64,000 nt of DNA from Planctomycetales bacterium 10988 (GTDB lineage: Bacteria; Planctomycetota; Planctomycetia; Pirellulales; Pb10988), in contig CP043547.1 of the NCBI GenBank assembly GCA_009664345.1, forward strand, positions 2,260,709-2,324,708. Reading direction: 5' to 3'. The notes beneath the pieces are model-generated. The model was not told the origin of the DNA, searched no databases, and was given only the letters and a program-made list of their open reading frames with translations. The position numbers and the translations under genes were made by a program. Positions 1-64,000 of this stretch are shown piece after piece. Numbering within the stretch: the stretch's first letter is position 1; each line of letters starts with the position of its first letter.

Positions 1-202
1 TCCGGGGAATCAATTTCGCAACATCTTGCTCCTGCGGAAGTTCCGGCTCATGCCCATTGCGATCCGGGGGCAGACTGGTACAGCTCCCGGCTTGGGCAGC
101 ATCAGCCAACGCTTCATCGGAAATTTCAGGAACGGATTGCTGAGGCTGGTTCCCCAAGTGATAAACGGCAACCAAACCACATTCATGATGAAGTTCGCTC
201 AT
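1..202 (-). CDS. purF: Amidophosphoribosyltransferase, N-terminal part (cut by window edge)
   Basis: The first 67 codons read leftward from an ATG at 202-200 and run off the window. The protein begins MSELHHECGLVAVYHL. PurF is a class II glutamine amidotransferase whose propeptide is removed to expose a catalytic Cys; here that is Cys8 in ECGLVAVY. The enzyme makes 5-phosphoribosylamine from PRPP and glutamine, the first step of purine synthesis. Between YHL and the LIPR that normally precedes the next conserved block there are about 48 residues rich in Pro, Glu, Gln and Ala, longer than in the PurF proteins I know. An AGGA purine run lies a little over ten bases upstream of the ATG. Only the N-terminus is visible, so the call rests on this short but characteristic motif. 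Confidence 0.8.
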   Translation of the reverse strand, partial: MSELHHECGLVAVYHLGNQPQQSVPEISDEALADAAQAGSCTSLPPDRNGHEPELPQEQDVAKLIPR

Positions 203-730
203 GCAAACTCAAATCCTGCTGACTGCTTTGAAAAAAAGCTAGCTAGCTTTAGGGGGGAAGGGTGAAAAGCATCGCTGGTGAAAGAGGTTCGCAGATAGGA
301 AGGCAGGCCAACTCGAGGGTATTGATTGAACCTAAGGATTTCCCTAACTCAAACATCCATATACACTTGTATTTTGTCCACGAACAACAAAAAGGCAAGT
401 CACCAAGTCGGAAGCGAAGATCAAAAGAAATCAAAAATCCCTGTGAAGATTCTTTGAACGATTTCAAATCAGTTTTGTCGTAGCTTCTAAGTAGAGATTA
501 TAAAGTAGAAAAGTAAAATCGACAAGGAATAAGCGGGAGTTGTCTTGAGGTTTCTCATTTGGGCCGTTCGACTTTTCCATTTTTTTGGACCTTTTCGATT
601 TCCGGCGAATCTGCTCTATTCAAATTAGCACTCTTATTGTCTGACTTTGAAGTTGCTTCTCGACACCTCATCGCCAAGCTAGAAATCTTGTAACTCATTA
701 AATTCTAAACTGTTAGAATATATTGGCCCT
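203..730. other. Intergenic region between divergent purF and proB
   Basis: 528 bases with no convincing gene. Two short open frames on opposite strands at about 249-483 have unremarkable composition and no recognisable motif. Bases 462-491 hold a partial, reverse-oriented copy of the AGCTCTGACAAAAC intergenic repeat family described at 17.06 and 37.0 kb. Promoters of both flanking genes must lie here but I cannot assign them. Confidence 0.5.
462..491 (-). repeat. Partial copy of the AGCTCTGACAAAAC intergenic repeat
   Basis: On the minus strand this reads CTTAGAAGCTACGACAAAAC followed by TGATTTGAA. It matches the left end of the copies at 17061-17157 and 37002-37096 and the partial copy at 48644-48675. 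Only about 30 bases are recognisable. Confidence 0.5.
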
Positions 731-1891
731 ATGAGCGATTCCTCTGAACAAGTTGCCGAACTTACAACCCGAGAGAAAATAAAAACGACCCAAACCTGGG
801 TGGTGAAAGTGGGCACGCGTGTCCTGACCCGACCGGATGGCCGCTTAAATGAAGAGAAAATTGCAAACTTAGCCTGGCAAATTCATGAAGTCATGAAAAC
901 CGGCCGCCGCGTGGTACTCGTCAGTTCCGGAGCCGTCGGTGCCGGGATGGGGCAATTAGGGCTGACGCAGCGACCGACCGATGTGGCCCATCTTCAAGCA
1001 GTGGCCGCTGTGGGACAAGCTTTTTTGGTCCAATCTTATGACCAGACCTTCCGCCATTATGATCTCCATGCTGCACAGATCCTGTTGACACGAGAGGACT
1101 TAGAACATCGAGGGCGTTATTTGAACGTCCGCAACGCCCTCCTCGCTTTGTTTGATTTGAATGCCGTTCCGATTGTGAATGAAAACGATTCGGTCAGCGT
1201 CGAGGAATTGCAACTTACCTTTGGCGATAATGACCGTTTGGCGGCCCTGGTCGCAAGTCTTTTCCGAAATTGCCTTTTGGTCATTTTGTCGGATGTGGAA
1301 GGTCTTTACGATCGCGACCCACGGGACCCCGAAGCCCAAGCGATTACCGAAGTTCCGACGATTACTCCGGCGACTTGGGACCTCGTTCGGGACCGCTTTA
1401 CCGGACTGAGCAAAGGCGGAATGGCTAGTAAATTGAAAGCCGCCGAACTGGCAACCAAAGTCGGGGAGCAAGTGATCATCGCCAGTGGGCGAAAAGATGA
1501 TTCGCTCATTCGCATTCTCGCAGGCGAGCCGGTGGGCACGTTCTTTGGTCCTCAACCACAAATGGTGACCGCTCGAAAGCGTTGGATTGCCTTCAGTGCC
1601 CCACCTCGCGGGAAGTTGATGCTCGATGATGGGGCCTGCCAAGCCGTGATCCAACGCGGCAAGAGCCTGCTGGCGATCGGCATCATGTCGATTGAGGGCA
1701 ACTTTAAAAAAGGGGATGTGGTCTCACTTCTCGATCGCCGCGGCGAAGAAATCGCCAGAGGTTTGAGTAACTACGAGGCTTCAGAACTTCGGCTGATTCG
1801 CGGGCTGAACAGCGATCAAATCGAATCAACCTTGGGCCATTGTCCTTATATAGAAACCATTCATCGCGATCATTTGGTGGTTTTGCGATAA
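731..1891 (+). CDS. proB: Glutamate 5-kinase with PUA domain
   Basis: 386 residues, the usual length of the PUA-containing form. It phosphorylates glutamate with ATP to gamma-glutamyl phosphate, the first step of proline synthesis in the cytoplasm. Visible family motifs are VVKVGTRVL near residue 24 (phosphate loop of the amino-acid kinase fold), VSSGAVGAG, the substrate motif VNENDSV, and SDVEGLYDRDP in the nucleotide site, followed by GGMASKLKAA. From about residue 290 a C-terminal PUA-type domain follows (GKLMLDDGACQAVIQRGKSLL). The ATG at 731 is chosen because the conserved region begins about 23 residues later. Its stop codon (1889-1891) touches the stop of the convergent anti-sigma gene. 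proA is not in the window. Confidence 0.95.
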   Translation: MSDSSEQVAELTTREKIKTTQTWVVKVGTRVLTRPDGRLNEEKIANLAWQIHEVMKTGRRVVLVSSGAVGAGMGQLGLTQRPTDVAHLQAVAAVGQAFLVQSYDQTFRHYDLHAAQILLTREDLEHRGRYLNVRNALLALFDLNAVPIVNENDSVSVEELQLTFGDNDRLAALVASLFRNCLLVILSDVEGLYDRDPRDPEAQAITEVPTITPATWDLVRDRFTGLSKGGMASKLKAAELATKVGEQVIIASGRKDDSLIRILAGEPVGTFFGPQPQMVTARKRWIAFSAPPRGKLMLDDGACQAVIQRGKSLLAIGIMSIEGNFKKGDVVSLLDRRGEEIARGLSNYEASELRLIRGLNSDQIESTLGHCPYIETIHRDHLVVLR

Positions 1892-2647
1892 CTATTGAAT
1901 CACGGGATGACATTGTCGACAGCTCTGGGCCACTTCCACGACTGCAAGTTCCGTGCGACCGGGGCCATGGCAAGTCAGACAACACTGTACTTGCAGAAAT
2001 GCCATCGAGGATTCCAACGGCTGGCCGGAATGAGCGAGTAACTTCGCCCAAACGCCTGCAGTGGAACTTGTTCGCATGAGGGGTTCTTCGGAAGTGTGTT
2101 GAATCGGAGCTTGCAAACATCCTTGGCTGAGCAGCACCGGCGTGATTTCGGAAGAATCTTGCGAAGAAAAAGCCACTGGAGAAGCTGAAGAGAAGGCAGA
2201 AGCCCCATTCGCGACCGGTTGCTGCGGATTGCCCGGAGTCAACCAACCCAGGCAAAAACCCGCCACCAGGCTCGCCGCCAAAATCACGCCTAACTGAGAT
2301 AAGTTGAGCGATCCGTTTCGCTTTCGTGGGGATTCAGCCGAGTGAACGGAAGGCGTCTCTTGCACGGTTTCCTCTGAAAGAGAAGTGAAATTTTCTTCCC
2401 AAGGCAAGACTTCCAAGTTCGAAGGTCTTTTCACCACGGCGACTTGGGAACCGTGCTGAATATTGATCATCGGCAAACAGGTTTGCAATTCCGACAACGC
2501 CGGCTGCATGGAATGAGCCAACTCCTGACAATCCGGACACGTGCGGAGATGCCGCTCGGCGACGAGCCGAAGTTGCTGGACATCCGGCGTTTGCCGCAAA
2601 GAAGCCGGAGTCGTTAACCATTCGAAAGTCGTATCGCAATCACACAT
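1892..2647 (-). CDS. Anti-sigma factor with ZAS zinc finger, one TM helix and two CXXCH motifs
   Basis: 251 residues. The N-terminus carries the zinc-associated anti-sigma signature H33-x3-C37-x2-C40 (RHLRTCPDC). One hydrophobic helix follows at about 117-136 (VILAASLVAGFCLGWL), so the protein is probably anchored in the membrane with its C-terminus outside. The last 30 residues hold two CXXCH motifs, CLTCH (223-227) and CRQCH (243-247), the signature of covalent c-type haem attachment. The gene starts 3 bases after the stop of the sigma factor, so the two are almost certainly co-translated and the protein is expected to hold that sigma factor inactive. Haem binding is an inference. Two CXXCH motifs could also bind metal or form disulphides. 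Confidence 0.85.
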   Translation of the reverse strand: MCDCDTTFEWLTTPASLRQTPDVQQLRLVAERHLRTCPDCQELAHSMQPALSELQTCLPMINIQHGSQVAVVKRPSNLEVLPWEENFTSLSEETVQETPSVHSAESPRKRNGSLNLSQLGVILAASLVAGFCLGWLTPGNPQQPVANGASAFSSASPVAFSSQDSSEITPVLLSQGCLQAPIQHTSEEPLMRTSSTAGVWAKLLAHSGQPLESSMAFLQVQCCLTCHGPGRTELAVVEVAQSCRQCHPVIQ

Positions 2648-2650
2648 TGA

Positions 2651-3295
2651 TCATTGTCCCTTCTTTTCAGGGATCGAAAGCGTTTCTTCCGCCGCTTGGC
2701 TCTCTTCCAGCACCGTGCTCAAGCGTTGCAGGCCCCACTTCACGCGATTTTTCGCCGTACTCAAACTGCACTGCATGCGGTCGGCGATTTCTTGGAATTT
2801 CAAACCCTGAAAAAATCGCAACCGCAAGGCTTCTGCCCAATCTGGGGGCAAGCGTTCGAGGCTAGCTTCCAATGTCCGCAAGCGTTCTTCTTCCAAAAGC
2901 CGGGCATCGGGAGGTTCCCATTGAGTGAACTGTTCTTCGCATAAATGTTCGGAAGTTGGTTCTTGCAGCCCATTCATTTGCCCTTGCCGTTGTCGTTTTG
3001 CCCATGCTTTCCGACATTGATTGATACAAATTGTCCAAAGCCAAGTCCGGAAGGGCTTCTCTTGCTTGTAAGTATCACGAAATCGAAATGCTGCGAGAAA
3101 CGACTCTTGCACCACATCTTCCGCCCAACTCGCTTCGCCCAAGCGTTGCTCCGCCAGCCGCAAAAGGGCCGTTCGATAGCGATGGATCAGAATGCCGAAT
3201 CGCCCAAAATTTCCCGCTTGCACCTCGCGCATGATAGCACGATCGTCCAAGGGAGAATCGGAGATGGGCGGGAGCTGGCTGTCTGGCACGATCAA
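2651..3295 (-). CDS. ECF-family RNA polymerase sigma factor
   Basis: Up to 214 residues. Region 2 is clear (ALLRLAEQRLGEASWAEDVVQESFLAAFR, then KPFRTWLWTICINQCRKAW), and region 4 follows (LPPDWAEALRLRFFQGLKFQEIADRM, then CSLSTAKNRVKWGLQRL). The intervening linker lacks regions 1 and 3, as in ECF (group 4) sigma factors. It directs RNA polymerase to a stress- or signal-dependent promoter set. The open frame begins with TTG at 3295. An internal ATG at 3232 (MREVQAGNFGRF) would still keep the whole of region 2, so the true start is uncertain. Its partner anti-sigma factor follows 3 bases downstream. No autoregulated promoter could be assigned. Confidence 0.93.
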   Translation of the reverse strand: MIVPDSQLPPISDSPLDDRAIMREVQAGNFGRFGILIHRYRTALLRLAEQRLGEASWAEDVVQESFLAAFRFRDTYKQEKPFRTWLWTICINQCRKAWAKRQRQGQMNGLQEPTSEHLCEEQFTQWEPPDARLLEEERLRTLEASLERLPPDWAEALRLRFFQGLKFQEIADRMQCSLSTAKNRVKWGLQRLSTVLEESQAAEETLSIPEKKGQ

Positions 3296-3420
3296 TTTTC
3301 TCGAAAAGCACAGGAAAGACTTGGTCTGGACATCCGCCTACTGACCAAGGGCTAGCTATTTAATATAGTCATAGTAGACCCGAAAAGGGTAACGCGTGCC
3401 AAATTTTTGATCTATTTTTA

Positions 3421-3491
3421 AGAGCCAGTGGTCAGAGCGTTCAGAATCAGGGGACACCTGGAAGAGGTGACTCCCGAATACTTTTGATCAC
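3421..3491 (-). repeat. Palindromic intergenic repeat, family 1 (GTGGTCAAAA type), copy 1
   Basis: Read on the minus strand it begins GTGATCAAAAGTATTC, has the central CACCTCTTCCAGGTG hairpin, and ends TCTGACCACTGGCTCT. This order and spacing match the copies at 25260, 56951, 59227, 48584, 27700 and 37372. It lies between the sigma factor and the quinone oxidoreductase. The ends are imperfect inverted repeats, so the transcript or single strand could fold into one long hairpin. Confidence 0.75.
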
Positions 3492-3523
3492 GAGCTCAAA
3501 GCCTCCTACCAAGGACCTTTCCC

Positions 3524-4516
3524 ATGAAAGCTGCTTATATTCAAGAGACCGGCCCTCCTGAGAAGATTCAATACGGCGATTTGCCCGATCCGACGCCGAC
3601 CGGCTCGCAGGTGTTGATCAAAACCGAAGCGGTCGCCCTCAATCCGGTCGATACGTATATCCGTGCCGGTAGCATTAAGATGGACCTGCCGATGCCATTT
3701 ATTGTCGGTTGCGATATCGCCGGGACTGTCGTGGCGGTTGGTCCTGAAGCCAGCATGTTTCAAGAAGGCGACCGCGTGTGGGGAACGAACCAAGGTCTCT
3801 TGGGCCGACAGGGGACCTTCGCCGAACTGGTCGCCATTGAAGAAAAGTGGCTCTATCCAACCCCTGATAGGGTTTCTTCCGAAGATGCCGCGGCGATCTC
3901 CCTGGTCGGGATCACCGCTTGCTTAGGGCTTTTCGAACATGCCGCCGCTCAACCAGGCGAAACGCTTTTCCTCACAGGTGGCTCCGGCGGGGTTGGCTCG
4001 ACGGTTTTGCAAATGGCAACCGCCAGCGGAGTGAAGGTCATCACCACGGCCGGGAGTCCGGAAAAGGCCGACCTCTGCCGCAAACTCGGAGCAGCGGAAG
4101 TCATCCTTTATAAAGAGGAAGATGTTTCCGAAAAATTAAAATCTATCGCTCCAGACGGAGTGAACATTTGGTGGGATGTCGTTCGCAGTCCGAATTTCGA
4201 TCAAGCGGTTGAACATTTAAAGATGAATGGCCGCATTGTCGTGATGGCCGGTCGTGAAGCCCGCCCTGAATTTCCACTTGGTCCGTTTTATGTCAAATGT
4301 TGTTCGCTGCATGGTTTTGTCATGTTTAATGCGGAGGCTTCCGTGCAGCGTAAATATGCCATGCAAATCAACGAATGGCTGCAACTTAACAAAATTGCTC
4401 CACAAATAGGCCGAAAGATGCCTCTTTCCGAAGCCACCGAAGCCCACCGCATGCAAGAAGAAAACACATTAAACAATAAAGGTTCTCTGTCAGGAAAAAT
4501 TGTATTGACTCCATAG
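3524..4516 (+). CDS. Zinc-independent quinone oxidoreductase (MDR superfamily)
   Basis: 330 residues, typical of NADPH:quinone reductase/zeta-crystallin-like medium-chain reductases. A GroES-like N-terminal domain (LIKTEAVALNPVDTYIRAG; GCDIAGTVVAVG) is followed by a Rossmann domain with the nucleotide motif TGGSGGVGS at about 151-159. The Cys/His zinc ligands of alcohol dehydrogenases are absent, which argues for the zinc-free quinone reductase branch. It would reduce quinones or enones with NADPH in the cytoplasm. The ATG at 3524 has an AAGGA purine run about 8 bases upstream. It stands alone, convergent with the Gfo/Idh/MocA gene, with a bidirectional terminator between them. The true substrate cannot be told from sequence. 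Confidence 0.9.
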   Translation: MKAAYIQETGPPEKIQYGDLPDPTPTGSQVLIKTEAVALNPVDTYIRAGSIKMDLPMPFIVGCDIAGTVVAVGPEASMFQEGDRVWGTNQGLLGRQGTFAELVAIEEKWLYPTPDRVSSEDAAAISLVGITACLGLFEHAAAQPGETLFLTGGSGGVGSTVLQMATASGVKVITTAGSPEKADLCRKLGAAEVILYKEEDVSEKLKSIAPDGVNIWWDVVRSPNFDQAVEHLKMNGRIVVMAGREARPEFPLGPFYVKCCSLHGFVMFNAEASVQRKYAMQINEWLQLNKIAPQIGRKMPLSEATEAHRMQEENTLNNKGSLSGKIVLTP

Positions 4517-4567
4517 TTTTCTATTAAAACAAATTTTATATATATTAAAAATATTGATAAATTAAAT

Positions 4568-4606
4568 AAAGGCCGCCTCTTCTAAATTTGAAAAGGCGGC
4601 CTTTTT
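4568..4606. terminator. Bidirectional rho-independent terminator
   Basis: An 11-bp perfect stem AAAGGCCGCCT (4568-4578) pairs with AGGCGGCCTTT (4594-4604), followed by a T run on the plus strand. On the minus strand the left flank is also T-rich. It sits between the convergent quinone reductase and Gfo/Idh/MocA genes. Confidence 0.9.
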
Positions 4607-4653
4607 GTATATTTAAAAATTTACTGTTTATAGTTAGCTATAAAGATAAAGCA

Positions 4654-5943
4654 TTAAGCTAAGCCGGGCATGGCGACGGGGGGAATCGAAAGGGGTTGAT
4701 TCCAGTCGTAGGCCGGAGGTGCGAGGCTTTCGGTCGAGTTGAGGGCCTCTTCCCAAGTGACGATTTCCCCACTGTAGGCACTCATGCGGGCCATGATTCC
4801 CATTAAGGTACTCTTGGCCATATAGTCGCCATTGTTGATGACTTTGCCCGTGCGGAGAGCGTGCAAGAAGGCATCTTGTTCCAGTTGATGCATTTGCGTG
4901 CGGCGGGCTTTCGGGTCCCAACTGTTTTGTCCGGTGATCTTATATTCCATCAAGTCCGCAATGCCTTTGGTTCCCATGACGATATCTTGTCGTTTGGTTT
5001 GGCAACCGTTTTGTTGACGGGTTTGGGCATAGAGGCGAACGCCGTTGTCATATTCATAAGTCGTGGCGATGTGATCGTAGATATTGCCGTGCGGATCGCC
5101 CGTTCGGGTTTGACGTCCGCCGGTGCTGAGGCACCAAGCCGGATATTTGTCTTGCATCGCCCAGGCCATCTTGTCGAGTTCATGAATGAACTGCTCGACA
5201 TTGAAGTCCCCGGAGAGCCAGGTGAAGTAGTACCAGTTCCGCATCTGCCATTCCATGTCGGTCATTTCCGGCTGGCGATTGACGCGTTTGGAGACATCCG
5301 TGCCATAGCGGGTGGTTTCCATGGCAACGATATCGCCGATGCGGCCATCATGGATCTGGTCCATCATCTCGATCATGCCGGTTTCATATCGCCAGCAAAG
5401 CCCCGAGACGACATTCAATTTTTTCTCTTTCGCCAAGCGGCAGCTTTCTATCACCGAACGAACGCCTGGGGCATCAACCGCGACGGGCTTTTCCGCGAAA
5501 ACGTGCACATCCGCATCAATGGCGGCACGTAAATGTTCCGGTCGGAAGTGCGGCGGAGTCGCCAAGAGAACGGCATCAAGGTCGCAGGCAAGCACTTTCT
5601 TATAGGCATCGAACCCGGCGAAGCAATGTTCTGGCGGAATCGCAACTTGCTCACCGACCGAGGAACTGTTCATTCGTCGCAGACAGCGTTGCCAATGATC
5701 TTCGAAAGCATCTCCGATCGCCACCAAACGGGCTTGCGGGTCGGCCGTCAAGGCTTGTACGGCGGCTCCGGTTCCGCGACCGCCACAGCCAATCAAACCG
5801 ATGCGGATTTCATCACTCCCTGCGGCATGAACGGGCGTCGTACTCAGCAATTGACCAGCCAATCCCGCTCCGATCGCAGTGGTGGCACCTTGTTGTAGAA
5901 AATCGCGTCGATTCGAATCGGTCGAGGCGGGTGGTTTCGGCAT
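4654..5943 (-). CDS. Exported Gfo/Idh/MocA-family oxidoreductase with Tat signal
   Basis: 429 residues from the ATG at 5943. A TTG two codons upstream is in frame, but the AGGAG Shine-Dalgarno is placed for the ATG. The N-terminus has a twin-arginine motif (NRRDFLQQG) and a hydrophobic stretch ending at VHAAG, so the enzyme should fold and bind its cofactor before Tat export. A Rossmann fold follows (IRIGLIGCGGRGTGAAV) with the family EKP motif (FAEKPVAVD). The family oxidises or epimerises sugars, inositols and related compounds with bound NAD(P). The acceptor-side domain runs to about residue 400. The substrate is unknown; such exported members are numerous in planctomycetes. It stands alone. 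Confidence 0.92.
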   Translation of the reverse strand: MPKPPASTDSNRRDFLQQGATTAIGAGLAGQLLSTTPVHAAGSDEIRIGLIGCGGRGTGAAVQALTADPQARLVAIGDAFEDHWQRCLRRMNSSSVGEQVAIPPEHCFAGFDAYKKVLACDLDAVLLATPPHFRPEHLRAAIDADVHVFAEKPVAVDAPGVRSVIESCRLAKEKKLNVVSGLCWRYETGMIEMMDQIHDGRIGDIVAMETTRYGTDVSKRVNRQPEMTDMEWQMRNWYYFTWLSGDFNVEQFIHELDKMAWAMQDKYPAWCLSTGGRQTRTGDPHGNIYDHIATTYEYDNGVRLYAQTRQQNGCQTKRQDIVMGTKGIADLMEYKITGQNSWDPKARRTQMHQLEQDAFLHALRTGKVINNGDYMAKSTLMGIMARMSAYSGEIVTWEEALNSTESLAPPAYDWNQPLSIPPVAMPGLA

Positions 5944-6134
5944 GGTCAATCTCCTAAGATTTCGAGAGGAAGGGACTCACAAGCCCGATGATCAGGCTCG
6001 ATCTTGTCAAACGAAGTTTATTGCAAAGAATATAAAAGGTCGTTCCGAACAGATCAACATATTGTAACGTGTTGGTTTGAGTGGATGCAAACTGTTTCAA
6101 TCCCCTTTTTTCGTCTTCTTGAAAGGTTCAACGG

Positions 6135-6944
6135 ATGCCTACGGTTGGAGAGATTGTCACGTATTTAGATCAACTCGCAGCCCGGCATTTGGCGGAAGAT
6201 TGGGACAATACCGGGTTGCTTCTCGGCGATCGAAATCGGCCTGCGTTGAAAGTCATGACCTGCCTGACGGCGACTCAAGCGGTCGTGGAAGAGGCCTGTG
6301 ACGAGCAGGTGAATTTGTTAATTTCGCACCATCCCCTGCCCTTTCGCCCTTTGAAAATCATTACCGCTGAAAGTCATTCCTCGAAAAAAGTTTGGCAACT
6401 CGCCTCGCAGGGCGTCAGTCTTTATAGCCCGCATACTCGTTGGGATTCGGCCAGCGGTGGCATCAATCAACAGTGGGCCGAAGGACTAGATTTGTGGAAT
6501 ATAGAGCCGTTGCTTCCGACCGAAGAACCCGATCCGGCTGGGGGAACTGGTCGTCAAGGAACGTTCGCTCAACCGCTTTCCCTCCTCGAAGTCTGTCACA
6601 AAGTCAAGTCGTTTTTGGATTTCGTGGGCCTGTTCACTCCGCTACGAGTCGTTGGCGAAAATGAAAAATTAATCGAACGGGTCGGCATTGGGTGCGGCGG
6701 TGCCGATTCGTTTCTTGGCGATGCGATCAAAGCGAAATGCGATCTCTTTATTACCGGAGAGGCCCGCTTTCACAATTGTTTGGAAGCGGAAGAACGCGAG
6801 ATCGGGTTCATTCTAACTGGGCATTATGCCAGCGAGCGATTTGCTTATGACCGTTTGGCGAAGCAGCTTTCTGAAAAATTTGCCGACTGCGAGGTCTGGT
6901 CCAGCCGCCGAGAAGGCAACCCCTGGAATCTCTATTCCGGCTAG
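6135..6944 (+). CDS. Nif3-like dinuclear metal-centre protein
   Basis: 269 residues, the short form without the inserted PII-like domain. Expected metal ligands are visible: H65-H66 in ISHHPLPF, H100 and D104 in SPHTRWD, and H230 and E234 in GHYASER. GIGCGGADSFL and ITGEARFHN are further family signatures. The fold forms a toroidal hexamer with two metals per subunit. It has been annotated as GTP cyclohydrolase type 2-like, but the physiological reaction is not settled. The ATG at 6135 follows a GAAAGG run. It is followed 39 bases later by NAD(P)HX epimerase on the same strand, so the two may be co-transcribed. Confidence 0.92.
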   Translation: MPTVGEIVTYLDQLAARHLAEDWDNTGLLLGDRNRPALKVMTCLTATQAVVEEACDEQVNLLISHHPLPFRPLKIITAESHSSKKVWQLASQGVSLYSPHTRWDSASGGINQQWAEGLDLWNIEPLLPTEEPDPAGGTGRQGTFAQPLSLLEVCHKVKSFLDFVGLFTPLRVVGENEKLIERVGIGCGGADSFLGDAIKAKCDLFITGEARFHNCLEAEEREIGFILTGHYASERFAYDRLAKQLSEKFADCEVWSSRREGNPWNLYSG

Positions 6945-6983
6945 CGTTTGCCAAACTTCTCCTATTAGATAAGGGGCATTCCG

Positions 6984-7730
6984 ATGACATCATCTTCCAC
7001 ACCCAATCAACAAGAAACACCTTGGACTCTCTCTAGCGAACAGAACCGGACCTTCGATCATCTGGCGGTCGAAAAGTTTCAGATGCCAAGCATCCTCTTG
7101 ATGGAGAATGCCGGTCGCGGCGTCGCTTATTTTCTTAATCAAAAGCTTGACCGTGGAAAGGTGGTACTCGCCTGCGGAAAGGGAAATAACGGAGGCGATG
7201 GGTTTGTCATTGCCCGACACCTGCAATTGCTGGGCTTTGAGGTAAAGGTCTATCTCTGGACAGAGCCGGAAGAACTCAAGGGAGATGCAGCGACCAACTT
7301 CAAGATCATGGAAGCCGCTCAAATTTCCGCGGAAGTCGGCACCTCTGAGGCGATGTTTACTGCATTCGAAGAGGACCTCAAAGCCACCGATTGTGTGGTC
7401 GATTGCTTGCTCGGCACTGGGGTCAAGGGGGCACCAAGGGCTCCCTTCGATCGCGTGATTGAACTAATCAACGCAGCGGAGACCAAAACCCTGGCGGTTG
7501 ATGTTCCCAGCGGATTCAATTGCGATCTGGGCGAAGCGGAAGGAATTGCGATTCAGGCGGATTGGACTTGCACCTTTGTCGCAATGAAACCGGGCTATCT
7601 CGAACCGAGCGCGATGAAATACTGTGGAGAGATCGAGGTCATTTCGATCGGGGCACCTCTTCTGTTAGTCGAAGAGGCTCAATCCTGGAGTGAAGACCCC
7701 TTCGAAAAGGCTTCAACAGGGGATTTGTGA
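6984..7730 (+). CDS. nnrE: NAD(P)H-hydrate epimerase (YjeF_N domain)
   Basis: 248 residues comprising only the N-terminal YjeF domain. It interconverts the R and S forms of hydrated NAD(P)H so that the dehydratase can repair both. Diagnostic motifs are MENAGRGVAYF near residue 40, ACGKGNNGGDGFVIARHL, DCLLGTGVKG and AVDVPSGFNCDLG. The usual fused C-terminal ADP/ATP-dependent dehydratase domain is missing, and no separate dehydratase gene lies in the window. The ATG at 6984 has an AAGGGG ribosome-binding site. It follows the Nif3-like gene and precedes an unknown gene in the same direction. Confidence 0.93.
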   Translation: MTSSSTPNQQETPWTLSSEQNRTFDHLAVEKFQMPSILLMENAGRGVAYFLNQKLDRGKVVLACGKGNNGGDGFVIARHLQLLGFEVKVYLWTEPEELKGDAATNFKIMEAAQISAEVGTSEAMFTAFEEDLKATDCVVDCLLGTGVKGAPRAPFDRVIELINAAETKTLAVDVPSGFNCDLGEAEGIAIQADWTCTFVAMKPGYLEPSAMKYCGEIEVISIGAPLLLVEEAQSWSEDPFEKASTGDL

Positions 7731-7784
7731 GATAGAACGGAATCACTTTATAAACCACAAAGAAGGTTTACCTGGAGGCAAGGC

Positions 7785-8276
7785 ATGGCTCGTTGGGCAG
7801 AACGTGCAAAGAAAATCAGCGAAAGCGGAAAACAAGCATGGAAGGCGAAAACCCTTCAAGAAACGATCGACGAGGCCAAGCGAAGTGCCGAGGACCTTCA
7901 GTTCCCTATTGAATCGAGTGGAGAAAAGCCAGACGGGTTGCTTCGATATGATGTGCAAAGCGCTAGCTTTATTGAGAAGTTCTACCGCTCAAGTAGCAAG
8001 AACCCTGCATCCCTCGCGTTGGAACTCGATCATTTCGAGAGACTGATGTCACTCTACCTTGGTCAGGTCCTTGTTGAGCAGAAGCAGGGAAGGTGGATTT
8101 TCTATCAAGGACGGAACCATGTCCTGCTGCCGACGGTGATTCAACTCGCCGAAGGTCACCATGTCGATGTCTTTCGAATCTGCAAAAGCTTGAGTTCCAA
8201 AAGAATGATGGGTTCTTGGGAAGGGAAAGTCTTGGCCTACGTGATTGAAAACCCTGGGAAATTCGCCTTTCCTTGA
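7785..8276 (+). CDS. Conserved hypothetical protein
   Basis: 163 residues with a TGGAGG ribosome-binding site upstream of the ATG. The first 45 residues are Lys/Ala/Glu-rich and probably helical. The rest is a mixed region with the pattern SLYLGQVLVEQKQGRWIFY, then HVLLPTVIQLAEGHHVDVFR. That layout recalls families in which a short helix is followed by a Gly-Arg-Trp and a Val-Asp-Pro/Val-Phe segment, for example proteins of the DUF6278/DUF3806 kind, but I am not sure of the match. No signal peptide, membrane helix or catalytic motif is visible. It is 54 bases from nnrE and may share its transcript. Confidence 0.7.
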   Translation: MARWAERAKKISESGKQAWKAKTLQETIDEAKRSAEDLQFPIESSGEKPDGLLRYDVQSASFIEKFYRSSSKNPASLALELDHFERLMSLYLGQVLVEQKQGRWIFYQGRNHVLLPTVIQLAEGHHVDVFRICKSLSSKRMMGSWEGKVLAYVIENPGKFAFP

Positions 8277-8317
8277 GGTACTTCTATACCTTCTGTCTAT
8301 GTTATCCTCACCTTCGA

Positions 8318-9139
8318 TTAAGAAATCGAAGAAGGTTCGCCAAGCCACTTTGCGAGGGTTGCTTTTGATTGAGTCACGATTTCGTGATAGTCGAACTCAT
8401 CCAGGTCTTTGCCGATTAGCTCGATATCGTAATGACCTTGATAGCCGGAAGCCTCCAAAGCCTGAATCATCGGGGCGACCGGCAAGGCACCACATCCGAG
8501 CAAACACCGGTTCTGTTCACACTCACAAGGTAACATCCCATCGCCCACATGAACCACCCGGATATAGGGAAGGAGCCGAGGAAGGTACGCTTGCCAATCC
8601 TCTTCGAAGCCCAAGTGATAAGTATCAAAGACCAGCCCAATACGAGGGTGGTTGAAGGATTCCAGCAGTGTCGAGGTTTCTTCGAGGGTCGTGAGGATCG
8701 TCCATTCATCCGCACAATATGGGTGCATCGGTTCGATGGCCAGCGAGACGCCATGCTCATCGAGGAAGGGAATCAAAGTCGAGAGGGCTTCGCGAAAAAG
8801 CCGCCAGGCGTGATTATTGGTGTGACCGCCGCGACCGCCGGAGTAAACAACTAAGCAATCCGCCTTCATCGCCGCCGCTTGTTGAATGCCTTCAATGGCG
8901 TCCTGGATCCCTTCGCGAAACGTCCGCCCGTCACTTCCGGTGAATCCCCCGGTCCAAACTAAATTCGAGACCTTCATGGAGAGCGATTTCAACAGGGCAA
9001 TCCCCTGCTCTTCTCCATATTCAGTAAACTTCTGTCTCCATACACCGAGTGATTGAAACCCAGCTTCGTGAAACCGCAAGACATCTTCTTCAAAGGTCCA
9101 ACGGTAGGTCGTCACTTCGTTCATGGACAACCTGCTCAT
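8318..9139 (-). CDS. Sugar phosphate isomerase/epimerase-like TIM barrel
   Basis: 273 residues of the xylose isomerase-like (AP endonuclease 2) TIM-barrel family. Strand-end metal ligands are visible: E in VSLAIEPMHP, D in IGLVFDTYHLG, H in IRVVHVGDG and E in GHYDIELIGKD. There is an unusual Cys-rich stretch, PCECEQNRCLLGCGALP, just before the last strands, where most members have only a Gly-rich turn. No signal peptide. It probably isomerises or epimerises a sugar or keto-acid in the cytoplasm with a divalent metal. The ATG at 9139 has an AAGGAG ribosome-binding site at good distance. It is convergent with the unknown gene upstream. Confidence 0.88.
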   Translation of the reverse strand: MSRLSMNEVTTYRWTFEEDVLRFHEAGFQSLGVWRQKFTEYGEEQGIALLKSLSMKVSNLVWTGGFTGSDGRTFREGIQDAIEGIQQAAAMKADCLVVYSGGRGGHTNNHAWRLFREALSTLIPFLDEHGVSLAIEPMHPYCADEWTILTTLEETSTLLESFNHPRIGLVFDTYHLGFEEDWQAYLPRLLPYIRVVHVGDGMLPCECEQNRCLLGCGALPVAPMIQALEASGYQGHYDIELIGKDLDEFDYHEIVTQSKATLAKWLGEPSSIS

Positions 9140-9996
9140 CCATGTTCTCCTTCCATCGTTTGGTACATAGATCAGACCAGAACCAGCGATCCCGCTCCGA
9201 TTTTAACGGTGGTAAGGGAACGTAGTATGGGAGATTCCGGATGGGCTGTAAAGCAGGTAGACCGAAAACTCCTGGCGACTTTTTAAAAACTCTTTTGGAT
9301 GCGAAAGAAGAGATCAATTTTTCTTTGAGAAAGACGACCGATTAGGAGGGTCTTAACCCTTGAAAGGCAAGAGAAAAAAGCATTTCAACAAAAACCCTCC
9401 AAAAGGATGGTAGGAATGGAACCTACCAGCTTTATACTGGCACTAACTTTTAATCACCTTTTGCTCATTTTTAATGCACTCCTTTCTCACCTCCCTCCCT
9501 CAAAAAGTTTTCCTTTTTCTACAAACGATCGGATCACACAAACGTAGTAAAGAAAGAAGCGTGGCTCCGCGAGTTCTTTCGTGTGAGCGTATCGTCACAA
9601 CTGTATTTTTTTCTGTTACTACTTTCAAAGAAGTAACCATTTTACAGTTAAGAATTGCTTACAGGTTTAACTCTCAAACCTTTTTTATTTTTGAGGAAAA
9701 TCCCCCTTTTACTGAATCCCCGCTTTCCAGGGGGGCTGCGCCGATTTTGATTCGATTTCTTAAAAAATCATCCTCTTGGCGCACCAGTTGCTTTAGATTG
9801 AGTTAAATCCATTTCACGATGGATTTCGACCCATCAAGTGCCAGCTCTTTCTTGGGAAGATCAGGGGACATAGAGAATTTTCCTCAGGCAAAGCTGGTAA
9901 ACGCCAACTGGCGAAATACCTTTGGGTAGACATACCTCTCTACCCAAAGGTATTTCTGTTTTTATAGGTGGCGACTCTTTAACTCAGTCCAGAATG
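9140..9996. other. Long intergenic region with hairpins
   Basis: 857 bases with no convincing protein gene. A small frame at 9474-9806 has low-complexity composition and no start context. At 9534-9586 the arms TCACAC, GAAAGAA and GCG are answered by CGC, TTCTTTC and GTGTGA, with a 12-base bulge on the left arm. This suggests a structured RNA leader or small RNA, with a T-rich run about 20 bases later. A strong hairpin sits at 9913-9954. No tRNA-like cloverleaf was seen. Confidence 0.45.
9913..9962 (+). terminator. Strong 17-bp hairpin, probable terminator
   Basis: AAATACCTTTGGGTAGA (9913-9929) pairs perfectly with TCTACCCAAAGGTATTT (9938-9954) around an 8-base loop, followed by CTGTTTTTA. 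The T tract is on the plus strand, although the nearest gene end is that of the minus-strand kinase. Either it serves transcripts from the left or it protects the kinase 3' end. A second small palindrome (CGCCAACTGGCG, 9901-9912) abuts it. Confidence 0.65.
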
Positions 9997-12900
9997 CTAT
10001 TGCGGTGAGCCTTCTTCAGAGGTGGCCATTTGCGAGGTGTCAGGCTGAGGTGACTTCTCTTCTTCTTGCTTTTCTAGCAGCAACTCAGTGGACTTCAGCT
10101 CTTTTTGAAGTTTTGCAATCGCGCTTAAGGGATATTGGGTCCCAGCCAAGTTCAGCACTTCCAGCGATTTGATTTCACGAAGTGATTCGAAAGCGTTTTC
10201 CGTGATCTTCGTGTTTGAAAGGTCCAACTCTTTTAACTTCGAAAGGTTCGTTAGGTAACGCAGGCCTTCGTCATTGACCAAGGTTTCACTGAGATCGAGC
10301 CGCTTCAATGCCAACATACCTGACAACGCCTCCAGGTCCTGATTGACCAGCGGAGTCGAATGAAGAGTCAAACTTTCCAGCGAAGTGATATTTCGCAGTC
10401 GGGTCAAATCCGCTGGCAAGAGCGAGCAAAATGCCAGATCAAGTTCCCGGATACGAAAACCCTCGGAAGGAAGCTCGTCGGTGGTGGTAATGGACTTGCG
10501 AATGGGCTTGCCTTGATGGTCTTCTTGCTCCAGGACAAGCGAGCCTTCCAGTTGCAACGTAGACCAAGCCACCAGCCAATGCCGAATCGTCGCTGGTTGA
10601 AGCCGCAGAATCACTAGCCAATCGGAATCAAACAGGACTAATAAGTACCGACCTTGTTCGGAGTAGCTGATCTTCTGAACCTTACCAAGTTCTTCAGTAA
10701 ATTTGACCTGACGTAGCGGCACGTCTTGTCCTAGGTCATGGAAGGACAGTTCCTTTTGTCCTGCGAAGACCAATCGACGGCCATCGGGTCTTATCGTGAA
10801 CGTCAAGTCGGAATCGTTTTCCAAAATCGCTTTTCGTTTTTCTGAGCTTACTCCATCCTCTCCCCACTCGATCACACCTTGAGAGTTTCGGATGATTGTC
10901 AACATCGATAATTCATGAAAAGCACTTTTCGAATTTTTCTGCTGATCTGTGGTTGCTGAGGAAAGGACGCCATGAACGGCCAAAGACGTTCCTTCGAAGG
11001 AGGAAGCGGAATCCGTTACCTCTCCACTCTCCAATTCCCAAAACCACTTTTTGAAGTGTGTCTCGTCGACTGGCTCCGTCATCCATAGAGCTTTCGAATC
11101 CGAAGTGAAGGCGAGTTGCAACGGCGCACGGGAAAGGGCATGACTTGTTTCGGGCTGAAGATTTCCCGCTTCATCAATCTTCCACAGGGCGATCATCCCA
11201 CTCGAATCGCTGGTGGCCAGCCAGTTTCCACAAGGGCTGATCACGCCTTGCTGTTGCGGAGTCGCGGTTGGAAGGTGCTTCAACAACGAAAGCGGTTGCG
11301 TTTGCCAAAGTTGCAGGCCCTGCTCACTGGCGGTTAGATAGCGCTGAGGGGCCTTCGAAAGAAAGGCGGACCAGAAAACTTGTCCTTCTTCGGCGGCTTC
11401 CGACTGTTGAAAGGTATTCTGTGCCAAGTCCCAGACTTCCCAGGTTCCCCCTTCTCGGCAAAATCCAATCTGCGGAGGATTCGTTTTCCAGGTCAAGGTA
11501 TCGGGCAAGATCGATCCTAAATCTACTTTTTGGATTGGTTCTTCAGAGGCCATCTCCGATAAAGACTTCTCGGTGGAAGAGTCTTGAGATAAGTCTTTGG
11601 CAAAGATCAAATCCGCGCCAGTGACCTCCCAGGTTGCCTGCAATTCCTCTTGTGGAGGAAGTTCATCGAGCCAGGTGGGAAAGCGAGCCAATAATGCCCA
11701 TTCTTCTTTGCTTAGAGATTTCTCAACATCGCTTGCGAGTTCTCTGCGAAGCTCTTGCCATTGGGTTTCCGTGGCAAAGGGCGTTTGTTCCAAGGCGTCA
11801 ATTGCCTCGAACCAAGGAGCATGTGCAAAGAGCGGCGGTTGCTCGGTGTCCTTTTTTTCCTGAATGGGAGTGATCGAGGGCTTTATCTCCTTCTTCAACT
11901 CCAAGGCTTCCCAATGAGGGGCGAAGGCAACTTGCTCGCCGGGCAGGACCGTGGTTTCGGTTTGATAAGTTCGATAACCTTGCCGGGAAGCGACCAGGTG
12001 ATGTTTGCCAGGATCAAGGGGAATCGTGAAACCCGCTTCTCCTTCCAGACCCCATTCTTGGCCATTGACGATCAGTCGCGATGACTGCCGCTCCGAGATC
12101 GGCCATTGAATGAAAACGCCAGAGATTCTCGGCTCGGCAAAATATCCATAGAGGAGAACTCCGGAACTGAGGAATAAAACTGCGGCAATCGAGAAGATCG
12201 CCCAAGTATGAGCCCGCCGCTTCGGCTGGGACTGCTCATTCGCCAAGACGCGGCTGGCCTCTTCTTCTTGCTCACTGATAAACAGATCAATCGCCGCAAT
12301 CGCCTCGTTTTCCAATACCGCCCCGAGATTACTGAGCGAGGCATCGTAATCCGGTCTAATTTCTCGCGGATTGAGGGTAAAGGTCGCATCCTCTTCCTCC
12401 AGCACCGAAACCTGACTTGCCGATTGAGGCGTACAAAGCGGTTCCAAATCCGTGGCGATTTCGGCACAAGTTTGATAGCGTTGGTCCGGGTTGCGTTGCA
12501 GCATCTTGATTAAAATCGCATCCAAGGCGACCGGCACTTCCTCCCGCAAACCGCTCGCCAGCGGGGCATCTTTTTGAGTCCGTGAAAGAAGTTTCTCCGT
12601 GGCATTGCGGCCCGAAAATGGCAGTTCTCCGGTGATCAACTTGAAGAGCGTGCAACCGAGACTAAAAATATCCATCCGGGGATCGGCGGTTGTTTGGGAT
12701 TGAATTTGCTCTGGAGCGACATAATTGAGCGTTCCCAACATCCGTTCTTCTTGATAAGGGTCTTGGCCGGAATGCTGATTGATTTCTTGCAAAACGTGGG
12801 CAAGTCCCATATCGGAAAGTTTTAAAAGTGGCTTCCCTTGTAAGCCTTGCGGCGAAGCAACCAAGAGGTTTCCCGGTTTGACATCACGATGGATCATTCC

Positions 12901-13470
12901 TTGTTGATGGGCATATTCCAAAGCCAAGGCCGCTTGCCGAATACAATCACAAACCCAAGCGATCGGCAGTTGCCCATAGTTTTGCTGCCAGCCAGTGAGG
13001 TCTTCCCCATCGACATATTCCATCACGAGGAAAAAGGTATCACCCAGGCGACCGGCATCGTAAGCGGTGACGATGTTCGGATGATTGAGAGCCGCGATCG
13101 CGCGGACTTCTCGGCCAAAGCGGGAGATCGCGGATTGATTTTCCAAGAGTTCCGGAGACAGAACTTTGACTGCTACCGTGCGATCCATGGGAAGTTGTCG
13201 CGCTCGGAAGACGGTCCCCATGCCCCCTTGCCCGATGCGATCTTCTAAGATGTAACGGCCAAGATAGAGTCGATGAACACCTGCCAAGAGTTGTTGAGTC
13301 TGCCAAGTTGTGAGCCAACCCTCTTGGACGATGGATCGCGCAAGCAACTCCGGACTGCTCCGCTCGGCATAGATTTCCACCGTGCGGCGAGCGCGAGCCA
13401 ATTGCAATGGTTCAAGAAGATTACTCTTTTCCAGCACCTCTAAGAATGCGTCAGGTGTCGAGATCTTCAC
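9997..13470 (-). CDS. Membrane Ser/Thr protein kinase with PEGA, WD40-like and leucine-rich regions
   Basis: 1157 residues from the GTG at 13470. An in-frame TTG lies 30 codons upstream, but the GTG has an AGAGG ribosome-binding site and the characteristic N-terminal helical region of planctomycete kinases begins right there. Order: N-terminal adaptor (1-65), Hanks-type kinase (about 68-345) with GQGGMGTVF, AVKVL, HRDVKPGNLL and a DMG in place of DFG, then a TM helix near 430 (FSIAAVLFLSSGVLLYGYF). Outside the membrane come a PEGA-like domain (GKHHLVASRQGYRTYQTET), WD40-like blades (about 690-1000) and four or so leucine-rich repeats at the end. It should sense an outside or envelope signal and phosphorylate cytoplasmic targets. 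The ligand and substrates are unknown. Confidence 0.9.
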   Translation of the reverse strand: MKISTPDAFLEVLEKSNLLEPLQLARARRTVEIYAERSSPELLARSIVQEGWLTTWQTQQLLAGVHRLYLGRYILEDRIGQGGMGTVFRARQLPMDRTVAVKVLSPELLENQSAISRFGREVRAIAALNHPNIVTAYDAGRLGDTFFLVMEYVDGEDLTGWQQNYGQLPIAWVCDCIRQAALALEYAHQQGMIHRDVKPGNLLVASPQGLQGKPLLKLSDMGLAHVLQEINQHSGQDPYQEERMLGTLNYVAPEQIQSQTTADPRMDIFSLGCTLFKLITGELPFSGRNATEKLLSRTQKDAPLASGLREEVPVALDAILIKMLQRNPDQRYQTCAEIATDLEPLCTPQSASQVSVLEEEDATFTLNPREIRPDYDASLSNLGAVLENEAIAAIDLFISEQEEEASRVLANEQSQPKRRAHTWAIFSIAAVLFLSSGVLLYGYFAEPRISGVFIQWPISERQSSRLIVNGQEWGLEGEAGFTIPLDPGKHHLVASRQGYRTYQTETTVLPGEQVAFAPHWEALELKKEIKPSITPIQEKKDTEQPPLFAHAPWFEAIDALEQTPFATETQWQELRRELASDVEKSLSKEEWALLARFPTWLDELPPQEELQATWEVTGADLIFAKDLSQDSSTEKSLSEMASEEPIQKVDLGSILPDTLTWKTNPPQIGFCREGGTWEVWDLAQNTFQQSEAAEEGQVFWSAFLSKAPQRYLTASEQGLQLWQTQPLSLLKHLPTATPQQQGVISPCGNWLATSDSSGMIALWKIDEAGNLQPETSHALSRAPLQLAFTSDSKALWMTEPVDETHFKKWFWELESGEVTDSASSFEGTSLAVHGVLSSATTDQQKNSKSAFHELSMLTIIRNSQGVIEWGEDGVSSEKRKAILENDSDLTFTIRPDGRRLVFAGQKELSFHDLGQDVPLRQVKFTEELGKVQKISYSEQGRYLLVLFDSDWLVILRLQPATIRHWLVAWSTLQLEGSLVLEQEDHQGKPIRKSITTTDELPSEGFRIRELDLAFCSLLPADLTRLRNITSLESLTLHSTPLVNQDLEALSGMLALKRLDLSETLVNDEGLRYLTNLSKLKELDLSNTKITENAFESLREIKSLEVLNLAGTQYPLSAIAKLQKELKSTELLLEKQEEEKSPQPDTSQMATSEEGSPQ

Positions 13471-13762
13471 CGAATGCCTCTTCAGTTGGAGGGGAAAAGC
13501 AAACCCGATACGAATAGGAAACAATACGCCGACTCTGGAGTTCGACGAGCAATCCTTCAATAGATTCCCGTGAAGTCTCCACCGATTGTCTGCGACATCG
13601 AAAGTATCGGTTCAGGAACGTCCATCCATTGAAACGCAACATTCCAAAGTCCGGATCTTTTTGCTTTTCGATAACAAGGAATACCTGGCAAATCGAATCA
13701 TTGTTCAGGGTTTCTCCAAACTTAGGTGAATGGCTCAACAAAAGTTTAGAAAGTTCTCGCGA

Positions 13763-14293
13763 TTAAGAGGAGGACTGGGGAGAGATTTCGACAGCCAACA
13801 TGGCAAACCATGCCAGGAGGCTATCATGTACTTGTTGATGGATTCCGGGTGCTTGACTTTCTCTCGGTCCTGCAATGTTCAGGACATGGATATGTTTTCG
13901 TACTAGCCAACCACGGAGATGATGTAACTCACTGCCGGAAGGTCGTGCCCCTGATCGAAGGGGAAAGATAAACAGGGGCTTTCGTTCTTGGAGGGCAAAA
14001 GTCGCGGTCAGGGCGGTTCCCCCCGAAAGAGGGCCTCGGGTGAAGATCAACGTCGCGTCGGAATCGCGAACATTGCACCAAGTCCGTTCGGCGGCTTCGA
14101 CTTCCGGAGTTTCCATCAATTGATAGAACGGTGGAATCGTGCCATCTTCCGCTAACCTTCCTCGCGGGCACCACCCTCCATGAGGTAATCCCCAACGCAA
14201 GGCCGCATCCAACGCACCACGATCAACTCCGGTTTGCCCTCCGGAAACGATTCGCACCAGCGTGGATGAGGAAGAGAGCATTCGCGTTTGCAT
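13763..14293 (-). CDS. Putative molybdenum-cofactor carrier-like protein (SLOG/Rossmann fold)
   Basis: 176 residues. The N-terminal motif IVSGGQTGVDRGALDAAL, then GGWCPRGRLAEDG, and later TLIFTRGPLSGGTALT, are characteristic of the MoCo_carrier (YpsA/LOG-like) family, a Rossmann-like fold that binds nucleotides or molybdopterin. Length agrees with the family. It is soluble, with no signal peptide. The biochemical role of most members is unproven; algal members carry molybdenum cofactor. It stands alone between two minus-strand genes, 292 bases downstream in sequence from the kinase start. The start ATG at 14293 fits the conserved N-terminus. Confidence 0.85.
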   Translation of the reverse strand: MQTRMLSSSSTLVRIVSGGQTGVDRGALDAALRWGLPHGGWCPRGRLAEDGTIPPFYQLMETPEVEAAERTWCNVRDSDATLIFTRGPLSGGTALTATFALQERKPLFIFPLRSGARPSGSELHHLRGWLVRKHIHVLNIAGPRESQAPGIHQQVHDSLLAWFAMLAVEISPQSSS

Positions 14294-14556
14294 GACGGTT
14301 GCTTCCTAGCTCAATGTCATGAACTCAAGCTTTTTCGATGCCAGAAGACCTATCTTCCTGGGCTTAAAAGTCATCTCAAAAGCTAAGCCGTTTGGGGAAA
14401 CGACTCGCTGCTGGTCAGACTTCTTGAGTTCATTAGAAGGGAGAATCGCCACTTCCGCAAGGAGTCAAAAAGGGCTTCTTGCATCTTTTATTCAAATCTC
14501 TTCAAGCTCTCATTGAGACCAGGAATTCCCGAGAAACGCCGGAAATAAACTACGCT

Positions 14557-16905
14557 TTACCGATCTGACGGTGGTAATTGAAGTTCCATTCCTTCCTGGA
14601 GTGGGTTGAAATCTCCACCCAAGCGATCATGGTTCAGATCATAAATTTCGACCCAGCGGCTTGCTTTGCCCAAGGTCGAGCGGGCGATGTCAAACAGGGT
14701 GTCCCCATCTTTGACATAATAAGTTCGCAAACCCGTCGGGTTCGGGGAAGTTGGGGGAGTCGAGCGGGCCATCGGTTGGGTGACGGAAGCTTGCGGAGAT
14801 GCCGGAGGTTGCCCATAATTTGGCGTCTGCGGTTGCGTGGGCACTTCTCTGGCCGGAACAACTTCTACTGGAGGAACTTCCGTCGAAACGACCGAAGGGG
14901 AACTTCCATACGGATTCGTCGTCTCCATAGAACTTGGATAGGTCGAACTTGGAACACGACTCGGTTGCCCCGGTGGCAGTTCTTCTGGAACCTGGCGCGA
15001 GGAAATCGTTCCCGGTTGGCTCATGGGTTCGGATGGCGTTTCGGCAATGAAAGAGGATTCTGCCGGAACGGGCTTCGCGGGAACTTCTTCGACTTCCATC
15101 GATTCCATCGGCTCGTAACGCGAAGGCATCGGCTGACCATACGAAGGATAAGTAGTCGCATACGGATTGTTGTTGAGTGATGGCGTCGGGGTTTCTTCGA
15201 CAGGCAACGGCTCATGCGGTTGCCCATAAGCGGGAGTTTCCGGTTGAGCTGGCTCTTCCACAACGACTTCCATCGGCGGAACAGGAGTCGATTCCTCGGG
15301 TTGTTCCGGGGAAGCCTCTTCCGTTTCCAGCGAATTGGGCTGCGGTCGCGAACCTACCATCGGATAAGAAGGGTACTGCGGAGGTGGATAGCTTCCCACA
15401 TTCGCATCCGTTGCCTCTTCCGAAGGGTTACCATACCCAGCGGCGGGATAGCTTGGATAACTTGGCGTCTGATCCCACTGAACATCTCCGCTACCATATC
15501 TACCCGGTGATTCGGTCGAAGTCGCGACTTCCGACATCGGTTGCGGTGCTTCTTCGCTCGACTCGACAGCTTCAGGAGATTCCCCTTCCGGTTGAATTGT
15601 CAAACGCGAAGGATGTTCCCAAGTCTCTCCATAACCAGGTGTCCCGGTTGGAACAGGTGGATTGCTTTCGACCACCATCGGAGAAGTCGATTCCGCCGGG
15701 GTTTCTGGCTCCGTTGAAGATTCTTCTTCCATCACGATTGGCTGAGAAGGCTCTTCGGTGAACTCTGTTGGTCCCATCGGAGAAGTTTCTTCGCTTGGTT
15801 GCTCTGGCGAGATCGGCAACGAAGTGCCAGCTACCGGCGACAAAGGTTGCGGCGAACGCCCGCTCGAAGAAACCGGTTCCAAAGGCAAAGTAGCCGGGGT
15901 TTCTTCCATGGGTTCAGATTCTTCTTGTGCCAACGATTCAGAATCGCCGAAGGGATTGTTTGTATTCGGAGGCGTCATTTCCGACAGAACCTCAACCGAT
16001 TCCTCGGCAATTTCTTCAACCGGGGCTTCTGTCTTCTCTGCAATTTCTTCTTGAACATTTTCCGACGCCCGACCAATTTTCACCGCTCCGGCGGAGATCG
16101 CTGCTTCAAAACCCGAGGCGGAACTGTACGTCGAACCGCTGCTCATCGTTTGAGGCCGAGGAGGAACTTGATTCGAACGATAGCTCGGTTCCTCTTCTTC
16201 AGGTTTCGTTTCTTCCGGCATCGAAGGATACTGCGGATAACGTCCCGAAGTGGCCGGGAGGGAACTTTCCGGTTGGGCCGGCATCGCATAACGGCTGCCT
16301 AATTCTCCTTCGGCGGTTCCCTCGAAGGGCTGCAATTCTTCGTTTGGTTGATCTGTTTCTCCTTCAGCCGGGCGGTCGAACGGGCTTCCCGAAGATGGCA
16401 ACGAACTGCCATAGCGTCCATCCGCCGACGGATTGTATGCAGGATAGCGACTCGTCGGAGCGGAGGATTCCAACGAAGAAGCCGGACTCTCCGGCATGGC
16501 ATAGCGATTTGGGGGACTGGAAGGTTTTTCTTGCGAATCCTCTTCCTCGGCCGGAATCTCGGCGGAAGCTTGGCGAACCTGCGAAGAACTCAACAAACGC
16601 GAAGGGTCCGACATCTCTTCAAAAAGAGCCGGTCGCACCGAATCTTTAGGCTCACCATTTGCATCTTTCGGGAAAGAAGCTAATTCGCCACTGACTTGAT
16701 GAATGGGCGAATCGTGATCGTGGCCTTTTTCGTCGGACGCGGGGCGTTTCGATTGCCCGTTGAGTTTGAGCTCGGCAACCTCTTCCGAAGCGAACGACGG
16801 CAAGCGGGAAATGACTTTATAAAGTGCGACCACGCAGAACGTCGCCAGCAATACGGCGATCACGGCGAGGCCGATTTTAAATTCTTTTTTATGTAACCCT
16901 TCCAT
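14557..16905 (-). CDS. Membrane-anchored LysM protein with long Pro/Glu/Ser-rich spacer
   Basis: 782 residues. A lysine-rich N-terminus (MEGLHKKEFK) precedes a single TM helix at about 11-33 (IGLAVIAVLLATFCVVALY), giving a type II orientation. Residues 40-720 are a low-complexity spacer of Pro, Glu, Ser, Thr, Tyr and Gly with many YPSYP, RYGSS and EEPSQP-like pieces and no obvious fold. The last 55 residues are a LysM domain (TYYVKDGDTLFDIARSTLGKAS, then WVEIYDLN). LysM binds peptidoglycan or similar glycans, so the protein probably links membrane and cell wall across the periplasm. The ATG at 16905 has an AGGAGGGGG ribosome-binding site. It stands alone. Confidence 0.9.
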   Translation of the reverse strand: MEGLHKKEFKIGLAVIAVLLATFCVVALYKVISRLPSFASEEVAELKLNGQSKRPASDEKGHDHDSPIHQVSGELASFPKDANGEPKDSVRPALFEEMSDPSRLLSSSQVRQASAEIPAEEEDSQEKPSSPPNRYAMPESPASSLESSAPTSRYPAYNPSADGRYGSSLPSSGSPFDRPAEGETDQPNEELQPFEGTAEGELGSRYAMPAQPESSLPATSGRYPQYPSMPEETKPEEEEPSYRSNQVPPRPQTMSSGSTYSSASGFEAAISAGAVKIGRASENVQEEIAEKTEAPVEEIAEESVEVLSEMTPPNTNNPFGDSESLAQEESEPMEETPATLPLEPVSSSGRSPQPLSPVAGTSLPISPEQPSEETSPMGPTEFTEEPSQPIVMEEESSTEPETPAESTSPMVVESNPPVPTGTPGYGETWEHPSRLTIQPEGESPEAVESSEEAPQPMSEVATSTESPGRYGSGDVQWDQTPSYPSYPAAGYGNPSEEATDANVGSYPPPQYPSYPMVGSRPQPNSLETEEASPEQPEESTPVPPMEVVVEEPAQPETPAYGQPHEPLPVEETPTPSLNNNPYATTYPSYGQPMPSRYEPMESMEVEEVPAKPVPAESSFIAETPSEPMSQPGTISSRQVPEELPPGQPSRVPSSTYPSSMETTNPYGSSPSVVSTEVPPVEVVPAREVPTQPQTPNYGQPPASPQASVTQPMARSTPPTSPNPTGLRTYYVKDGDTLFDIARSTLGKASRWVEIYDLNHDRLGGDFNPLQEGMELQLPPSDR

Positions 16906-17302
16906 GGTTTGCCCCCTCCTGAGGCAACTTTTTCAGAGTTGCAGTTTCCATCGGCTCTTCAAAATCTCCTGATTTGTCAGAGCGCCCAGCAAAACTCGTG
17001 AATATGCATTCCATTGCATCGTTCCTTGAAGGCCCCTTATATGACAAAAGGGAACGGTTCCTAAGAAGCTCTGACAAAACTGATTGAAGGACATCTAAAC
17101 CACTCAAACGCGAGTGCTTTTGCTTCAAATTTTTGAGGTTTTGTTCGAGCCACTAAGCCTCCTTCAAAGAGATTCAGGCGTTATATGTCTCACAAACTCA
17201 AATTCTTCACAAGCCGAACTTGATAAAAAGCTCAAAAATTCTTCCTCCATGAATCAGCCTGCAAACAGGCCCCTCTACTTTAAAGTTCTCCCTGATCGAA
17301 CG
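16906..17302. other. Intergenic region holding a family 2 repeat
   Basis: 397 bases between the start of the LysM gene and the end of rsmH. Most of bases 17061-17157 is the better-preserved copy of the AGCTCTGACAAAAC repeat. Apart from the LysM ribosome-binding site just upstream of its ATG, I see no other feature. Confidence 0.5.
17061..17157 (+). repeat. Intergenic repeat family 2 (AGCTCTGACAAAAC), full copy
   Basis: Begins CTAAGAAGCTCTGACAAAAC and ends TTTTGTTCGAGCCACTAAG. It aligns along its whole length with 37002-37096, which shares CTAAGAAGCTCTGACA, a middle ATCTAAA, TCAAAC and TTTTGC block, and the final CCACTAAG. The ends are imperfect inverted repeats (GCTCTGACAAAAC versus its complement at the right end). 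Confidence 0.7.
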
Positions 17303-18187
17303 TTAGGCGATTCTCTCCGCAATGCGAAGTTTCGCACTCCGCGAACGTGGATTCCTGGCGATTTCTTCTTCGCTGGCGGTCATCGGTTTTTTGGTGATGA
17401 CTTGCAATCGTTCATCGCTACGAAAGGCCTCTTTCACCGGACGATCTTCCAAAGAATGAAAACTTATGATCGCCAAACGTCCGCCCCGCTCCAGGCAATC
17501 GGGCAAGACGCGGAGTGCCTTCTTTAAAGAGCCGAGTTCATCATTCACCGCGATTCGCAACGCCTGAAAAGTTCGGGTGGCCGGGTCGATTTTGGCCGCT
17601 CGCGGATTTCCGGGAATGGCTCGCCGCACAATCTGGGCCAGTTCGCCGGTGGTACGAATGGGTTGTTCCTGCCGACGCTGTACAATCGCCCTGGCGATCC
17701 GGCGACTAAACCGTTCCTCTCCATATTGATAGATCAAATCGGCTAGCTCCTTTTCTTCGCTTTGGGCAATCCACTCCGCGGCGGAACCCCCTTCTTCCGG
17801 ATTGAATCGCATATCGAGCGGGCCATCTTGTTGAAAACTAAACCCCCGCTCCCTGGCATCGAGCTGATCGCTGGAAAGCCCCAGATCAAGCAAAATCCCT
17901 TTCACTTTCGGCTGCTTGACTTCCGCCAGGATCTCAGGGAGTTCGGTATAATTCGCCACGGCGACCATCACCGGAAGCCCCTTCAAATTCACTTCCGCCG
18001 CGGCCACCGCCTCCGGATCGCGATCGACGCTAACGACAAGTCCTTCCTTGCCAACGACTTCCGCCATCGATCTGGTATGCCCCCCTGCTCCGAGCGTGCC
18101 ATCGGCCACCCGATCCCCTGGCGAAAGGCGTAGCCCTGCCAAGACTTCAGCGGAAAGAACAGGGATATGAACTCTGGGTGTGGGCAT
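17303..18187 (-). CDS. rsmH: 16S rRNA (cytosine-1402 N4) methyltransferase
   Basis: 294 residues from the ATG at 18187. It methylates N4 of C1402 in the decoding centre using SAM. Family motifs: HIPVLSAEVL at the start, the SAM loop DGTLGAGGHTRSM, ILLDLGLSSDQLD, GPLDMRFNP, and ISFHSLEDRPVKEAF near the C-terminus. The frame stays open for 52 more codons upstream. That part is encoded by a C-rich heptamer tract and is not conserved, so I start at the Met where homology begins; no Shine-Dalgarno is visible there. In many bacteria rsmH heads the division/cell-wall cluster, but here no mraZ, ftsL or mur gene follows, as is usual for planctomycetes. Confidence 0.93.
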   Translation of the reverse strand: MPTPRVHIPVLSAEVLAGLRLSPGDRVADGTLGAGGHTRSMAEVVGKEGLVVSVDRDPEAVAAAEVNLKGLPVMVAVANYTELPEILAEVKQPKVKGILLDLGLSSDQLDARERGFSFQQDGPLDMRFNPEEGGSAAEWIAQSEEKELADLIYQYGEERFSRRIARAIVQRRQEQPIRTTGELAQIVRRAIPGNPRAAKIDPATRTFQALRIAVNDELGSLKKALRVLPDCLERGGRLAIISFHSLEDRPVKEAFRSDERLQVITKKPMTASEEEIARNPRSRSAKLRIAERIA

Positions 18188-18380
18188 GGGGTAGGGAGTA
18201 GGAGTTAGAGGCGAGGGACGAGGGGCGAGAACTTTACTTACAGTTGAAGTTTTTCTCAAACCCATGTTTGCTGGTTGGCTTACTTCAATCATTCTTTTTA
18301 GAGGAAAGAAGAGAAAAGGGATAGAGGCCCGAGTTCCCACCAAAGACTTTCCATCACGACTCTCGCCCCTCGTCTCTAAC
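18188..18380. repeat. Inverted pair of heptamer tracts (element 1)
   Basis: The left arm 18188-18229 is six consecutive 7-base units on the plus strand: GGGGTAG, GGAGTAG, GAGTTAG, AGGCGAG, GGACGAG, GGGCGAG. The right arm, read on the minus strand from 18380 to 18361, is GTTAGAGACGAGGGGCGAGA. The left arm contains the same 20 bases at 18204-18230, interrupted by exactly one extra heptamer (GCGAGGG). The arms are therefore inverted repeats that differ by one unit, around a 130-base centre. The left arm directly abuts the rsmH start codon. Confidence 0.75.
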
Positions 18381-18498
18381 CTCCCGCCACTTCTCTAATC
18401 CCGATTCCCCTTTTCTCTTTCCCAACTCCCCGGTAAGCTTAGTAGACACGTAATAGAGAAGCCGATCGATTCGTCTGAGACGTAAAGGAGACAAGGGA

Positions 18499-19254
18499 GT
18501 GTACGTCGCTGGTTCTACAGAATGTTTTCCACGTCTTTCCATGGAAGCCGCGCTCACCAAGCTGAGCGATCTTGAATACACCAGAGTGGAAATTGCGGTC
18601 TCGGATGAAGGAAGACAACTTCAACCCGCCGAGGTGGCTGAAAACCTCGAAGGGAGCATCCGCCGCTGTCGAGATATTCATCGGCTGACCCCGGTGGCCT
18701 ATGCCTTCCGTTCCAAAGCGAAAGGTCAAGAACTTTACGACCAGTTCGCGGGCACGGCGAAGTTGGCCAAAGCCACCAAAACGGTCATCATCACCGTGAG
18801 TGCCTCGGAGTTGGGCTATCCCTTCAATGAAGAAGTCAACCGCTTGCGCGAACTCGTCCGCTTGGCCGGCGTCGAAGGAGTGCTAGTCAGTCTCCGCACT
18901 GAACCGCAACGCCTTAGCCAAGACCCCGAAACCTTGCTCTCGCTTTGCAATCATGTCAAAGGTTTGGGCATCGCCTTCGATCCCAGCCATTACGTACATG
19001 GTCAATTCGCTGGGTACGATTACACCCCGCTGCTGCAACATGTCACCCATGTGATGCTGCGAGATACCAACGAACACAAGCGGCAAGTCCAAGTCGGCCA
19101 AGGAAATATCGACTACGGCCGTATCATCACGCAGCTCGACAGCCTCAAATATCGCCGTTCGCTCACCGTTCACATCGTGGAAGACGGCTCCGCTGAAATC
19201 GATCACGACAGCGAAATGCGTAAACTCCGCCTTTTGTTGGAAACGCTGGTTTAG
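18499..19254 (+). CDS. Sugar phosphate isomerase/epimerase-like TIM barrel
   Basis: 251 residues starting from a GTG at 18499 with AAGGAG about 9 bases upstream. It belongs to the xylose isomerase-like TIM-barrel family: VRLAGVEGVLVSLRTEP, LGIAFDPSHYVHG, VTHVMLRDTNEHK and SLTVHIVEDGSAEID follow the strand pattern. The expected strand-end Glu of the first metal site is less obvious here (SLRTEP), and Asp/His (DPSHY) and Glu (VEDG) supply likely ligands. It is cytoplasmic with unknown substrate. It is divergent from rsmH, with heptamer element 1 between them. Confidence 0.82.
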   Translation: MYVAGSTECFPRLSMEAALTKLSDLEYTRVEIAVSDEGRQLQPAEVAENLEGSIRRCRDIHRLTPVAYAFRSKAKGQELYDQFAGTAKLAKATKTVIITVSASELGYPFNEEVNRLRELVRLAGVEGVLVSLRTEPQRLSQDPETLLSLCNHVKGLGIAFDPSHYVHGQFAGYDYTPLLQHVTHVMLRDTNEHKRQVQVGQGNIDYGRIITQLDSLKYRRSLTVHIVEDGSAEIDHDSEMRKLRLLLETLV

Positions 19255-19410
19255 TCAATTTAAAACAAACTTACTCGAATAGCTTGTCAGCACTCTGCTC
19301 ACAAAGCATTCTTTTGCTGCGCGTAATCAAAGAAATTTGTGGCATTCTCAATTCTAAACAAGTACGATTTAAATAGACTTTTTAAATCTCCATAGAATTG
19401 AGGGGCCATC

Positions 19411-19929
19411 ATGTCCTCTGAACAATCCGAATTTTGGGAACTCTACCGAGACTATCACTTCGACGATCCCCTGGATGATCCTGAAGTGATAGGAATGTCT
19501 TTTCTCACCGACTATTTAAATACGCCATGCTTTTTCTCTTGCTTTAAAACAGACCATCAAGCCTATATTTCTCTTTATCGCACTCCAGATACGAACTGGT
19601 CTTGTCGCAACAAACAAACCTCTATCGTTAAATCTCCAGACTGCCAAAGGATCTTTCGAGCAAGTAAAGAAAAAGTTGAATATCTCCTTAAAAAGTTTGA
19701 CCTTTTGGGTCTAAATACTTTGGCGTCGTTCCGTCTTCAAGAGGATTATCTTGACGGTGTCAATTATTATTTACGTTCAAGAACGACAACCAAGGAGCAT
19801 TTAACCTTCTTTATAGGTTCAGCAAGTGAAGAGGCTAAAAAACTCTTTTCCTATTTAGAAAAAATTCATCGCAAAGACCTTTTCTATTTCTTAAGAGGCC
19901 CCAGCTTTTTCGAACGATTGTTTATTTGA
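19411..19929 (+). CDS. Unknown protein, first of an AT-rich tandem paralogue pair
   Basis: 172 residues, not recognised. Features: an acidic N-terminus with YHFDDPLDDPEVIGMSFL, a middle LKKFDLLGLNTLASF segment, and the C-terminal GVNYYLRSRTTTKEHL followed by SASEEAKKLFSYLEK. The next gene repeats these blocks in the same order, so the two arose by duplication. There is no signal peptide or TM helix. The DNA is visibly more AT-rich than rsmH or the permease beside it, which suggests transfer. The ATG at 19411 comes after GAGGGG. A toxin-immunity or other contact-system role is conceivable for such small duplicated acidic proteins, but nothing in the sequence proves it. Confidence 0.75.
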   Translation: MSSEQSEFWELYRDYHFDDPLDDPEVIGMSFLTDYLNTPCFFSCFKTDHQAYISLYRTPDTNWSCRNKQTSIVKSPDCQRIFRASKEKVEYLLKKFDLLGLNTLASFRLQEDYLDGVNYYLRSRTTTKEHLTFFIGSASEEAKKLFSYLEKIHRKDLFYFLRGPSFFERLFI

Positions 19930-20079
19930 AAAAGATAAACATAGAGATCTAAATTATTGCTCCGCTACTAAAATATTCTCAGATTGGCAACAACTATTCT
20001 CTATAATAGTTCGCATACCTTCCTTAAAAAGTTTACAATTTTAGATGGCGTTCTACGGTTAAAGAATGGGAAAGAAGAA

Positions 20080-20616
20080 ATGGGTGAGAATACGATGAAT
20101 TTCAGAAATCGATATAGTATCTATCATTTTGAAGACCCGCTTGAAGATCCGAAGATTATAGGCTTCTCCTTTCTCCAAATGCCAAATCCAGGGGAACCTA
20201 GGTTTTTGTCCTGTTATCAAACGGAAGAAAAGGCTTATGTCCATCGCGATCATCCGGTCATCAAGTTTGCTGAGATGCCGGATGGTTGGGATAAAATTAG
20301 AAACTCAGGAGAATGGCTTGGTACCTATCAAGCATCAAAATTGAAAACGAATTATATTCTTGAAAAACTCGATAATTTTGGAATCAATTCACTATCTTCC
20401 AGTTCCATCGGTAAGCGCTTTGATCTTTTTGATGGAATAACTTATTACTTACGTTCCAGAACGGACCAAGGGGAGCATCGAATTAAATTTTCAGGTCATG
20501 AAAGTCAAGAAGCAAAAGAGTTGATTCAATTCTTAAGAAAACTGCTCACGAAAAGACCATCCTACTTTCGAAAACCTCACAATCTATTCCAAAGACTATG
20601 GCTTAAGTTTTTCTAA
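20080..20616 (+). CDS. Unknown protein, second of an AT-rich tandem paralogue pair
   Basis: 178 residues from the ATG at 20080. An open frame extends to a TTG at 19984, but the paralogy with the previous protein begins only at IYHFEDPLEDPKIIGFSFL. Shared blocks are this segment, LEKLDNFGINSLSS, the GITYYLRSRTDQGEHRIKF segment and ESQEAKELIQFLRK. It ends with a basic aromatic tail (FQRLWLKFF) like the FFERLFI end of its partner. No export signal. It is AT-rich like its partner and 150 bases downstream of it, and convergent with the permease gene 9 bases away. Function unknown. Confidence 0.72.
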   Translation: MGENTMNFRNRYSIYHFEDPLEDPKIIGFSFLQMPNPGEPRFLSCYQTEEKAYVHRDHPVIKFAEMPDGWDKIRNSGEWLGTYQASKLKTNYILEKLDNFGINSLSSSSIGKRFDLFDGITYYLRSRTDQGEHRIKFSGHESQEAKELIQFLRKLLTKRPSYFRKPHNLFQRLWLKFF

Positions 20617-20625
20617 CTCAGCCAG

Positions 20626-22239
20626 CTAGAACCTCGTTCGTTGAGTCATTTGCCAGCTTTGTTGAGCAAGGCGGAGGAGAATTGCTCCGAGTCCGCAGAA
20701 GATGAGAAAGAGCATCAAGTAAACGCCGGCTACCCAGTCGGTCATGCCGTAATGGAGCAATGTCCAAAGGCGAACCGATAACAGAGTCACCCGAGGGGGA
20801 ACAGTGAGGATGCTGGCTCCGAGTTCGCCGAGCGAAATCATCAACGCGACCAGCCATGCACAGAGCAATGTATAACGACTTAGCGGCAGCACAATCCACA
20901 GCAGTTGCTCCCACGGACGGAATCCATCGCAGGCTGCCTGTTCCATGATCGGCTCCGGAATACTGCGAAAGGCATGCATCACAATCAAAAGCGTCCACGG
21001 CATCGCCGCTAGCCATTGAGCCAACAACGGCCCGGCAATCGAGTAGTCATAGAGATAGACAAGTAACGGCACTTGCGGCTGATTCAAAAGATAGGTGATG
21101 CCGAAACCTACCAGCGGACTCGGCAAACTCAGCATCAAAGCGATTGGGAAAAGCAAAAAGTACCTTTCGCCTTTTCGTTCGCGAATCCACCAGACAAAAA
21201 GAACCGAACTCACCACCGCAGCCGAAGCGGCAAGCGTTCCAATCAAGAGCGACCAACCCAGCTCCTCATTGAAACGCCCGGCCTTCCAAGTCCCATCCTC
21301 TTCGATGCGGACAAAACTTTGCCCCATCATTGCGAGTGTCTTTTCACCCGACCAAGTACGAAGTAGTCCTTTCTCTGTCGGTTCCACATCGAGTCCGCTT
21401 TGTCCAATCAGACCAAGTAGGGGAACCCCGACAATGAAGAACAGGAGCAACCAAGCCCCCGCCGCAACCGGCCACCGTTTCCAACCAAGCTCATATTGCA
21501 GCGGCCAAGATTCCGCCGTCGGCCAGTATTGAGGAACGAGGCGAAAAATTCCAAAAAGTACTATTGAGAAGATAGTGAGCTGAAGCAATGTCCCCGGCAG
21601 GATTGCCAAGGCAGCTTCTTCAACATCGCCCGTCACCGCGATTTGAGTATAGAGTTCTTCCGCATAAGTACGAACTTGGTAGAGGTCGGTCACCGTCATA
21701 TCCGTGACCCCGCGGACTACTGCCCACAGGGACGCTGCTAAAATCGCCCCAAGGCTATAGCGAAGGCTGATTTCGCAAAAGGCCACCATCGCGGAACGTT
21801 CAAGCAGGCGGAGTTCCTCCATCTCTCTCGGCACAAACAGCAACCCGATTCCACAAATGAAGCAGACCCAAGGAACCCCGATCATCCCTTGAATCCAGAG
21901 CGCATGAATCCAAGCGGAATGCCGAAGGTCTTCAGGAAACAGACCACTGAGCCAAGGCCAATCGAAAACGCTCTGCCAAGCCCCAGCAATAAAAAATGGC
22001 GGCAATCCTAAAATCGCTATTAGGAAAACCAAGCCTAGTTTCCGACCAGGGCAATCCGTGCGAAAGAGCAGACTCGCCAAGATCAGCCCCAGCGGTAAAC
22101 TAATCGCGAGCGTCCCGGCGGAAAAGAAAAGCGTATTCGCCAACAACTCTCGCACACGGTTGTCAATGGAGAAGCCAATGATCACAACAAGCAGGAGTGG
22201 TGCGAGCAGGCGTAAGAAAGTGCGAGAGATAGGGGACAT
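20626..22239 (-). CDS. ABC transporter permease with two fused membrane domains
   Basis: 537 residues with about 12 hydrophobic segments in two halves, each resembling a binding-protein-dependent permease domain (FbpB/ThiP type). The second half has the EAA-like loop EQAACDGFRPWEQLLWIVLPLSRYTLL, and the first half has ELRLLERSAMVAFCEISLRYSL in the same place. Such fused permeases import ferric iron, thiamine or other small solutes with one ATPase and one periplasmic binding protein. Neither is next to it: the neighbours are an unknown AT-rich gene and a cupin. It is therefore an orphan. The ATG at 22239 has AGGGG-type purines only on the wrong side; no clear Shine-Dalgarno. Confidence 0.88.
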   Translation of the reverse strand: MSPISRTFLRLLAPLLLVVIIGFSIDNRVRELLANTLFFSAGTLAISLPLGLILASLLFRTDCPGRKLGLVFLIAILGLPPFFIAGAWQSVFDWPWLSGLFPEDLRHSAWIHALWIQGMIGVPWVCFICGIGLLFVPREMEELRLLERSAMVAFCEISLRYSLGAILAASLWAVVRGVTDMTVTDLYQVRTYAEELYTQIAVTGDVEEAALAILPGTLLQLTIFSIVLFGIFRLVPQYWPTAESWPLQYELGWKRWPVAAGAWLLLFFIVGVPLLGLIGQSGLDVEPTEKGLLRTWSGEKTLAMMGQSFVRIEEDGTWKAGRFNEELGWSLLIGTLAASAAVVSSVLFVWWIRERKGERYFLLFPIALMLSLPSPLVGFGITYLLNQPQVPLLVYLYDYSIAGPLLAQWLAAMPWTLLIVMHAFRSIPEPIMEQAACDGFRPWEQLLWIVLPLSRYTLLCAWLVALMISLGELGASILTVPPRVTLLSVRLWTLLHYGMTDWVAGVYLMLFLIFCGLGAILLRLAQQSWQMTQRTRF

Positions 22240-22248
22240 TGGTTTGAA

Positions 22249-22379
22249 GGGGCGAGGGACAAGGGGCGTGGGGCGAGAAAATAAAGAAAGCAGTATTCAA
22301 TCAAGAGAGAAACAAAAAACACTTTTTAGATTATGCTCCCCTACTCTCCACACTCCACCCATCACTCCCCACCCTCTAC
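22249..22379. repeat. Inverted pair of heptamer tracts (element 2)
   Basis: Left arm (plus strand, 22249-22276): GGGGCGA, GGGACAA, GGGGCGT, GGGGCGA. Right arm (minus strand, 22379 down to 22338): GTAGAGG, GTGGGGA, GTGATGG, GTGGAGT, GTGGAGA, GTAGGGG. Both keep a strict 7-base period and both G-rich strands point inward. The centre (59 bases) contains TTCAATC and an A/T box AAAAAACACTTTTTAG. The left arm lies 9 bases upstream of the permease start, and the right arm encodes the last residues and stop of the cupin. Confidence 0.65.
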
Positions 22380-22751
22380 TTCCGGCATAGCATCAATCAT
22401 CACGGTGTCATCGTGTTCATAACAAGGGGCACAACAGCAGAGAAAGCGGAGGGTTTCCTCACCCGTGTTGGTGATCTGATGCTTGAGGCCCGGCGGAATG
22501 GCAATCGCATCGCCAACCTGAACGTCGCGGAGGCTCGACTCGATTTGCATCCGGCCTTGGCCGTGCGTGATATAGTAAATCTCTTCCGCCTTGGGGTGAT
22601 AATGCGGTTCCGTCGCTGCCTGCGGAGGCAACCGGGCTTCGGCCAAGGATTGGTTGCGAATGTTGGAATTTCGATAGGCCAACAATTCACGAATTTCAGA
22701 ACCATCTTTGGTCGTAAACGGTTTCGTCTCGCTTAGATTAATAATATCCAT
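22362..22751 (-). CDS. Single-domain cupin protein
   Basis: 129 residues with one cupin barrel. Motif 1 is EPHYHPKAEEIYYITHGQG (metal ligands His, His, Glu) and motif 2 is GDAIAIPPGLKHQITNTG (His). This is the RmlC-like layout of small metal-binding cupins, which may be enzymes such as isomerases and dioxygenases or simple ligand-binding sensors. An unusual CCCAPCYEHDD follows the barrel. The final residues EVEGGE and the TGA stop are encoded by heptamer element 2, so the natural C-terminus may have been altered. Element 3 begins directly upstream of its ATG, and the A/T boxes at 22800-22856 lie in its probable promoter. Confidence 0.88.
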   Translation of the reverse strand: MDIINLSETKPFTTKDGSEIRELLAYRNSNIRNQSLAEARLPPQAATEPHYHPKAEEIYYITHGQGRMQIESSLRDVQVGDAIAIPPGLKHQITNTGEETLRFLCCCAPCYEHDDTVMIDAMPEVEGGE

Positions 22752-22752
22752 A

Positions 22753-22918
22753 GGTTTCGGGTTTCAGGGTTCGGGTTTCGGGAAAAGTCCCTCAAATACA
22801 AAAAGTAGTTTTTGTTTATAATCAAACTACTTCCTTCAATCTAAAAAGTAGTTTTAGTTTTCACCAGCCTGAAGAGTTTCCATCTCTACTCTCGCCCCTC
22901 GTCCCCATCCTCTCGCCC
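22753..22918. repeat. Inverted pair of heptamer tracts (element 3)
   Basis: Left arm 22753-22780: GGTTTCG, GGTTTCA, GGGTTCG, GGTTTCG on the plus strand, one base from the cupin ATG. Right arm, minus strand 22918 to 22884: GGGGCGA, GAGGATG, GGGACGA, GGGGCGA, GAGTAGA, directly after the TAG stop of the SPFH gene. The right arm shares the 15 bases GACGAGGGGCGAGAG with element 1. The centre of about 100 bases holds the A/T boxes. Confidence 0.65.
22800..22856. promoter_or_regulatory. A/T boxes AAAAAGTAGTTTT, possible operator
   Basis: AAAAAGTAGTTTTT at 22800-22813, an inverted half (AAACTACTT) at 22824-22832 and AAAAAGTAGTTTTA at 22843-22856. The last is preceded by TTCAATCT. The same TTCAATC plus AAAAAGTAGTTTT combination occurs at 41686-41706, upstream of a transsulfuration gene, with a single mismatch. 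The boxes lie about 50-105 bases upstream of the cupin. A repressor-binding role is inferred from position and repetition only. Confidence 0.4.
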
Positions 22919-24322
22919 CTAGAAGGCATCTTCCCCGCCAAGTTGTTCTTCGACCTGATCGGCTTGGTAGGCGATCGCGGCCAGGCTGCGGCTGATTTCG
23001 AGGGCATCGGCGGTGTCGGCAAGTTGGTTGGCTTGCAAGACGACCATGGGGCGACCGTTCATGGTCGTGACGGCAAAGGAACCATTAAGCAAACGGTCAT
23101 TGTATTGCAGGAGCTTCATAGCGATCCGATCACTCGCGACTCCACAAATCGAACGGAAGCGAATCATAGAATAGCCTTCTTTATCCTTCACGCTGAAATC
23201 CACTTCGACTTGCTGCTTCCGCAAAGTCCCAACAGGAACCGTCACTTGCCAGCGTTCCCCTTGAAAATCGCAGTGATAGCCAGCCGCTTCAATTACTTGT
23301 TTGACCAGGGACTCGGGATCGGTGGCGGCCTTGACTTGATTGGGATTGCCCAAGTCGGAAAAGTCAAATCCAAAGTCTCCAGCGGGCGACGCAGAAGATG
23401 GCGGCGTGGTCGGATTCGTCGCCGCGGTACTCGGAGGGGTCACGCCCGATGCTTGGGAGCGAGAAGGGTCCGTTCGCTGCATGGCCTCACGAAGCAGTTG
23501 TGGCATCATCATCCCAAAACCAAGCCCCATTCCCATGCCAGCGGAATTGCCCCCTTCGCCGCCTCGCTGCTCGGCTAGCTTGGAAAGACTATTGGCCGTT
23601 TGGTATTGCATAAAACTATTGAGATCGCCCAAGGCCCCCATCGCGCTGCGGGCATCCACCGCTTTCTGAACTTCATCTGGAACACTGATCGCACTCAAGA
23701 AAAAGTCAACGAGTTCCAAGCCATACTTCGCAAAATCCTGAGCAACCTTGGCCCGCGTGGCGGCGGCGATCTCGTCGTATTGAGCAGGTAGGTCCACAAC
23801 GCTAATCGTTAGGTTGCCCAACAAATCAGCCAACCGCGAAACGACGAGGTCTTTAAGATAGCGGGTGATCTCTTCTGTCGTGTACTTGCCTTGGGTGCCA
23901 ACAAGCGTATTCAGCAGCAGTTCGGCATTCTCAATTCGCATCGAAAACTTGCCAAAACTCCGCAGGCGAACTAAGCCAAATTCAGAATCCCGAAAAATAA
24001 TCGGCTGCCGCGTACCCCACTTCTGATCGATAAATGTCTGTTTGCCAAAGAAATAGACTTGAGCTTGAAAGGGAGATTTCTCCCACGGAATGGTCAGCAG
24101 TCGGGTGAGAATCGGCACGTTGGCCGTCGTCAGGGTGTAGCGGCCGGGGCCGAATTTATCCATCGCCTTGCCATCGCGAAAGAAAATCGCTTCTTGATTT
24201 TCTTGCACGATCAGTTGGGCACCCCATTTAATATCCGCCGATCCGTGCGCAGGGACCCGTTGCACCAGGGAGCGATTGCTCTCATCAAAGGATTGAATGA
24301 CTTCCAAGCGAATGCCCATCAT
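22919..24322 (-). CDS. SPFH-domain protein with C-terminal YbjN-like domain
   Basis: 467 residues. Residues 20-240 form an SPFH (stomatin/band 7-like) domain of the YdjI/virion-core type ([35 protein letters not shown], and [18 protein letters not shown] into [17 protein letters not shown]). A Gly/Met-rich stretch ([13 protein letters not shown]) and a Ser/Pro/Thr linker follow. The C-terminal 150 residues ([41 protein letters not shown]) resemble YbjN/secretion-chaperone-like domains. No TM helix is visible, so it may assemble at the membrane surface. It follows the 24382-24882 gene by 59 bases and is probably co-transcribed. Its TAG stop abuts heptamer element 3. Confidence 0.85.
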
Positions 24323-24381
24323 TGATTACTTTCGTTGGAGAAGAAAGAGCCTAAGAGTGAAGAAAGGAAATGCTCGCCGGA

Positions 24382-24882
24382 TCACTGTAAACCCATCAAC
24401 AGTTCTTCGCGTTGTTTCCACAGGAAGGTGAGTTCATTGATTAACGTGAACACTTCACGAATGGCGGTGGCGGTTTCCGCAGGAGCTTGGTGAGGAATGG
24501 CTTCGATCTTTTCCGCGATTTCTTTCGTTCGACCTAGCAGAGAAAAATCGAATTCGTACACACGTTCAAGCATTGCCTCATCGACCTGAACCGAATCGAA
24601 GAAGCCACTGTAACCATCCACGGCTCCGCGAAAGGAACCGATCAGTCGGTCAAGTTCTCCCCGAAGACGTTCGCATAAAGGAAGTGGCTCAAGTTGCATT
24701 TCCTCAGCCAATCGCAAAGCCGCTTGATTGAGCGGAGTCTTTACATCTTCCAAAATTCTCGCAAGCATCTCTCGCTGTAAACGGTCACTTTCACGACGGG
24801 CTTCGAGTGCCTGATAACCACGATAGCCGGGAATCCAATCCCCTAGCTCTTGCCAACCACCGGACTCCTCAGAAGGTTTCAT
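24382..24882 (-). CDS. Unknown helical protein upstream of the SPFH gene
   Basis: 166 residues from the ATG at 24882 (MKPSEESGGW), which has AAGGA 8 bases upstream. A longer frame opens at 24942 without a ribosome-binding site. The protein is rich in Glu, Leu, Arg and Ala and probably almost all helical. It has possible coiled-coil segments (ALEARRESDRLQREMLARIL; LCERLRGELDRLIGSF) and the late LINELTFLWKQREELLMGLQ. No TM helix, signal or catalytic motif. Its close spacing to the SPFH gene suggests a partner or regulator of that assembly. Family not recognised. Confidence 0.75.
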   Translation of the reverse strand: MKPSEESGGWQELGDWIPGYRGYQALEARRESDRLQREMLARILEDVKTPLNQAALRLAEEMQLEPLPLCERLRGELDRLIGSFRGAVDGYSGFFDSVQVDEAMLERVYEFDFSLLGRTKEIAEKIEAIPHQAPAETATAIREVFTLINELTFLWKQREELLMGLQ

Positions 24883-25431
24883 TCTGAAAATCCTTATTGC
24901 GGGAATAGTAATGGATTCGATTTCGCCGGTCGCCTCAATCATTCACGATAAATTTATTGAAGAGAACAAAAGGAAAACGTCGATTCTATCGTTTGAGCTT
25001 GCCGCTGCAAACGGGATGTTCACGAAATAAAATCGATGATTCCTAGTCATTTACTTTTATTTCAATCTGAATGAGTGACGCGAAACCAGCCTAAAAGAGA
25101 GAACGTAGGTTCTCTGCAAAAGGTTCAAAGTTTAGGAAACGCTTTCTTGAGGTGTCGGAGACTGACCTTGCTCAAACTCCGCCTTTCTTTGTATCTTTCT
25201 GCTGGACGCATGTGGCAACGGTTTCGCAATAGAATTTCTAGCGAGATATCTCAAAGTTTGTGGTCAAAAAGTAAATAGGGATCACCTTTTCCAGGTGTTT
25301 CCCTGTTTCTGAAAAGATTTGACCACCGACTCTACATAAAAAGTGTTTAAGAGAGGCTGATCGTGCAAAGTGAATGTTGGCGCCACCTGCGTTCTTCCGT
25401 CTACTCTGAAACTCCCAAGGAGCAAGGTTTC
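24883..25431. other. Intergenic region with family 1 repeat
   Basis: 549 bases between divergent transcription units. It contains a small hairpin AGAGAA/TTCTCT near 25098-25115 and the family 1 palindromic repeat at 25260-25326. No protein gene is apparent. Confidence 0.5.
25260..25335 (+). repeat. Palindromic intergenic repeat, family 1, copy 2
   Basis: GTGGTCAAA (25260-25268) and TTTGACCAC (25318-25326) are exact inverted ends. Inside, AGGGA pairs with TCCCT, and CACCT with AGGTG around TTTCC, so most of the unit can fold into one hairpin. The right flank CGACTCT is shared with the degenerate copy at 37372. Confidence 0.8.
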
Positions 25432-26160
25432 ATGCTAAAGAATCGTCTCAACTGGGGACCGCTTTTGCTGTTGCTTCTTGTGGTCCTCACGAGCGGTTGT
25501 GCAACAGGAAAGTCAATGGGATCGTGGTGGAGCCAGTCTTCACCTCAGTTCACCGGGGATACCTTCGAGACTGCCCTGTCGGATGCCAAGACCTCGAAAG
25601 ACCCGCTCAAGCGACAAGAGGCACTCCTCAAAATTCAGCAGATGGCCGGGAATATCCCCGAAGATCGGATTGAATCGACCGCCGCCTATCTCGCCTCGTT
25701 GCTGCCTGGCGAAGAGAACCCTTTCATGCGGGTGGCGATTATCGAAACCTTGCGACTTTTCCCCTCCGAAACCACGCTTAAAGTTTTGGAAGCAGGGCAA
25801 AGCGATCGTGCCAAAGAGGTCCGCATTGCCTGTGCGGAAGCTTGGGAAACGATGGACCCCACGCGAGCGATCAAAGCTTTGCAAGCGATTTTGCAATCGG
25901 AAGACGATGTGGATGTGATTCTCGCAGCCATCGATTCCTTGGGTAAAATCGGCGGGGTGGATGCCCAGCAAATCTTGGCTCAATACTTGGAAGATCGCGA
26001 TCCGGCCTTGCAACTGCGAGCCATGGAATCACTTAGCCAAGCCACCGGCCGTGACCTAGGCAATGATGTCCGCGAATGGCAAGAATACCTAAAAACCGGC
26101 GAAACTCCGCCATCGGCTGCTCCCAGCTTTGCCGAACGTGTCCGCGGATGGATCTATTAG
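25432..26160 (+). CDS. HEAT-repeat lipoprotein
   Basis: 242 residues from the ATG at 25432, placed before a clean lipoprotein signal (MLKNRLNWGPLLLLLLVVL, lipobox LTSGC, Cys23). An upstream GTG in frame would add 23 hydrophilic residues and spoil the signal. AAGGAG lies just upstream. After an Ala/Thr/Lys-rich segment there are four to five HEAT-type helical pairs (DRAKEVRIACAEAWETMDPT; DVDVILAAIDSLGKIGGVDA; DPALQLRAMESLSQATGRD). HEAT arrays are protein-binding scaffolds. It should sit on the periplasmic side of a membrane. The TAG stop forms the first bases of heptamer tract 4. Confidence 0.87.
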   Translation: MLKNRLNWGPLLLLLLVVLTSGCATGKSMGSWWSQSSPQFTGDTFETALSDAKTSKDPLKRQEALLKIQQMAGNIPEDRIESTAAYLASLLPGEENPFMRVAIIETLRLFPSETTLKVLEAGQSDRAKEVRIACAEAWETMDPTRAIKALQAILQSEDDVDVILAAIDSLGKIGGVDAQQILAQYLEDRDPALQLRAMESLSQATGRDLGNDVREWQEYLKTGETPPSAAPSFAERVRGWIY

Positions 26161-26190
26161 GGTGGGGTGTGAGAAGTGGAGTGTTATTGA
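26160..26190 (+). repeat. G-rich heptamer tract (element 4, single arm)
   Basis: GGGTGGG, GTGTGAG, AAGTGGA, GTGTTAT keep a 7-base period and begin at the stop codon of the lipoprotein. The run resembles the right arm of element 2 (GTGGGGAGTGATGGGTGGAG), matching at most positions. A weak opposite arm may lie at 26212-26230 (minus strand GATGGAGAAGTGTCAG). Confidence 0.5.
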
Positions 26191-26248
26191 TAGCGAACGC
26201 TTTCGAAAAATCTGACACTTCTCCATCGGTTTAAGTTGATAGAAAAAC

Positions 26249-26302
26249 AAAGAGAGAAGGTTTCTTGAAGTCTGACACTTCGAAACCTTCTCTCTTTTTA
26301 TT
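26249..26302. terminator. Rho-independent terminator
   Basis: AAAGAGAGAAGGTTTC (26249-26264) pairs with GAAACCTTCTCTCTTT (26282-26297). The stem continues through GAAG/CTTC inside, with a two-base bulge, and is followed by a T-rich run. It separates the HEAT lipoprotein from the convergent Gfo/Idh/MocA gene and could serve both. Confidence 0.9.
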
Positions 26303-26368
26303 TAAACTTTGCTATTTATAAATTTTATAAGAACAGTTTATTTTTTTTATATTATCTAAATTAAACAA

Positions 26369-27565
26369 TTAACGGCGGGCGAGGGCGTGTTTGAGGGGGA
26401 CCCAACTGCCGTTTTCTTCGCTACTGCCGACGCATTGTTGAATAAAGTACATTCCTTCTACCCCATCGTGAATGTTGGGATAAATGGTGTTTGTTTTTTC
26501 AAACGCTTCCCCGGCAATGCGTTTGACCATATTGTCATAAACAGCACGATAAACATTTGCAAAGGCTTCAAAGAACGCTTCCGGATGCCCTGACGGCAAG
26601 CGACAAGCCGCGGCTCCAGTTTCATTCATATAAGGAGCATTCGGATCACGGGTATAAAGTGCATGCGGTTGCCCATTGCGACGAATGATCATCTTGTTCG
26701 GCTCTTCTTGGCACCATGAGAGCGAACCTTTGGTGCCATCGACTTCCAGCTTGAGGTCGTTTTCGCGGCCATGGGTAATTTGCGAAGCGGTCACCGTGCC
26801 AAGGGCTCCATTTTCATAACGAATCACGGCATGCCCATAATCATCAAGCTTGCGGCCAGGGGCGAAAATCTTCAAGTTGCAACTGACCGTATCCGGCAAA
26901 AGACCTGTAACATAACGCTGTAAGTTATAGGCATGCGTTCCGATGTCGCCGAAACTTCCGGCAATGCCGCTCTTCTTCGGGTCCGTTCGCCAAGCGGCTT
27001 GCTTTTGATCTTCTTCTTCCAGCCGCGTAACAAGCCAACCTTGAATATATTCCGAACGGACGGCATTGATTTCACCCAATTCGCCGGAAAGAATCATTTC
27101 GCGGGCCATCCGAATGAGCGGATAACCTGTATAGTTATGGGAAACGCCGAAGACGACGCCGGATTCTTCGACGAGTTTGGCGAGTTCTTCCGCTTGGGCC
27201 AAGTCGAAGGTCATCGGCTTGTCGCAAATGACATTAAAGCCTTTTTCAATGGCCGCCTTGGCGATTGGGAAGTGGGTATGATTCGGAGTCGCCACGGAGA
27301 CAAAATCAACTCGCTCGCCAACGGGCTTTTTGAGTTCGGCCTCCATCATTTCATCCATCGAGGTATAGGCTCGATCGGCGGCGATGTCATAATCGGGTGC
27401 CGAGGCCTTGGCTCGTTCAGGATTGGAAGAAAGAACCCCGGCCACCAGCTGGGCACGAAGGTCCAAAATGGCAGCCGTCGCATGCACGCGGCCAATGAAA
27501 GAACCCTGGCCACCGCCGACCAGGCACATATTCAACTTACGATCAATCGGGGAATTAATGCCCAT
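26369..27565 (-). CDS. Cytoplasmic Gfo/Idh/MocA-family oxidoreductase
   Basis: 398 residues. The Rossmann domain opens with LNMCLVGGGQGSFIGRVH and the family cofactor motif is NVICDKPMTFDLAQ. The C-terminal alpha/beta domain starts near residue 150, with GDIGTHAYNLQRYVTG carrying the usual catalytic Asp/His pair. There is no Tat signal, unlike the 4654-5943 protein. It likely oxidises or isomerises a sugar or cyclitol with NAD(P). AAGGGAG precedes the ATG at 27565. It stands alone with its own upstream region containing a family 1 repeat. Confidence 0.92.
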   Translation of the reverse strand: MGINSPIDRKLNMCLVGGGQGSFIGRVHATAAILDLRAQLVAGVLSSNPERAKASAPDYDIAADRAYTSMDEMMEAELKKPVGERVDFVSVATPNHTHFPIAKAAIEKGFNVICDKPMTFDLAQAEELAKLVEESGVVFGVSHNYTGYPLIRMAREMILSGELGEINAVRSEYIQGWLVTRLEEEDQKQAAWRTDPKKSGIAGSFGDIGTHAYNLQRYVTGLLPDTVSCNLKIFAPGRKLDDYGHAVIRYENGALGTVTASQITHGRENDLKLEVDGTKGSLSWCQEEPNKMIIRRNGQPHALYTRDPNAPYMNETGAAACRLPSGHPEAFFEAFANVYRAVYDNMVKRIAGEAFEKTNTIYPNIHDGVEGMYFIQQCVGSSEENGSWVPLKHALARR

Positions 27566-27893
27566 GATTCGCTCCCTTGCAAATCAATCAAACGTCACGA
27601 TAAATAAAAGAAGCAATCAAGCCAAAAACCGTCTCTTTGCGTAAAGAATTTGAGACTTGTTTGGAGGCTCGATCGCAAACCAAAATCACGATTAACAAAG
27701 AGCCAGGGGTGAGCCTGACGGAAAGAGTTAGGCACCTGGAAAAGGTGGCACTCAAGCAACTTTGACGACTAACTCAAAAAATTTCGTAAACCGTAGGGTG
27801 GTGGTTTTCCGGGGGAATTGCAAGGGGCAGCGACATTCAGAAGCGGTTTCCCCCTGAGTTTTTTCGTTCCAAGCATTTATAAAGCAAACAATC
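27566..27893. other. Intergenic region between divergent genes
   Basis: 328 bases between the Gfo/Idh/MocA and beta-RFAP synthase starts. Bases 27700-27769 are a reverse-oriented family 1 repeat. Both promoters should lie here, but I cannot assign them. Confidence 0.5.
27700..27769 (-). repeat. Palindromic intergenic repeat, family 1, copy 3
   Basis: On the minus strand it reads GTCGTCAAAG, then GTGCCACCTTTTCCAGGTGC, then CACCCCTGGCTCTTT. The central CACCTTTTCCAGGTG is identical to the copies at 25260 and 56951. The ends are more diverged. Confidence 0.7.
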
Positions 27894-28964
27894 ATGGGCG
27901 AACGGGAAGTACAAGTCACGACCGGTGCTCGGGTACATTTTGGTATTTTTCCGGCTTTGACTTCTGAAAGTTCAGGCTTCGGCGGTCTCGGTACGCTCGT
28001 GAAGATGCCTTCGATTCAAATACGAGTTCAGCCCAAAAAGCGAGAACACCCTACTACCATCGGGTATTCCGGCCTTCATCCGGTTCGAATGCTCAAGACG
28101 ATTGAAACTTGGCGGGAACGCTCCCCTTATGCTAAAGAATTTGAACGTGATTGCTTTGTTCATTGCAGCCCGACCTTTCAAGAGCAACCCATTCATCTGC
28201 ATGTCGGCCTTGGTATCGGAACGCAATTGGCGTTGAGTCTCGTCGCTGGCTTGCAGGCGTATCTCCTTCCGCCGGAAATTGCCGAGCGGGAACTTGCTAA
28301 AGGCCCCGAGTATTTGGCCTATTTGGCCGGTCGCGGGAAACGTTCACTCACCGGAACGATGGGCTTTTGCCAAGGCGGGTTGGTCCTCGATGCCGGAACA
28401 CGAATCATTTCTGCCGAAGGAACAAAGGTTGAATCGCCAAAGAATCTCTCTTCGAAGGAACTGACTTCTCAAACCATTCCCTGGCCCGATGCGTGGCGAT
28501 TGGTCCTCTTTCAGCCTTCGCGGGAAGAAGGGCTTTCGGGAAATCCAGAAAACCACGCTTTCGGTCAACTTCCACAAGTTTCCACTACGGAGAGAGAGCA
28601 GTTTCGCGCGATTGTTGAAAAGATTCTTCAAGGCGTAGCGGAAAACCACTTCGAGTTGGCAAGCGAAAACTTTTATCAACTCAATCGTGCTACCGGAGAG
28701 CGGTTCGCTTCGGTTCAAGGAGGGCTTTATTCTCGGCCTGAAATTAATGATTGGATCAAGTGGCTCCGAGCCGAAAAAATCACCGGGGTGGGTCAAAGTT
28801 CCTGGGGTCCGACGATCTTTGCCCTTCTTCCTTCTGAGGATCAAGCCAAATCGCTGGCAACAAAGTTAGAAGCCAAAGGTGCCAAAGCGGTCCGAGTGAC
28901 GATTCCCAAGAATGATTCTGCTAGCATTGACATGCTGGAAGTCGGCGAAGAGACCAAGCAGTAG
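27894..28964 (+). CDS. mptG: Beta-ribofuranosylaminobenzene 5'-phosphate synthase (methanopterin pathway)
   Basis: 356 residues of the GHMP-kinase-like beta-RFAP synthase family. The N-terminal VTTGARVHFGIFPAL, the glycine-rich HVGLGIGTQLALSLVAGL, the LAGRGKRSLTGTMGFCQGG segment and the late ITGVGQSSWGPTIFALL are the family landmarks. The enzyme condenses p-aminobenzoate with PRPP, releasing CO2 and PPi, the first committed step of tetrahydromethanopterin synthesis. Planctomycetes are known to carry H4MPT-linked C1 genes, used for formaldehyde oxidation. No other C1 gene is in the window, so the pathway must be scattered. ATG at 27894. Divergent from the Gfo/Idh/MocA gene. Confidence 0.85.
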   Translation: MGEREVQVTTGARVHFGIFPALTSESSGFGGLGTLVKMPSIQIRVQPKKREHPTTIGYSGLHPVRMLKTIETWRERSPYAKEFERDCFVHCSPTFQEQPIHLHVGLGIGTQLALSLVAGLQAYLLPPEIAERELAKGPEYLAYLAGRGKRSLTGTMGFCQGGLVLDAGTRIISAEGTKVESPKNLSSKELTSQTIPWPDAWRLVLFQPSREEGLSGNPENHAFGQLPQVSTTEREQFRAIVEKILQGVAENHFELASENFYQLNRATGERFASVQGGLYSRPEINDWIKWLRAEKITGVGQSSWGPTIFALLPSEDQAKSLATKLEAKGAKAVRVTIPKNDSASIDMLEVGEETKQ

Positions 28965-29511
28965 ACTAGAAGAACCGTAGTAACATCAAAAAACACCTGA
29001 AAAATAGGAATCTTCGCGTTTCGAAGGCCCTTCAGAAAACAACTTCGTTTTGACTTCCGACTTGGTTTGTTTAAAATTCAGAAGCTTTACTTTGGATTGA
29101 CTTTCCCAATCCCTGTTCATTGATGTTTGAAATGGAATTCATCAACTTTCCGTAGGATTTTCGGAGGATTGATGCTCTGAAAAAGGTAGGCATTTCTCAT
29201 CTTTTTGCTTGAGCGTGGCTCCTTTACGTTCTATCTTTGGAATACCTCTCTCTAGCTCCCGTTGCGTCCTGCGGCAATCATTTTCGTTAAGTGTTTTCTA
29301 TTAAACGAGTTAGCATTTCCCCACCCTTCTGAGAAAGTCGGAAACCGACCCAAACTTCCTTTCGGTTGGCGAGAAATCACCTCAATTTTTTTGAAAGAGA
29401 TCAACAAGACGATAAAATTAATAATGAATCTTCGACTATCATTCTGAAAGTCCATTGTTTGCCCTGGCATCTAAAGAACGAAACGGAGGACTTTCACTAT
29501 CGCCCCCCCTG
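28965..29511. other. Intergenic region
   Basis: 547 bases upstream of the second Ser/Thr kinase. A short CACCTGAAAAATAGG piece near 29010 loosely recalls family 1 repeats. I see no gene, RNA or clear hairpin. Confidence 0.4.
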
Positions 29512-32316
29512 ATGGATTGTATGGGATTGAGTAAAAAAACCCCTTCGACAGGCAGTTTTGTCCCAGATGCTCAATTAAAGGCTGAGCACGAGATGTATCT
29601 GGCGGATCAGTCCTCTGGACCGATGCCGTTGGGGGACCCTACGATTTTATCTCCGGAAGAAAATGAAGATTCCGATCCTTCCATCGGCGATTCAAGCCCC
29701 TCCAAAAATACCGAGCCACCGCCAAGCAATCTTCATCCGCTTGAGTTGGCCAAACATCTCCGCGGGGAATCGCTCAACCATTTTATTTTGGAAGATTTTG
29801 TCGGAATCGGCGGAATGGGGATTGTCTTCCGTGCCCGCGATACGCAACTCAATCGAATCGTGGCAGTCAAAGTTCTTCCGCCTGAACAGGCTTCTCAGCC
29901 AGAAACCCAACGCCGCTTTCGCAATGAAGCCCAAAGCGCCGCCCGGCTCGATCATGAAAACATTGCCAGGGTTTATTATTTAGGGGAAGATCGCGGGCTA
30001 CTTTATATCGTTTTTGAATATATCGAAGGGAGTAATCTCCGCGATTTGGTCTCGGAACAAGGCCCACTCCCGCTACCCCAGGCCGTTAGTTGCATTTTGC
30101 ATATTGCCAGTGCTTTGGCTCATGTCAGTCAACAACAAGTCGTTCACCGGGATGTAAAGCCTTCGAATATTTTGCTGACCACCGAGGGAACCGCCAAGCT
30201 GGTCGATATGGGGTTGGCCCGACTTCATCATCACGATCAAGGTTCACACAGCGACCTCACCCGCAGTGGAGTAACGCTGGGAACGTTTGATTATATTTCG
30301 CCGGAACAAGCCCGCGATCCTCGGCAGGTCGATGCCCGAAGTGATATCTATTCCTTGGGTTGCACTTTTTTCTATGCATTGACCTCCCGCCCACCTTATC
30401 CGAACGGGACAGTTTTACAAAAGCTTCTGCAACATCACGGCGAGGCCCCTCCTGATCCTCGCGAAGTCGATCCAACCATCAATCCGCAAGCGGCTCGCAT
30501 CATTGGCCGCATGATGGCCAAGGACCCCGATGATCGTTATCAAACGCCGGAAGATTTAGTCAAAGAATTGATGCTCCTGGCAGGGCAACTTGGTCTGAAA
30601 CCGACAGGACCATCGGGACTGGTTTGGATTTCGCCAGAATCACTGCGACCGTATTGGGCGGAAGTCCATCTACCTTGGCTTGTCCCGGTGGTGGTGTTGA
30701 TTGTCTTGGTAGGACTTTTGGAAACCTTGGGCCCCTATCGCTGGAGCGTCAATTCCGACTTGGCTTCTTCCCTCGAAGCGCCAGGAAATCCTTATCCCGA
30801 TCCGAAAGCGATTGCGGTCCCTTCAGCCTATTTGGAACGCCCGGAAGAAGCGGTATCCGAAGAAACCGAAGGAGATGAAACCCTCCCGGAGACGAACCTT
30901 TCGTCGAGCCAAGGCACCTCTGAAAATTCCACCACCTCTGGGAACTTGGAGACTTCTCCGGCCACCTCCGAGAATTCAACGCAGGAAACGGCCACACCTT
31001 CGCAAGAGACGAACGCCACCGAGGGGACGACTTCGAATTCGGGCGAGTCCGTTGAAACAACGACTTCCGGTCCAACTTCTGAGGAGGAAAGCGAGCTTCA
31101 AGCTCCATTGGTCACAGACCCCTTCGTTTTGATTTCTGATAACGGCTTGGAAACTCCGTACGATTCCTTTGCCATGGCCTGCCAGTCAGCGGAACAAGGT
31201 GATCGTTTGGAATTACATTTTGATGGGGTAATGAAAGTCACTCCGGTGATGCTGAACAATCCTTCTTTAACTATCCAAGCCGGGCCAGACTATGCCCCGA
31301 TTTTGGAATTGGAAGGAAAAGGAAGCGAAAGCCTGGGCCAAGGAACCCACTTGCTGACGGTCACCGGAGGTCGCTTGGTCCTCAAAGAGATCGCCATTCG
31401 GCTTTCGATTCCGGCAGAGGTCCCTACCGGCAATTGGTCAATGATCCGCACGCGGGCACATCCGTCGATCGAGATTTTTGATTGTGCATTGACGCTGCGA
31501 AATCCCTCGGGACATCTCGGAGCTTCTTTCGTGGAAGTCGATGAAGTCGCCGGGTCGGATGCTTCGATCATGCGAGAGGGAGAATCGCCTGCTCCGCAAA
31601 CGATGCAGTTGGTGCTCTCTCGTTGTATCGCGCGGGGCGAAGGTTCCTTCGTGCGGGCGGATCGCAAATCGCAAACCATGCACATCGACTGGGATCAAGG
31701 TCTGATTGTGCTGGGCAATGAAGGCCCGTTTCTCCAGTGGCGAGGAAGTGCTCTCAGTGCTCATCCAGAAAGCCGAATCAGTGTGAATCTCCGCCGGATC
31801 ACGGCTGACATTCCTGGGGGACTTTGCTGGCTAAGTGCCGATGCGGATTCTGGAAATCCTCCGCCAAAGATCGAAATTCAATGCGAAAACAGTATCTTGA
31901 TTGGTTCGGGAGAACAGCCTCTCATTATGCAAACGCAAGTGGCCAACGTCACGGAGAGCCAACTTCCTGAGCGAATTCTCTGGACTGGCGATGAGGTCTA
32001 TTACGAAAATTGGAACTCCTGGTGGACCGTTCAGCCCCGCGTCGGCATGAATCGTGCTTTGGAACAACCGGTCGTTCGTCTCCAAAGTGACTGGATTACT
32101 TTTTGGGGGCCTTTGGAGCGTAATCCCCATTTCGATGAAGTCCAATGGCAAGAGCCGCCGGATTTTCTCGTGACTCCAGTGCATCAACGTTCCGTTCGAG
32201 ATTACTCGCTTGATCCCTCTGTGATGGCGATTGCCGGGGCCTCCTTCTCGGTCTTACCTTCGTTTCCTGAACCGAGTCTTGTTCAAGAACCTCGCTTTTC
32301 CGCGGAAACCAAGTAG
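29512..32316 (+). CDS. Membrane Ser/Thr protein kinase with beta-helix-like outer region
   Basis: 934 residues from the ATG at 29512 (MDCMGLSKKTPSTG). The open frame reaches a TTG at 29455. Neither start has a well-placed Shine-Dalgarno; a GGAGGA lies about 20 bases before the ATG. Order: acidic Ser/Pro-rich N-terminal 90 residues, Hanks kinase (about 90-355) with GIGGMGIVFRAR, VAVKVLPPE, VVHRDVKPSNILL and DMGLARL, then a TM helix near 405 (WLVPVVVLIVLVGLLETLG). A Ser/Thr/Glu spacer (470-540) follows, then a repetitive beta-rich region to the end. The outer part resembles right-handed beta-helix or jelly-roll ligand modules but is not assigned. Signal and targets unknown. It precedes ftsH on the same strand. 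Confidence 0.88.
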   Translation: MDCMGLSKKTPSTGSFVPDAQLKAEHEMYLADQSSGPMPLGDPTILSPEENEDSDPSIGDSSPSKNTEPPPSNLHPLELAKHLRGESLNHFILEDFVGIGGMGIVFRARDTQLNRIVAVKVLPPEQASQPETQRRFRNEAQSAARLDHENIARVYYLGEDRGLLYIVFEYIEGSNLRDLVSEQGPLPLPQAVSCILHIASALAHVSQQQVVHRDVKPSNILLTTEGTAKLVDMGLARLHHHDQGSHSDLTRSGVTLGTFDYISPEQARDPRQVDARSDIYSLGCTFFYALTSRPPYPNGTVLQKLLQHHGEAPPDPREVDPTINPQAARIIGRMMAKDPDDRYQTPEDLVKELMLLAGQLGLKPTGPSGLVWISPESLRPYWAEVHLPWLVPVVVLIVLVGLLETLGPYRWSVNSDLASSLEAPGNPYPDPKAIAVPSAYLERPEEAVSEETEGDETLPETNLSSSQGTSENSTTSGNLETSPATSENSTQETATPSQETNATEGTTSNSGESVETTTSGPTSEEESELQAPLVTDPFVLISDNGLETPYDSFAMACQSAEQGDRLELHFDGVMKVTPVMLNNPSLTIQAGPDYAPILELEGKGSESLGQGTHLLTVTGGRLVLKEIAIRLSIPAEVPTGNWSMIRTRAHPSIEIFDCALTLRNPSGHLGASFVEVDEVAGSDASIMREGESPAPQTMQLVLSRCIARGEGSFVRADRKSQTMHIDWDQGLIVLGNEGPFLQWRGSALSAHPESRISVNLRRITADIPGGLCWLSADADSGNPPPKIEIQCENSILIGSGEQPLIMQTQVANVTESQLPERILWTGDEVYYENWNSWWTVQPRVGMNRALEQPVVRLQSDWITFWGPLERNPHFDEVQWQEPPDFLVTPVHQRSVRDYSLDPSVMAIAGASFSVLPSFPEPSLVQEPRFSAETK

Positions 32317-32620
32317 CCAGCTTCGCCCTGCTCTAGCATCCAGGCTCACGGTCCTTTAGAACAAACTCTTCCATCGCAACATTCGTAGAAAGAAGAGCCC
32401 TGGTGTCTGCTTCCCTTCTCTCTTGAAAGTTGTAACTACAGGCCGGTTGGACAACTGCGACAAATCGATAAGATGAGAGTGACCTTTCGATTTCAGAATA
32501 GTTCAAGGTGGCTTCCGCTGCGGATTGCAAAACCCTACTCCCCAGCCGATCCATTTTCCTATACAAAAGAGATCATTCAGAAAAACTTACGCCGTTTTGT
32601 GCTTATTGAGAAATAAATAG
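32317..32620. other. Intergenic region upstream of ftsH
   Basis: 304 bases. A minus-strand frame at 32333-32566 has no family features and is regarded as chance. I see no hairpin or repeat. Confidence 0.4.
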
Positions 32621-34807
32621 ATGGACCCATCTTCTGACAAAGACAAACAAGATCGTAAATTGACCCCCGATGAAAAGGCAAGACAAGGCGAAACGCCGGA
32701 ACCTTCTCCTTCGGGCCGGGGGCTTTTTTCCCCGCAATTCATCCTGCTTTTCATTATCGTTGGTTTTGTGCTCTCCATGCTTTATTGGCCGAACACAACT
32801 CCGCGATCAACGATTAGCTATAGCTTCTTCATTGATCAGGTGAAAGAAGGAAATGTTTCGCAAATCACCTTTGATGATTCCATTATCTTAGGAGAATTTG
32901 CCCCGAGCAAGGAACCGCCTTTCGATCCAGACACCTTGCCGAAAGAAGGAGCAAGCGAAGAAGAGGCCGCCACTCCGCAAAAAGAGCCGCAACGACTTCT
33001 GCAAAAGTTTCGCGTAGTCCGGCCCCCGGTGGACGATGAAGAATTGATGCCGCTCTTGCGAGAGAAAAATGTCTTGCAAACCGCGGAAGTTCCCGCCGAT
33101 GGCTCCGGTCTCATTCTGTTGAGTCTCATCGTCACGGTGGTGTTGAGTGTGCTGATTTTGCTAGCTTTCTATGTCATGATGCGACGAGCCCGCGATCAAA
33201 TGGGCGGAGGCGGATTCTTAGGAAACTTCAGCCGCAGTCCTGCCCGACGCTACGAACCCGATAAGCAACGTGTCATGTTCGATGACGTCGCCGGGTTGGA
33301 AACAGTCAAAAAAGAACTGCAAGAAGTCGTGGAATTCCTGAAAAGCCCGGCCAAATTCCAACGCCTAGGTGGGGTCATTCCCAAAGGAACGCTCCTCAAT
33401 GGACCTCCGGGAACGGGGAAAACCTTGCTGGCCAAGGCCATCGCCGGCGAGGCGGATGTCCCCTTCTTTTCGATTAATGGCTCTGAATTTATTCAAATGT
33501 TTGTCGGGGTCGGGGCTAGTCGGGTCCGCGACTTGTTCCGCACGGCCAAAGAAAACGCTCCTTGTATTGTCTTTATTGACGAAATTGATGCCGTCGGCCG
33601 CATCCGAGGAGCAGGCTTCGGGGGCGGACATGACGAACGCGAACAAACGCTCAACCAAATTTTGAGTGAAATGGATGGCTTTAGCCCCAGCGAATCGGTT
33701 ATCGTGATCGCGGCGACGAACCGGCCCGATGTCCTTGACCCTGCTTTGCTGCGTCCTGGCCGTTTCGATCGTCATATCACTGTGGATCGTCCGAGTATGA
33801 AAGCTCGCAAAGAGCTATTCGTTGTTCATTCCCGCAAAGTTCCGCTGGGGGACGATGTTGATCTCGACCGCTTGGCGGCGGGAACGATCGGCATGACCGG
33901 GGCCGATATTCGCAACCTTGTCAATGAAGCGGCTCTGTGGGCAACCCGGCAGAATCGCGATCACGTCGAACAAGACGACTTTGAATATGCCCGTGATAAA
34001 GTCCTGATGGGACCACAACGGGATGAAGTCCTCAGCGGCCATGAAAAAGAGATGACCGCTTATCATGAAGCTGGCCACGCCCTACTCGCTTGGCTGGAGC
34101 CGGGGGCGGATCGCTTGCACAAAGTGAGTATCATCCCGCGAGGCCGGGCCTTGGGAGTCACCCATCTATTACCGCAAGAAGACCGCTTGAATGTCAGTGA
34201 AAATGACCTGAAAGCCCGTTTGGTTTACCTCCTCGGAGGCCGGGCGGCGGAACGTTTGGTTTATGATGAAATCAGTGCCGGTGCCGAAAACGATCTGAAG
34301 CAGGCAACCGCGATCGCTCGCCGTATGGTCACGCATTGGGGCATGAGTGAACGCCTGGGACCGGTCGCCTATCGTCAGCAGGAAGATCATCCCTTTTTGG
34401 GCAAGGAAATCACCGAGCAACGCCTCTTCAGCGAACATACCGCTCAGGTGATTGATGAAGAGGTCGCCCGCATTTTGCACGGTGCCGAAGACCGGGCCGA
34501 GACCATTTTGCGAGAAAATCGTGATAAGTTAGAAATGGTCACGGAAAAGCTCATCGAAAAAGAAACCCTCGACGATGAGGAAATTACCGAACTGATCGGG
34601 CCGGCCAAGACTGCCGACAAGCCAACCCTTCGCAATGGAGAGGCCTTGAAGGCTAGTAGTTCGAAGACCCAAGAAAATGGCTCGCAGGATTCAGAAGAAG
34701 ACACCAAGCCTGTCTCTGAATCCGAGTCGGACGAGGAAAAATCCGACGAGTCGAACGGGGATGCCTCGGACACTGAACAAGATTCCTCGGTCAAGGCAGA
34801 AGAGTAA
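32621..34807 (+). CDS. ftsH: ATP-dependent zinc metalloprotease FtsH
   Basis: 728 residues, longer than the usual 610-650 because of a Ser/Glu/Asp-rich tail of about 75 residues. Two TM helices (about 35-55 and 166-188) flank the small periplasmic domain. The AAA module has Walker A GPPGTGKT (261-268), Walker B VFIDEID (to 323) and the second region of homology [11 protein letters not shown]. The protease site is HEAGH (482-486), with a later Asp ligand in [10 protein letters not shown] hexamer in the membrane degrades misfolded membrane proteins and selected regulators. The periplasmic loop contains an extra Pro/Glu-rich segment (about 95-120). ATG at 32621. A TIM-barrel gene follows after 62 bases. 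Confidence 0.97.
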
Positions 34808-34869
34808 ATTGTGGAAGGAACGGAGCACCCCCCGCTTGCCGATTCGCCATCGTTTCGAAGGAGCGAAAG

Positions 34870-35622
34870 ATGCTGAAGGTCGCCACCAAATTCTTACCGG
34901 AACTCTCCGCGTTTGACTTGGCTTATCAGGCCGGGTTTCGTTCGGCGGAATTTTGGCTCGATACCAACTTAATCAGCCAATGGGAATCGCTCAGCGCGAT
35001 GGCGAATTACTATCCGCTGAACTATGCTTTGCATTTTCCCAATCGAGCAACAATGGAACAGGGCGATTTGGAAAACACGGTCGCTTTTTATCAAGCGATT
35101 GAGGCCCAAGCGGTTGTCATTCACCAACCGATGTTCGATCGCTACAGCGAACTTCTCACGGACCTGGATGCCGACATTCCGCTAGCCGTCGAAAATCACC
35201 GGCTCAATGAAGCGGAATTTGAGCAATGGGCGCAAGCAAATCCAGGGCTGACTCTTGATGTGGAACATCTTTGGAAGTTCACGTTGCAAGATGCCCCGCT
35301 CGAGGTGCTACTAGAGAAGGTCCAAACATTTCTCGAACGCTATCACGAAAAGCTTTTGCATGTTCATCTGCCCGGTTATCAACCTGGCTATGCCGAACAT
35401 CGCCCCATGTACCGATCGGAAGAAATGGTCTTTCCGGTGCTCTCGCTCTTTTCCGAATTTGAGATGCAAGGTCTGATCGTCAGCGAAATCCATCAAGATT
35501 ATCAAAACCTCAACGATTTACAGATGGATGTCTTGCTCTTCAATCGTTGGCGAAAAGAGCACGATCCCCGCTACCCCGCCCGCAATCCAACCATCCCCGC
35601 CGTGGATGGGCAGCCGGTTTAA
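34870..35622 (+). CDS. Sugar phosphate isomerase/epimerase-like TIM barrel
   Basis: 250 residues. Barrel features are visible: FRSAEFWLDTN early, AVVIHQPMFDRY, DIPLAVENHRLNEAEF (Glu ligand), GLTLDVEHLWKF (Asp and His), LLHVHLPGYQPGY (His) and GLIVSEIHQDYQN (Glu). This is the order of metal ligands in the AP endonuclease 2-like family. No signal peptide. Substrate unknown. It lies 62 bases downstream of ftsH on the same strand and might be read through from it. The ATG at 34870 has GGAGCGAAAG just upstream. Confidence 0.85.
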   Translation: MLKVATKFLPELSAFDLAYQAGFRSAEFWLDTNLISQWESLSAMANYYPLNYALHFPNRATMEQGDLENTVAFYQAIEAQAVVIHQPMFDRYSELLTDLDADIPLAVENHRLNEAEFEQWAQANPGLTLDVEHLWKFTLQDAPLEVLLEKVQTFLERYHEKLLHVHLPGYQPGYAEHRPMYRSEEMVFPVLSLFSEFEMQGLIVSEIHQDYQNLNDLQMDVLLFNRWRKEHDPRYPARNPTIPAVDGQPV

Positions 35623-35720
35623 ATAGTCGGACCTGCAAGTGGGTTACCTTAGCGTGGATAAGGAAAAAGGTACGGCAGTCGTGAAGCACAGAGAGATTGT
35701 TGTCTGGATATAGTACCTAG

Positions 35721-36986
35721 TTAGCTGATAATTTCTGTAAAAACACTTTCTTCCACCTCACCTAAGAGTTCCTTCAATTTTATAAACATTGCCTCTTGTA
35801 GCATATTCATTGACTGCTCAGAAGATTGTGGGAGAAATGACAGTTTTTGTTCTGACAATTTTCCGTCTTCTGGTTCTTGCGTAAAACACCTTGCGGAGAC
35901 AAATGAAAACAGACACCCTTTAATATCGCTTTGCTCATAATCCAATTTAATCTCTAATCGATCAAGAATATCACCTAATAGCATATTTTGAAATTCCACT
36001 TTATTTTCGACCAAATAATGAGAAATACCCAAAATAACTTCTCTACTAGGCAATCGAAATATTGGTTGCCCTTTTGATAGTAGTACACTGTAATTTTCCA
36101 ACGAATGAATTTTAGGAGGCTCGGTGATCGGATCTACATCAAAAAAGCCTTTCACTGTTGAATTATTCAACAATAATCTGTAATCGCTTGGAGGATTATG
36201 GATAAGTTTAATTTTGCTATCGGTAGAAACATACCTAATAAAATCAACGAATCTAGCGAATCCTAGTGCTATAAAGTTGAAATCTTTTATCCTGTATGAT
36301 AACGCTTCACTAAATAAAGATATATTCAGTCCAATATTTCTCAATAATCGGAGCGCGTCTTTATCGCTGGCAAAATAATTTAATATTTCGACAGACTCTT
36401 TAAAGATTTGTTCACGATTAGCTATCATTGGCGTATAGTTTTTGGAATAATTTATCAAAATGGGATCCGTGAACCCACTTATTCCTTGATTTTGTAAGGG
36501 GACATAATTGTCATTTGGTTCGTCAATCCATATAAAATCATCGCAAACTGCCTCAAAAACACGGTTAGTAGTTCTTCTATATGCACAACCAATTACCATA
36601 CAACCATATTCATGAAGTTTTTTTGCTAATGCTGAAAACCCACCATCTCCTGATACCACGATAAATATTTCAATGGCTTTTCGTGTAAAAGCTATATCTA
36701 TTGCATCAATAGCCAATTGTATGTCGGAAGCATTTTTTTGTGGTCCACGTCCAAACCCAAACATTTGAATAGGCTCTATACCGAGTTCAATAATATCACC
36801 ACGCAATATATTTAATCTAGGATCACTCCAATTAGCATACGCTCTTTGAATAGCAATTTGACCGATATCCTTTTTTTGTATTTCGTTATGGATATCTTTA
36901 AGCGATAGGCTTGAGAGCAGGTCAGCTTTGCCATAACCACCCATAAGATTTTCAATATCGTAAAGTATCGCCGTGTTAAACTGCAT
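35721..36986 (-). CDS. NYN-domain protein with OST-HTH (LOTUS) domain, AT-rich
   Basis: 421 residues. Residues 1-155 are a NYN/LabA-type PIN-like nuclease domain: D10 in ILYDIENLMGG, an acidic pair in KNASDIQLAIDAID, and D114 in FIVVSGDGGFSALAKKL. At about 195-275 the segment LLRNIGLNISLFSEALSYRI, then FIALGFARFVDFI, matches the OST-HTH/LOTUS RNA-binding pattern. The C-terminal 100 residues are unassigned. NYN plus OST-HTH proteins are expected to cut or bind RNA. The gene is strikingly AT-rich (many ATA, AAT and TTT codons) compared with ftsH or mnmG, so it was probably acquired. It stands alone between a TIM-barrel gene and a repeat-rich gap. Confidence 0.85.
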   Translation of the reverse strand: MQFNTAILYDIENLMGGYGKADLLSSLSLKDIHNEIQKKDIGQIAIQRAYANWSDPRLNILRGDIIELGIEPIQMFGFGRGPQKNASDIQLAIDAIDIAFTRKAIEIFIVVSGDGGFSALAKKLHEYGCMVIGCAYRRTTNRVFEAVCDDFIWIDEPNDNYVPLQNQGISGFTDPILINYSKNYTPMIANREQIFKESVEILNYFASDKDALRLLRNIGLNISLFSEALSYRIKDFNFIALGFARFVDFIRYVSTDSKIKLIHNPPSDYRLLLNNSTVKGFFDVDPITEPPKIHSLENYSVLLSKGQPIFRLPSREVILGISHYLVENKVEFQNMLLGDILDRLEIKLDYEQSDIKGCLFSFVSARCFTQEPEDGKLSEQKLSFLPQSSEQSMNMLQEAMFIKLKELLGEVEESVFTEIIS

Positions 36987-37001
36987 CCTCTCTCCTTAAA
37001 G

Positions 37002-37096
37002 CTAAGAAGCTCTGACAGAACTGAGTTTAAGGTATCTAAAACATTCAAACACAAGGGTTTTTGCACTGAATTGGGAAGTTTTGTCCAAACCACTAA
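37002..37096 (+). repeat. Intergenic repeat family 2 (AGCTCTGACAAAAC), full copy
   Basis: Begins CTAAGAAGCTCTGACAGAAC and ends TTTTGTCCAAACCACTAAG, colinear with 17061-17157. It lies upstream of the NYN gene, as the other full copy lies upstream of the LysM gene. Both are in the same orientation relative to the downstream minus-strand gene. Confidence 0.7.
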
Positions 37097-37371
37097 GTCG
37101 TCGGCCCTGAAAAAGGCCTCTTCCTCCCGCCTTCCATCAAGCGAAAAGGGGAGTGATTCTTCATCAGGGAGTCACTGACACTGAGCGGGTAAAAGTTTCT
37201 TTGAGGATCTAGGCGAGCCGCCACCAATCGATCCGCTCCGCTAGGCGAATCAGCGGATGCTCGGGGTTGAGAATCTGCTAAAACGAGGTCCGAAACAGGT
37301 GTTGCTGATCGCTTCAGGGTTCAAAGGCGACTTCATCCGCAGCCTCGGATTGCAAGGTTTTGAAGGTCAAG

Positions 37372-37438
37372 GGTCAAGATCCTTTTTTCAGAAGTGGAAG
37401 CATCTCGAAGCCTCTTAAAGATTTGACCAAACGACTCT
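37372..37438 (+). repeat. Degenerate palindromic repeat, family 1, copy 4
   Basis: GGTCAAGA at the left and AAAGATTTGACCA followed by CGACTCT at the right match the ends of the 25260 copy. The central hairpin is eroded. Confidence 0.45.
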
Positions 37439-37619
37439 CCAGGATGCTGTATTACAAATTGGTAACAATTGTCAGAACCCAGCTTTTGAAATATCGCGTT
37501 TAACCTCTGCTGCCAACCTACCTTCATTGTTTCAATCTTTAGCGACAAAAAAGTTTGAGTGGTAACTCGGTTGCAAAGGTTTCGGCCGTGGGATCAACAA
37601 CATTCTATAATGGAAAGAA

Positions 37620-38135
37620 TCAGCGGACTTTTTCTTTGCCCAAAAGGCGACGAATGAGGCCAATTTGTCCGGCGTGTAGCATTTCGTGGGCTGAAGCAAA
37701 GTAGAGCGAGCCGAGTTGATTGGCATGTACCATATAAGGAAGAACCACCGATTGACTTAAATCTTCATCGGTATACTCCGGGATTTCACGCATGACCTGT
37801 TGATAAACCCCGTTGAAGGTATGGCGTAATTCCTCCGGGGTAAACGGAGATTCTTCGAAAGGCTGGGGAATCGATCCTTTGGCAAAAGCTTTAAGGTGCT
37901 TGCGGGGAATGATCGCTTCATCCTCGTCCTTTTTGCCACGCACGCGGAAGAGGGTTAACATATACTGAGACATGGCAATATGCCCCACCTGCCAGGCTAG
38001 ATGGGTTTTGTCCTCGCCAACAAACTGATACCACAACTCGTCTTCCATGTCTTCCAGGAGGGTGAGCGTGTACTCTCGGGCAAATTGAATCTGTTTGAGA
38101 GCAATGCCCACTTCGGAGATTGCGGGGCGATCCAT
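37620..38135 (-). CDS. DinB-family protein
   Basis: 171 residues forming a four-helix DinB/YfiT-like fold. The metal-binding His triad is visible: H52 (WQVGHIAMSQ), H150 and H154 (ASAHEMLHAGQI). The family includes thiol transferases and many members of unknown activity. ATG at 38135. A small membrane-protein gene lies just upstream on the same strand (48-base gap), so they may be co-transcribed. No signal peptide. Substrate unknown. Confidence 0.87.
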   Translation of the reverse strand: MDRPAISEVGIALKQIQFAREYTLTLLEDMEDELWYQFVGEDKTHLAWQVGHIAMSQYMLTLFRVRGKKDEDEAIIPRKHLKAFAKGSIPQPFEESPFTPEELRHTFNGVYQQVMREIPEYTDEDLSQSVVLPYMVHANQLGSLYFASAHEMLHAGQIGLIRRLLGKEKVR

Positions 38136-38183
38136 ATCGTTCCTCCATGCGAAAAGAGATGAAAAGGCGGCAAGAAACCTGCT

Positions 38184-38429
38184 TTAGGAGTTCCGCCCCG
38201 CCCCCAGGACGAATCCAGCCAAGCCTCCCAAAAATGCTCCAATCACGGTCATAATTAACCAGCCGGGAATTGCTTGGGTCATTTTATAAGTCATCAGGGC
38301 GGCGTAGCCTCGATCGATGACATCAATGATCTCTCCGGTGAAGCACCACCCAAGTAAAGTTGCTAGATACCCCCAGAGGGCTCCAATAATGGTACCATAA
38401 AGGGTACCTTCACTACTGCTTGAATTCAT
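38184..38429 (-). CDS. Small membrane protein, two TM helices
   Basis: 81 residues with two hydrophobic segments rich in Gly (GTIIGALWGYLATLLGWCF and IPGWLIMTVIGAFLGGLAGFVLGAG), separated by a short polar loop, and ending in an Arg/Asn tail. The Gly spacing resembles glycine-zipper membrane proteins. Function unknown. It precedes the DinB gene on the same strand and is divergent from mnmG. Coding is supported by composition and position; no family is assigned. Confidence 0.7.
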   Translation of the reverse strand: MNSSSSEGTLYGTIIGALWGYLATLLGWCFTGEIIDVIDRGYAALMTYKMTQAIPGWLIMTVIGAFLGGLAGFVLGAGRNS

Positions 38430-38601
38430 CGAAACTGCTCGGGATTAGAATCTAGAAAAAGAAGAAGACTAACGGGATTCGATTATGAGAGTTTTTTGAA
38501 GGGAAATACCCCTTTGAATTTTTCCTTGAACTTCTTCAGAATGCAAGTCGTCTTCCCTATAGCTCTCCATTTCCTCATAAATTTTTTATCGATAGAAGCG
38601 A

Positions 38602-40449
38602 ATGTCCGAAAATCTCTATGATTATGATGTTTTAGTTGTCGGAGCAGGTCATGCCGGCACCGAAGCCGCCTTGGCCGCCGCCAGGATGGGGGCCAAGACC
38701 GCCCTCTTGACGATGAGTTGCGAGACGGTGGGCCAAATGAGTTGCAATCCTGCCATCGGAGGGGTCGCCAAAGGACAGATTGCGCGGGAAGTCGATGCCC
38801 TCGGCGGAGCGATGGGATTGGCCACGGATCGGACCGGAATTCAATTTCGGCTGCTAAACCGTCGCAAAGGCCCTGCGATGCACAGCCCTCGGGCGCAATC
38901 GGACAAAAAAGCTTATCAGCAAGAAATCAAATGGATCGTTGAAAATCAACCTTCGCTCGATCTCCGGCAAGAAACGGTCGAAGAGCTTTTGGTCGAAGAG
39001 GGAAACAACGGGCCGAAAGTGGTCGGGCTCCGCGTGCGGGGCGATGCTACCTATCGTGCCGCGGCGGTCGTGCTGACAACCGGGACTTTTCTCCAAGCCA
39101 TCATGCACACCGGCGAAGCGAAGACCGAAGGCGGCCGTGCTGGCGAAGGAACCACCAAAGGGCTGAGCGGTGCCCTGAGTCGACTTGGCTTTTCCTTGGC
39201 AAGATTCAAAACCGGAACCCCACCGCGTTTGAACGGTCGCACGATCGATTATTCTAAGTGCGAAGAGCAGCCAGGGGACAATCCTCCGCACCCCTTTTCG
39301 TTTCTGACCAAGCAAATCACACAGCCGCAACTTCCTTGCTGGATCACCTATACCAATGAAGCGGTCCACCAAATCATTCGGGAGAACCTACATCGTGCCC
39401 CGATGTATTCCGGACAAATCAACTCCAGCGGGCCGCGTTATTGTCCTTCGATCGAAGACAAAATCGTTCGTTTCGCCGACAAGACGCAACATCAACTCTT
39501 TCTCGAACCCGAAGGCTATCGCACGCACGAAGTCTATGTGAATGGAATTTCCACCAGCTTGCCACGCGACGTGCAAGACCGCATCATCCGCCTGGTGCCT
39601 GGTTTGGAAAACGCGAGCATCATGCGGTATGGCTATGCGGTCGAGTATGATTACGTTCCGCCGGATCAGCTTTGGCCTTCTTTGGAAACAAAGCGCGTGG
39701 CCGGACTGTTCTTTGCCGGACAACTTAATGGGACGACAGGTTATGAGGAAGCTGCCGCTCAAGGACTTTTGGCCGGTGCGAACGCTGCCCTCTCCCTCCA
39801 ATCCTCGCGAGAGCCGCTGGTGCTGGATCGCAGTCAAGCCTATATGGGCGTGTTGATCGATGACCTGGTGACGCGGGGCGTCGACGAGCCTTACCGCATG
39901 TTTACCAGTCGGGCCGAGTACCGTTTGCTTCTTCGTCATGATAACGCCGATCGCCGCCTCACGGCCTTGGGGCATGAATTGGGTTTGGTAGATGAGGAAC
40001 GTTGGACCGTCCTGCAACAGAAAATTGCCTCCATCGACGAAGCAAAGGCTTTATTGGAGAAGCATTTTCATGAAGGAAGTTCACTGACGAAATGGCTCCG
40101 CCGTCCGGAAGTCGAATGGAAGATGGTTACCGAGTGGTTGCCGGAATTGCGAAGTTTTTCCGAGGAAGTGGCTCAACAAGTTGCGACAGATGTGAAGTAC
40201 GCCGGCTATATCGACCGGCAGCAAGTGCAAGTCGATCGGCAACGGAAGATGGGGAACAAGCGGATTCCCGCCGATTTTAATTACAGCGGAGTTCCGAATC
40301 TGCGAAATGAAGCCAAGGAAAAGTTGGCGAAAGTCCAACCGACCAGCCTCGGGCAAGCGGGACGCGTCAGCGGAATTACCCCGGCGGACTTGGCCCTCTT
40401 GATGGCTTGGCTGGAACGCCCACCGCTGCAAGAATCAACTTCCGACTGA
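38602..40449 (+). CDS. mnmG: tRNA uridine-34 5-carboxymethylaminomethyl modification enzyme MnmG
   Basis: 615 residues, the normal length. The FAD-binding GAGHAG (14-19) and the following MSCETVGQMSCNPAIGGVAKGQ block are diagnostic, as are GTPPRLNGRTIDYS, TRGVDEPYRMFTSRAEYRLLLR and the C-terminal FNYSGVPNLRNEAKEKL with GRVSGITPADLALL. With MnmE it installs the cmnm5 group on wobble uridines using FAD and methylene-tetrahydrofolate. mnmE is not in the window. ATG at 38602. Its last 15 bases overlap the end of the convergent transsulfuration gene. Confidence 0.97.
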   Translation: MSENLYDYDVLVVGAGHAGTEAALAAARMGAKTALLTMSCETVGQMSCNPAIGGVAKGQIAREVDALGGAMGLATDRTGIQFRLLNRRKGPAMHSPRAQSDKKAYQQEIKWIVENQPSLDLRQETVEELLVEEGNNGPKVVGLRVRGDATYRAAAVVLTTGTFLQAIMHTGEAKTEGGRAGEGTTKGLSGALSRLGFSLARFKTGTPPRLNGRTIDYSKCEEQPGDNPPHPFSFLTKQITQPQLPCWITYTNEAVHQIIRENLHRAPMYSGQINSSGPRYCPSIEDKIVRFADKTQHQLFLEPEGYRTHEVYVNGISTSLPRDVQDRIIRLVPGLENASIMRYGYAVEYDYVPPDQLWPSLETKRVAGLFFAGQLNGTTGYEEAAAQGLLAGANAALSLQSSREPLVLDRSQAYMGVLIDDLVTRGVDEPYRMFTSRAEYRLLLRHDNADRRLTALGHELGLVDEERWTVLQQKIASIDEAKALLEKHFHEGSSLTKWLRRPEVEWKMVTEWLPELRSFSEEVAQQVATDVKYAGYIDRQQVQVDRQRKMGNKRIPADFNYSGVPNLRNEAKEKLAKVQPTSLGQAGRVSGITPADLALLMAWLERPPLQESTSD

Positions 40450-41619
40450 AGTTGCTTTCTGCAAAGCTTGGGCGAGGTCGGCCCGCAAATCGGTTTCGGC
40501 CTCTAGCCCGACACTGAGACGAATGAGGCCATCGTGAATGCCGTGCTTGGCCCTCGCTTCAGCATCATAACTCGCATGCGACATGGAAGCGGGTTGTTCG
40601 ATCAACGATTCCACCGCTCCTAAACTGACGGCCAGTTGAAAAAGTTCGGTGCTTTCCACAAAGCGTTGGGCTGCGGCAAAACCGGCCTTCAGCTCAAAAC
40701 TGAGCATCGCCCCATAGGCCCCCTCCATCTGTTGCTGGGCAATTGCATGGCCGGGATGACTCGGCAAACCCGGATAAAGAACCCGGGCGACTTCCGGTTG
40801 TTGATCAAGCCAAAGTGCGAGGGCCAAGGCAGTTTTCGATTGAGCCAATACCCTCAACGAGAGTGTCTTCAAACCTCGTGAGCAGAGGAAACTCTCCAAC
40901 GGTCCCATCACCGCTCCGGTGGCATTTTGAATATAGTAGAGTTTGTCAAAGAGGTCTTTGTCCTGAACGACCAAAGCCCCTCCGAGCAGATCGCTATGCC
41001 CACCGAGATATTTCGTCGCCGAATGCATGACGATATCCGCCCCGAGTTCCAAAGGACGGGTCAAGACAGGTGTAGCGAACGTATTATCCACACCGACCAG
41101 AAGCCCCTTCTCTTTGGCCCACTCGGAACAGGCCGCCAAGTCGGTCATGGTCAACAGTGGATTGCCGGGACTTTCGAGCCATAGCAATTTGGTTTTCGTC
41201 GTGAGGGCATTTTCCAGGGCCGAGAGATCGGTCGTGTCGGCCAAGGTCACGGTGATTCCGACTCGATCCAGAATGCGATGCAATAGACGATACGTTCCCC
41301 CGTAGACATCGCGACCGGCCAGCACGTGATCCCCAGCTTCAAGCAACATCATCGCCCCGTGGATGGCAGCCATCCCACTGGCATAGGCCAGGGCCTTCGT
41401 TCCCCCTTCGAGCGAAGCAAGCGTCGTTTCAAAAGCGAGCCGGGTAGGATTGCCACTGCGGGAATAGTCAAACGCTCCCCACTCGCCGGCTCCCGGTTGT
41501 ACAAAAGTACTGGCTAGATGAAGCGGAGGCACGACCGCGCCGGTTTGAGGGTCTTTGTCTTGGCCGACATGAATCGCCCGAGTGGAAAAGTCCCACCCGT
41601 CGCGGGGAGAATCTGACAT
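40435..41619 (-). CDS. Cystathionine gamma-synthase-like PLP enzyme
   Basis: 394 residues from the ATG at 41619, which has GGAAGGAA upstream. A TTG six codons earlier is in frame. It is a Cys/Met metabolism PLP enzyme: the N-terminal TRAIHVGQDKDPQTGAVVPP, the Tyr/Arg motif FDYSRSGNPTR, VGVDNTFATP, and the PLP lysine K203 in HSATKYLGGHSD. Such enzymes couple cysteine to activated homoserine or cleave cystathionine, and sequence alone does not separate the two well. It overlaps the 3' end of mnmG by 15 bases, tail to tail. Three A/T direct repeats lie just upstream. A paralogue is at 49286-50494. Confidence 0.9.
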   Translation of the reverse strand: MSDSPRDGWDFSTRAIHVGQDKDPQTGAVVPPLHLASTFVQPGAGEWGAFDYSRSGNPTRLAFETTLASLEGGTKALAYASGMAAIHGAMMLLEAGDHVLAGRDVYGGTYRLLHRILDRVGITVTLADTTDLSALENALTTKTKLLWLESPGNPLLTMTDLAACSEWAKEKGLLVGVDNTFATPVLTRPLELGADIVMHSATKYLGGHSDLLGGALVVQDKDLFDKLYYIQNATGAVMGPLESFLCSRGLKTLSLRVLAQSKTALALALWLDQQPEVARVLYPGLPSHPGHAIAQQQMEGAYGAMLSFELKAGFAAAQRFVESTELFQLAVSLGAVESLIEQPASMSHASYDAEARAKHGIHDGLIRLSVGLEAETDLRADLAQALQKATSVGS

Positions 41620-41643
41620 CTCACGGATTCCTTCCAAAATCTC

Positions 41644-41716
41644 AAAAAGCGTTTTTTATATCAAATGCAAAAAGCACTTTTAATATTCAATCGAAAAAGT
41701 AGTTTTGGGATTTAAT
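41644..41716. promoter_or_regulatory. Three 25-bp direct repeats with AAAAAG-N-TTTT boxes
   Basis: AAAAAGCGTTTTT (41644), AAAAAGCACTTTT (41669) and AAAAAGTAGTTTT (41694) are spaced exactly 25 bases apart. The intervening bases are also alike (ATATCAAATGC; ATATTCAATCG). They lie 25-90 bases upstream of the transsulfuration start codon. The third box with its TTCAATC flank recurs at 22835-22855 upstream of the cupin. Arrayed operator sites are a reasonable reading. Confidence 0.45.
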
Positions 41717-44700
41717 TACTCGATGCCTCGAATACTTTGATCGATGATTTCGATATCCGCCGGTTTCACTAAATGTCGATCGAAGCCGGCGGCTTGGGTG
41801 CGTTCGAAATCCTCGTCTCCTCCACGTCCGGAGAGAGCAATAAAAAGCGTTTTTTGGAATTGTTCCGCTTCCTTGAGTCGGCGAATTACCTCGTATCCAG
41901 AGATATCCGGAAGACCCAAATCCAACAAAATGACATCAGGGAGAAACTCCGAGGCTTTTGTGATCGCGGTCTCTCCATCAAAGGCCACTTCGACTTGATG
42001 CCCTTTCATCTCCAAGAGCATGGATTGGACGTGGCAGACAGAAAGATTATCTTCAACCAATAAAATGCGATAGCCGGAATCGGCTTCTTTCTCTAACTGA
42101 AACGAAGGGACTTCCGCGACTGGTTCCGATTCTGGCTCTGCATCCTTTAAGTACTTCGAGATCATTTGAATCAGCTCTTGAGGATCGAGCGGCTTGGTCG
42201 TGTAGTCGTTACAACCTGCCTTGAGACACTTGTCGCGATCGCTGTGCATCGCGTGGGCGGTCATCGCGATGATGGGGAGTTTCGACCCAAGTTCTCGCAG
42301 TCGGGCGACGGTTTGATAGCCATCCAAGATCGGCATTTGCATATCGATCAAGATCAGGTCGAAAAGCGTATCGATCTCCCCGAAGGTCTCATTGATCTTC
42401 AACACCTCTTGCCCATCACGGACGGTGACGACCTCTGCTCCGGCTTCCTGCAAGAAGTGCTGAGCGAGATGCCGGACTTCCCGGCGATCATCGACAATGA
42501 GAATCTTTCCTTGAATCTGTTGCTCAGGGTAAGCGCGTTTTTCTCGAAAGCTTTTCTCATATTCGCTCGGCTCGATCCACTCGATGCCGTCCAGCGAGCC
42601 CGTCGCGACCGTTACGGCAAACGTGCTTCCCACATTGACGTTGCTGGAAACGTGAATCGTTCCGCCTAGCATCTGGGCCAAGCGGCGGCTAATCGGTAGC
42701 CCCAATCCTGTCCCGCCAAAGGTTCTTGAGGCTGAACTATCCGCTTGTGTAAACGGCTCGAAGAGACTTTCGATCTGTTCTTCTTCAATCCCGATGCCTG
42801 TATCGATAATCTCGAACAGTATTTCTTCCTTCTCTGGCTTAATCTCGACTCCGATGGTAATTGTTCCTTCGTTGGTAAATTTGATGGCATTCCCAACTAG
42901 ATTGAGCAGAATCTGCCGTAATCGTTTGGGATCGGTTTGAATCGTTCGAGGAAGTTGCCCGCGATATTGAATCTCAATGGTGATCCCTTTTTCCGCGGCA
43001 CGGACTTCCATCAATGAAACGACTTCTTCAACAATGCGATCCGGGGGAACCGAGGAGCATTCAATATGGAGTTTCCCCGCGTCGATTTTGGAGAGATCGA
43101 GAATATCGTTGATAATTTCCAAAAGGAAGCGACCGTTCCGACGGATGATCTCTACATATTGCAAGTTCTCGGAGCTTTCCAGGTGATTGCTGAGAATATC
43201 CGCGTATCCCAAAATCGCCGTCATCGGGGTACGAATTTCATGACTCATGTTGGCCAAGAATTCCCCTCGGGTTTGATTGGCTTGCTCAGCCATTTTTCGG
43301 GCGAGTAGCAACGATTCTTCAAATTGCTTTTGATCGGTAATATCCGACACCGCACCGATCCAATCTCCGATCTGCTGTTCGGATTCTCCCAAAGGTCGGG
43401 CCGTTTCTCGAATCCAGCGAGTGAATCCATCTTGTCGATTGATGCGGTACTCCAAGGAATAGGGCTTCTGTTGCTTGATCGCCTCCTCGATAATCTCTCG
43501 AATGACCTGTTGATCTTCGGGATGAATCAAGGAAAAGTACGATTCGAGCGTGGCTTGCGTGTACTCATCCAGATAGCCTAGTATCTGATTCAAACGGGGA
43601 TCGCGTTCGGTAATTCTGGAATCGCGTTGCAGGTGCCACGTCCCGAGCTGAGCCGCGGAGAGAGCCAATCGATAACGTTGTTCACTTTCGCGGAGATGAT
43701 CCTCCACTTTCTTTCGTTCCGTGATATCGCTGATTGTCCCGACGATTCGAATCGGAATTTGATGCCCGTAGCGTTCTTGGTAGATGGTCTTTCCCTTAAC
43801 GGAGATCCAACGGACTTCCCCATCGGGGCGAATGACCCGATGATCATAGGAATGGATGCCTTTTCCATCCGGAGCCAAGGCCTCTCGCGTATGCTGTTCG
43901 ACAAGGCTGCGATCTTCGGGATGAATAAAGTCGGGCAGCGAGGAAGGATTGATAAAGTGCTCTTGAGGATCGTCTCTGCCGAGGATTTTCTTCATCTCAT
44001 CGGACCAACTGATCTCGCGGGTTTCCAAGTCCAAGAAGTAAGAGCCGAAGCCCGTCGCTTCCGCCGCAATGCGAAGCCGCTCTTCGCTGAGACGGACCGC
44101 TCGCTCGTTTTTGATACGGTCCGAGATATCGACTCCGGAAGGGATCAAATAGGTGATCTTGCCTGTTTCATCGGTGACCGGCTTGAGCATGAAGTCGGCA
44201 GTAATTCGTTGCTCATTGAGAACCCTTGCCTCGACGTCATAGCGAATGATCTCCCCTTGAGAAGCTCGCTGGACAGCGTCCTTCATTCTCAAGACACTCT
44301 CATCACTGAAATTCCACCAGTAACAGTCCCAGAATTTCTTGCCTAGTGCCTCTTCTCGCTTCATTCCAGCCACATCAATCGCGGTTTGATTGACTTCCAG
44401 CAGGGTTCCGTCCGGCTCCAAAATCGCGACAAAATTGAGCATATTGTCAATCACGCGACGCAGATGTGCCTCACGGTCGATCAAGCCTTTTTCGTATTTT
44501 TTGCGATCGGTAATATCAACGGTAATCCCGGTCACCATCAACGCCCGACCTGTGGGATCGCGTTCAATAATGCCATGGCCTTGCATCCAATGAACCCGAC
44601 CGTCGGGATGAAGGAGTCGAAAGTTGTTTTGATAACTGGTTTCGGAACTTGTGATCACGGACTGCAATCGCTGCCGAACCGACTCGCGATCCTCGGGATG

Positions 44701-47700
44701 AATAAATTCCAAGGCATTCTTGATCGAACCATCAAACTCCTCAGGAGAAACTTCAAAGATTTTGAGTAACTCTTTCGACCAAGAGATCGTATCTTTTTGA
44801 AGATCCCACTCCCAAGTTCCCATTTTTCCGGCAGAAAGTGCCAAGGAATTATGCTCGGCGAGCCGTTTCAGTTCGGCCTCTCGTTCCCGTTGTTCGGTAA
44901 TGTCCGTGTTCATCCCGATCCAGCCACGCAGGGAACCGTCGGGATTCAATAGCGGTACGCCTCGAGCCATCGTCCAGCGGTATTCTCCACTGACATGCAT
45001 CAAACGATATTCTGCCTGCATGGGGCTTTGATCACGAACGGCTTTTTGCCAGGTCTTGGACATCCAATCGCGATCATCAGGATGCAAGGCAGTCAACCAC
45101 CCCCACCCTTTCCATTGATTGACGGTTTGGCCGGTAAAGGCTCTCCAAGAGGGGGAATCCTCGACGACCTCCCCTTCACCATTTGTCGTCCATACAATTT
45201 GCGAAGCAGCCGCCACTAAGGCACTAAACCGTTCTTCGCGGTCGCGGATGAGTTCTTCCACCTGCTTCCGGTGAATGGCCTCTCCTAAAATATTGGCCGC
45301 GCTTGTGACAAAATGCACATCCTGTTCGGAGAACTTCACGCGCTTCTTCGTATGGACTCCCAAGACCCCATAAGGTCGTTCGGGGCCATGAATAATGGTA
45401 CTGATGCCGCTGACAACTCCGTATTCGGAGAGCAACTGAGGGCAGGAAAACCGCTTATCTGCTTGCAAGTCCTCAACGATAACCGGTTGCAACGTGCTAA
45501 GCGTATAGCCTCCTTGAGAATACGCCCCGGTAGGAACGGTAATGTTGCCGACGAGTCCCGCTTCCCAGCCGGTGCCGGCCCGCAGGAGCATTTCTTTGCC
45601 GGAAGGGAGCAATTCCAAAATCTTAATGAAATCGACATGCAAGACCGATTGAATCGTTTCCACGGTCTTATCGAGCAGGTCTTGCAGACTATGCCCCGTA
45701 ATCGCCTGATATCCAAGTTTCGCAAGGGCCTTTTGTTGTGCCTCGCGACGTTGCAATTGTTGCGTCAGGAGGGTCTGCGAGGTGACATCCGTAAAGGTCA
45801 GCACAACTCCGCGAATACGATTGTCTTCTGTTCGATAAGGCAAGACACGCCGAATGAAGGTCTGACCCTCGCTTGTTTGGATTTCTTGCTCACGTGGTTG
45901 TAGTTCACGAAGCACCTTCTCCGCATCACTCAATAGCTTCTCATCTTGAAAGTTGGGACTGATGTCCGTCAGCGGACGACCGATATCCGATTCAATCAGG
46001 CTGAACAGTTCTTGCGAGGAAGTCGTGAAGCGGCGAATCTTGAATTCGGTATCGAGAAACAGTGTCGGCAAGCTGGTGCTATTGAGCAGATTGTCGAGGT
46101 CATCCGTTGTATTTTGTAGCTCGGTGACCTTCATCTCAAGCTGATTGTTTAATGTCGTCAGTTCTTCGTTAAGTGATTGTAGTTCTTCCTTGGAAGTTTC
46201 CAGCTCTTCGTTTCCGGATTGCAATTCCTCATTGATGGAGATGGCCTCTTCGTTAGCGGCTTTTAATTCTTCATTTGCCGTTTCGAGGTCTTCGATCGTT
46301 GCATTGAGTTGCTCCCGAGTCGTCGCCAATTCGTGCTCAAGCTCTTCGATATATTCCTGATCCGTAACGGTCTTCTTGCGATTCTTCCTTCTTTGCGTTC
46401 TACGATCCGGAACGAGAACACTTTCGGTCGACGTTTGGGGATCGAAGCTAATAAGTAGGGCTTCCTCTTCGCTACTCCCTTCAAGCAGGCGGACTTGGAT
46501 TCGACACTCAATATAATCGCCATCGCGGCGGAAGCGTGTCATGGAGCTTTCCGGCTTTCCGGATTCTCTACAATTGCGGATGGCCACTCGCAGGGTACTT
46601 CGCAGCCCTTCGCGGACCAGTTCCATCAAGTCCGGCAACTCCGCGTTCAACTCTCCGATGGATAGCTGCAAGTAAGTATCGATATCGCCTTGCAAGAAAA
46701 GCACCCGATTGGAACCGTTCACAACGACAATTCCGCGGTTCATCTCTTTGAAGAGCTGCCGCTGAACGCGATGGGCTACTGTCGAAAGGATCGGTGCGGT
46801 CCGTTCCATGAAATCTTCATCCTTCCCGGCGGCAGGATCACTTGTGCCGTGCCGATCGGTGCTTTCCAAAAGCGGCCAAGCCTTCACGCCTGTTCTTTGA
46901 AAGATTCGCCAGCTTTTAGAAATCGGTTGGAAAAGACCGCGAGCTTTGCCGATGGATTCGGAGTTCCCCAGAAATAACACTCCCTCTTCATGAAGTGCAA
47001 ATTGAAAGACATTAAGCACGCGTTTTTGGGCGGAAGGCTCCAAGTAGATCAACAGATTTCGACAGCTAATCAAATGAAGCTTGGTAAAAGGGGGCTGAAA
47101 AAGGACATTATGTTCGGCAAAGACAACGGACCTACGCAGATCTTTGCTGACTCGATAGCCAAAATCCTCTTTCGTGAAAAACTGGCGTAAGCGTTCGGAA
47201 GAAACATCTCCCGAAATCGAAGTGGGATAAAACCCTCCCCTGGCAACATCCAAAGCATCGGTAGCAATGTCCGTGGCAAAGACTTGAAACCGAATCCGCT
47301 TATTCGCACGCTGGGCTTCTTCATGCAGCAAGATGGAAAGCGAATAGGCCTCTTCTCCGGTTGCACATCCTGCCGCCCAGACTCGGATCGGTTGACTACT
47401 CGACGATTGTTCAACCAACGGACGAATCACCTTATCTTGCAACAATTCCCAAGCTTCCGGATTCCGAAAGAATCGGGTTACCCCGATCAAGAGGTCACAC
47501 CGTAAGGATTTGACTTCTTCTTGATTATCACGCAGATAGTGCAAATAGTCGGAAAAGTTCTCTAATTGGTGCAAGCCCATCCGGCGACGAATCCGACGAA
47601 GTAAGGTATTGGACCGATAACTATGAAACTCTTGATTCGTTTGTTGTTTGAGATAGTCGAGAATGGCGATCAGTTCCTCACCGCGTGAAGGACTTTCCAA

Positions 47701-48381
47701 CTGCTGGGTAGGAACAAGGGTTCCATACTTGCGTTGATGGCGAACATAATCCACTAAATGAGCGGCCATTTTATCGGCTGATAGAACCCAATCCACTGGT
47801 ACCGAGGAAAGGGCCGATTGCGGCATCCCACTATGTTGCGCTTCCGAGGGCTGCTGAACTAGGCTCAATCCGCCCTGGTGTTTGATCTCTTTCAGACCGC
47901 TTGAACCATCATTCCCGGTCCCTGAAAGAATAATGCCGATGGCCAACTCGCGGGCATCGCGGGCAAGGGACTTGAAGAAATAATTGATCGCCATCCGAGA
48001 GCCACGCCCCTCGGTGGGATCGCTCAAGATTAAGTTCCCCTGCTTGATCGAAACATATTTCCCCGGCGGAATGACATAGATCCGATCCGGCTCGAGGGGC
48101 AGATTCTCGGTGATTTGCTGGACATTCAGGGAAGTCTTCCGACTGAGAATCTCCGTCAAAGCACTATCATGGGTAGGATCAAGGTGCTGGATAATGACGA
48201 AGCAAATCCCAGACTGGCTGGGCATCACTTCGAAAAGCTGAATCAAAGCATCCAATCCCCCGGCAGAGGCCCCGATACCTGCAATAAACGGTTTCTCAGT
48301 GGGGATGAACTCAGGCGAAGAGAGAGAAGAGGTTTGCTCGGGCGACCTTTCTTGGCCGAATTGCCGGTTGTCGTCTGTCAT
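41716..48381 (-). CDS. Giant hybrid sensor: CheB-CheR-PAS/GAF histidine kinase with two receiver domains
   Basis: 2221 residues with no TM helix, so cytoplasmic. Order: CheB methylesterase (about 30-215; S39 in GIGASAGG, H66 in IIQHLDP, and GTGNDGSSG); CheR methyltransferase (about 235-500; GVTRFFRNPEAW, AAGCATGEEAYS, CRNLLIYLEP); a PAS-like segment; a long Glu/Asn/Leu coiled coil (NEELQSGNEELETSKEELQS); a PAS; a GAF; about five further PAS domains with HPEDR-type ends. The histidine kinase has H1714 in NMSHEIRTPM, an N-box (NLVGNAIKFT) and G-boxes. The receivers are at D2013 and D2154. CheB/CheR-PAS fusions form a known family, but this one also carries many input and two output receivers. 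It probably feeds a phosphorelay; the DHp-only gene upstream is a candidate partner. Confidence 0.93.
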   Translation of the reverse strand: MTDDNRQFGQERSPEQTSSLSSPEFIPTEKPFIAGIGASAGGLDALIQLFEVMPSQSGICFVIIQHLDPTHDSALTEILSRKTSLNVQQITENLPLEPDRIYVIPPGKYVSIKQGNLILSDPTEGRGSRMAINYFFKSLARDARELAIGIILSGTGNDGSSGLKEIKHQGGLSLVQQPSEAQHSGMPQSALSSVPVDWVLSADKMAAHLVDYVRHQRKYGTLVPTQQLESPSRGEELIAILDYLKQQTNQEFHSYRSNTLLRRIRRRMGLHQLENFSDYLHYLRDNQEEVKSLRCDLLIGVTRFFRNPEAWELLQDKVIRPLVEQSSSSQPIRVWAAGCATGEEAYSLSILLHEEAQRANKRIRFQVFATDIATDALDVARGGFYPTSISGDVSSERLRQFFTKEDFGYRVSKDLRRSVVFAEHNVLFQPPFTKLHLISCRNLLIYLEPSAQKRVLNVFQFALHEEGVLFLGNSESIGKARGLFQPISKSWRIFQRTGVKAWPLLESTDRHGTSDPAAGKDEDFMERTAPILSTVAHRVQRQLFKEMNRGIVVVNGSNRVLFLQGDIDTYLQLSIGELNAELPDLMELVREGLRSTLRVAIRNCRESGKPESSMTRFRRDGDYIECRIQVRLLEGSSEEEALLISFDPQTSTESVLVPDRRTQRRKNRKKTVTDQEYIEELEHELATTREQLNATIEDLETANEELKAANEEAISINEELQSGNEELETSKEELQSLNEELTTLNNQLEMKVTELQNTTDDLDNLLNSTSLPTLFLDTEFKIRRFTTSSQELFSLIESDIGRPLTDISPNFQDEKLLSDAEKVLRELQPREQEIQTSEGQTFIRRVLPYRTEDNRIRGVVLTFTDVTSQTLLTQQLQRREAQQKALAKLGYQAITGHSLQDLLDKTVETIQSVLHVDFIKILELLPSGKEMLLRAGTGWEAGLVGNITVPTGAYSQGGYTLSTLQPVIVEDLQADKRFSCPQLLSEYGVVSGISTIIHGPERPYGVLGVHTKKRVKFSEQDVHFVTSAANILGEAIHRKQVEELIRDREERFSALVAAASQIVWTTNGEGEVVEDSPSWRAFTGQTVNQWKGWGWLTALHPDDRDWMSKTWQKAVRDQSPMQAEYRLMHVSGEYRWTMARGVPLLNPDGSLRGWIGMNTDITEQREREAELKRLAEHNSLALSAGKMGTWEWDLQKDTISWSKELLKIFEVSPEEFDGSIKNALEFIHPEDRESVRQRLQSVITSSETSYQNNFRLLHPDGRVHWMQGHGIIERDPTGRALMVTGITVDITDRKKYEKGLIDREAHLRRVIDNMLNFVAILEPDGTLLEVNQTAIDVAGMKREEALGKKFWDCYWWNFSDESVLRMKDAVQRASQGEIIRYDVEARVLNEQRITADFMLKPVTDETGKITYLIPSGVDISDRIKNERAVRLSEERLRIAAEATGFGSYFLDLETREISWSDEMKKILGRDDPQEHFINPSSLPDFIHPEDRSLVEQHTREALAPDGKGIHSYDHRVIRPDGEVRWISVKGKTIYQERYGHQIPIRIVGTISDITERKKVEDHLRESEQRYRLALSAAQLGTWHLQRDSRITERDPRLNQILGYLDEYTQATLESYFSLIHPEDQQVIREIIEEAIKQQKPYSLEYRINRQDGFTRWIRETARPLGESEQQIGDWIGAVSDITDQKQFEESLLLARKMAEQANQTRGEFLANMSHEIRTPMTAILGYADILSNHLESSENLQYVEIIRRNGRFLLEIINDILDLSKIDAGKLHIECSSVPPDRIVEEVVSLMEVRAAEKGITIEIQYRGQLPRTIQTDPKRLRQILLNLVGNAIKFTNEGTITIGVEIKPEKEEILFEIIDTGIGIEEEQIESLFEPFTQADSSASRTFGGTGLGLPISRRLAQMLGGTIHVSSNVNVGSTFAVTVATGSLDGIEWIEPSEYEKSFREKRAYPEQQIQGKILIVDDRREVRHLAQHFLQEAGAEVVTVRDGQEVLKINETFGEIDTLFDLILIDMQMPILDGYQTVARLRELGSKLPIIAMTAHAMHSDRDKCLKAGCNDYTTKPLDPQELIQMISKYLKDAEPESEPVAEVPSFQLEKEADSGYRILLVEDNLSVCHVQSMLLEMKGHQVEVAFDGETAITKASEFLPDVILLDLGLPDISGYEVIRRLKEAEQFQKTLFIALSGRGGDEDFERTQAAGFDRHLVKPADIEIIDQSIRGIE

Positions 48382-48583
48382 CGGTTTCGTGGTTCCAGCT
48401 CAGAATAGCTCTGACGGCGAAGGAGGATACTTATTGAAAATTGCTCATCCCTCAAAAATCAACTTGAAGGGCTCTTTACTATTGAGGGAAGCCCAACAAT
48501 TGAATCAACTGGGAGTTTTCATGGCTCGGACAACACCGATTGATTTGAAGGAAAAACTCTTGCGTTTGGGTATCTTCACGTTG

Positions 48584-48630
48584 GTGGTCAATTTTCAGGT
48601 AGTTGGTTGGCTGAGAAAGATTTTGACCAC
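48584..48630 (+). repeat. Palindromic intergenic repeat, family 1, shortened copy
   Basis: GTGGTCAATTTTCAGGT at the left and GATTTTGACCACCGGCTTTT at the right (running to 48638) match the ends of copies at 56951 and 25260. The central hairpin is replaced by AGTTGGTTGGCTGAG. Confidence 0.6.
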
Positions 48631-48643
48631 CGGCTTTTCGTCA

Positions 48644-48675
48644 TACTCAAATCAGTTTTGTCAGAGCTGCTAAGG
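48644..48675 (-). repeat. Partial copy of family 2 repeat
   Basis: On the minus strand this reads CTTAGCAGCTCTGACAAAAC, then TGATTTGAG. It closely matches the left end of the 17061 copy and the partial copy at 462-491. Confidence 0.5.
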
Positions 48676-48818
48676 TTTCCAAGGAGAGTATATGTGAAAA
48701 TCTCCTAGCGACAATGAAGGAAGTGATTCCCCTTGCAAAGAACCGCGAGAATTCTCTCGAACAACCCTTCGCAAATTCAGACCTGATCGAACTCAAGCTC
48801 AGTGGCGAACTCCTGAGA

Positions 48819-49079
48819 TCAGGGCGAAGGAGGAGAAGATTGCTCATCGATTTTCTCCTGAATCGCTTGGACCAATTCAGGCAGAAGCTCCTTCATTCGA
48901 TCTTCCTCTCGACCGAGCATCTCTACGATCTTCAGCAGCTTTTGATCATGCTGTAAAAGTTGCTTCAAGAGAAAAATGCCTGATTGAATCGCATGGAGGC
49001 TATTCCTCAATTCATGCATGATCAGGCGATCTCGGGAAAGCGTTTCCTGCGAAGTGGGAATGGGGTGAGGCTGGTTCAT
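48819..49079 (-). CDS. Stand-alone histidine-kinase dimerisation (DHp) domain protein
   Basis: 86 residues from the ATG at 49079, with a GAGAG run upstream. A TTG 36 codons earlier is in frame. The sequence RDRLIMHELRNSLHAIQSGI is an H-box of the HisKA type (the phospho-accepting His is in HELRN). It is followed by a second helix (LGREEDRMKELLPELVQAI), as in a DHp hairpin. No ATPase domain follows; the protein ends in a Ser/Pro tail. It could be a phosphotransfer protein like Spo0B/ChpT-type DHp folds or the remnant of a kinase. It lies upstream of the giant hybrid kinase on the same strand, suggesting a relay partner. Confidence 0.75.
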   Translation of the reverse strand: MNQPHPIPTSQETLSRDRLIMHELRNSLHAIQSGIFLLKQLLQHDQKLLKIVEMLGREEDRMKELLPELVQAIQEKIDEQSSPPSP

Positions 49080-49285
49080 AGCATTCTCTCGTCGCTCGGA
49101 CACTCTCGACTCCTCAGCGATCTGTGTCAAAAAATCGCTGTAGTTCAGTGGGGCTAGTTCGGGGATGCGTGATCTTGGTATTCCCAAGAGGCATTCACCG
49201 TTATTTTACCAATCGCACAGAAATAGTGGGAATAAATCGAATGATTTTGTAAACTTATTTGCACAAGTTTTAACGGGGTTGTAGT

Positions 49286-50494
49286 CTACTCTTTTCCGAC
49301 TCCATCCAAAGCCTGACGAAGGTCTTCGATTAAGTCTTCCGTATCTTCGATTCCACACGAAAGCCGGATCATATTGTCGGCAATTCCGAAGGCTTGACGG
49401 TCCTCCGGCGGGCATTTGTAATAACTCATCACCAGCGGTTGTTCGATCAGCGATTCCACCCCTCCTAAACTTGGTCCAATTCGCGGAATCCCGGCGGCAT
49501 CGACCACTTGAGCGGTGGTTTTCCAATCGGCATCCTTCACACAAAAGGTAATCAATCCGCCAAAACCGGTCATGGTTTTCTTGGCCAACTCATAATAAGG
49601 ATGCGAAGGAAGCCCTGGATAGTAAACTTTTTCAATCCGAGGATGATTCGCAAGAAATTCCGCTACACGCTGACCATTTTGATTCTGTTGCCGCATCCGC
49701 AAAGAAAGTGTCTTGAGGCCACGTTGCAACAAGAAACAAGTATGCGGAGAAGCGATGCACCCCATGATCCCTCGCAAGGCCCGCACGTCAGCGAGTTGTG
49801 CCTCACTTCCGACCAAGGCCCCTGCCAAAAGATCGTTATGACCGCCGAGATATTTCGTGGCCGAATGAATGACATAATCGACCCCTGCCGGAATCGCCAA
49901 CAAGTTAATCGGAGTCGCGAGTGTCGCATCAATGACCGTTTCGATGTTGTGCTTACGACCGATGCCTACGAACTGTTCCAAGTCAACAATACTTAAATGC
50001 GGATTCGTCGGAGATTCACTCACCAACAGCCGCGTCTTCGGCGTAATCGCCTCAGCCAAGGCTTGATAGTCTCCCATTTTGATTTCCAACGTTTTCACCC
50101 CGAAACGGGAAAGATGCTTGCGGCAAAATTCCCGGCTCCGATGGTAACATTCATCGAAAAAGATCACTTCATCGCCCGCGGACAGTTTGGCCATCATCAA
50201 AGTCGTAATGGCCGACATTCCGGTGGAAAACAGTAGCCCTGCTTCCGCCTGTTCCAAAGCAGCCAACTTCCGTTCGACGATCCGCTCGCCTGGGTTCCCG
50301 TAGCGGCCATACTCTTCCCGAGGCTGATCTTCCTCGATGAAATCGATTACCGATTGGGTGCTTTCAAAGGTATACGTTGCCGAACAAACAATCGGGTCGA
50401 TCAGGCTATCGCCTAATTTTTGCCGTAATTCTCCGGCATGAACCGCTTGCGTCGAGGTTCCTCGTTTCGGATGGTGCTGGTCTGGCTGAGCCAT
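49286..50494 (-). CDS. Cystathionine gamma-synthase/lyase-like PLP enzyme, second copy
   Basis: 402 residues from the ATG at 50494, which has GGGAG at normal distance. An ATG four codons upstream has none. Family motifs: GTSTQAVHAGELRQ, YGRYGNPGERIVE, ESPTNPHLSIVD and the PLP lysine K214 in HSATKYLGGHND. The conserved Asp-Asn-Thr before the active site reads IDATLATP instead of VDNTFATP as in the other copy, a variation next to the PLP pyridine contact. Possible roles are cystathionine synthase, lyase or acyl-homoserine sulfhydrylase. With the 40435-41619 enzyme it could supply the two transsulfuration steps. Confidence 0.9.
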   Translation of the reverse strand: MAQPDQHHPKRGTSTQAVHAGELRQKLGDSLIDPIVCSATYTFESTQSVIDFIEEDQPREEYGRYGNPGERIVERKLAALEQAEAGLLFSTGMSAITTLMMAKLSAGDEVIFFDECYHRSREFCRKHLSRFGVKTLEIKMGDYQALAEAITPKTRLLVSESPTNPHLSIVDLEQFVGIGRKHNIETVIDATLATPINLLAIPAGVDYVIHSATKYLGGHNDLLAGALVGSEAQLADVRALRGIMGCIASPHTCFLLQRGLKTLSLRMRQQNQNGQRVAEFLANHPRIEKVYYPGLPSHPYYELAKKTMTGFGGLITFCVKDADWKTTAQVVDAAGIPRIGPSLGGVESLIEQPLVMSYYKCPPEDRQAFGIADNMIRLSCGIEDTEDLIEDLRQALDGVGKE

Positions 50495-50825
50495 CAAATC
50501 TCCCATGGATCACTTAAAGGGTCGCGCGAAGTTAACCCGTTTTTTCTCTTTTTCCGGCCTGGAATCATTTCGTCGGGTGGAAAACTCCGACGGCATCAAA
50601 TAGGTTAGTTTACTTTCCAAAAATGACTATTATACTCGGAAACCAGACTTGGGTCTTGGGTGAGCCGGTCCGATTCTCTGTGAATCTTCTCCGAATCTTC
50701 GGCATTCCCCCCTGATTTTGTCCCTTTGGCCCGCTCAGTCCAACCCTCGCGACCACTCGGAGACGCCCGAGTTCGCTTTACCCAGCTCCTTCCCCCTTAG
50801 CGAATGAACTTTGGAGACGACCTTC
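50495..50825. other. Intergenic region between divergent genes
   Basis: 331 bases between the second transsulfuration gene and the MFS gene. A weak GGGT/ACCC hairpin followed by TTTTTT occurs near 50520-50545. No repeat of the listed families and no gene seen. Confidence 0.4.
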
Positions 50826-52436
50826 ATGGAGAACAAAAGTAACGATATACGCCTTTTTTGGGCCTGCTTTATTAGTTTGATTGCGACTGCCTTCGGTTTC
50901 TTCGTACGGGGAACGCTGCTACAAGCTTGGGGGGAACAGTTCGATTTGAATCAAGTTCAACTCGGGCAAATCAACGGCGTCGGTCTTTGGCCTTTTGCGA
51001 TCAGCATCATTCTTTTCAGTCTGGTGATTGACAAAGTTGGCTATGGTCGGGCGATGTGTTTTGCCTTTGTCGCACATATCTCTTATGCGATCATTGTGAT
51101 CTGTGCCCCCTTGATGCTGGCCGATCCCGAAACGGCTTCCGCCGCCGAAATCGCTCAAGGAAAGGAGATGGGTTACTGGATGCTTTACATCGGCAATCTT
51201 GTCTTCGCACTTGGCAACGGAACGGTGGAAGCAGCCATCAACCCGGTGGTTGCCACGATGTTCTCGAAGGAAAAAACGAAATGGCTCAACATTCTCCATG
51301 CAGGTTGGCCCGGTGGTTTAGTCCTCGCGGGGCTGTTGATCATTGCCATCAATACACTGAACCTGGAATGGGTGACTTGGGAGTATAAGGTCGGTTTGAT
51401 TTTCCTGCCGGCCTTGATTTATGGCGTTATGATGCTGGGCTGCAAGTTTCCCGTCAACGAACGGGTGGCGGCTGGAAGTTCTTATTATGAAATGTTGAAA
51501 GAATTCGGCGGGGCCGGCGCATTGATTGTCGTCTCGCTAATTACCAGAGAACTTGGCGGGGTCTTTGGCCTGCATGTCTACGGACAGATTGCCGTCATTG
51601 TGGTCTTGGTCGGGGCCTTTGCCGCTTATGTACAATCGTTTGGCCGCCCGATGTTTATCTTCCTCCTTTTGATTATGCTCCCCTTGGCGACGACCGAGTT
51701 GGGAACCGATGGTTGGATTACCAGTTTGATGGAACCCCAGATGGCAGCCTTCAATTTGGCACCTGAGTGGGTGTTGATTTACACCTCGTTCATCATGATG
51801 ATCTTGCGGTTCTTTGCCGGATCGATTGTCCATCGCATCAGCCCGATCGGTCTGTTAATGGTGAGTTCGATTATCGCCGCGGTCGGTCTCTCATTCCTGT
51901 CGGTCTCGTCCGGCTTGATGATTCTCTTGGCGGCAACAGTTTATGGTTTTGGAAAGACCTTCTTCTGGCCGACCATGCTGGGAGTCGTTGCCGAGCAGTT
52001 TCCCAAAGGGGGCGCTTTGACGCTCAATGCCGCCGGTGGAGTCGGGATGCTCGGAGTCGGAGTCTTGGGGATGCCGTTCATTGGTCTCTTGCAAGAAACG
52101 ACCGTGACCTCGGAACTCAAAGCAGAAAAGCCCGCGATTTATGAACAAGTCGTCATGGAAGATAGTGGCGTCTTTGGGGCTTACGAGGCCGTCGATCCCG
52201 ACAAAGTTCAAGACTTGAATGAAGAAGACCGCGAAACCGTCGTCACTATTGAAGAGGCCGCCAAGAAAGGGGCCCTCTTCTATATGGCCGGTTTCCCCTG
52301 CTTGATGCTCCTTTGTTACTTCATCCTCTTTGTCTACTTCCAAACCAAAGGGGGTTACAAAGCGAAAGTCCTCGTTGGTCACGGCGCGGATGATGAGAAA
52401 TTCACCGGAGGAGTCGAAGGCCCCGCCGACGCCTAG
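50826..52436 (+). CDS. Major facilitator superfamily transporter
   Basis: 536 residues from the ATG at 50826, with GGAG about 9 bases upstream. An in-frame TTG at 50811 adds five residues. About 12-14 hydrophobic helices. Typical MFS features are GQINGVGLWPFAISIILFSL, then VIDKVGYGRAMCFAF after helix 2, and the equivalent SIVHRISPIGLLMVSS in the second half. A charged loop of about 55 residues (TVTSELKAEKPAIYEQVVME onward) sits before the last helix. Substrate unknown; similar planctomycete MFS proteins are often near sugar genes, but here there are none adjacent. A terminator-like hairpin follows. Confidence 0.88.
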   Translation: MENKSNDIRLFWACFISLIATAFGFFVRGTLLQAWGEQFDLNQVQLGQINGVGLWPFAISIILFSLVIDKVGYGRAMCFAFVAHISYAIIVICAPLMLADPETASAAEIAQGKEMGYWMLYIGNLVFALGNGTVEAAINPVVATMFSKEKTKWLNILHAGWPGGLVLAGLLIIAINTLNLEWVTWEYKVGLIFLPALIYGVMMLGCKFPVNERVAAGSSYYEMLKEFGGAGALIVVSLITRELGGVFGLHVYGQIAVIVVLVGAFAAYVQSFGRPMFIFLLLIMLPLATTELGTDGWITSLMEPQMAAFNLAPEWVLIYTSFIMMILRFFAGSIVHRISPIGLLMVSSIIAAVGLSFLSVSSGLMILLAATVYGFGKTFFWPTMLGVVAEQFPKGGALTLNAAGGVGMLGVGVLGMPFIGLLQETTVTSELKAEKPAIYEQVVMEDSGVFGAYEAVDPDKVQDLNEEDRETVVTIEEAAKKGALFYMAGFPCLMLLCYFILFVYFQTKGGYKAKVLVGHGADDEKFTGGVEGPADA

Positions 52437-52471
52437 CGGGGGGGTGACGGCATAGCAGAGAGTGTTTACAC

Positions 52472-52514
52472 CGGCCGAGGAGGGAATTGCAAAGGTTCCT
52501 TTCTCGGCCGTTTG
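52472..52514 (+). terminator. Rho-independent terminator of the MFS gene
   Basis: CGGCCGAGGAGGGAA (52472-52486) pairs with TTCCTTTCTCGGCCG (52496-52510), two pairs being G-U, followed by TTTGT. It is 35 bases after the MFS stop. Confidence 0.75.
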
Positions 52515-52518
52515 TGTA

Positions 52519-52547
52519 GGGGCTAGGGAGTAGGGAAGAGGGAGTAG
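52519..52547 (+). repeat. G-rich heptamer tract, left arm of element 5
   Basis: GGGGCTA, GGGAGTA, GGGAAGA, GGGAGTA in strict 7-base register. The opposite arm at 53025-53222 carries GGGAATA units on the other strand. The four-helix-bundle gene lies between them, with its stop 3 bases from this arm. Confidence 0.75.
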
Positions 52548-52549
52548 AT

Positions 52550-52921
52550 TTAGGATGGAATACGTTTCTCCAATGACCGCCTTAAAGAAGTCAACATTCT
52601 TCCAAGCTCTTGGATAAGAGGTACAAACTGCTCAAAGTCTGAGGTGGTAAGTAATTCAACCTTTCGACAGAGAATTAAGTGCGTTTCCAGTTCAGCAAGA
52701 GAGCCCCGAGCGATACTCAGATGGTAAAGATACTCTTTGGTGTGTTTGCGAGCATTGCCTTCAGCGATGTTAGCGGGAACAGAAGCGGCTGATCTTCTAA
52801 TTTGACTTGTCATTCCAAAGCGTTCATCCATAGGAAACTTCTTTGTTATTCGATAACAAAGCACCGCCAACTCCATTCCCTTCTGCCACACCAACAAATC
52901 ACGAAAGGTTTGCGTTCCCAT
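52550..52921 (-). CDS. Four-helix-bundle protein (S23/IVP family)
   Basis: 123 residues. FRDLLVWQKGMELAVLCYRI, the SQIRRSAASVPANIAEGNAR signature, and EYLYHLSIARGSLAELETHL are diagnostic of the four-helix-bundle family first seen in 23S rRNA intervening sequences and related to Avd of diversity-generating retroelements. Such proteins are basic, form pentameric barrels and are thought to bind nucleic acid. Here no rRNA, reverse transcriptase or variable repeat is nearby. Instead the gene sits between inverted heptamer tracts (52519-52547 and 53025-53222). It is on the same strand as tilS and divided from it by the array. ATG at 52921 directly before MGTQTFRDL. Confidence 0.92.
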   Translation of the reverse strand: MGTQTFRDLLVWQKGMELAVLCYRITKKFPMDERFGMTSQIRRSAASVPANIAEGNARKHTKEYLYHLSIARGSLAELETHLILCRKVELLTTSDFEQFVPLIQELGRMLTSLRRSLEKRIPS

Positions 52922-53024
52922 ACCCTGCTCTGCTTTAGAAGAAAAATTGAAATTACATCCTCCTCAAAATATAAAAACCATTCTATCAACCTCAAACATC
53001 TTCCCATTTTTTTCTCTAAATAAA

Positions 53025-53222
53025 TATTCCCTATTCCCTATTCCCTATTCCCTATTCCCTATTCCCTATTCCCTATTCCCTATTCCCTATTCCCTATTCC
53101 CTATTCCCTATTCCCTATTCCCTATTCCCTATTCCCTATTCCCTATTCCCTATTCCCTATTCCCTATTCCCTATTCCCTATTCCCTATTCCCTATTCCCT
53201 ATTCCCTATTCCCTATTCCCTA
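53025..53222 (-). repeat. Tandem array of 28 perfect TATTCCC heptamers, right arm of element 5
   Basis: 198 bases consist of 28 uninterrupted TATTCCC units plus two bases, with no mismatch. The G-rich strand (GGGAATA) is on the minus strand, opposite to the left arm. It begins about 100 bases upstream of the four-helix-bundle start and ends inside tilS, supplying the last codons and TAG stop of that gene. Perfect uniformity points to recent expansion, probably by slippage. Confidence 0.97.
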
Positions 53223-54243
53223 CCACCAGCCGCTCCCGTCTCCTCATCACGCGAATCGCCTTCGGAAACATCTGCATTTCGCGGCGGCGAGGTCCGGAGG
53301 CCAGTTCGGCAAGGCGGTTCCAATGTGAAAAGGTCATCCCTTGTTCTGGCCAACCTTGTTGGCGCCAACCGGTTCGAAGAATCTCGCGGAGCATCGCCGG
53401 GGATTGTCGGATAGCTTCGGGAAGTAGAGCCAAGTCCCACTCCATCAAGGAAGGCGTACTTTCAACAAGGGCTATACTTACCCAATGCTCGGCATTGAGA
53501 TCAATCAACGATTGGGCCTCTCCTGCCAGCTGAGAAAGTTGCAAAAGCGATTGTTGCACCTTGGGATTGAAGGACGTTTCCAACAAAGGAAGCAATTCAT
53601 GCCGGATGCGATTTCGTGTAAAGGTCGGGTCGGTATTGGTGTGGTCTTCGCGAAAAGATTGCTTGATTGCGCTCAGATAGTCGAGCAGTTCTTGCTTGGA
53701 AATCGAAAGCAGCGGTCTTGCTAGAGTAAGAGTATCGGAAAGGCTCCGTTCTGGGGGAATCCCCGCTAAGCCGGTCAGCCCGGTGCCTCGCAACACGCGA
53801 TGGAGAATCGTCTCCACCTGATCATCCTGAGTATGGGCAGTCACAAGCCACTTGGCCGAAATCTCCTCTGCCCACTTTTGCAGAATCGCATAACGGGCCT
53901 CACGTGCGGCACTTTCCCAACTCTCCCGGCGGAGTTCTGACCTAGGCTCCACCATAATCCGCTCGATCCGGCAAGGAAGCTGAAGTTCCTCGGCCAGCCT
54001 CTGCACAAACTCCGCATCTTCGTCGGAAGCCTCGCCTCGCGATTGATGATTGATATGCCCGACAATCAGCTTGGTGGGTGGTCTTGAAATTTCCGCCTCG
54101 AACGAAGATTTTCCGCAGATCGCATGTAGCAATCGCAACAAGGCCACACTATCCGCACCCCCGGAGACCGCTACCAGAATCGTTTGCCCCTGCCAAGCGG
54201 CCGAGGGCCAATTCTCTAGCAAGCGATCTTCGAATGGGTTCAT
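53206..54243 (-). CDS. tilS: tRNA(Ile)-lysidine synthase
   Basis: 345 residues. The PP-loop ATPase motif AVSGGADSVAL (25-35) and NHQSRGEASDEDAEFVQ with the later TAHTQDDQVETILHRVLRGTGLTGL are diagnostic. It uses ATP and lysine to convert C34 of tRNA(Ile2) to lysidine, which lets it read AUA. The C-terminal domains follow (RNRIRHELLPLLE; LAELASGPRRREMQMFPKAI). The last codons GGG-AAT-AGG-GAA-TAG are made of the GGGAATA array, so the natural end has been overwritten by the repeat. The original stop cannot be known. ATG at 54243. Confidence 0.95.
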   Translation of the reverse strand: MNPFEDRLLENWPSAAWQGQTILVAVSGGADSVALLRLLHAICGKSSFEAEISRPPTKLIVGHINHQSRGEASDEDAEFVQRLAEELQLPCRIERIMVEPRSELRRESWESAAREARYAILQKWAEEISAKWLVTAHTQDDQVETILHRVLRGTGLTGLAGIPPERSLSDTLTLARPLLSISKQELLDYLSAIKQSFREDHTNTDPTFTRNRIRHELLPLLETSFNPKVQQSLLQLSQLAGEAQSLIDLNAEHWVSIALVESTPSLMEWDLALLPEAIRQSPAMLREILRTGWRQQGWPEQGMTFSHWNRLAELASGPRRREMQMFPKAIRVMRRRERLVVGNRE

Positions 54244-55273
54244 AGGAAAAGCATTCCATAGGAGAACAAAGAAAGCCTATTTTCCCCTCCGTTAGGGAAG
54301 TAGTTGCAGTTCGGTGAGACTCTGATAAATTAGGGAGAGGAAATTGTCTCTCTCCCGATCCCCCTAGGAAGGGGGGAACTCGTGAGAGTTGTTACGGCCT
54401 TATAAAATCAGTGTAAATGCGGAAGGTTTGAAAACAACCGTGGAGAACCCGCTGCTCGCTTCTTCCTTAGCGTTAGCAATTGGCTCCATGGCCTTCGAAG
54501 GACCTCGTTTAACTGATGATCAGGACACTGGTACTACGATTGCGACGCGAAGTAGTCAGGTGGTCCGCTTTCAATGAATGAACATTTTAAAGTGGCTGCT
54601 TTCTACTTGGTGATAGGAAAAACGTTTTGATGTTTGGGTTCCTCCTCATTTTGTGTCAGCTTTGTTCTCGACTCGTTCGGGTTGTCGGCAAAGCTGCTTG
54701 TTGCCTCCGCTTCTTCGAAGTTTTGTCTTCGAAAGAGTCGACAAGCACGGTACGAAGGACGTTCGTGAAAAACTGCCGGCAACCGTTTGCACGAATGCAA
54801 CATTCCTACCGGGAATATATGGCTCGAAGAACAACCCATCTGGATCGCTGTCGAAAATCGCAACTCCCTCGGTGGTGGGAGCCGTTTGTTCTTAGAACGG
54901 ACCCTCCCGAGAGCTTTCGATCGCAAGATAAATCAAGACACTCATCTTCAGTTCCCTGTTTCGTAAATTCGACTCCATTTCGGTGGTTGACGACTTTTCA
55001 GGGAATCCTAACCGTTTCTTTCCCCTCTGTTTTACGGAGAAGCCCCCCTTTTCAGGGGATCTTGCATCTTCGGAACAGAGAACGAAGCGAAACGGATGGG
55101 AAATCGCACCTTCGCGGTTGCTTTCTCTCGTTTCTCGATGGCAATTGCACCAGACCAGTTCATATCATCAGCGACGTTGTTCCTTCTGAATGGCAGTGAA
55201 AGGAAAGTGAGAATCGTTTGGATTCTTGGCTCTCCTTCACCAACCTTCCAATTCAGTTAGGGATTTCAATACC
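54244..55273. other. Long intergenic region upstream of rny
   Basis: About 1030 bases. Short GC hairpins occur at 54333-54356 (GGGAGAGG/TCTCTCTCCC) and 54359-54376 (CCCCC/GGGGGG), and CCCCCCTTTTCAGGGG lies near 55045. Plus-strand frames at 54389-54577 and 54627-55199 lack conserved features and start context, and I regard them as non-coding. No RNA gene could be recognised. Confidence 0.45.
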
Positions 55274-56827
55274 GTGGACCCGTTTGTCGTCTTTAGTTTA
55301 GGTGCGATTTGTGCAGCAATCGCTACCTTTTTCGTTGTTAAAATTGTTGATCGCGTTCGATTGACGGATGCGCAACGCCGTGTTGACTCGATGCTTGAAC
55401 AAGCCGAACGGGACATGTCGACCCGTCGCAAGGAATTCGAGCTAGAGTTAAAAGAACAGGCGATTCGTCAGCAGGCGGACTTCGAAAAAGAAGCTCACCG
55501 TGAACGACAAAAGCTAGATCAAAAAGAGCATCGGCTCGAAGTCCGGGCCAGCCAGATCGAGCAGAAAAGTCAAGAGCTGAAAAAACAAGAACAGATCGTC
55601 GAAGCCAATCAACGCCGGCTCACCGAACGTATTCAAGAAGCCAATAAGCAAAACGAGGAGCTAACGCAAGCCCTCGAAAAACAACAAGAGATCCTGCAAA
55701 AAATCAGCGGCTTCACCAAGGAAGAGGCCACGCGTCATCTGCTTGGCCGACTGGAAAGTGAATTGCAGCACGAAGCCGGGGCCTTGATTCTCAAGTATCA
55801 AAAACAGGCCGAAGAAACCTGCAAGAAAAACTCCCGCGAGGCGGTCATCATCGCCATGCAGCGATACGCGGCCGCCCACACGGCCGAATCGACCACCAGC
55901 GTCGTCGATATTCCCAGCGATGACATGAAGGGCCGGATCATTGGTCGGGATGGCCGGAACATTCGGGCTTTTGAAAAGGCCTCTGGCGTCGATGTCATTA
56001 TTGATGATACCCCTGGCGTGGTCGTCGTCAGTGGCTTTGATGCGGTTCGCCGGGAAATTGGCCGGATTTCGCTGAATAAGCTGATTGCCGATGGCAGGAT
56101 TCATCCTTCGCGAATCGACGAAGTGGTGGAAGAAACGCAAAGCGAAATGGAGCAGCATATCCTCCGCTTGGGGCAAGAAGCGGCTCAAGAATGCGACGTG
56201 CAAGGTCTGCATCCGCGGATTCTGTCTTTGCTCGGCCGGTTGCACTTCCGCACAAGCTACAGCCAAAATGTCCTGCGGCATTCGATTGAAGTTGCCTTCT
56301 TAACCGGAATGATGGCGGAAGAAATCGGTATGGATGGTGCCCTCGCCCGCCGTTGTGGGTTGTTGCACGATATTGGAAAAGCCGCCGATCACGAAATGGA
56401 AGGCGGTCACCCGAAGGTCGGGGCCGATATTCTCAAACGCCACGGCGAACGCCCCGAAGTCGTTCATGCGGCCTTTGGCCATCATGATGATTTAAGAATT
56501 GAACACCCGCATACTTTACTCGTCGCTGCCGCGGATGCCTGTAGTGCCAGTCGTCCAGGGGCACGCCGGGAAACCTTGGAACGCTACGTCAAACGACTGG
56601 AAGAACTCGAAAGCATCGCGACAAGTTTCTCCGGCGTCGAACAAGCCTATGCCATTCAAGCCGGTCGGGAACTCCGCGTGATCGTGAATGCCAAGGAAAC
56701 GACTGATTCCACCGCGGCGAAAATCTGCCGAGACATCACCCAAGCCGTTCAAGAACAATTGACTTATCCTGGCGAAATCCGCGTTGCTGTCTTGCGAGAA
56801 AGCCAATTTTCCGACGTCGCCAAGTAA
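55274..56827 (+). CDS. rny: Ribonuclease Y
   Basis: 517 residues from the GTG at 55274; an in-frame TTG lies 16 codons upstream. An N-terminal TM helix ([19 protein letters not shown]) anchors it to the membrane, a Glu/Gln/Lys-rich coiled coil of about 150 residues follows, then a KH domain ([20 protein letters not shown]) and an HD domain ([18 protein letters not shown]). It starts mRNA turnover by endonucleolytic cuts. Length and order agree with the family. It is followed by ymdB, a widely conserved neighbour, with a family 1 repeat in the gap. Confidence 0.95.
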
Positions 56828-56950
56828 CCTAGATTCCCGAGTTCACGAAAAGGACTGCATTTTTTCCGTTTCCTCTGAGGGTCAATCTCGATATTATAAA
56901 GAAATAAGGGAGCATCTTTAGCAAAACTTATTCCGTCCAGCTTATGGTTC

Positions 56951-57025
56951 GTGGTCAAAAGTAAATTGAGGGCCACCTTTTCCAGGTGTTTATCTGCTTC
57001 TAAGCGGTTTTGACCACTGGCTTTT
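56951..57025 (+). repeat. Palindromic intergenic repeat, family 1, best copy
   Basis: GTGGTCAAAA (56951-56960) and TTTTGACCAC (57008-57017) are perfect 10-base inverted ends. The centre is CACCTTTTCCAGGTG, and TGGCTTTT follows the right end. It lies between rny and ymdB. Confidence 0.85.
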
Positions 57026-57096
57026 ACTCTTAATTCCGCTTTCCTTGGAAAGCACATGCCGATCTTCCCCACTTCGGGTTAGAAAGTTGTAACCTC

Positions 57097-57921
57097 GTGC
57101 GTATTTTGATGATTGGGGACATTGTCGGCAAACCGGGTCGCCAAATTGTGAGCCAAGCCATCCCAGGGCTCATTCAACGAGAATCTCTCGATTTAGTCGT
57201 GGCCAATGCTGAAAATGCCACCCACGGTTCGGGTCTCAATCCGCAAAACTATCAAGAGTTGATGCGGGCTCAAATCGACGGCATTACCATGGGCGATCAC
57301 ATTTATCGTCGGCGAGAATTAAAATCAATTCTCAATCGCGAAAGCAATATTGTCCGCCCCGCCAATTATCCGCCTCAAGCGCCGGGCCGGGATTATGCGA
57401 TTCTTTCCGCTCGCAATGGCGTGCCGGTGGCGATTATTTCGCTCTTGGGAAGAGTCTTTATGCGGCCAGTCGACTGTCCTTGGCGAGCGGTGGATCGGGT
57501 CTTGGATCGCATCCCTTCTTCGGTCAATGTGATTTTGGTCGATTTTCATGCGGAAGCCACCAGCGACAAACAGATCATGGGGCGATATCTCGATGGCAAA
57601 GTAACGGCCGTGATGGGAACACACACACATGTCCCAACCGCTGACACGCAAATTTTCCCCGGCGGCACCGCGTTTCAGGCAGATCTAGGAATGACCGGGC
57701 CTTATGAAAGCATCATCGGTCGCCGCATCGATCGCGTGACGGAAACAACGATTACCTTCCTGCCGACAGAATTTGAAGTCGCCACCGAAGACCCCCGCAT
57801 TTGTGGCGTTCTCATGGATGTTGACCCTACCACTGGAAAAACGAACTCCATCGAACGGGTTTGCATCTATGAAGAAGAAGCCCAAGACCTCGCCACTTTA
57901 TATACTTCAAATCACAAATAG
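57097..57921 (+). CDS. ymdB: YmdB-family metallophosphoesterase
   Basis: 274 residues starting from GTG at 57097 (MRILMIGDIVGKPGRQ). Dinuclear metal motifs are GDIVGKPGR, ANAENATHG, GDHIYR, VDFHAEATSDK and GTHTHVPTADTQ, in the family order. The protein is a phosphodiesterase active on 2',3'-cyclic nucleotides in Bacillus, where it affects development and mRNA turnover. Its place directly after rny is conserved in many phyla and suggests a joint role in RNA decay. There is no Shine-Dalgarno beyond an AGAAAG run. Confidence 0.93.
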   Translation: MRILMIGDIVGKPGRQIVSQAIPGLIQRESLDLVVANAENATHGSGLNPQNYQELMRAQIDGITMGDHIYRRRELKSILNRESNIVRPANYPPQAPGRDYAILSARNGVPVAIISLLGRVFMRPVDCPWRAVDRVLDRIPSSVNVILVDFHAEATSDKQIMGRYLDGKVTAVMGTHTHVPTADTQIFPGGTAFQADLGMTGPYESIIGRRIDRVTETTITFLPTEFEVATEDPRICGVLMDVDPTTGKTNSIERVCIYEEEAQDLATLYTSNHK

Positions 57922-57945
57922 CGACTTTAAATTCAAGCCACTATC

Positions 57946-58638
57946 ATGACTCAAGACGTTTATCAAGCTTTACAAACTTTCTGTGATCCCCCTCCAGATG
58001 ATTTGGTAAAACACTTCAGCGAAGGTTCTTTTCCAAACGATCCAGTTCTACACTTCAACCTTCTTCCGCTTGAAGACGCACTTGATTTTAGTATTAGCAT
58101 TCAGACGCATGCTTACCTAGGCGAACCGCTCGGTCTCTTCGCGCTTGAGGATGCGAATAACTCCAACCCTTATTGTTATGTTTCCAAGGGACCAGCAAAA
58201 GGAACCATTTACTACCTTCCTCACGATGGGTGGCCGGAATTTGCTTATGATTCCTTGGAGGATTTCCTAACCGCTATTCGCAAGGCCATCGAGAGCGGAA
58301 CGTACATTGATGATCTTGTTCACGATAAAGTGCTCCCTAGCATCGACCGGCATGAAGTAGCGAATTATACGGAAAAACTTCTGGAAGAAGATGCCCTAGT
58401 CGAGGAAATTGTGGCCTATATTCCTTTGCTCGATACCAAAGAGACGAAACTTTTTGAAAAGCTGGTCAAGCATCCGGAGCCTTGTGTACTACACGCCGCC
58501 GCAAGTCGGGTTGAAGAGTCACCCCAACTGGCCCTTCTGGATGCAGCTACGGTTCTTACAAACCATCCATATCCCCATGTTGCCCAACATGGTAAAAAAG
58601 CGAGAGCCGCGATCCACAAAATAAAATATCAGCTATGA
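57946..58638 (+). CDS. Unknown protein with possible SMI1/KNR4-like region
   Basis: 230 residues, soluble. The middle (FALEDANNSNPYCYVSKGPA, then IYYLPHDGWPEFAYDSLEDFL) recalls the SMI1/KNR4 (SUKH) fold, used by many immunity and regulatory proteins. The C-terminal 80 residues (VKHPEPCVLHAAASRVEESP; TNHPYPHVAQHGKKARAAI) look like HEAT-type helical repeats. Such a combination fits a protein-binding role. Start ATG 57946, 24 bases after ymdB, so it could be co-transcribed. The family match is by pattern only. Confidence 0.75.
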   Translation: MTQDVYQALQTFCDPPPDDLVKHFSEGSFPNDPVLHFNLLPLEDALDFSISIQTHAYLGEPLGLFALEDANNSNPYCYVSKGPAKGTIYYLPHDGWPEFAYDSLEDFLTAIRKAIESGTYIDDLVHDKVLPSIDRHEVANYTEKLLEEDALVEEIVAYIPLLDTKETKLFEKLVKHPEPCVLHAAASRVEESPQLALLDAATVLTNHPYPHVAQHGKKARAAIHKIKYQL

Positions 58639-58735
58639 TTCGATCTCGCTCACTATCCCTATTTCCACTTCAGAAATTGATCTTGCAGTTGAACCTCTTC
58701 TGTTCTAAGTTTTGTAGCCGTAAAGGATGGCCCCG

Positions 58736-59209
58736 ATGGATGAACCAATAAAACGTAAGCGAAAAGTACGTTATTCTTGGCTTGTCCGGGTGGTGGCTTT
58801 TAGCCTCGGGCTTGGTGTGGCGGGCGTATTGGGTTTAGCAGCCAGCTTGCAGCCAAGTTCCGCCGGTTTGGGCACGCATCAGCAGTTGGGACTTCCCCCC
58901 TGCACGATTCGCGTTCTTTATGACATGCGATGTCCTTCTTGTGGAATGACGACCTCTTGGTCCCATTTTATGCGAGGGCAATTTCTCCAATCGATGCAAG
59001 CGAACTCAGGCGGGTTCTTGCTGGCTCTAAGTAGTGCGATTGTGGCACCTTGGCTCATGCTGAGTGCCGTGGTTGGGCATCCGGTAACCCGGCAGCCCCG
59101 TGATAGTACCTTGGCGCTCGCTCTGCTATTTATTGTTTGTGTCACCTTGATCGATTGGTACGTTCGCTATTGGCAAGAAACGGGGAATCTTTTCCCAACT
59201 TGGCAATAG
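58736..59209 (+). CDS. DUF2752-family membrane protein
   Basis: 157 residues from the ATG at 58736, which has AAAGGA 8 bases upstream. Another ATG three codons earlier is possible. A basic start (KRKRKVR) precedes the first TM helix. The DUF2752 signature YDMRCPSCGMTTSWSHFMRG follows, then two more hydrophobic segments. The Cys pair in CPSCG may bind metal. Function is unknown in the family. It stands alone after the 57946-58638 gene. Confidence 0.88.
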   Translation: MDEPIKRKRKVRYSWLVRVVAFSLGLGVAGVLGLAASLQPSSAGLGTHQQLGLPPCTIRVLYDMRCPSCGMTTSWSHFMRGQFLQSMQANSGGFLLALSSAIVAPWLMLSAVVGHPVTRQPRDSTLALALLFIVCVTLIDWYVRYWQETGNLFPTWQ

Positions 59210-59226
59210 AGAACAAGTTAGAGCTT

Positions 59227-59297
59227 GTAGTCAAAAGTAATGAAGAAGTCATCATCACAAGGTGTTCCTCCGACTTCGTCGGGTTTTGACACTGGCT
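59227..59297 (+). repeat. Palindromic intergenic repeat, family 1, diverged copy
   Basis: GTAGTCAAAAGTAA at the left and GGGTTTTGACACTGGCTCTC at the right match the family ends. The centre reads ACAAGGTGTTCCTCC rather than the standard hairpin. Confidence 0.6.
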
Positions 59298-59454
59298 CTC
59301 AAACAAACGCATTTCGTAGGGACCGACATTTTGAGAACAAGCGAGTTCTCCCTCTTGAGGTCCCTCGCACGACATATCACGCAATTCGCTCAAAGCTCCA
59401 TGTAGGGAACTTGGCGAACATCAATGTCATTTCGTTTTAGATGAAGGATTTGCG

Positions 59455-60087
59455 ATGGATCGCTTCCTGTTTCGAGATCGCCGTTATTTGATCTGTGCCA
59501 GTCTGCTGATGTTGGGAATTTGTGGCTGCGCTGCTCCGATCGCCACCCTGCTTTATGTGGTCAAAGGCCGCACCACCCCGGCGGAATGTGATTTATTGGA
59601 AGAAAAGAAAGTCGCGGTCGTCTGCCAGGCCCCGGCGAGTATGCAGTTCCGCACCCGCTATGTGACGGGAGAGCTTTCAAAACTGGTCGCGTTGGGACTG
59701 GAAAAGCATGTCCGCAAAATTGAAATCGTCGATCCCCGCGAAGTCGCCGAGTGGGTCGATGAGAATGATTGGATCGATCCGATTGAATTGGGCAAAGCGG
59801 TGAATGCCGATTTGGTCTTAGCGATTGATCTCGAAGAATTTCAACTCAAAGATGGGCAAACGCTCTTTCGCGGGAAGGCAAATGTCCTCCTGAAAATTCA
59901 CGACGTGAAGGAAGACGAAGTCATTTGGGAAAGGATTCCATCGCAAGTCGTTTGGCCCAAACATGTTGGAATCCCCGTCCAAGAAGAACAAGAACACCAA
60001 TTCCGACTCGATTATCTCAATCGCCTTGCCTTTGAAATCGGCAAATACTTCTACGCCTGGGATCAATACAACGATTTCCTAGGCTAG
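59455..60087 (+). CDS. Conserved lipoprotein, function unknown
   Basis: 210 residues with a lipoprotein signal: basic MDRFLFRDRR, hydrophobic YLICASLLMLGI, and lipobox GICGC with Cys25. The mature part has alternating beta/alpha segments (KKVAVVCQAP; VRKIEIVDPREVAEWVDEND; NADLVLAIDLEEFQLKDGQ; ANVLLKIHDVKEDEVIWERI). This layout resembles small periplasmic lipoproteins such as the GNA1162/LPP20-like kind, in which a rigid alpha/beta domain meets the outer membrane. I do not assign a family. AAGGA precedes the ATG at 59455. A strong terminator follows. Confidence 0.82.
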   Translation: MDRFLFRDRRYLICASLLMLGICGCAAPIATLLYVVKGRTTPAECDLLEEKKVAVVCQAPASMQFRTRYVTGELSKLVALGLEKHVRKIEIVDPREVAEWVDENDWIDPIELGKAVNADLVLAIDLEEFQLKDGQTLFRGKANVLLKIHDVKEDEVIWERIPSQVVWPKHVGIPVQEEQEHQFRLDYLNRLAFEIGKYFYAWDQYNDFLG

Positions 60088-60107
60088 AATGAAAGTCTCA
60101 AACTAAA

Positions 60108-60155
60108 AAAGAAAGCTTGCTGGAAGTTATTTCTTCCAGCAAGCTTTCTTTATTT
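60108..60155. terminator. Bidirectional rho-independent terminator
   Basis: A 19-bp perfect stem pairs AAAGAAAGCTTGCTGGAAG (60108-60126) with CTTCCAGCAAGCTTTCTTT (60133-60151), with A/T-rich flanks on both sides. It lies between the convergent lipoprotein and vWA genes. Confidence 0.92.
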
Positions 60156-60178
60156 CAAAACCTCAAACAACGTTGAAT

Positions 60179-62197
60179 TTACAATGTTGGTCGAGGAGCT
60201 TGGCGTTTGCGATCGAGCATTCTTAGCTCATCGTCGTTAGGATTGTTATTGTTGTTCTGTTGCATCCGTTGGCGACGGGCTTGGATATCCGTGAAGGATT
60301 CCGTCCATTCCCAACCGAGCGGAGTGTTCAGTTCTTTTTCAGCCAACAACGCCCACGGGGTATTGGGGTGTTCGTCCAAAACCCGTTGGAGATAAACTTT
60401 GGCTTCCTCGGCCATTTTCTCCGTGGAACTACTGGTGGTAATCTTTTCGGAGTTATCCAAAACCCAGGTGTTATTTTTCGGGTCTTTGAATTTCATCCCA
60501 CGTTTCGCTTCGGCGAGCATCCCGTTGTAGCCTTCGGTACGGACAATCGCGGCCAAAATCCGGCCCATGGCCAAATCGAACCCAGCTTGCCACCGCGGTT
60601 GGGTCAAAGCAGGTCGGCCTTTTTCCCCGGTCTTGAGAATTTCATAGACCATTCGCAACTTCGGTTCCAAACGAGCGGCTGCCTTTTGTGCTTCAGTCAG
60701 TTGGGCACTAAGTTGGCCTTCGTCCTCTTTTTCAAACCGAGTACGGGGATTTTCCATCGCACTGACTCGGCTTTCCCCAGCGGCACGGACCAAAGCCCCA
60801 CGAGCGGGATTGCTAACCAAAAGCTGTTGGTATTCTTGCGGACTCATGTAATCCGGGGCATAAGGTCGCATGAGGGCCGGCTCCCAGAAATGGAACATCA
60901 AAGCCGTATTCTCTTCGGTATAGCGACGACCGGACATCCCTTTCATACGGGCTTCGCGGGTCTTGTTCGGATGGATGGCAAAGTAAATCCCACCCGTTTC
61001 ATAACAAAGCCGCGTGAGCGAGAACGGACCAAAGCCGGAATCGAGGGCCTCGGTTTCTTCCAGTTCTTGCGGACTTCCCCAGAAGGCAAGCTTGATTCGC
61101 TCCGGTGCGAGCGATTCGGGGCCTTGATCGACATCGATCCAGTATTCGGTCTCTTCGTACTTCGGATCATGATTGACGTAGCGGACCTTGGCGGTTTCTC
61201 GACCAAAGGGAGCAGGCACGCCAATTACATAGACCGGCATTTGATAACGACGGACGGTATTTAAGGTGTCTTCGATCTTGTTTTGATCATCCCCGACTTC
61301 ATCGCTCACCACGATGATCATGACGTTGCGATTTTGACGGCGATGAATCAGATGCTTTTCGCCCGCTTGTTTGATCGCTTCGAAGGTACGTTCGACGCCG
61401 CTGGGGTCTTCTTTGATCTTGCCCATCGCGTCGCGAATCGTTTGGAAATCCGCGGTCGGTTTTTCGGTCAGGAATTCAATATCTTTCCCGAAAGACATAA
61501 TCGAAGTCAGCAGCGGCTCATCGCCAGCTTTGTATTTTTGGAAGGCATTATGGCCATTTTCTTGCAAGACACCCAGTTCGGTGTAGATGTTTTGGAAGCG
61601 TTGCAAGATTTGTTCGCGTTGTTGCTGAAGCGATCCCGATTGATCGAACAGCCAAACCACCACCGTTTTCCGGCTGGCCATCGATTCCAGAATCTCATGC
61701 GAAATCCGATCGACTGCCCCGGAGGCACCTTTCGAGCTATCGCCCACTGGCGAACCCATGACTTTGACATCATTGTTGAGGACCGGACCACTATTTAAGG
61801 AAGCAAAGGTCAACGGAACTTCGATAGGGGCCGTTTCAAAAAGCGGCATTTCGTTCATGATTAAGGACTGTTCGTCCAAAATATCGGCAGCGGCTTGAGC
61901 AGCTTCGGCGGCCGCCATGCTTTGTGAACCAATATCTTCGGAGATATTGTCCATGTCGAAGGTGGTTTCGGTCAGCAAATCTTCCGGTGGTTCAACATCT
62001 TCTTCCTTTTGCTGAACGATCTCCAACGTGATTTGATCGTTAGGAACGACCAAGGCAAAAATCGCAAGTCCCACGAGAATCAGGAGATGGACACCTAGAC
62101 TCACCACCCACGCGGAGGACTCTCCATCAAACGGAGTCTCTTCTTCGCCTGTCCAATACTGCCATGTTTCTCGTAGCCGATTGACTACTCGTTGCAT
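60179..62197 (-). CDS. Membrane protein with von Willebrand A domain
   Basis: 672 residues. A cytoplasmic N-terminus with Trp residues precedes a TM helix at 32-51 (VSLGVHLLILVGLAIFALVV). An acidic, Ala-rich linker to about 170 leads to the vWA domain with the MIDAS motif DQSGS (D185, S187, S189) and the following VIIVVSDEVGDD segment. The domain runs to about residue 440. The C-terminal part is helical (AQKAAARLEPKLRMVYEILK) and ends in an Asn/Gln/Pro-rich tail. vWA domains bind partner proteins through a divalent metal. It looks like a periplasmic-side scaffold of unknown complex; similar planctomycete proteins are common. ATG at 62197. Confidence 0.88.
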   Translation of the reverse strand: MQRVVNRLRETWQYWTGEEETPFDGESSAWVVSLGVHLLILVGLAIFALVVPNDQITLEIVQQKEEDVEPPEDLLTETTFDMDNISEDIGSQSMAAAEAAQAAADILDEQSLIMNEMPLFETAPIEVPLTFASLNSGPVLNNDVKVMGSPVGDSSKGASGAVDRISHEILESMASRKTVVVWLFDQSGSLQQQREQILQRFQNIYTELGVLQENGHNAFQKYKAGDEPLLTSIMSFGKDIEFLTEKPTADFQTIRDAMGKIKEDPSGVERTFEAIKQAGEKHLIHRRQNRNVMIIVVSDEVGDDQNKIEDTLNTVRRYQMPVYVIGVPAPFGRETAKVRYVNHDPKYEETEYWIDVDQGPESLAPERIKLAFWGSPQELEETEALDSGFGPFSLTRLCYETGGIYFAIHPNKTREARMKGMSGRRYTEENTALMFHFWEPALMRPYAPDYMSPQEYQQLLVSNPARGALVRAAGESRVSAMENPRTRFEKEDEGQLSAQLTEAQKAAARLEPKLRMVYEILKTGEKGRPALTQPRWQAGFDLAMGRILAAIVRTEGYNGMLAEAKRGMKFKDPKNNTWVLDNSEKITTSSSTEKMAEEAKVYLQRVLDEHPNTPWALLAEKELNTPLGWEWTESFTDIQARRQRMQQNNNNNPNDDELRMLDRKRQAPRPTL

Positions 62198-62882
62198 AAT
62201 GAATGCTCCCTATTTCCTATCACTGTTCTCTGTTATACCCTACAAAATCCGCCTTCAGAGCATGAACAGCACTTCCTCATGTCTGTAGATTCGGTTTGAA
62301 ACGATCTTTGAGTCGAAAAAAAGCGGACCTGCTCTTCAAAAAGGTCAAAAGAGCGGGCATTTCACTTTCTTTCCGTCCAGAAAATTAATCCCTTCATTGG
62401 TAATAAAATAGAAGGAGCCCATACTTATCATAACGAAATTCTCGCTATTCGCAAGAAAAAAACAGGAACCTACTATTTATCCTAAGCTTTTGATCAGTAA
62501 GCATTTATTACGATATTCCTTGAATCATGCCCACAAAAAAGCGGGAAAAAATTGTGTTCTTCGCCCACGATTTCCCTTTCGACAGGAACGTCTCTTAACA
62601 GGGTTCTCTTTTAAGTAAGAGGCGATGTTTTTTTCGCTTGAAGGAACGGTCTGAATTTGACCTCCGTTGCATGCCGATTTATGATGCCACTTAGAACAAT
62701 ATTTTAGAGGATTTTTACCTTTTTCAAGAGCTTCGCGAAACCACTGAATTTGTCTTCTATTATTACCATTCGTAAGTTTAAGACAAGGTTCATTAGGTTT
62801 TGTCCAGCAACTCGGGAAATCGAAACCTTGAAGCCGCGATTTCCTCTTCTTTCAAAAATGATCCCCCTAGGAGATACTATCG
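62198..62882. other. Intergenic region
   Basis: 685 bases between divergent genes, A/T-rich. A possible hairpin (CCTGCTCTT/AAGAGCGGG, one G-U) is at about 62329-62360. A minus-strand frame at 62704-62919 overlaps the hydrolase start and has no family features. No gene assigned. Confidence 0.45.
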
Positions 62883-63848
62883 ATGACTCCAAACCCATTC
62901 CAGACCACTTTACAAACAAACACCGGGAAGGTCTCTCGGCGAGTGCTCCTTGGCTCGCTCCTGGCGGTGCTCTTAGCTAGCCCGCTCTTTGCCCAAGATG
63001 ATCGCGAGGAAATGCCCGATCCGGAGCCCATTTCCCTGACGACGCTAGATGGGGTATTGCTTCGAGCGACTTATTATGCCCCCGCGAAGCCGAGTAAGAA
63101 CGTTGTCCCGTTAATCTTGGTTCATCAACTCGGCGGAAGTAAAAGTGATTTTGAACAGCTAGCGGTTGTCTTGCAACGCGCTGGGCATTCCGCAGTGGCC
63201 GTTGATTTGCGAGGACATGGCGGAAGCACGCAAGCCGTGAACGGAAATGCCACTTTGGATTGGAAAGATTTCCGTACAGCGAATTCCTTCACACGAATGA
63301 TTCAAAATGACCTGGAAGCGGTCAAAGCCTTCTTGATGAAAAAGAATAATGAAGGCGTGATCAATATCGAAAAACTTGGCATCATTGCCGCAGGCGAAGG
63401 TTGTAGCGTCGCCTTGAATTGGGCGGCTCAAGATTGGAGCTGGCCGGTGCTTTTGACGAAAAAGCAAGGACAGGACGTCAAGGCCCTGATGTTGCTTTCC
63501 CCGCCTTGGACCGTAAAAGGGCTGACCGTCGTCAATGCTTTACGCCACCCTGCTCTGCAACAAAAATTGGCTTTGTTGATCTTGGTCGGCAATCGGAATT
63601 CGAGTTCGGAAGTCAGCGACGCCCGCAAAATTCATAATTTGGTAGACCGCTATCGCGGCAATTCCCGCCGTGGCGATGTCGGCAATCCGGCGGAATTCTA
63701 TGATTATCCGACCAGCTTGCAAGGGACGAATCTTCTCTTCCAAAAGCTCAAAGATGACGAAGGCCGCCCTTTGGAAATCGCCATCTTGCATTTCATCCGC
63801 ACAAACTTGGAAGATAAAAATGAATACACCTGGCGAAGTCGAGACTAG
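62883..63848 (+). CDS. Exported alpha/beta hydrolase-fold protein lacking the nucleophile Ser
   Basis: 321 residues. A basic, hydrophobic signal (RRVLLGSLLAVLLASPLFAQ) precedes the fold. LILVHQLGGSKSDF provides the oxyanion loop and VAVDLRGHGGST the usual strand 4 region. At the nucleophile elbow the family pattern G-x-S-x-G is replaced by AAGEGC (169-174): the Ser position is Gly171. The fold may therefore be a binding protein or use Cys174 or Ser175 one turn later. It probably acts in the periplasm. ATG at 62883. A T-rich hairpin follows. Confidence 0.85.
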   Translation: MTPNPFQTTLQTNTGKVSRRVLLGSLLAVLLASPLFAQDDREEMPDPEPISLTTLDGVLLRATYYAPAKPSKNVVPLILVHQLGGSKSDFEQLAVVLQRAGHSAVAVDLRGHGGSTQAVNGNATLDWKDFRTANSFTRMIQNDLEAVKAFLMKKNNEGVINIEKLGIIAAGEGCSVALNWAAQDWSWPVLLTKKQGQDVKALMLLSPPWTVKGLTVVNALRHPALQQKLALLILVGNRNSSSEVSDARKIHNLVDRYRGNSRRGDVGNPAEFYDYPTSLQGTNLLFQKLKDDEGRPLEIAILHFIRTNLEDKNEYTWRSRD

Positions 63849-63880
63849 AACCAAGCGTTAATACTTAAAATTCGCTTCGA

Positions 63881-64000
63881 TTATTGAGCGGGGAGAAAAG
63901 GCAACCGAATGAAAGGTTGTGCTTGCTCCCCGTTTTTTTGTGGCAAGACATAAGGAGAAGTGGCGTAAGGATCGAAGCCTCGCGTGGCGACTTTGCCCGG
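63881..64000 (-). CDS. C-terminal end of an unknown gene entering from the right edge
   Basis: The minus strand is open from the window edge to the TAA at 63883-63881. It encodes 39 residues beginning PGKVATRGFDPYAT and ending IRLPFLPAQ. The Pro/Tyr-rich end looks like a true protein terminus, but there is too little for a family. A terminator-like hairpin for the convergent hydrolase lies inside it, so the reading is tentative. Confidence 0.45.
   Translation of the reverse strand, partial: PGKVATRGFDPYATSPYVLPQKNGEQAQPFIRLPFLPAQ
63889..63939 (+). terminator. Terminator of the alpha/beta hydrolase gene
   Basis: CGGGGAG (63889-63895) pairs with CTCCCCG (63926-63932), with an inner stem of AAGGCAACC and GGTTGTGCTT (one mismatch), followed by seven T residues. 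It lies 40 bases after the hydrolase stop. Confidence 0.75.

What the first reader, a model, noticed from the sequence alone, without database searches (positions are those of the whole stretch)
18188..18380. Element 1: inverted arms identical apart from one heptamer
The 20 bases GTTAGAGACGAGGGGCGAGA on the minus strand (18380-18361) recur on the plus strand at 18204-18230 with exactly one extra 7-base unit. This shows true inverted-repeat ancestry plus unit-wise slippage, not chance G-richness. It supports the idea that these tracts are paired arms of one element.
Basis: seen in the sequence. Interest (0 to 1): 0.65.

Follow-up and report, generated by a model that had tools for sequence, protein, structure and literature searches.

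The report
Paired four-heptamer arms flanking a spacer
Two G-rich, seven-base-periodic tracts facing each other sit in the gap between two genes of a planctomycete; they belong to a dispersed family of four-unit repeats that marks gap edges across this bacterial order, a kind reported before in Geobacter and Xanthomonas, and they are not a private slippage product.

Summary
The 20-mer on the minus strand (18380-18361) equals plus 18204-18230 less one heptamer, and shuffles hardly reproduce it (0/1000; 5/1000 when only the tracts are shuffled). The reading needs changing. (1) The two arms are not each other's closest kin: the partner ranks 5th of 23 within the genome. (2) Slippage is not what the family shows: excess over a reversed control lies at four units (29 v 6) and five (11 v 3), none at two or three, and unit order is non-random (GGGGCGA-GRGGTTA-GRGRCGA-GGGGCGA|GAG). 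(3) The 128-bp core is unique in the genome, so this is not a conserved-core MITE. The tracts are dispersed four-heptamer words at spacer edges with the G-strand pointing inwards (27 v 5; 21 v 2 in a relative), sometimes as convergent pairs. The word occurs in 22 of 397 genomes of the order and, as a 20-mer, in other phyla. Relatives have many spacers with complementary edges in several other repeat vocabularies. The same architecture was described in Geobacter (predicted regulator sites) and Xanthomonas/Nostoc (G4 heptamers). Function is unproven. A paired protein-binding site fits best; a three-tetrad G-quadruplex and an RNA hairpin fit worse.

The parts
18188..18230 (+). left G-rich heptamer arm, directly abutting the rsmH start codon (minus strand ATG at 18187-18185); last four units GGAGTTA GAGGCGA GGGACGA GGGGCGA, then GA
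18361..18390 (-). right arm: four units GTGGCGG GAGGTTA GAGACGA GGGGCGA, then GA(G) (word W1, unit 1 degenerate)
18391..18431 (-). outer, more degenerate G-rich extension of the right arm (TRF period 21 array 18391-18431)
18231..18358 (.). core between the arms; single copy in the genome
   Evidence: next best match E = 0.74
17303..18187 (-). rsmH (16S rRNA C1402 methyltransferase), divergent neighbour
   Evidence: TIGR00006, E 3e-95
18541..19254 (+). AP_endonuc_2-like TIM-barrel protein, divergent neighbour (start may be GTG 18499)

Best explanation
The two tracts are copies of a dispersed, non-coding four-heptamer word (about 30 bp: GGGGCGA GRGGTTA GRGRCGA GGGGCGA, then GAG) that lies at the edges of intergenic spacers with the G-rich strand pointing into the spacer, sometimes as a convergent pair around an unrelated core. 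Shown: the four-unit mode, the unit order, edge position, inward orientation, genome-wide dispersal, absence of a shared core, and persistence of one such pair at an orthologous spacer of two congeneric species. Inferred: each word is a recognition site of a chromosomal DNA-binding protein. Units 1 and 4, the best conserved, start 21 bp (two helical turns) apart, so they lie on one face of the helix, and a facing pair would bracket the spacer. The spread of new words is inferred to be copying between sites. It is not slippage and not transposition of arm plus core.
For: 20-mer at up to 3 mismatches occurs at 18 places in the own genome against 1 for the backwards control. In spacers of a 1.2 Mb sample, 30 tracts score >= 14 against 0 in shuffles. 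Inward against outward: 27:5 (p 1e-4), G015 21:2 (p 7e-5). Convergent pairs 12, divergent pairs 0. Excess at four units, 29 v 6. Order test p 2e-4, and p 6e-4 on 18 arms of the sample that was not chosen by the word. Core unique. Word W1 in 22 of 397 order genomes including several other families. Pair kept at the serC-serA spacer of G443/G463 with order kept. Same architecture described as paired predicted regulator sites in Geobacter metallireducens, PMC2700814.
Against: No binding protein is known and none was searched for. The word is missing from most relatives (375 of 397), so it cannot be an essential site of a conserved regulator. Most arms are single, not paired, and pair excess in the own genome is weak (block C p 0.03-0.05, block B not significant). 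The register of the four units was set by me from the inner end, and part of the arm set was found with a query that ended in GGGGCGAGA.
Confidence: 0.45

Rival explanations
1. G-quadruplex repeats: four G-tracts fold into a G4 on one strand (i-motif on the other) and modulate transcription or mRNA ends, as proposed for Xanthomonas and Nostoc heptamers.
For: Four units is exactly the number a G4 needs and is the mode here as in PMC4692102. Position near stop codons (sense) and upstream of starts (antisense) is the same.
Against: Only 10 of 32 own-genome arms keep four GGG tracts; unit 2 has an A at position 2 in about half. Neither arm of this element keeps four closely spaced GGG tracts in its four units.
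Confidence: 0.2
2. RNA hairpin: the arms pair in a transcript that runs through both and terminate, stabilise or regulate it.
For: DNA fold z -2.7, plus-strand RNA fold z -2.2. Relatives have many spacers with complementary edges.
Against: Here the flanking genes diverge, so neither mRNA should contain both arms. Minus-strand RNA fold is ordinary (z -0.3). In codirectional spacers mismatches do not favour sense-strand G-U pairs (27 sense, 49 antisense).
Confidence: 0.12
3. Simple tandem repeat grown by slippage in each arm.
For: The one-heptamer difference itself. True slippage arrays exist in this genome: GGGAATA x28 at window 53025-53222 and GGGGCTA x8 at genome 1888928.
Against: No excess of two- or three-unit tracts, excess at four and five. 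Unit order fixed across loci.
Confidence: 0.1
4. MITE- or REP-like mobile element with the arms as terminal inverted repeats.
For: Dispersed, intergenic, inverted arms; these two genes are not neighbours in the relatives searched. A 119-bp arm-plus-core block recurs at three other places. An arm is present in G463 but absent at the orthologous spacer of G443.
Against: The core of this element is single copy and cores of other pairs are unrelated. Arms have no GTAG-tagged hairpin of their own. No target duplication was established.
Confidence: 0.13

Closest known systems
Paired tandem 7-/8-mer sites of Geobacter metallireducens (Aklujkar et al. 2009, PMC2700814: 49 elements of four heptanucleotides GGACCGG; classes 1-3 of predicted IHF/HU-type global regulator sites)
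   Same: three to five tandem short units; several classes lie as pairs on opposite strands with variable distance; four-heptamer elements; multicopy
   Different: other unit sequences, other phylum; their four-heptamer family also lies within genes; called putative regulatory elements there, none tested
G-rich heptameric repeats GGGNATC / GGGGA(C/T)T of Xanthomonas and Nostoc (Rehm et al. 2015, PMC4692102)
   Same: G-rich heptamers, preference for four units, intergenic, near stop on sense or upstream of start on antisense, 70-75 convergent pairs per Xanthomonas genome, sites largely conserved between two species
   Different: unit here is mostly GGGRNNA with fixed order of different units and often a broken G-tract in unit 2; taxon is a planctomycete order
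TAACTGA heptamer repeats of Beggiatoaceae, Cyanobacteria, Bacteroidetes (MacGregor 2015, PMC4679880)
   Same: intergenic heptamers just upstream of start codons, patchy across phyla
   Different: uniform direct repeats, hardly ever inverted
REP / BIME elements (GTAG-tagged palindromes, PMC3733652)
   Same: intergenic, inverted pairs; GTAG-type palindromes do occur at spacer edges in the relatives
   Different: each REP is itself a hairpin; the heptamer arms are not

Membership tests
Rehm-type G4 heptamer repeats | tandem G-rich heptamers with preference for four units | tested here: met
   29 four-unit tracts against 6 in reversed control
Rehm-type G4 heptamer repeats | intergenic, near stop (sense) / upstream of start (antisense), convergent pairs | tested here: met
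Rehm-type G4 heptamer repeats | four intact G-tracts able to form a G4 | tested here: not met
   10 of 32 arms; neither arm of this element has four closely spaced GGG tracts
Rehm-type G4 heptamer repeats | unit GGGNATC or GGGGAYT | tested here: not met
   units are GGGGCGA, GGGGTTA, GGGACGA, GAGGCGA and the like
Geobacter paired tandem-repeat sites | pairs of 3-5-unit sites on opposite strands at variable distance | tested here: met
Geobacter paired tandem-repeat sites | bound by IHF/HU-type regulator (predicted there, untested) | not testable with these tools
   no binding data
MITE | copies share terminal inverted repeats and internal sequence | tested here: not met
   core single copy; other cores unrelated
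MITE | target site duplication | not tested
   no empty site available for this locus (genes not neighbours in the relatives)
REP/BIME | GTAG or CGTC tag next to a short palindrome in each unit | tested here: not met
   no such palindrome in either arm
known structured RNA | match to an Rfam family at gathering score | tested here: not met
   none in the window

The most novel reading that the evidence does not exclude
In this planctomycete order a general process gives intergenic spacers matching inverted edges: 16-26% of sampled spacers in three genomes (G443, G463, G023) and about 10% in G015 have complementary edges built from any of several repeat vocabularies (G-rich heptamers, units such as CACGAAGGA and CACGGAT, REP palindromes). 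At one orthologous spacer both arms changed together (within-spacer scores 35 and 39, between species 12-13), as if one edge were used as template for the other or as if pairing were selected at the DNA level. The four-heptamer word would be one alphabet of that process.
Probability: 0.25. Interest if true: 0.75.

Novelty: new variant of a known kind. Interest (0 to 1): 0.42.

Why it matters
Short tandem repeats in bacterial spacers are usually explained by slippage or G4 formation. Here the number and order of units are preferred across loci and the same word recurs in several families of one order, while G-tracts are often broken. That argues for recognition of a specific word of about 30 bp rather than for slippage or simple G4 folding. 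If paired spacer edges are as common and as dynamic as in G443/G463, the origin of much non-coding sequence in planctomycetes becomes testable by strain comparison.

Tried and rejected
Baum-Welch training of the heptamer HMM drifted to generic purine-rich sequence, so fixed emissions were used. The first whole-block scan against reversed sequence was not discriminating. Telomere-like G-strand addition at double-strand breaks was considered, because it would give the convergent orientation; no evidence for it was found and it was not pursued. The shared 119-bp block was considered as the core of a MITE, but it has only three full copies and is absent from this element. A clustered chromosomal distribution (20-mer hits at 1.97-2.9 and 4.0-5.4 Mb) was dropped because a looser pattern also hits 3.0-3.8 and 5.84 Mb. 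The first version of the unit-order test included noise tracts and gave no signal (p 0.23); it was repeated on curated arms and on arms of the unbiased sample. Rfam gave nothing.

Full report
Observation. The sequences and coordinates are as stated: 18204-18230 (+) is GTTAGAGGCGAGGGACGAGGGGCGAGA and 18380-18361 (-) is GTTAGAGACGAGGGGCGAGA, identical after removal of one heptamer. The gapped local score between the two halves of the spacer is 16.0. Of 1000 dinucleotide-preserving shuffles none reaches it (max 15.7); when only the tracts are shuffled 5 of 1000 do; when whole heptamers are permuted 37 of 1000 do. So the match is above chance, but a good part of it is simply that both tracts are written in the same heptamers.

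Place. The stretch lies in the spacer between two divergent genes, rsmH on the minus strand with its ATG at 18187 (TIGR00006, E 3e-95) and a TIM-barrel protein of the AP_endonuc_2 family on the plus strand. The left tract starts on the first base after the rsmH start codon. The own genome is one 6.65 Mb contig and is the only one of its family among the 40 genomes searched first. Records in the named collection that carry the word include MAGs called Pirellulales, Planctomycetales and Planctomycetota, and one genome of the own order, G514, holds the same contig as the Pirellulales record (compare L241 and L107). I therefore read the organism as a planctomycete of or near the order Pirellulales; the tools did not name it.

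Dispersed family. The 20-mer with up to 3 mismatches lies at 18 places in the own genome against 1 for the pattern read backwards. A heptamer HMM on the spacers of a 1.2 Mb sample found 30 tracts scoring at least 14 nats against none in shuffled spacers. Tracts within 60 bp of a gene point their G-rich strand into the spacer 27 times and outwards 5 times (p 1e-4); in the order relative G015 the counts are 21 and 2 (p 7e-5). The median distance of inward tracts to a stop codon is below zero (they overlap it) and to a start 0-11 bp. Where a spacer holds tracts on both strands, the order is always plus then minus: 6 in the own sample, 6 in G015, none the other way.

Not a private pair. In 12 own-genome pairs the left arm was compared with its own partner and with the other right arms. 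For this element the partner ranks 5th of 23. Over the whole set partners are a little more alike than strangers (permutation p 0.013), carried mainly by two other elements, one of which (3611336-3611530) has arms identical over 28 bases.

Four units in a fixed order. Reading the arms in sevens back from their inner end shows a four-unit word. Compared with reversed sequence, tracts of two (338 v 356) and three (41 v 46) units show no excess, four units 29 v 6, five 11 v 3. The consensus is GGGGCGA GRGGTTA GRGRCGA GGGGCGA GAG, with a second version GGGGTTA GGGGCCA GGGATTA GGGGTTA. Unit identity depends on position (p 2e-4 on 32 curated arms; p 6e-4 on 18 arms from the sample that was not selected by the word). 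An earlier version of the test that included noise tracts gave no signal. Unit 2 has an A at its second base in about half of the arms, and only 10 of 32 arms keep four GGG tracts. The finding's right arm is GTGGCGG GAGGTTA GAGACGA GGGGCGA GAG and its left arm GGAGTTA GAGGCGA GGGACGA GGGGCGA GA: two versions of the word with the TTA unit one place apart. Slippage arrays also exist in this genome (GGGAATA x28, GGGGCTA x8) and look quite different.

No shared core. The 128 bases between the arms match nowhere else in the genome (next best E 0.74), and cores of other pairs are unrelated. A separate block, AAAAAGCGGTTTTTG ... next to a C-rich arm, recurs at three places at 74-100% identity to the query but is not part of this element.

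Relatives. The 31-base word with up to 3 mismatches is in 22 of 397 genomes of the order, in several families, and in none of the others; in 392 genomes sampled over the phylum a 23-base version is in 10. The 20-mer pattern occurs in 27 stretches of the GTDB collection, mostly two Lentisphaerae MAGs but also Elusimicrobia, Planctomycetota and single MAGs called Kuenenia and Rhodanobacter. Those last two are single contigs of MAGs and may be misbinned. In the records L104, L107 and L120 the first unit, which the pattern did not demand, reads GGGGCG[A/G], as in the own genome. rsmH and the TIM-barrel gene lie on different contigs or far apart in the relatives searched, and only the own genome has this pair of arms near either of them, so the element is specific to this lineage.

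Two congeneric species, G443 and G463, allow a comparison. At the serC-serA spacer both keep the convergent pair with the same unit order while the core has diverged; there the left arms resemble each other and the right arms each other more than left resembles right (38.5 and 42.9 against about 20). At another spacer both species have arms that are nearly identical within the species (scores 35.0 and 39.0) but differ between species (12.4 and 13.1). At a third an arm is present in one species only. So arms can be stable, can be replaced together, and can appear or vanish.

A wider pattern. A test free of any vocabulary, comparing the two edges of each spacer, found complementary edges (score at least 14) in 10 of 62 spacers of G443 (expected 0.4), 19 of 73 of G463 (1.0), 14 of 69 of G023 (0.5), 21 of 206 of G015 (1.3) and 11 of 573 of the own genome (0.15), the last mostly hairpins between convergent genes. 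The samples of the relatives include regions chosen because they hold the word, so these rates may be high for the genomes as wholes. The repeats are G-rich heptamers, units such as CACGAAGGA and CACGGAT, and GTAG-type palindromes. In codirectional spacers the mismatches do not favour G-U pairs in the sense RNA (27 against 49), which speaks against selection for an RNA hairpin.

Known kinds. Aklujkar et al. 2009 (PMC2700814) describe in Geobacter metallireducens elements of four tandem heptanucleotides, and paired sites on opposite strands made of tandem short units, predicted to bind IHF/HU-type regulators. Rehm et al. 2015 (PMC4692102) describe G-rich heptamers in Xanthomonas and Nostoc with a preference for four units, the same placement at gene edges, and in Xanthomonas 70-75 convergent pairs per genome. 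The element here has the architecture of both; it differs in unit sequence, fixed unit order, frequent loss of the G-tract in unit 2, and taxon. I file it as a new variant of a known kind.

How it works. I think each word is a recognition site for a DNA-binding protein, with the conserved units 1 and 4 two helical turns apart, and that a facing pair brackets the spacer. The step from sequence to function is inference. A G4 role remains possible for intact words, a hairpin role is unlikely at this divergent locus, and slippage and a conserved-core MITE are disfavoured for the reasons above.

Noticed in passing
window 22248-22277 (+) and 22336-22376 (-): A second convergent pair of G-rich tracts in a spacer; the left one is GGGGCGA GGGACAA GGGGCGT GGGGCGA.
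   Followed up: partly
window 52517-52547 (+) and 53025-53222 (-): Third convergent pair; the right tract is a perfect array of 28 GGGAATA units, a real slippage array facing a four-unit word.
   Followed up: partly
window 22884-22922 (-): Single four-unit arm GGGGCGA GAGGATG GGGACGA GGGGCGA GAG.
   Followed up: partly
G000:C1 3770709, 2751118, 1889000 (L150-L152): A 119-bp block with AAAAAGCGGTTTTTG and a C-rich arm recurs at three places; short AAAAAGTACTTTTTG-like motifs are scattered much more widely (also the period-25 array at window 41637-41706).
   Followed up: partly
G443 C8:57264-57496 and its G463 orthologue: Inverted spacer arms nearly identical within each species but different between species, as if both arms changed together.
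   Followed up: partly
L099-L125 (two Lentisphaerae MAGs): Spacers are mosaics of several heptamers (GGGGCGA, GCTGAAT, CATAATT) and GTGGACA-type repeats in composite tracts.
   Followed up: no
L267, G023:C1 325779-326012: Spacer edges with a perfect 48-base inverted match.
   Followed up: no
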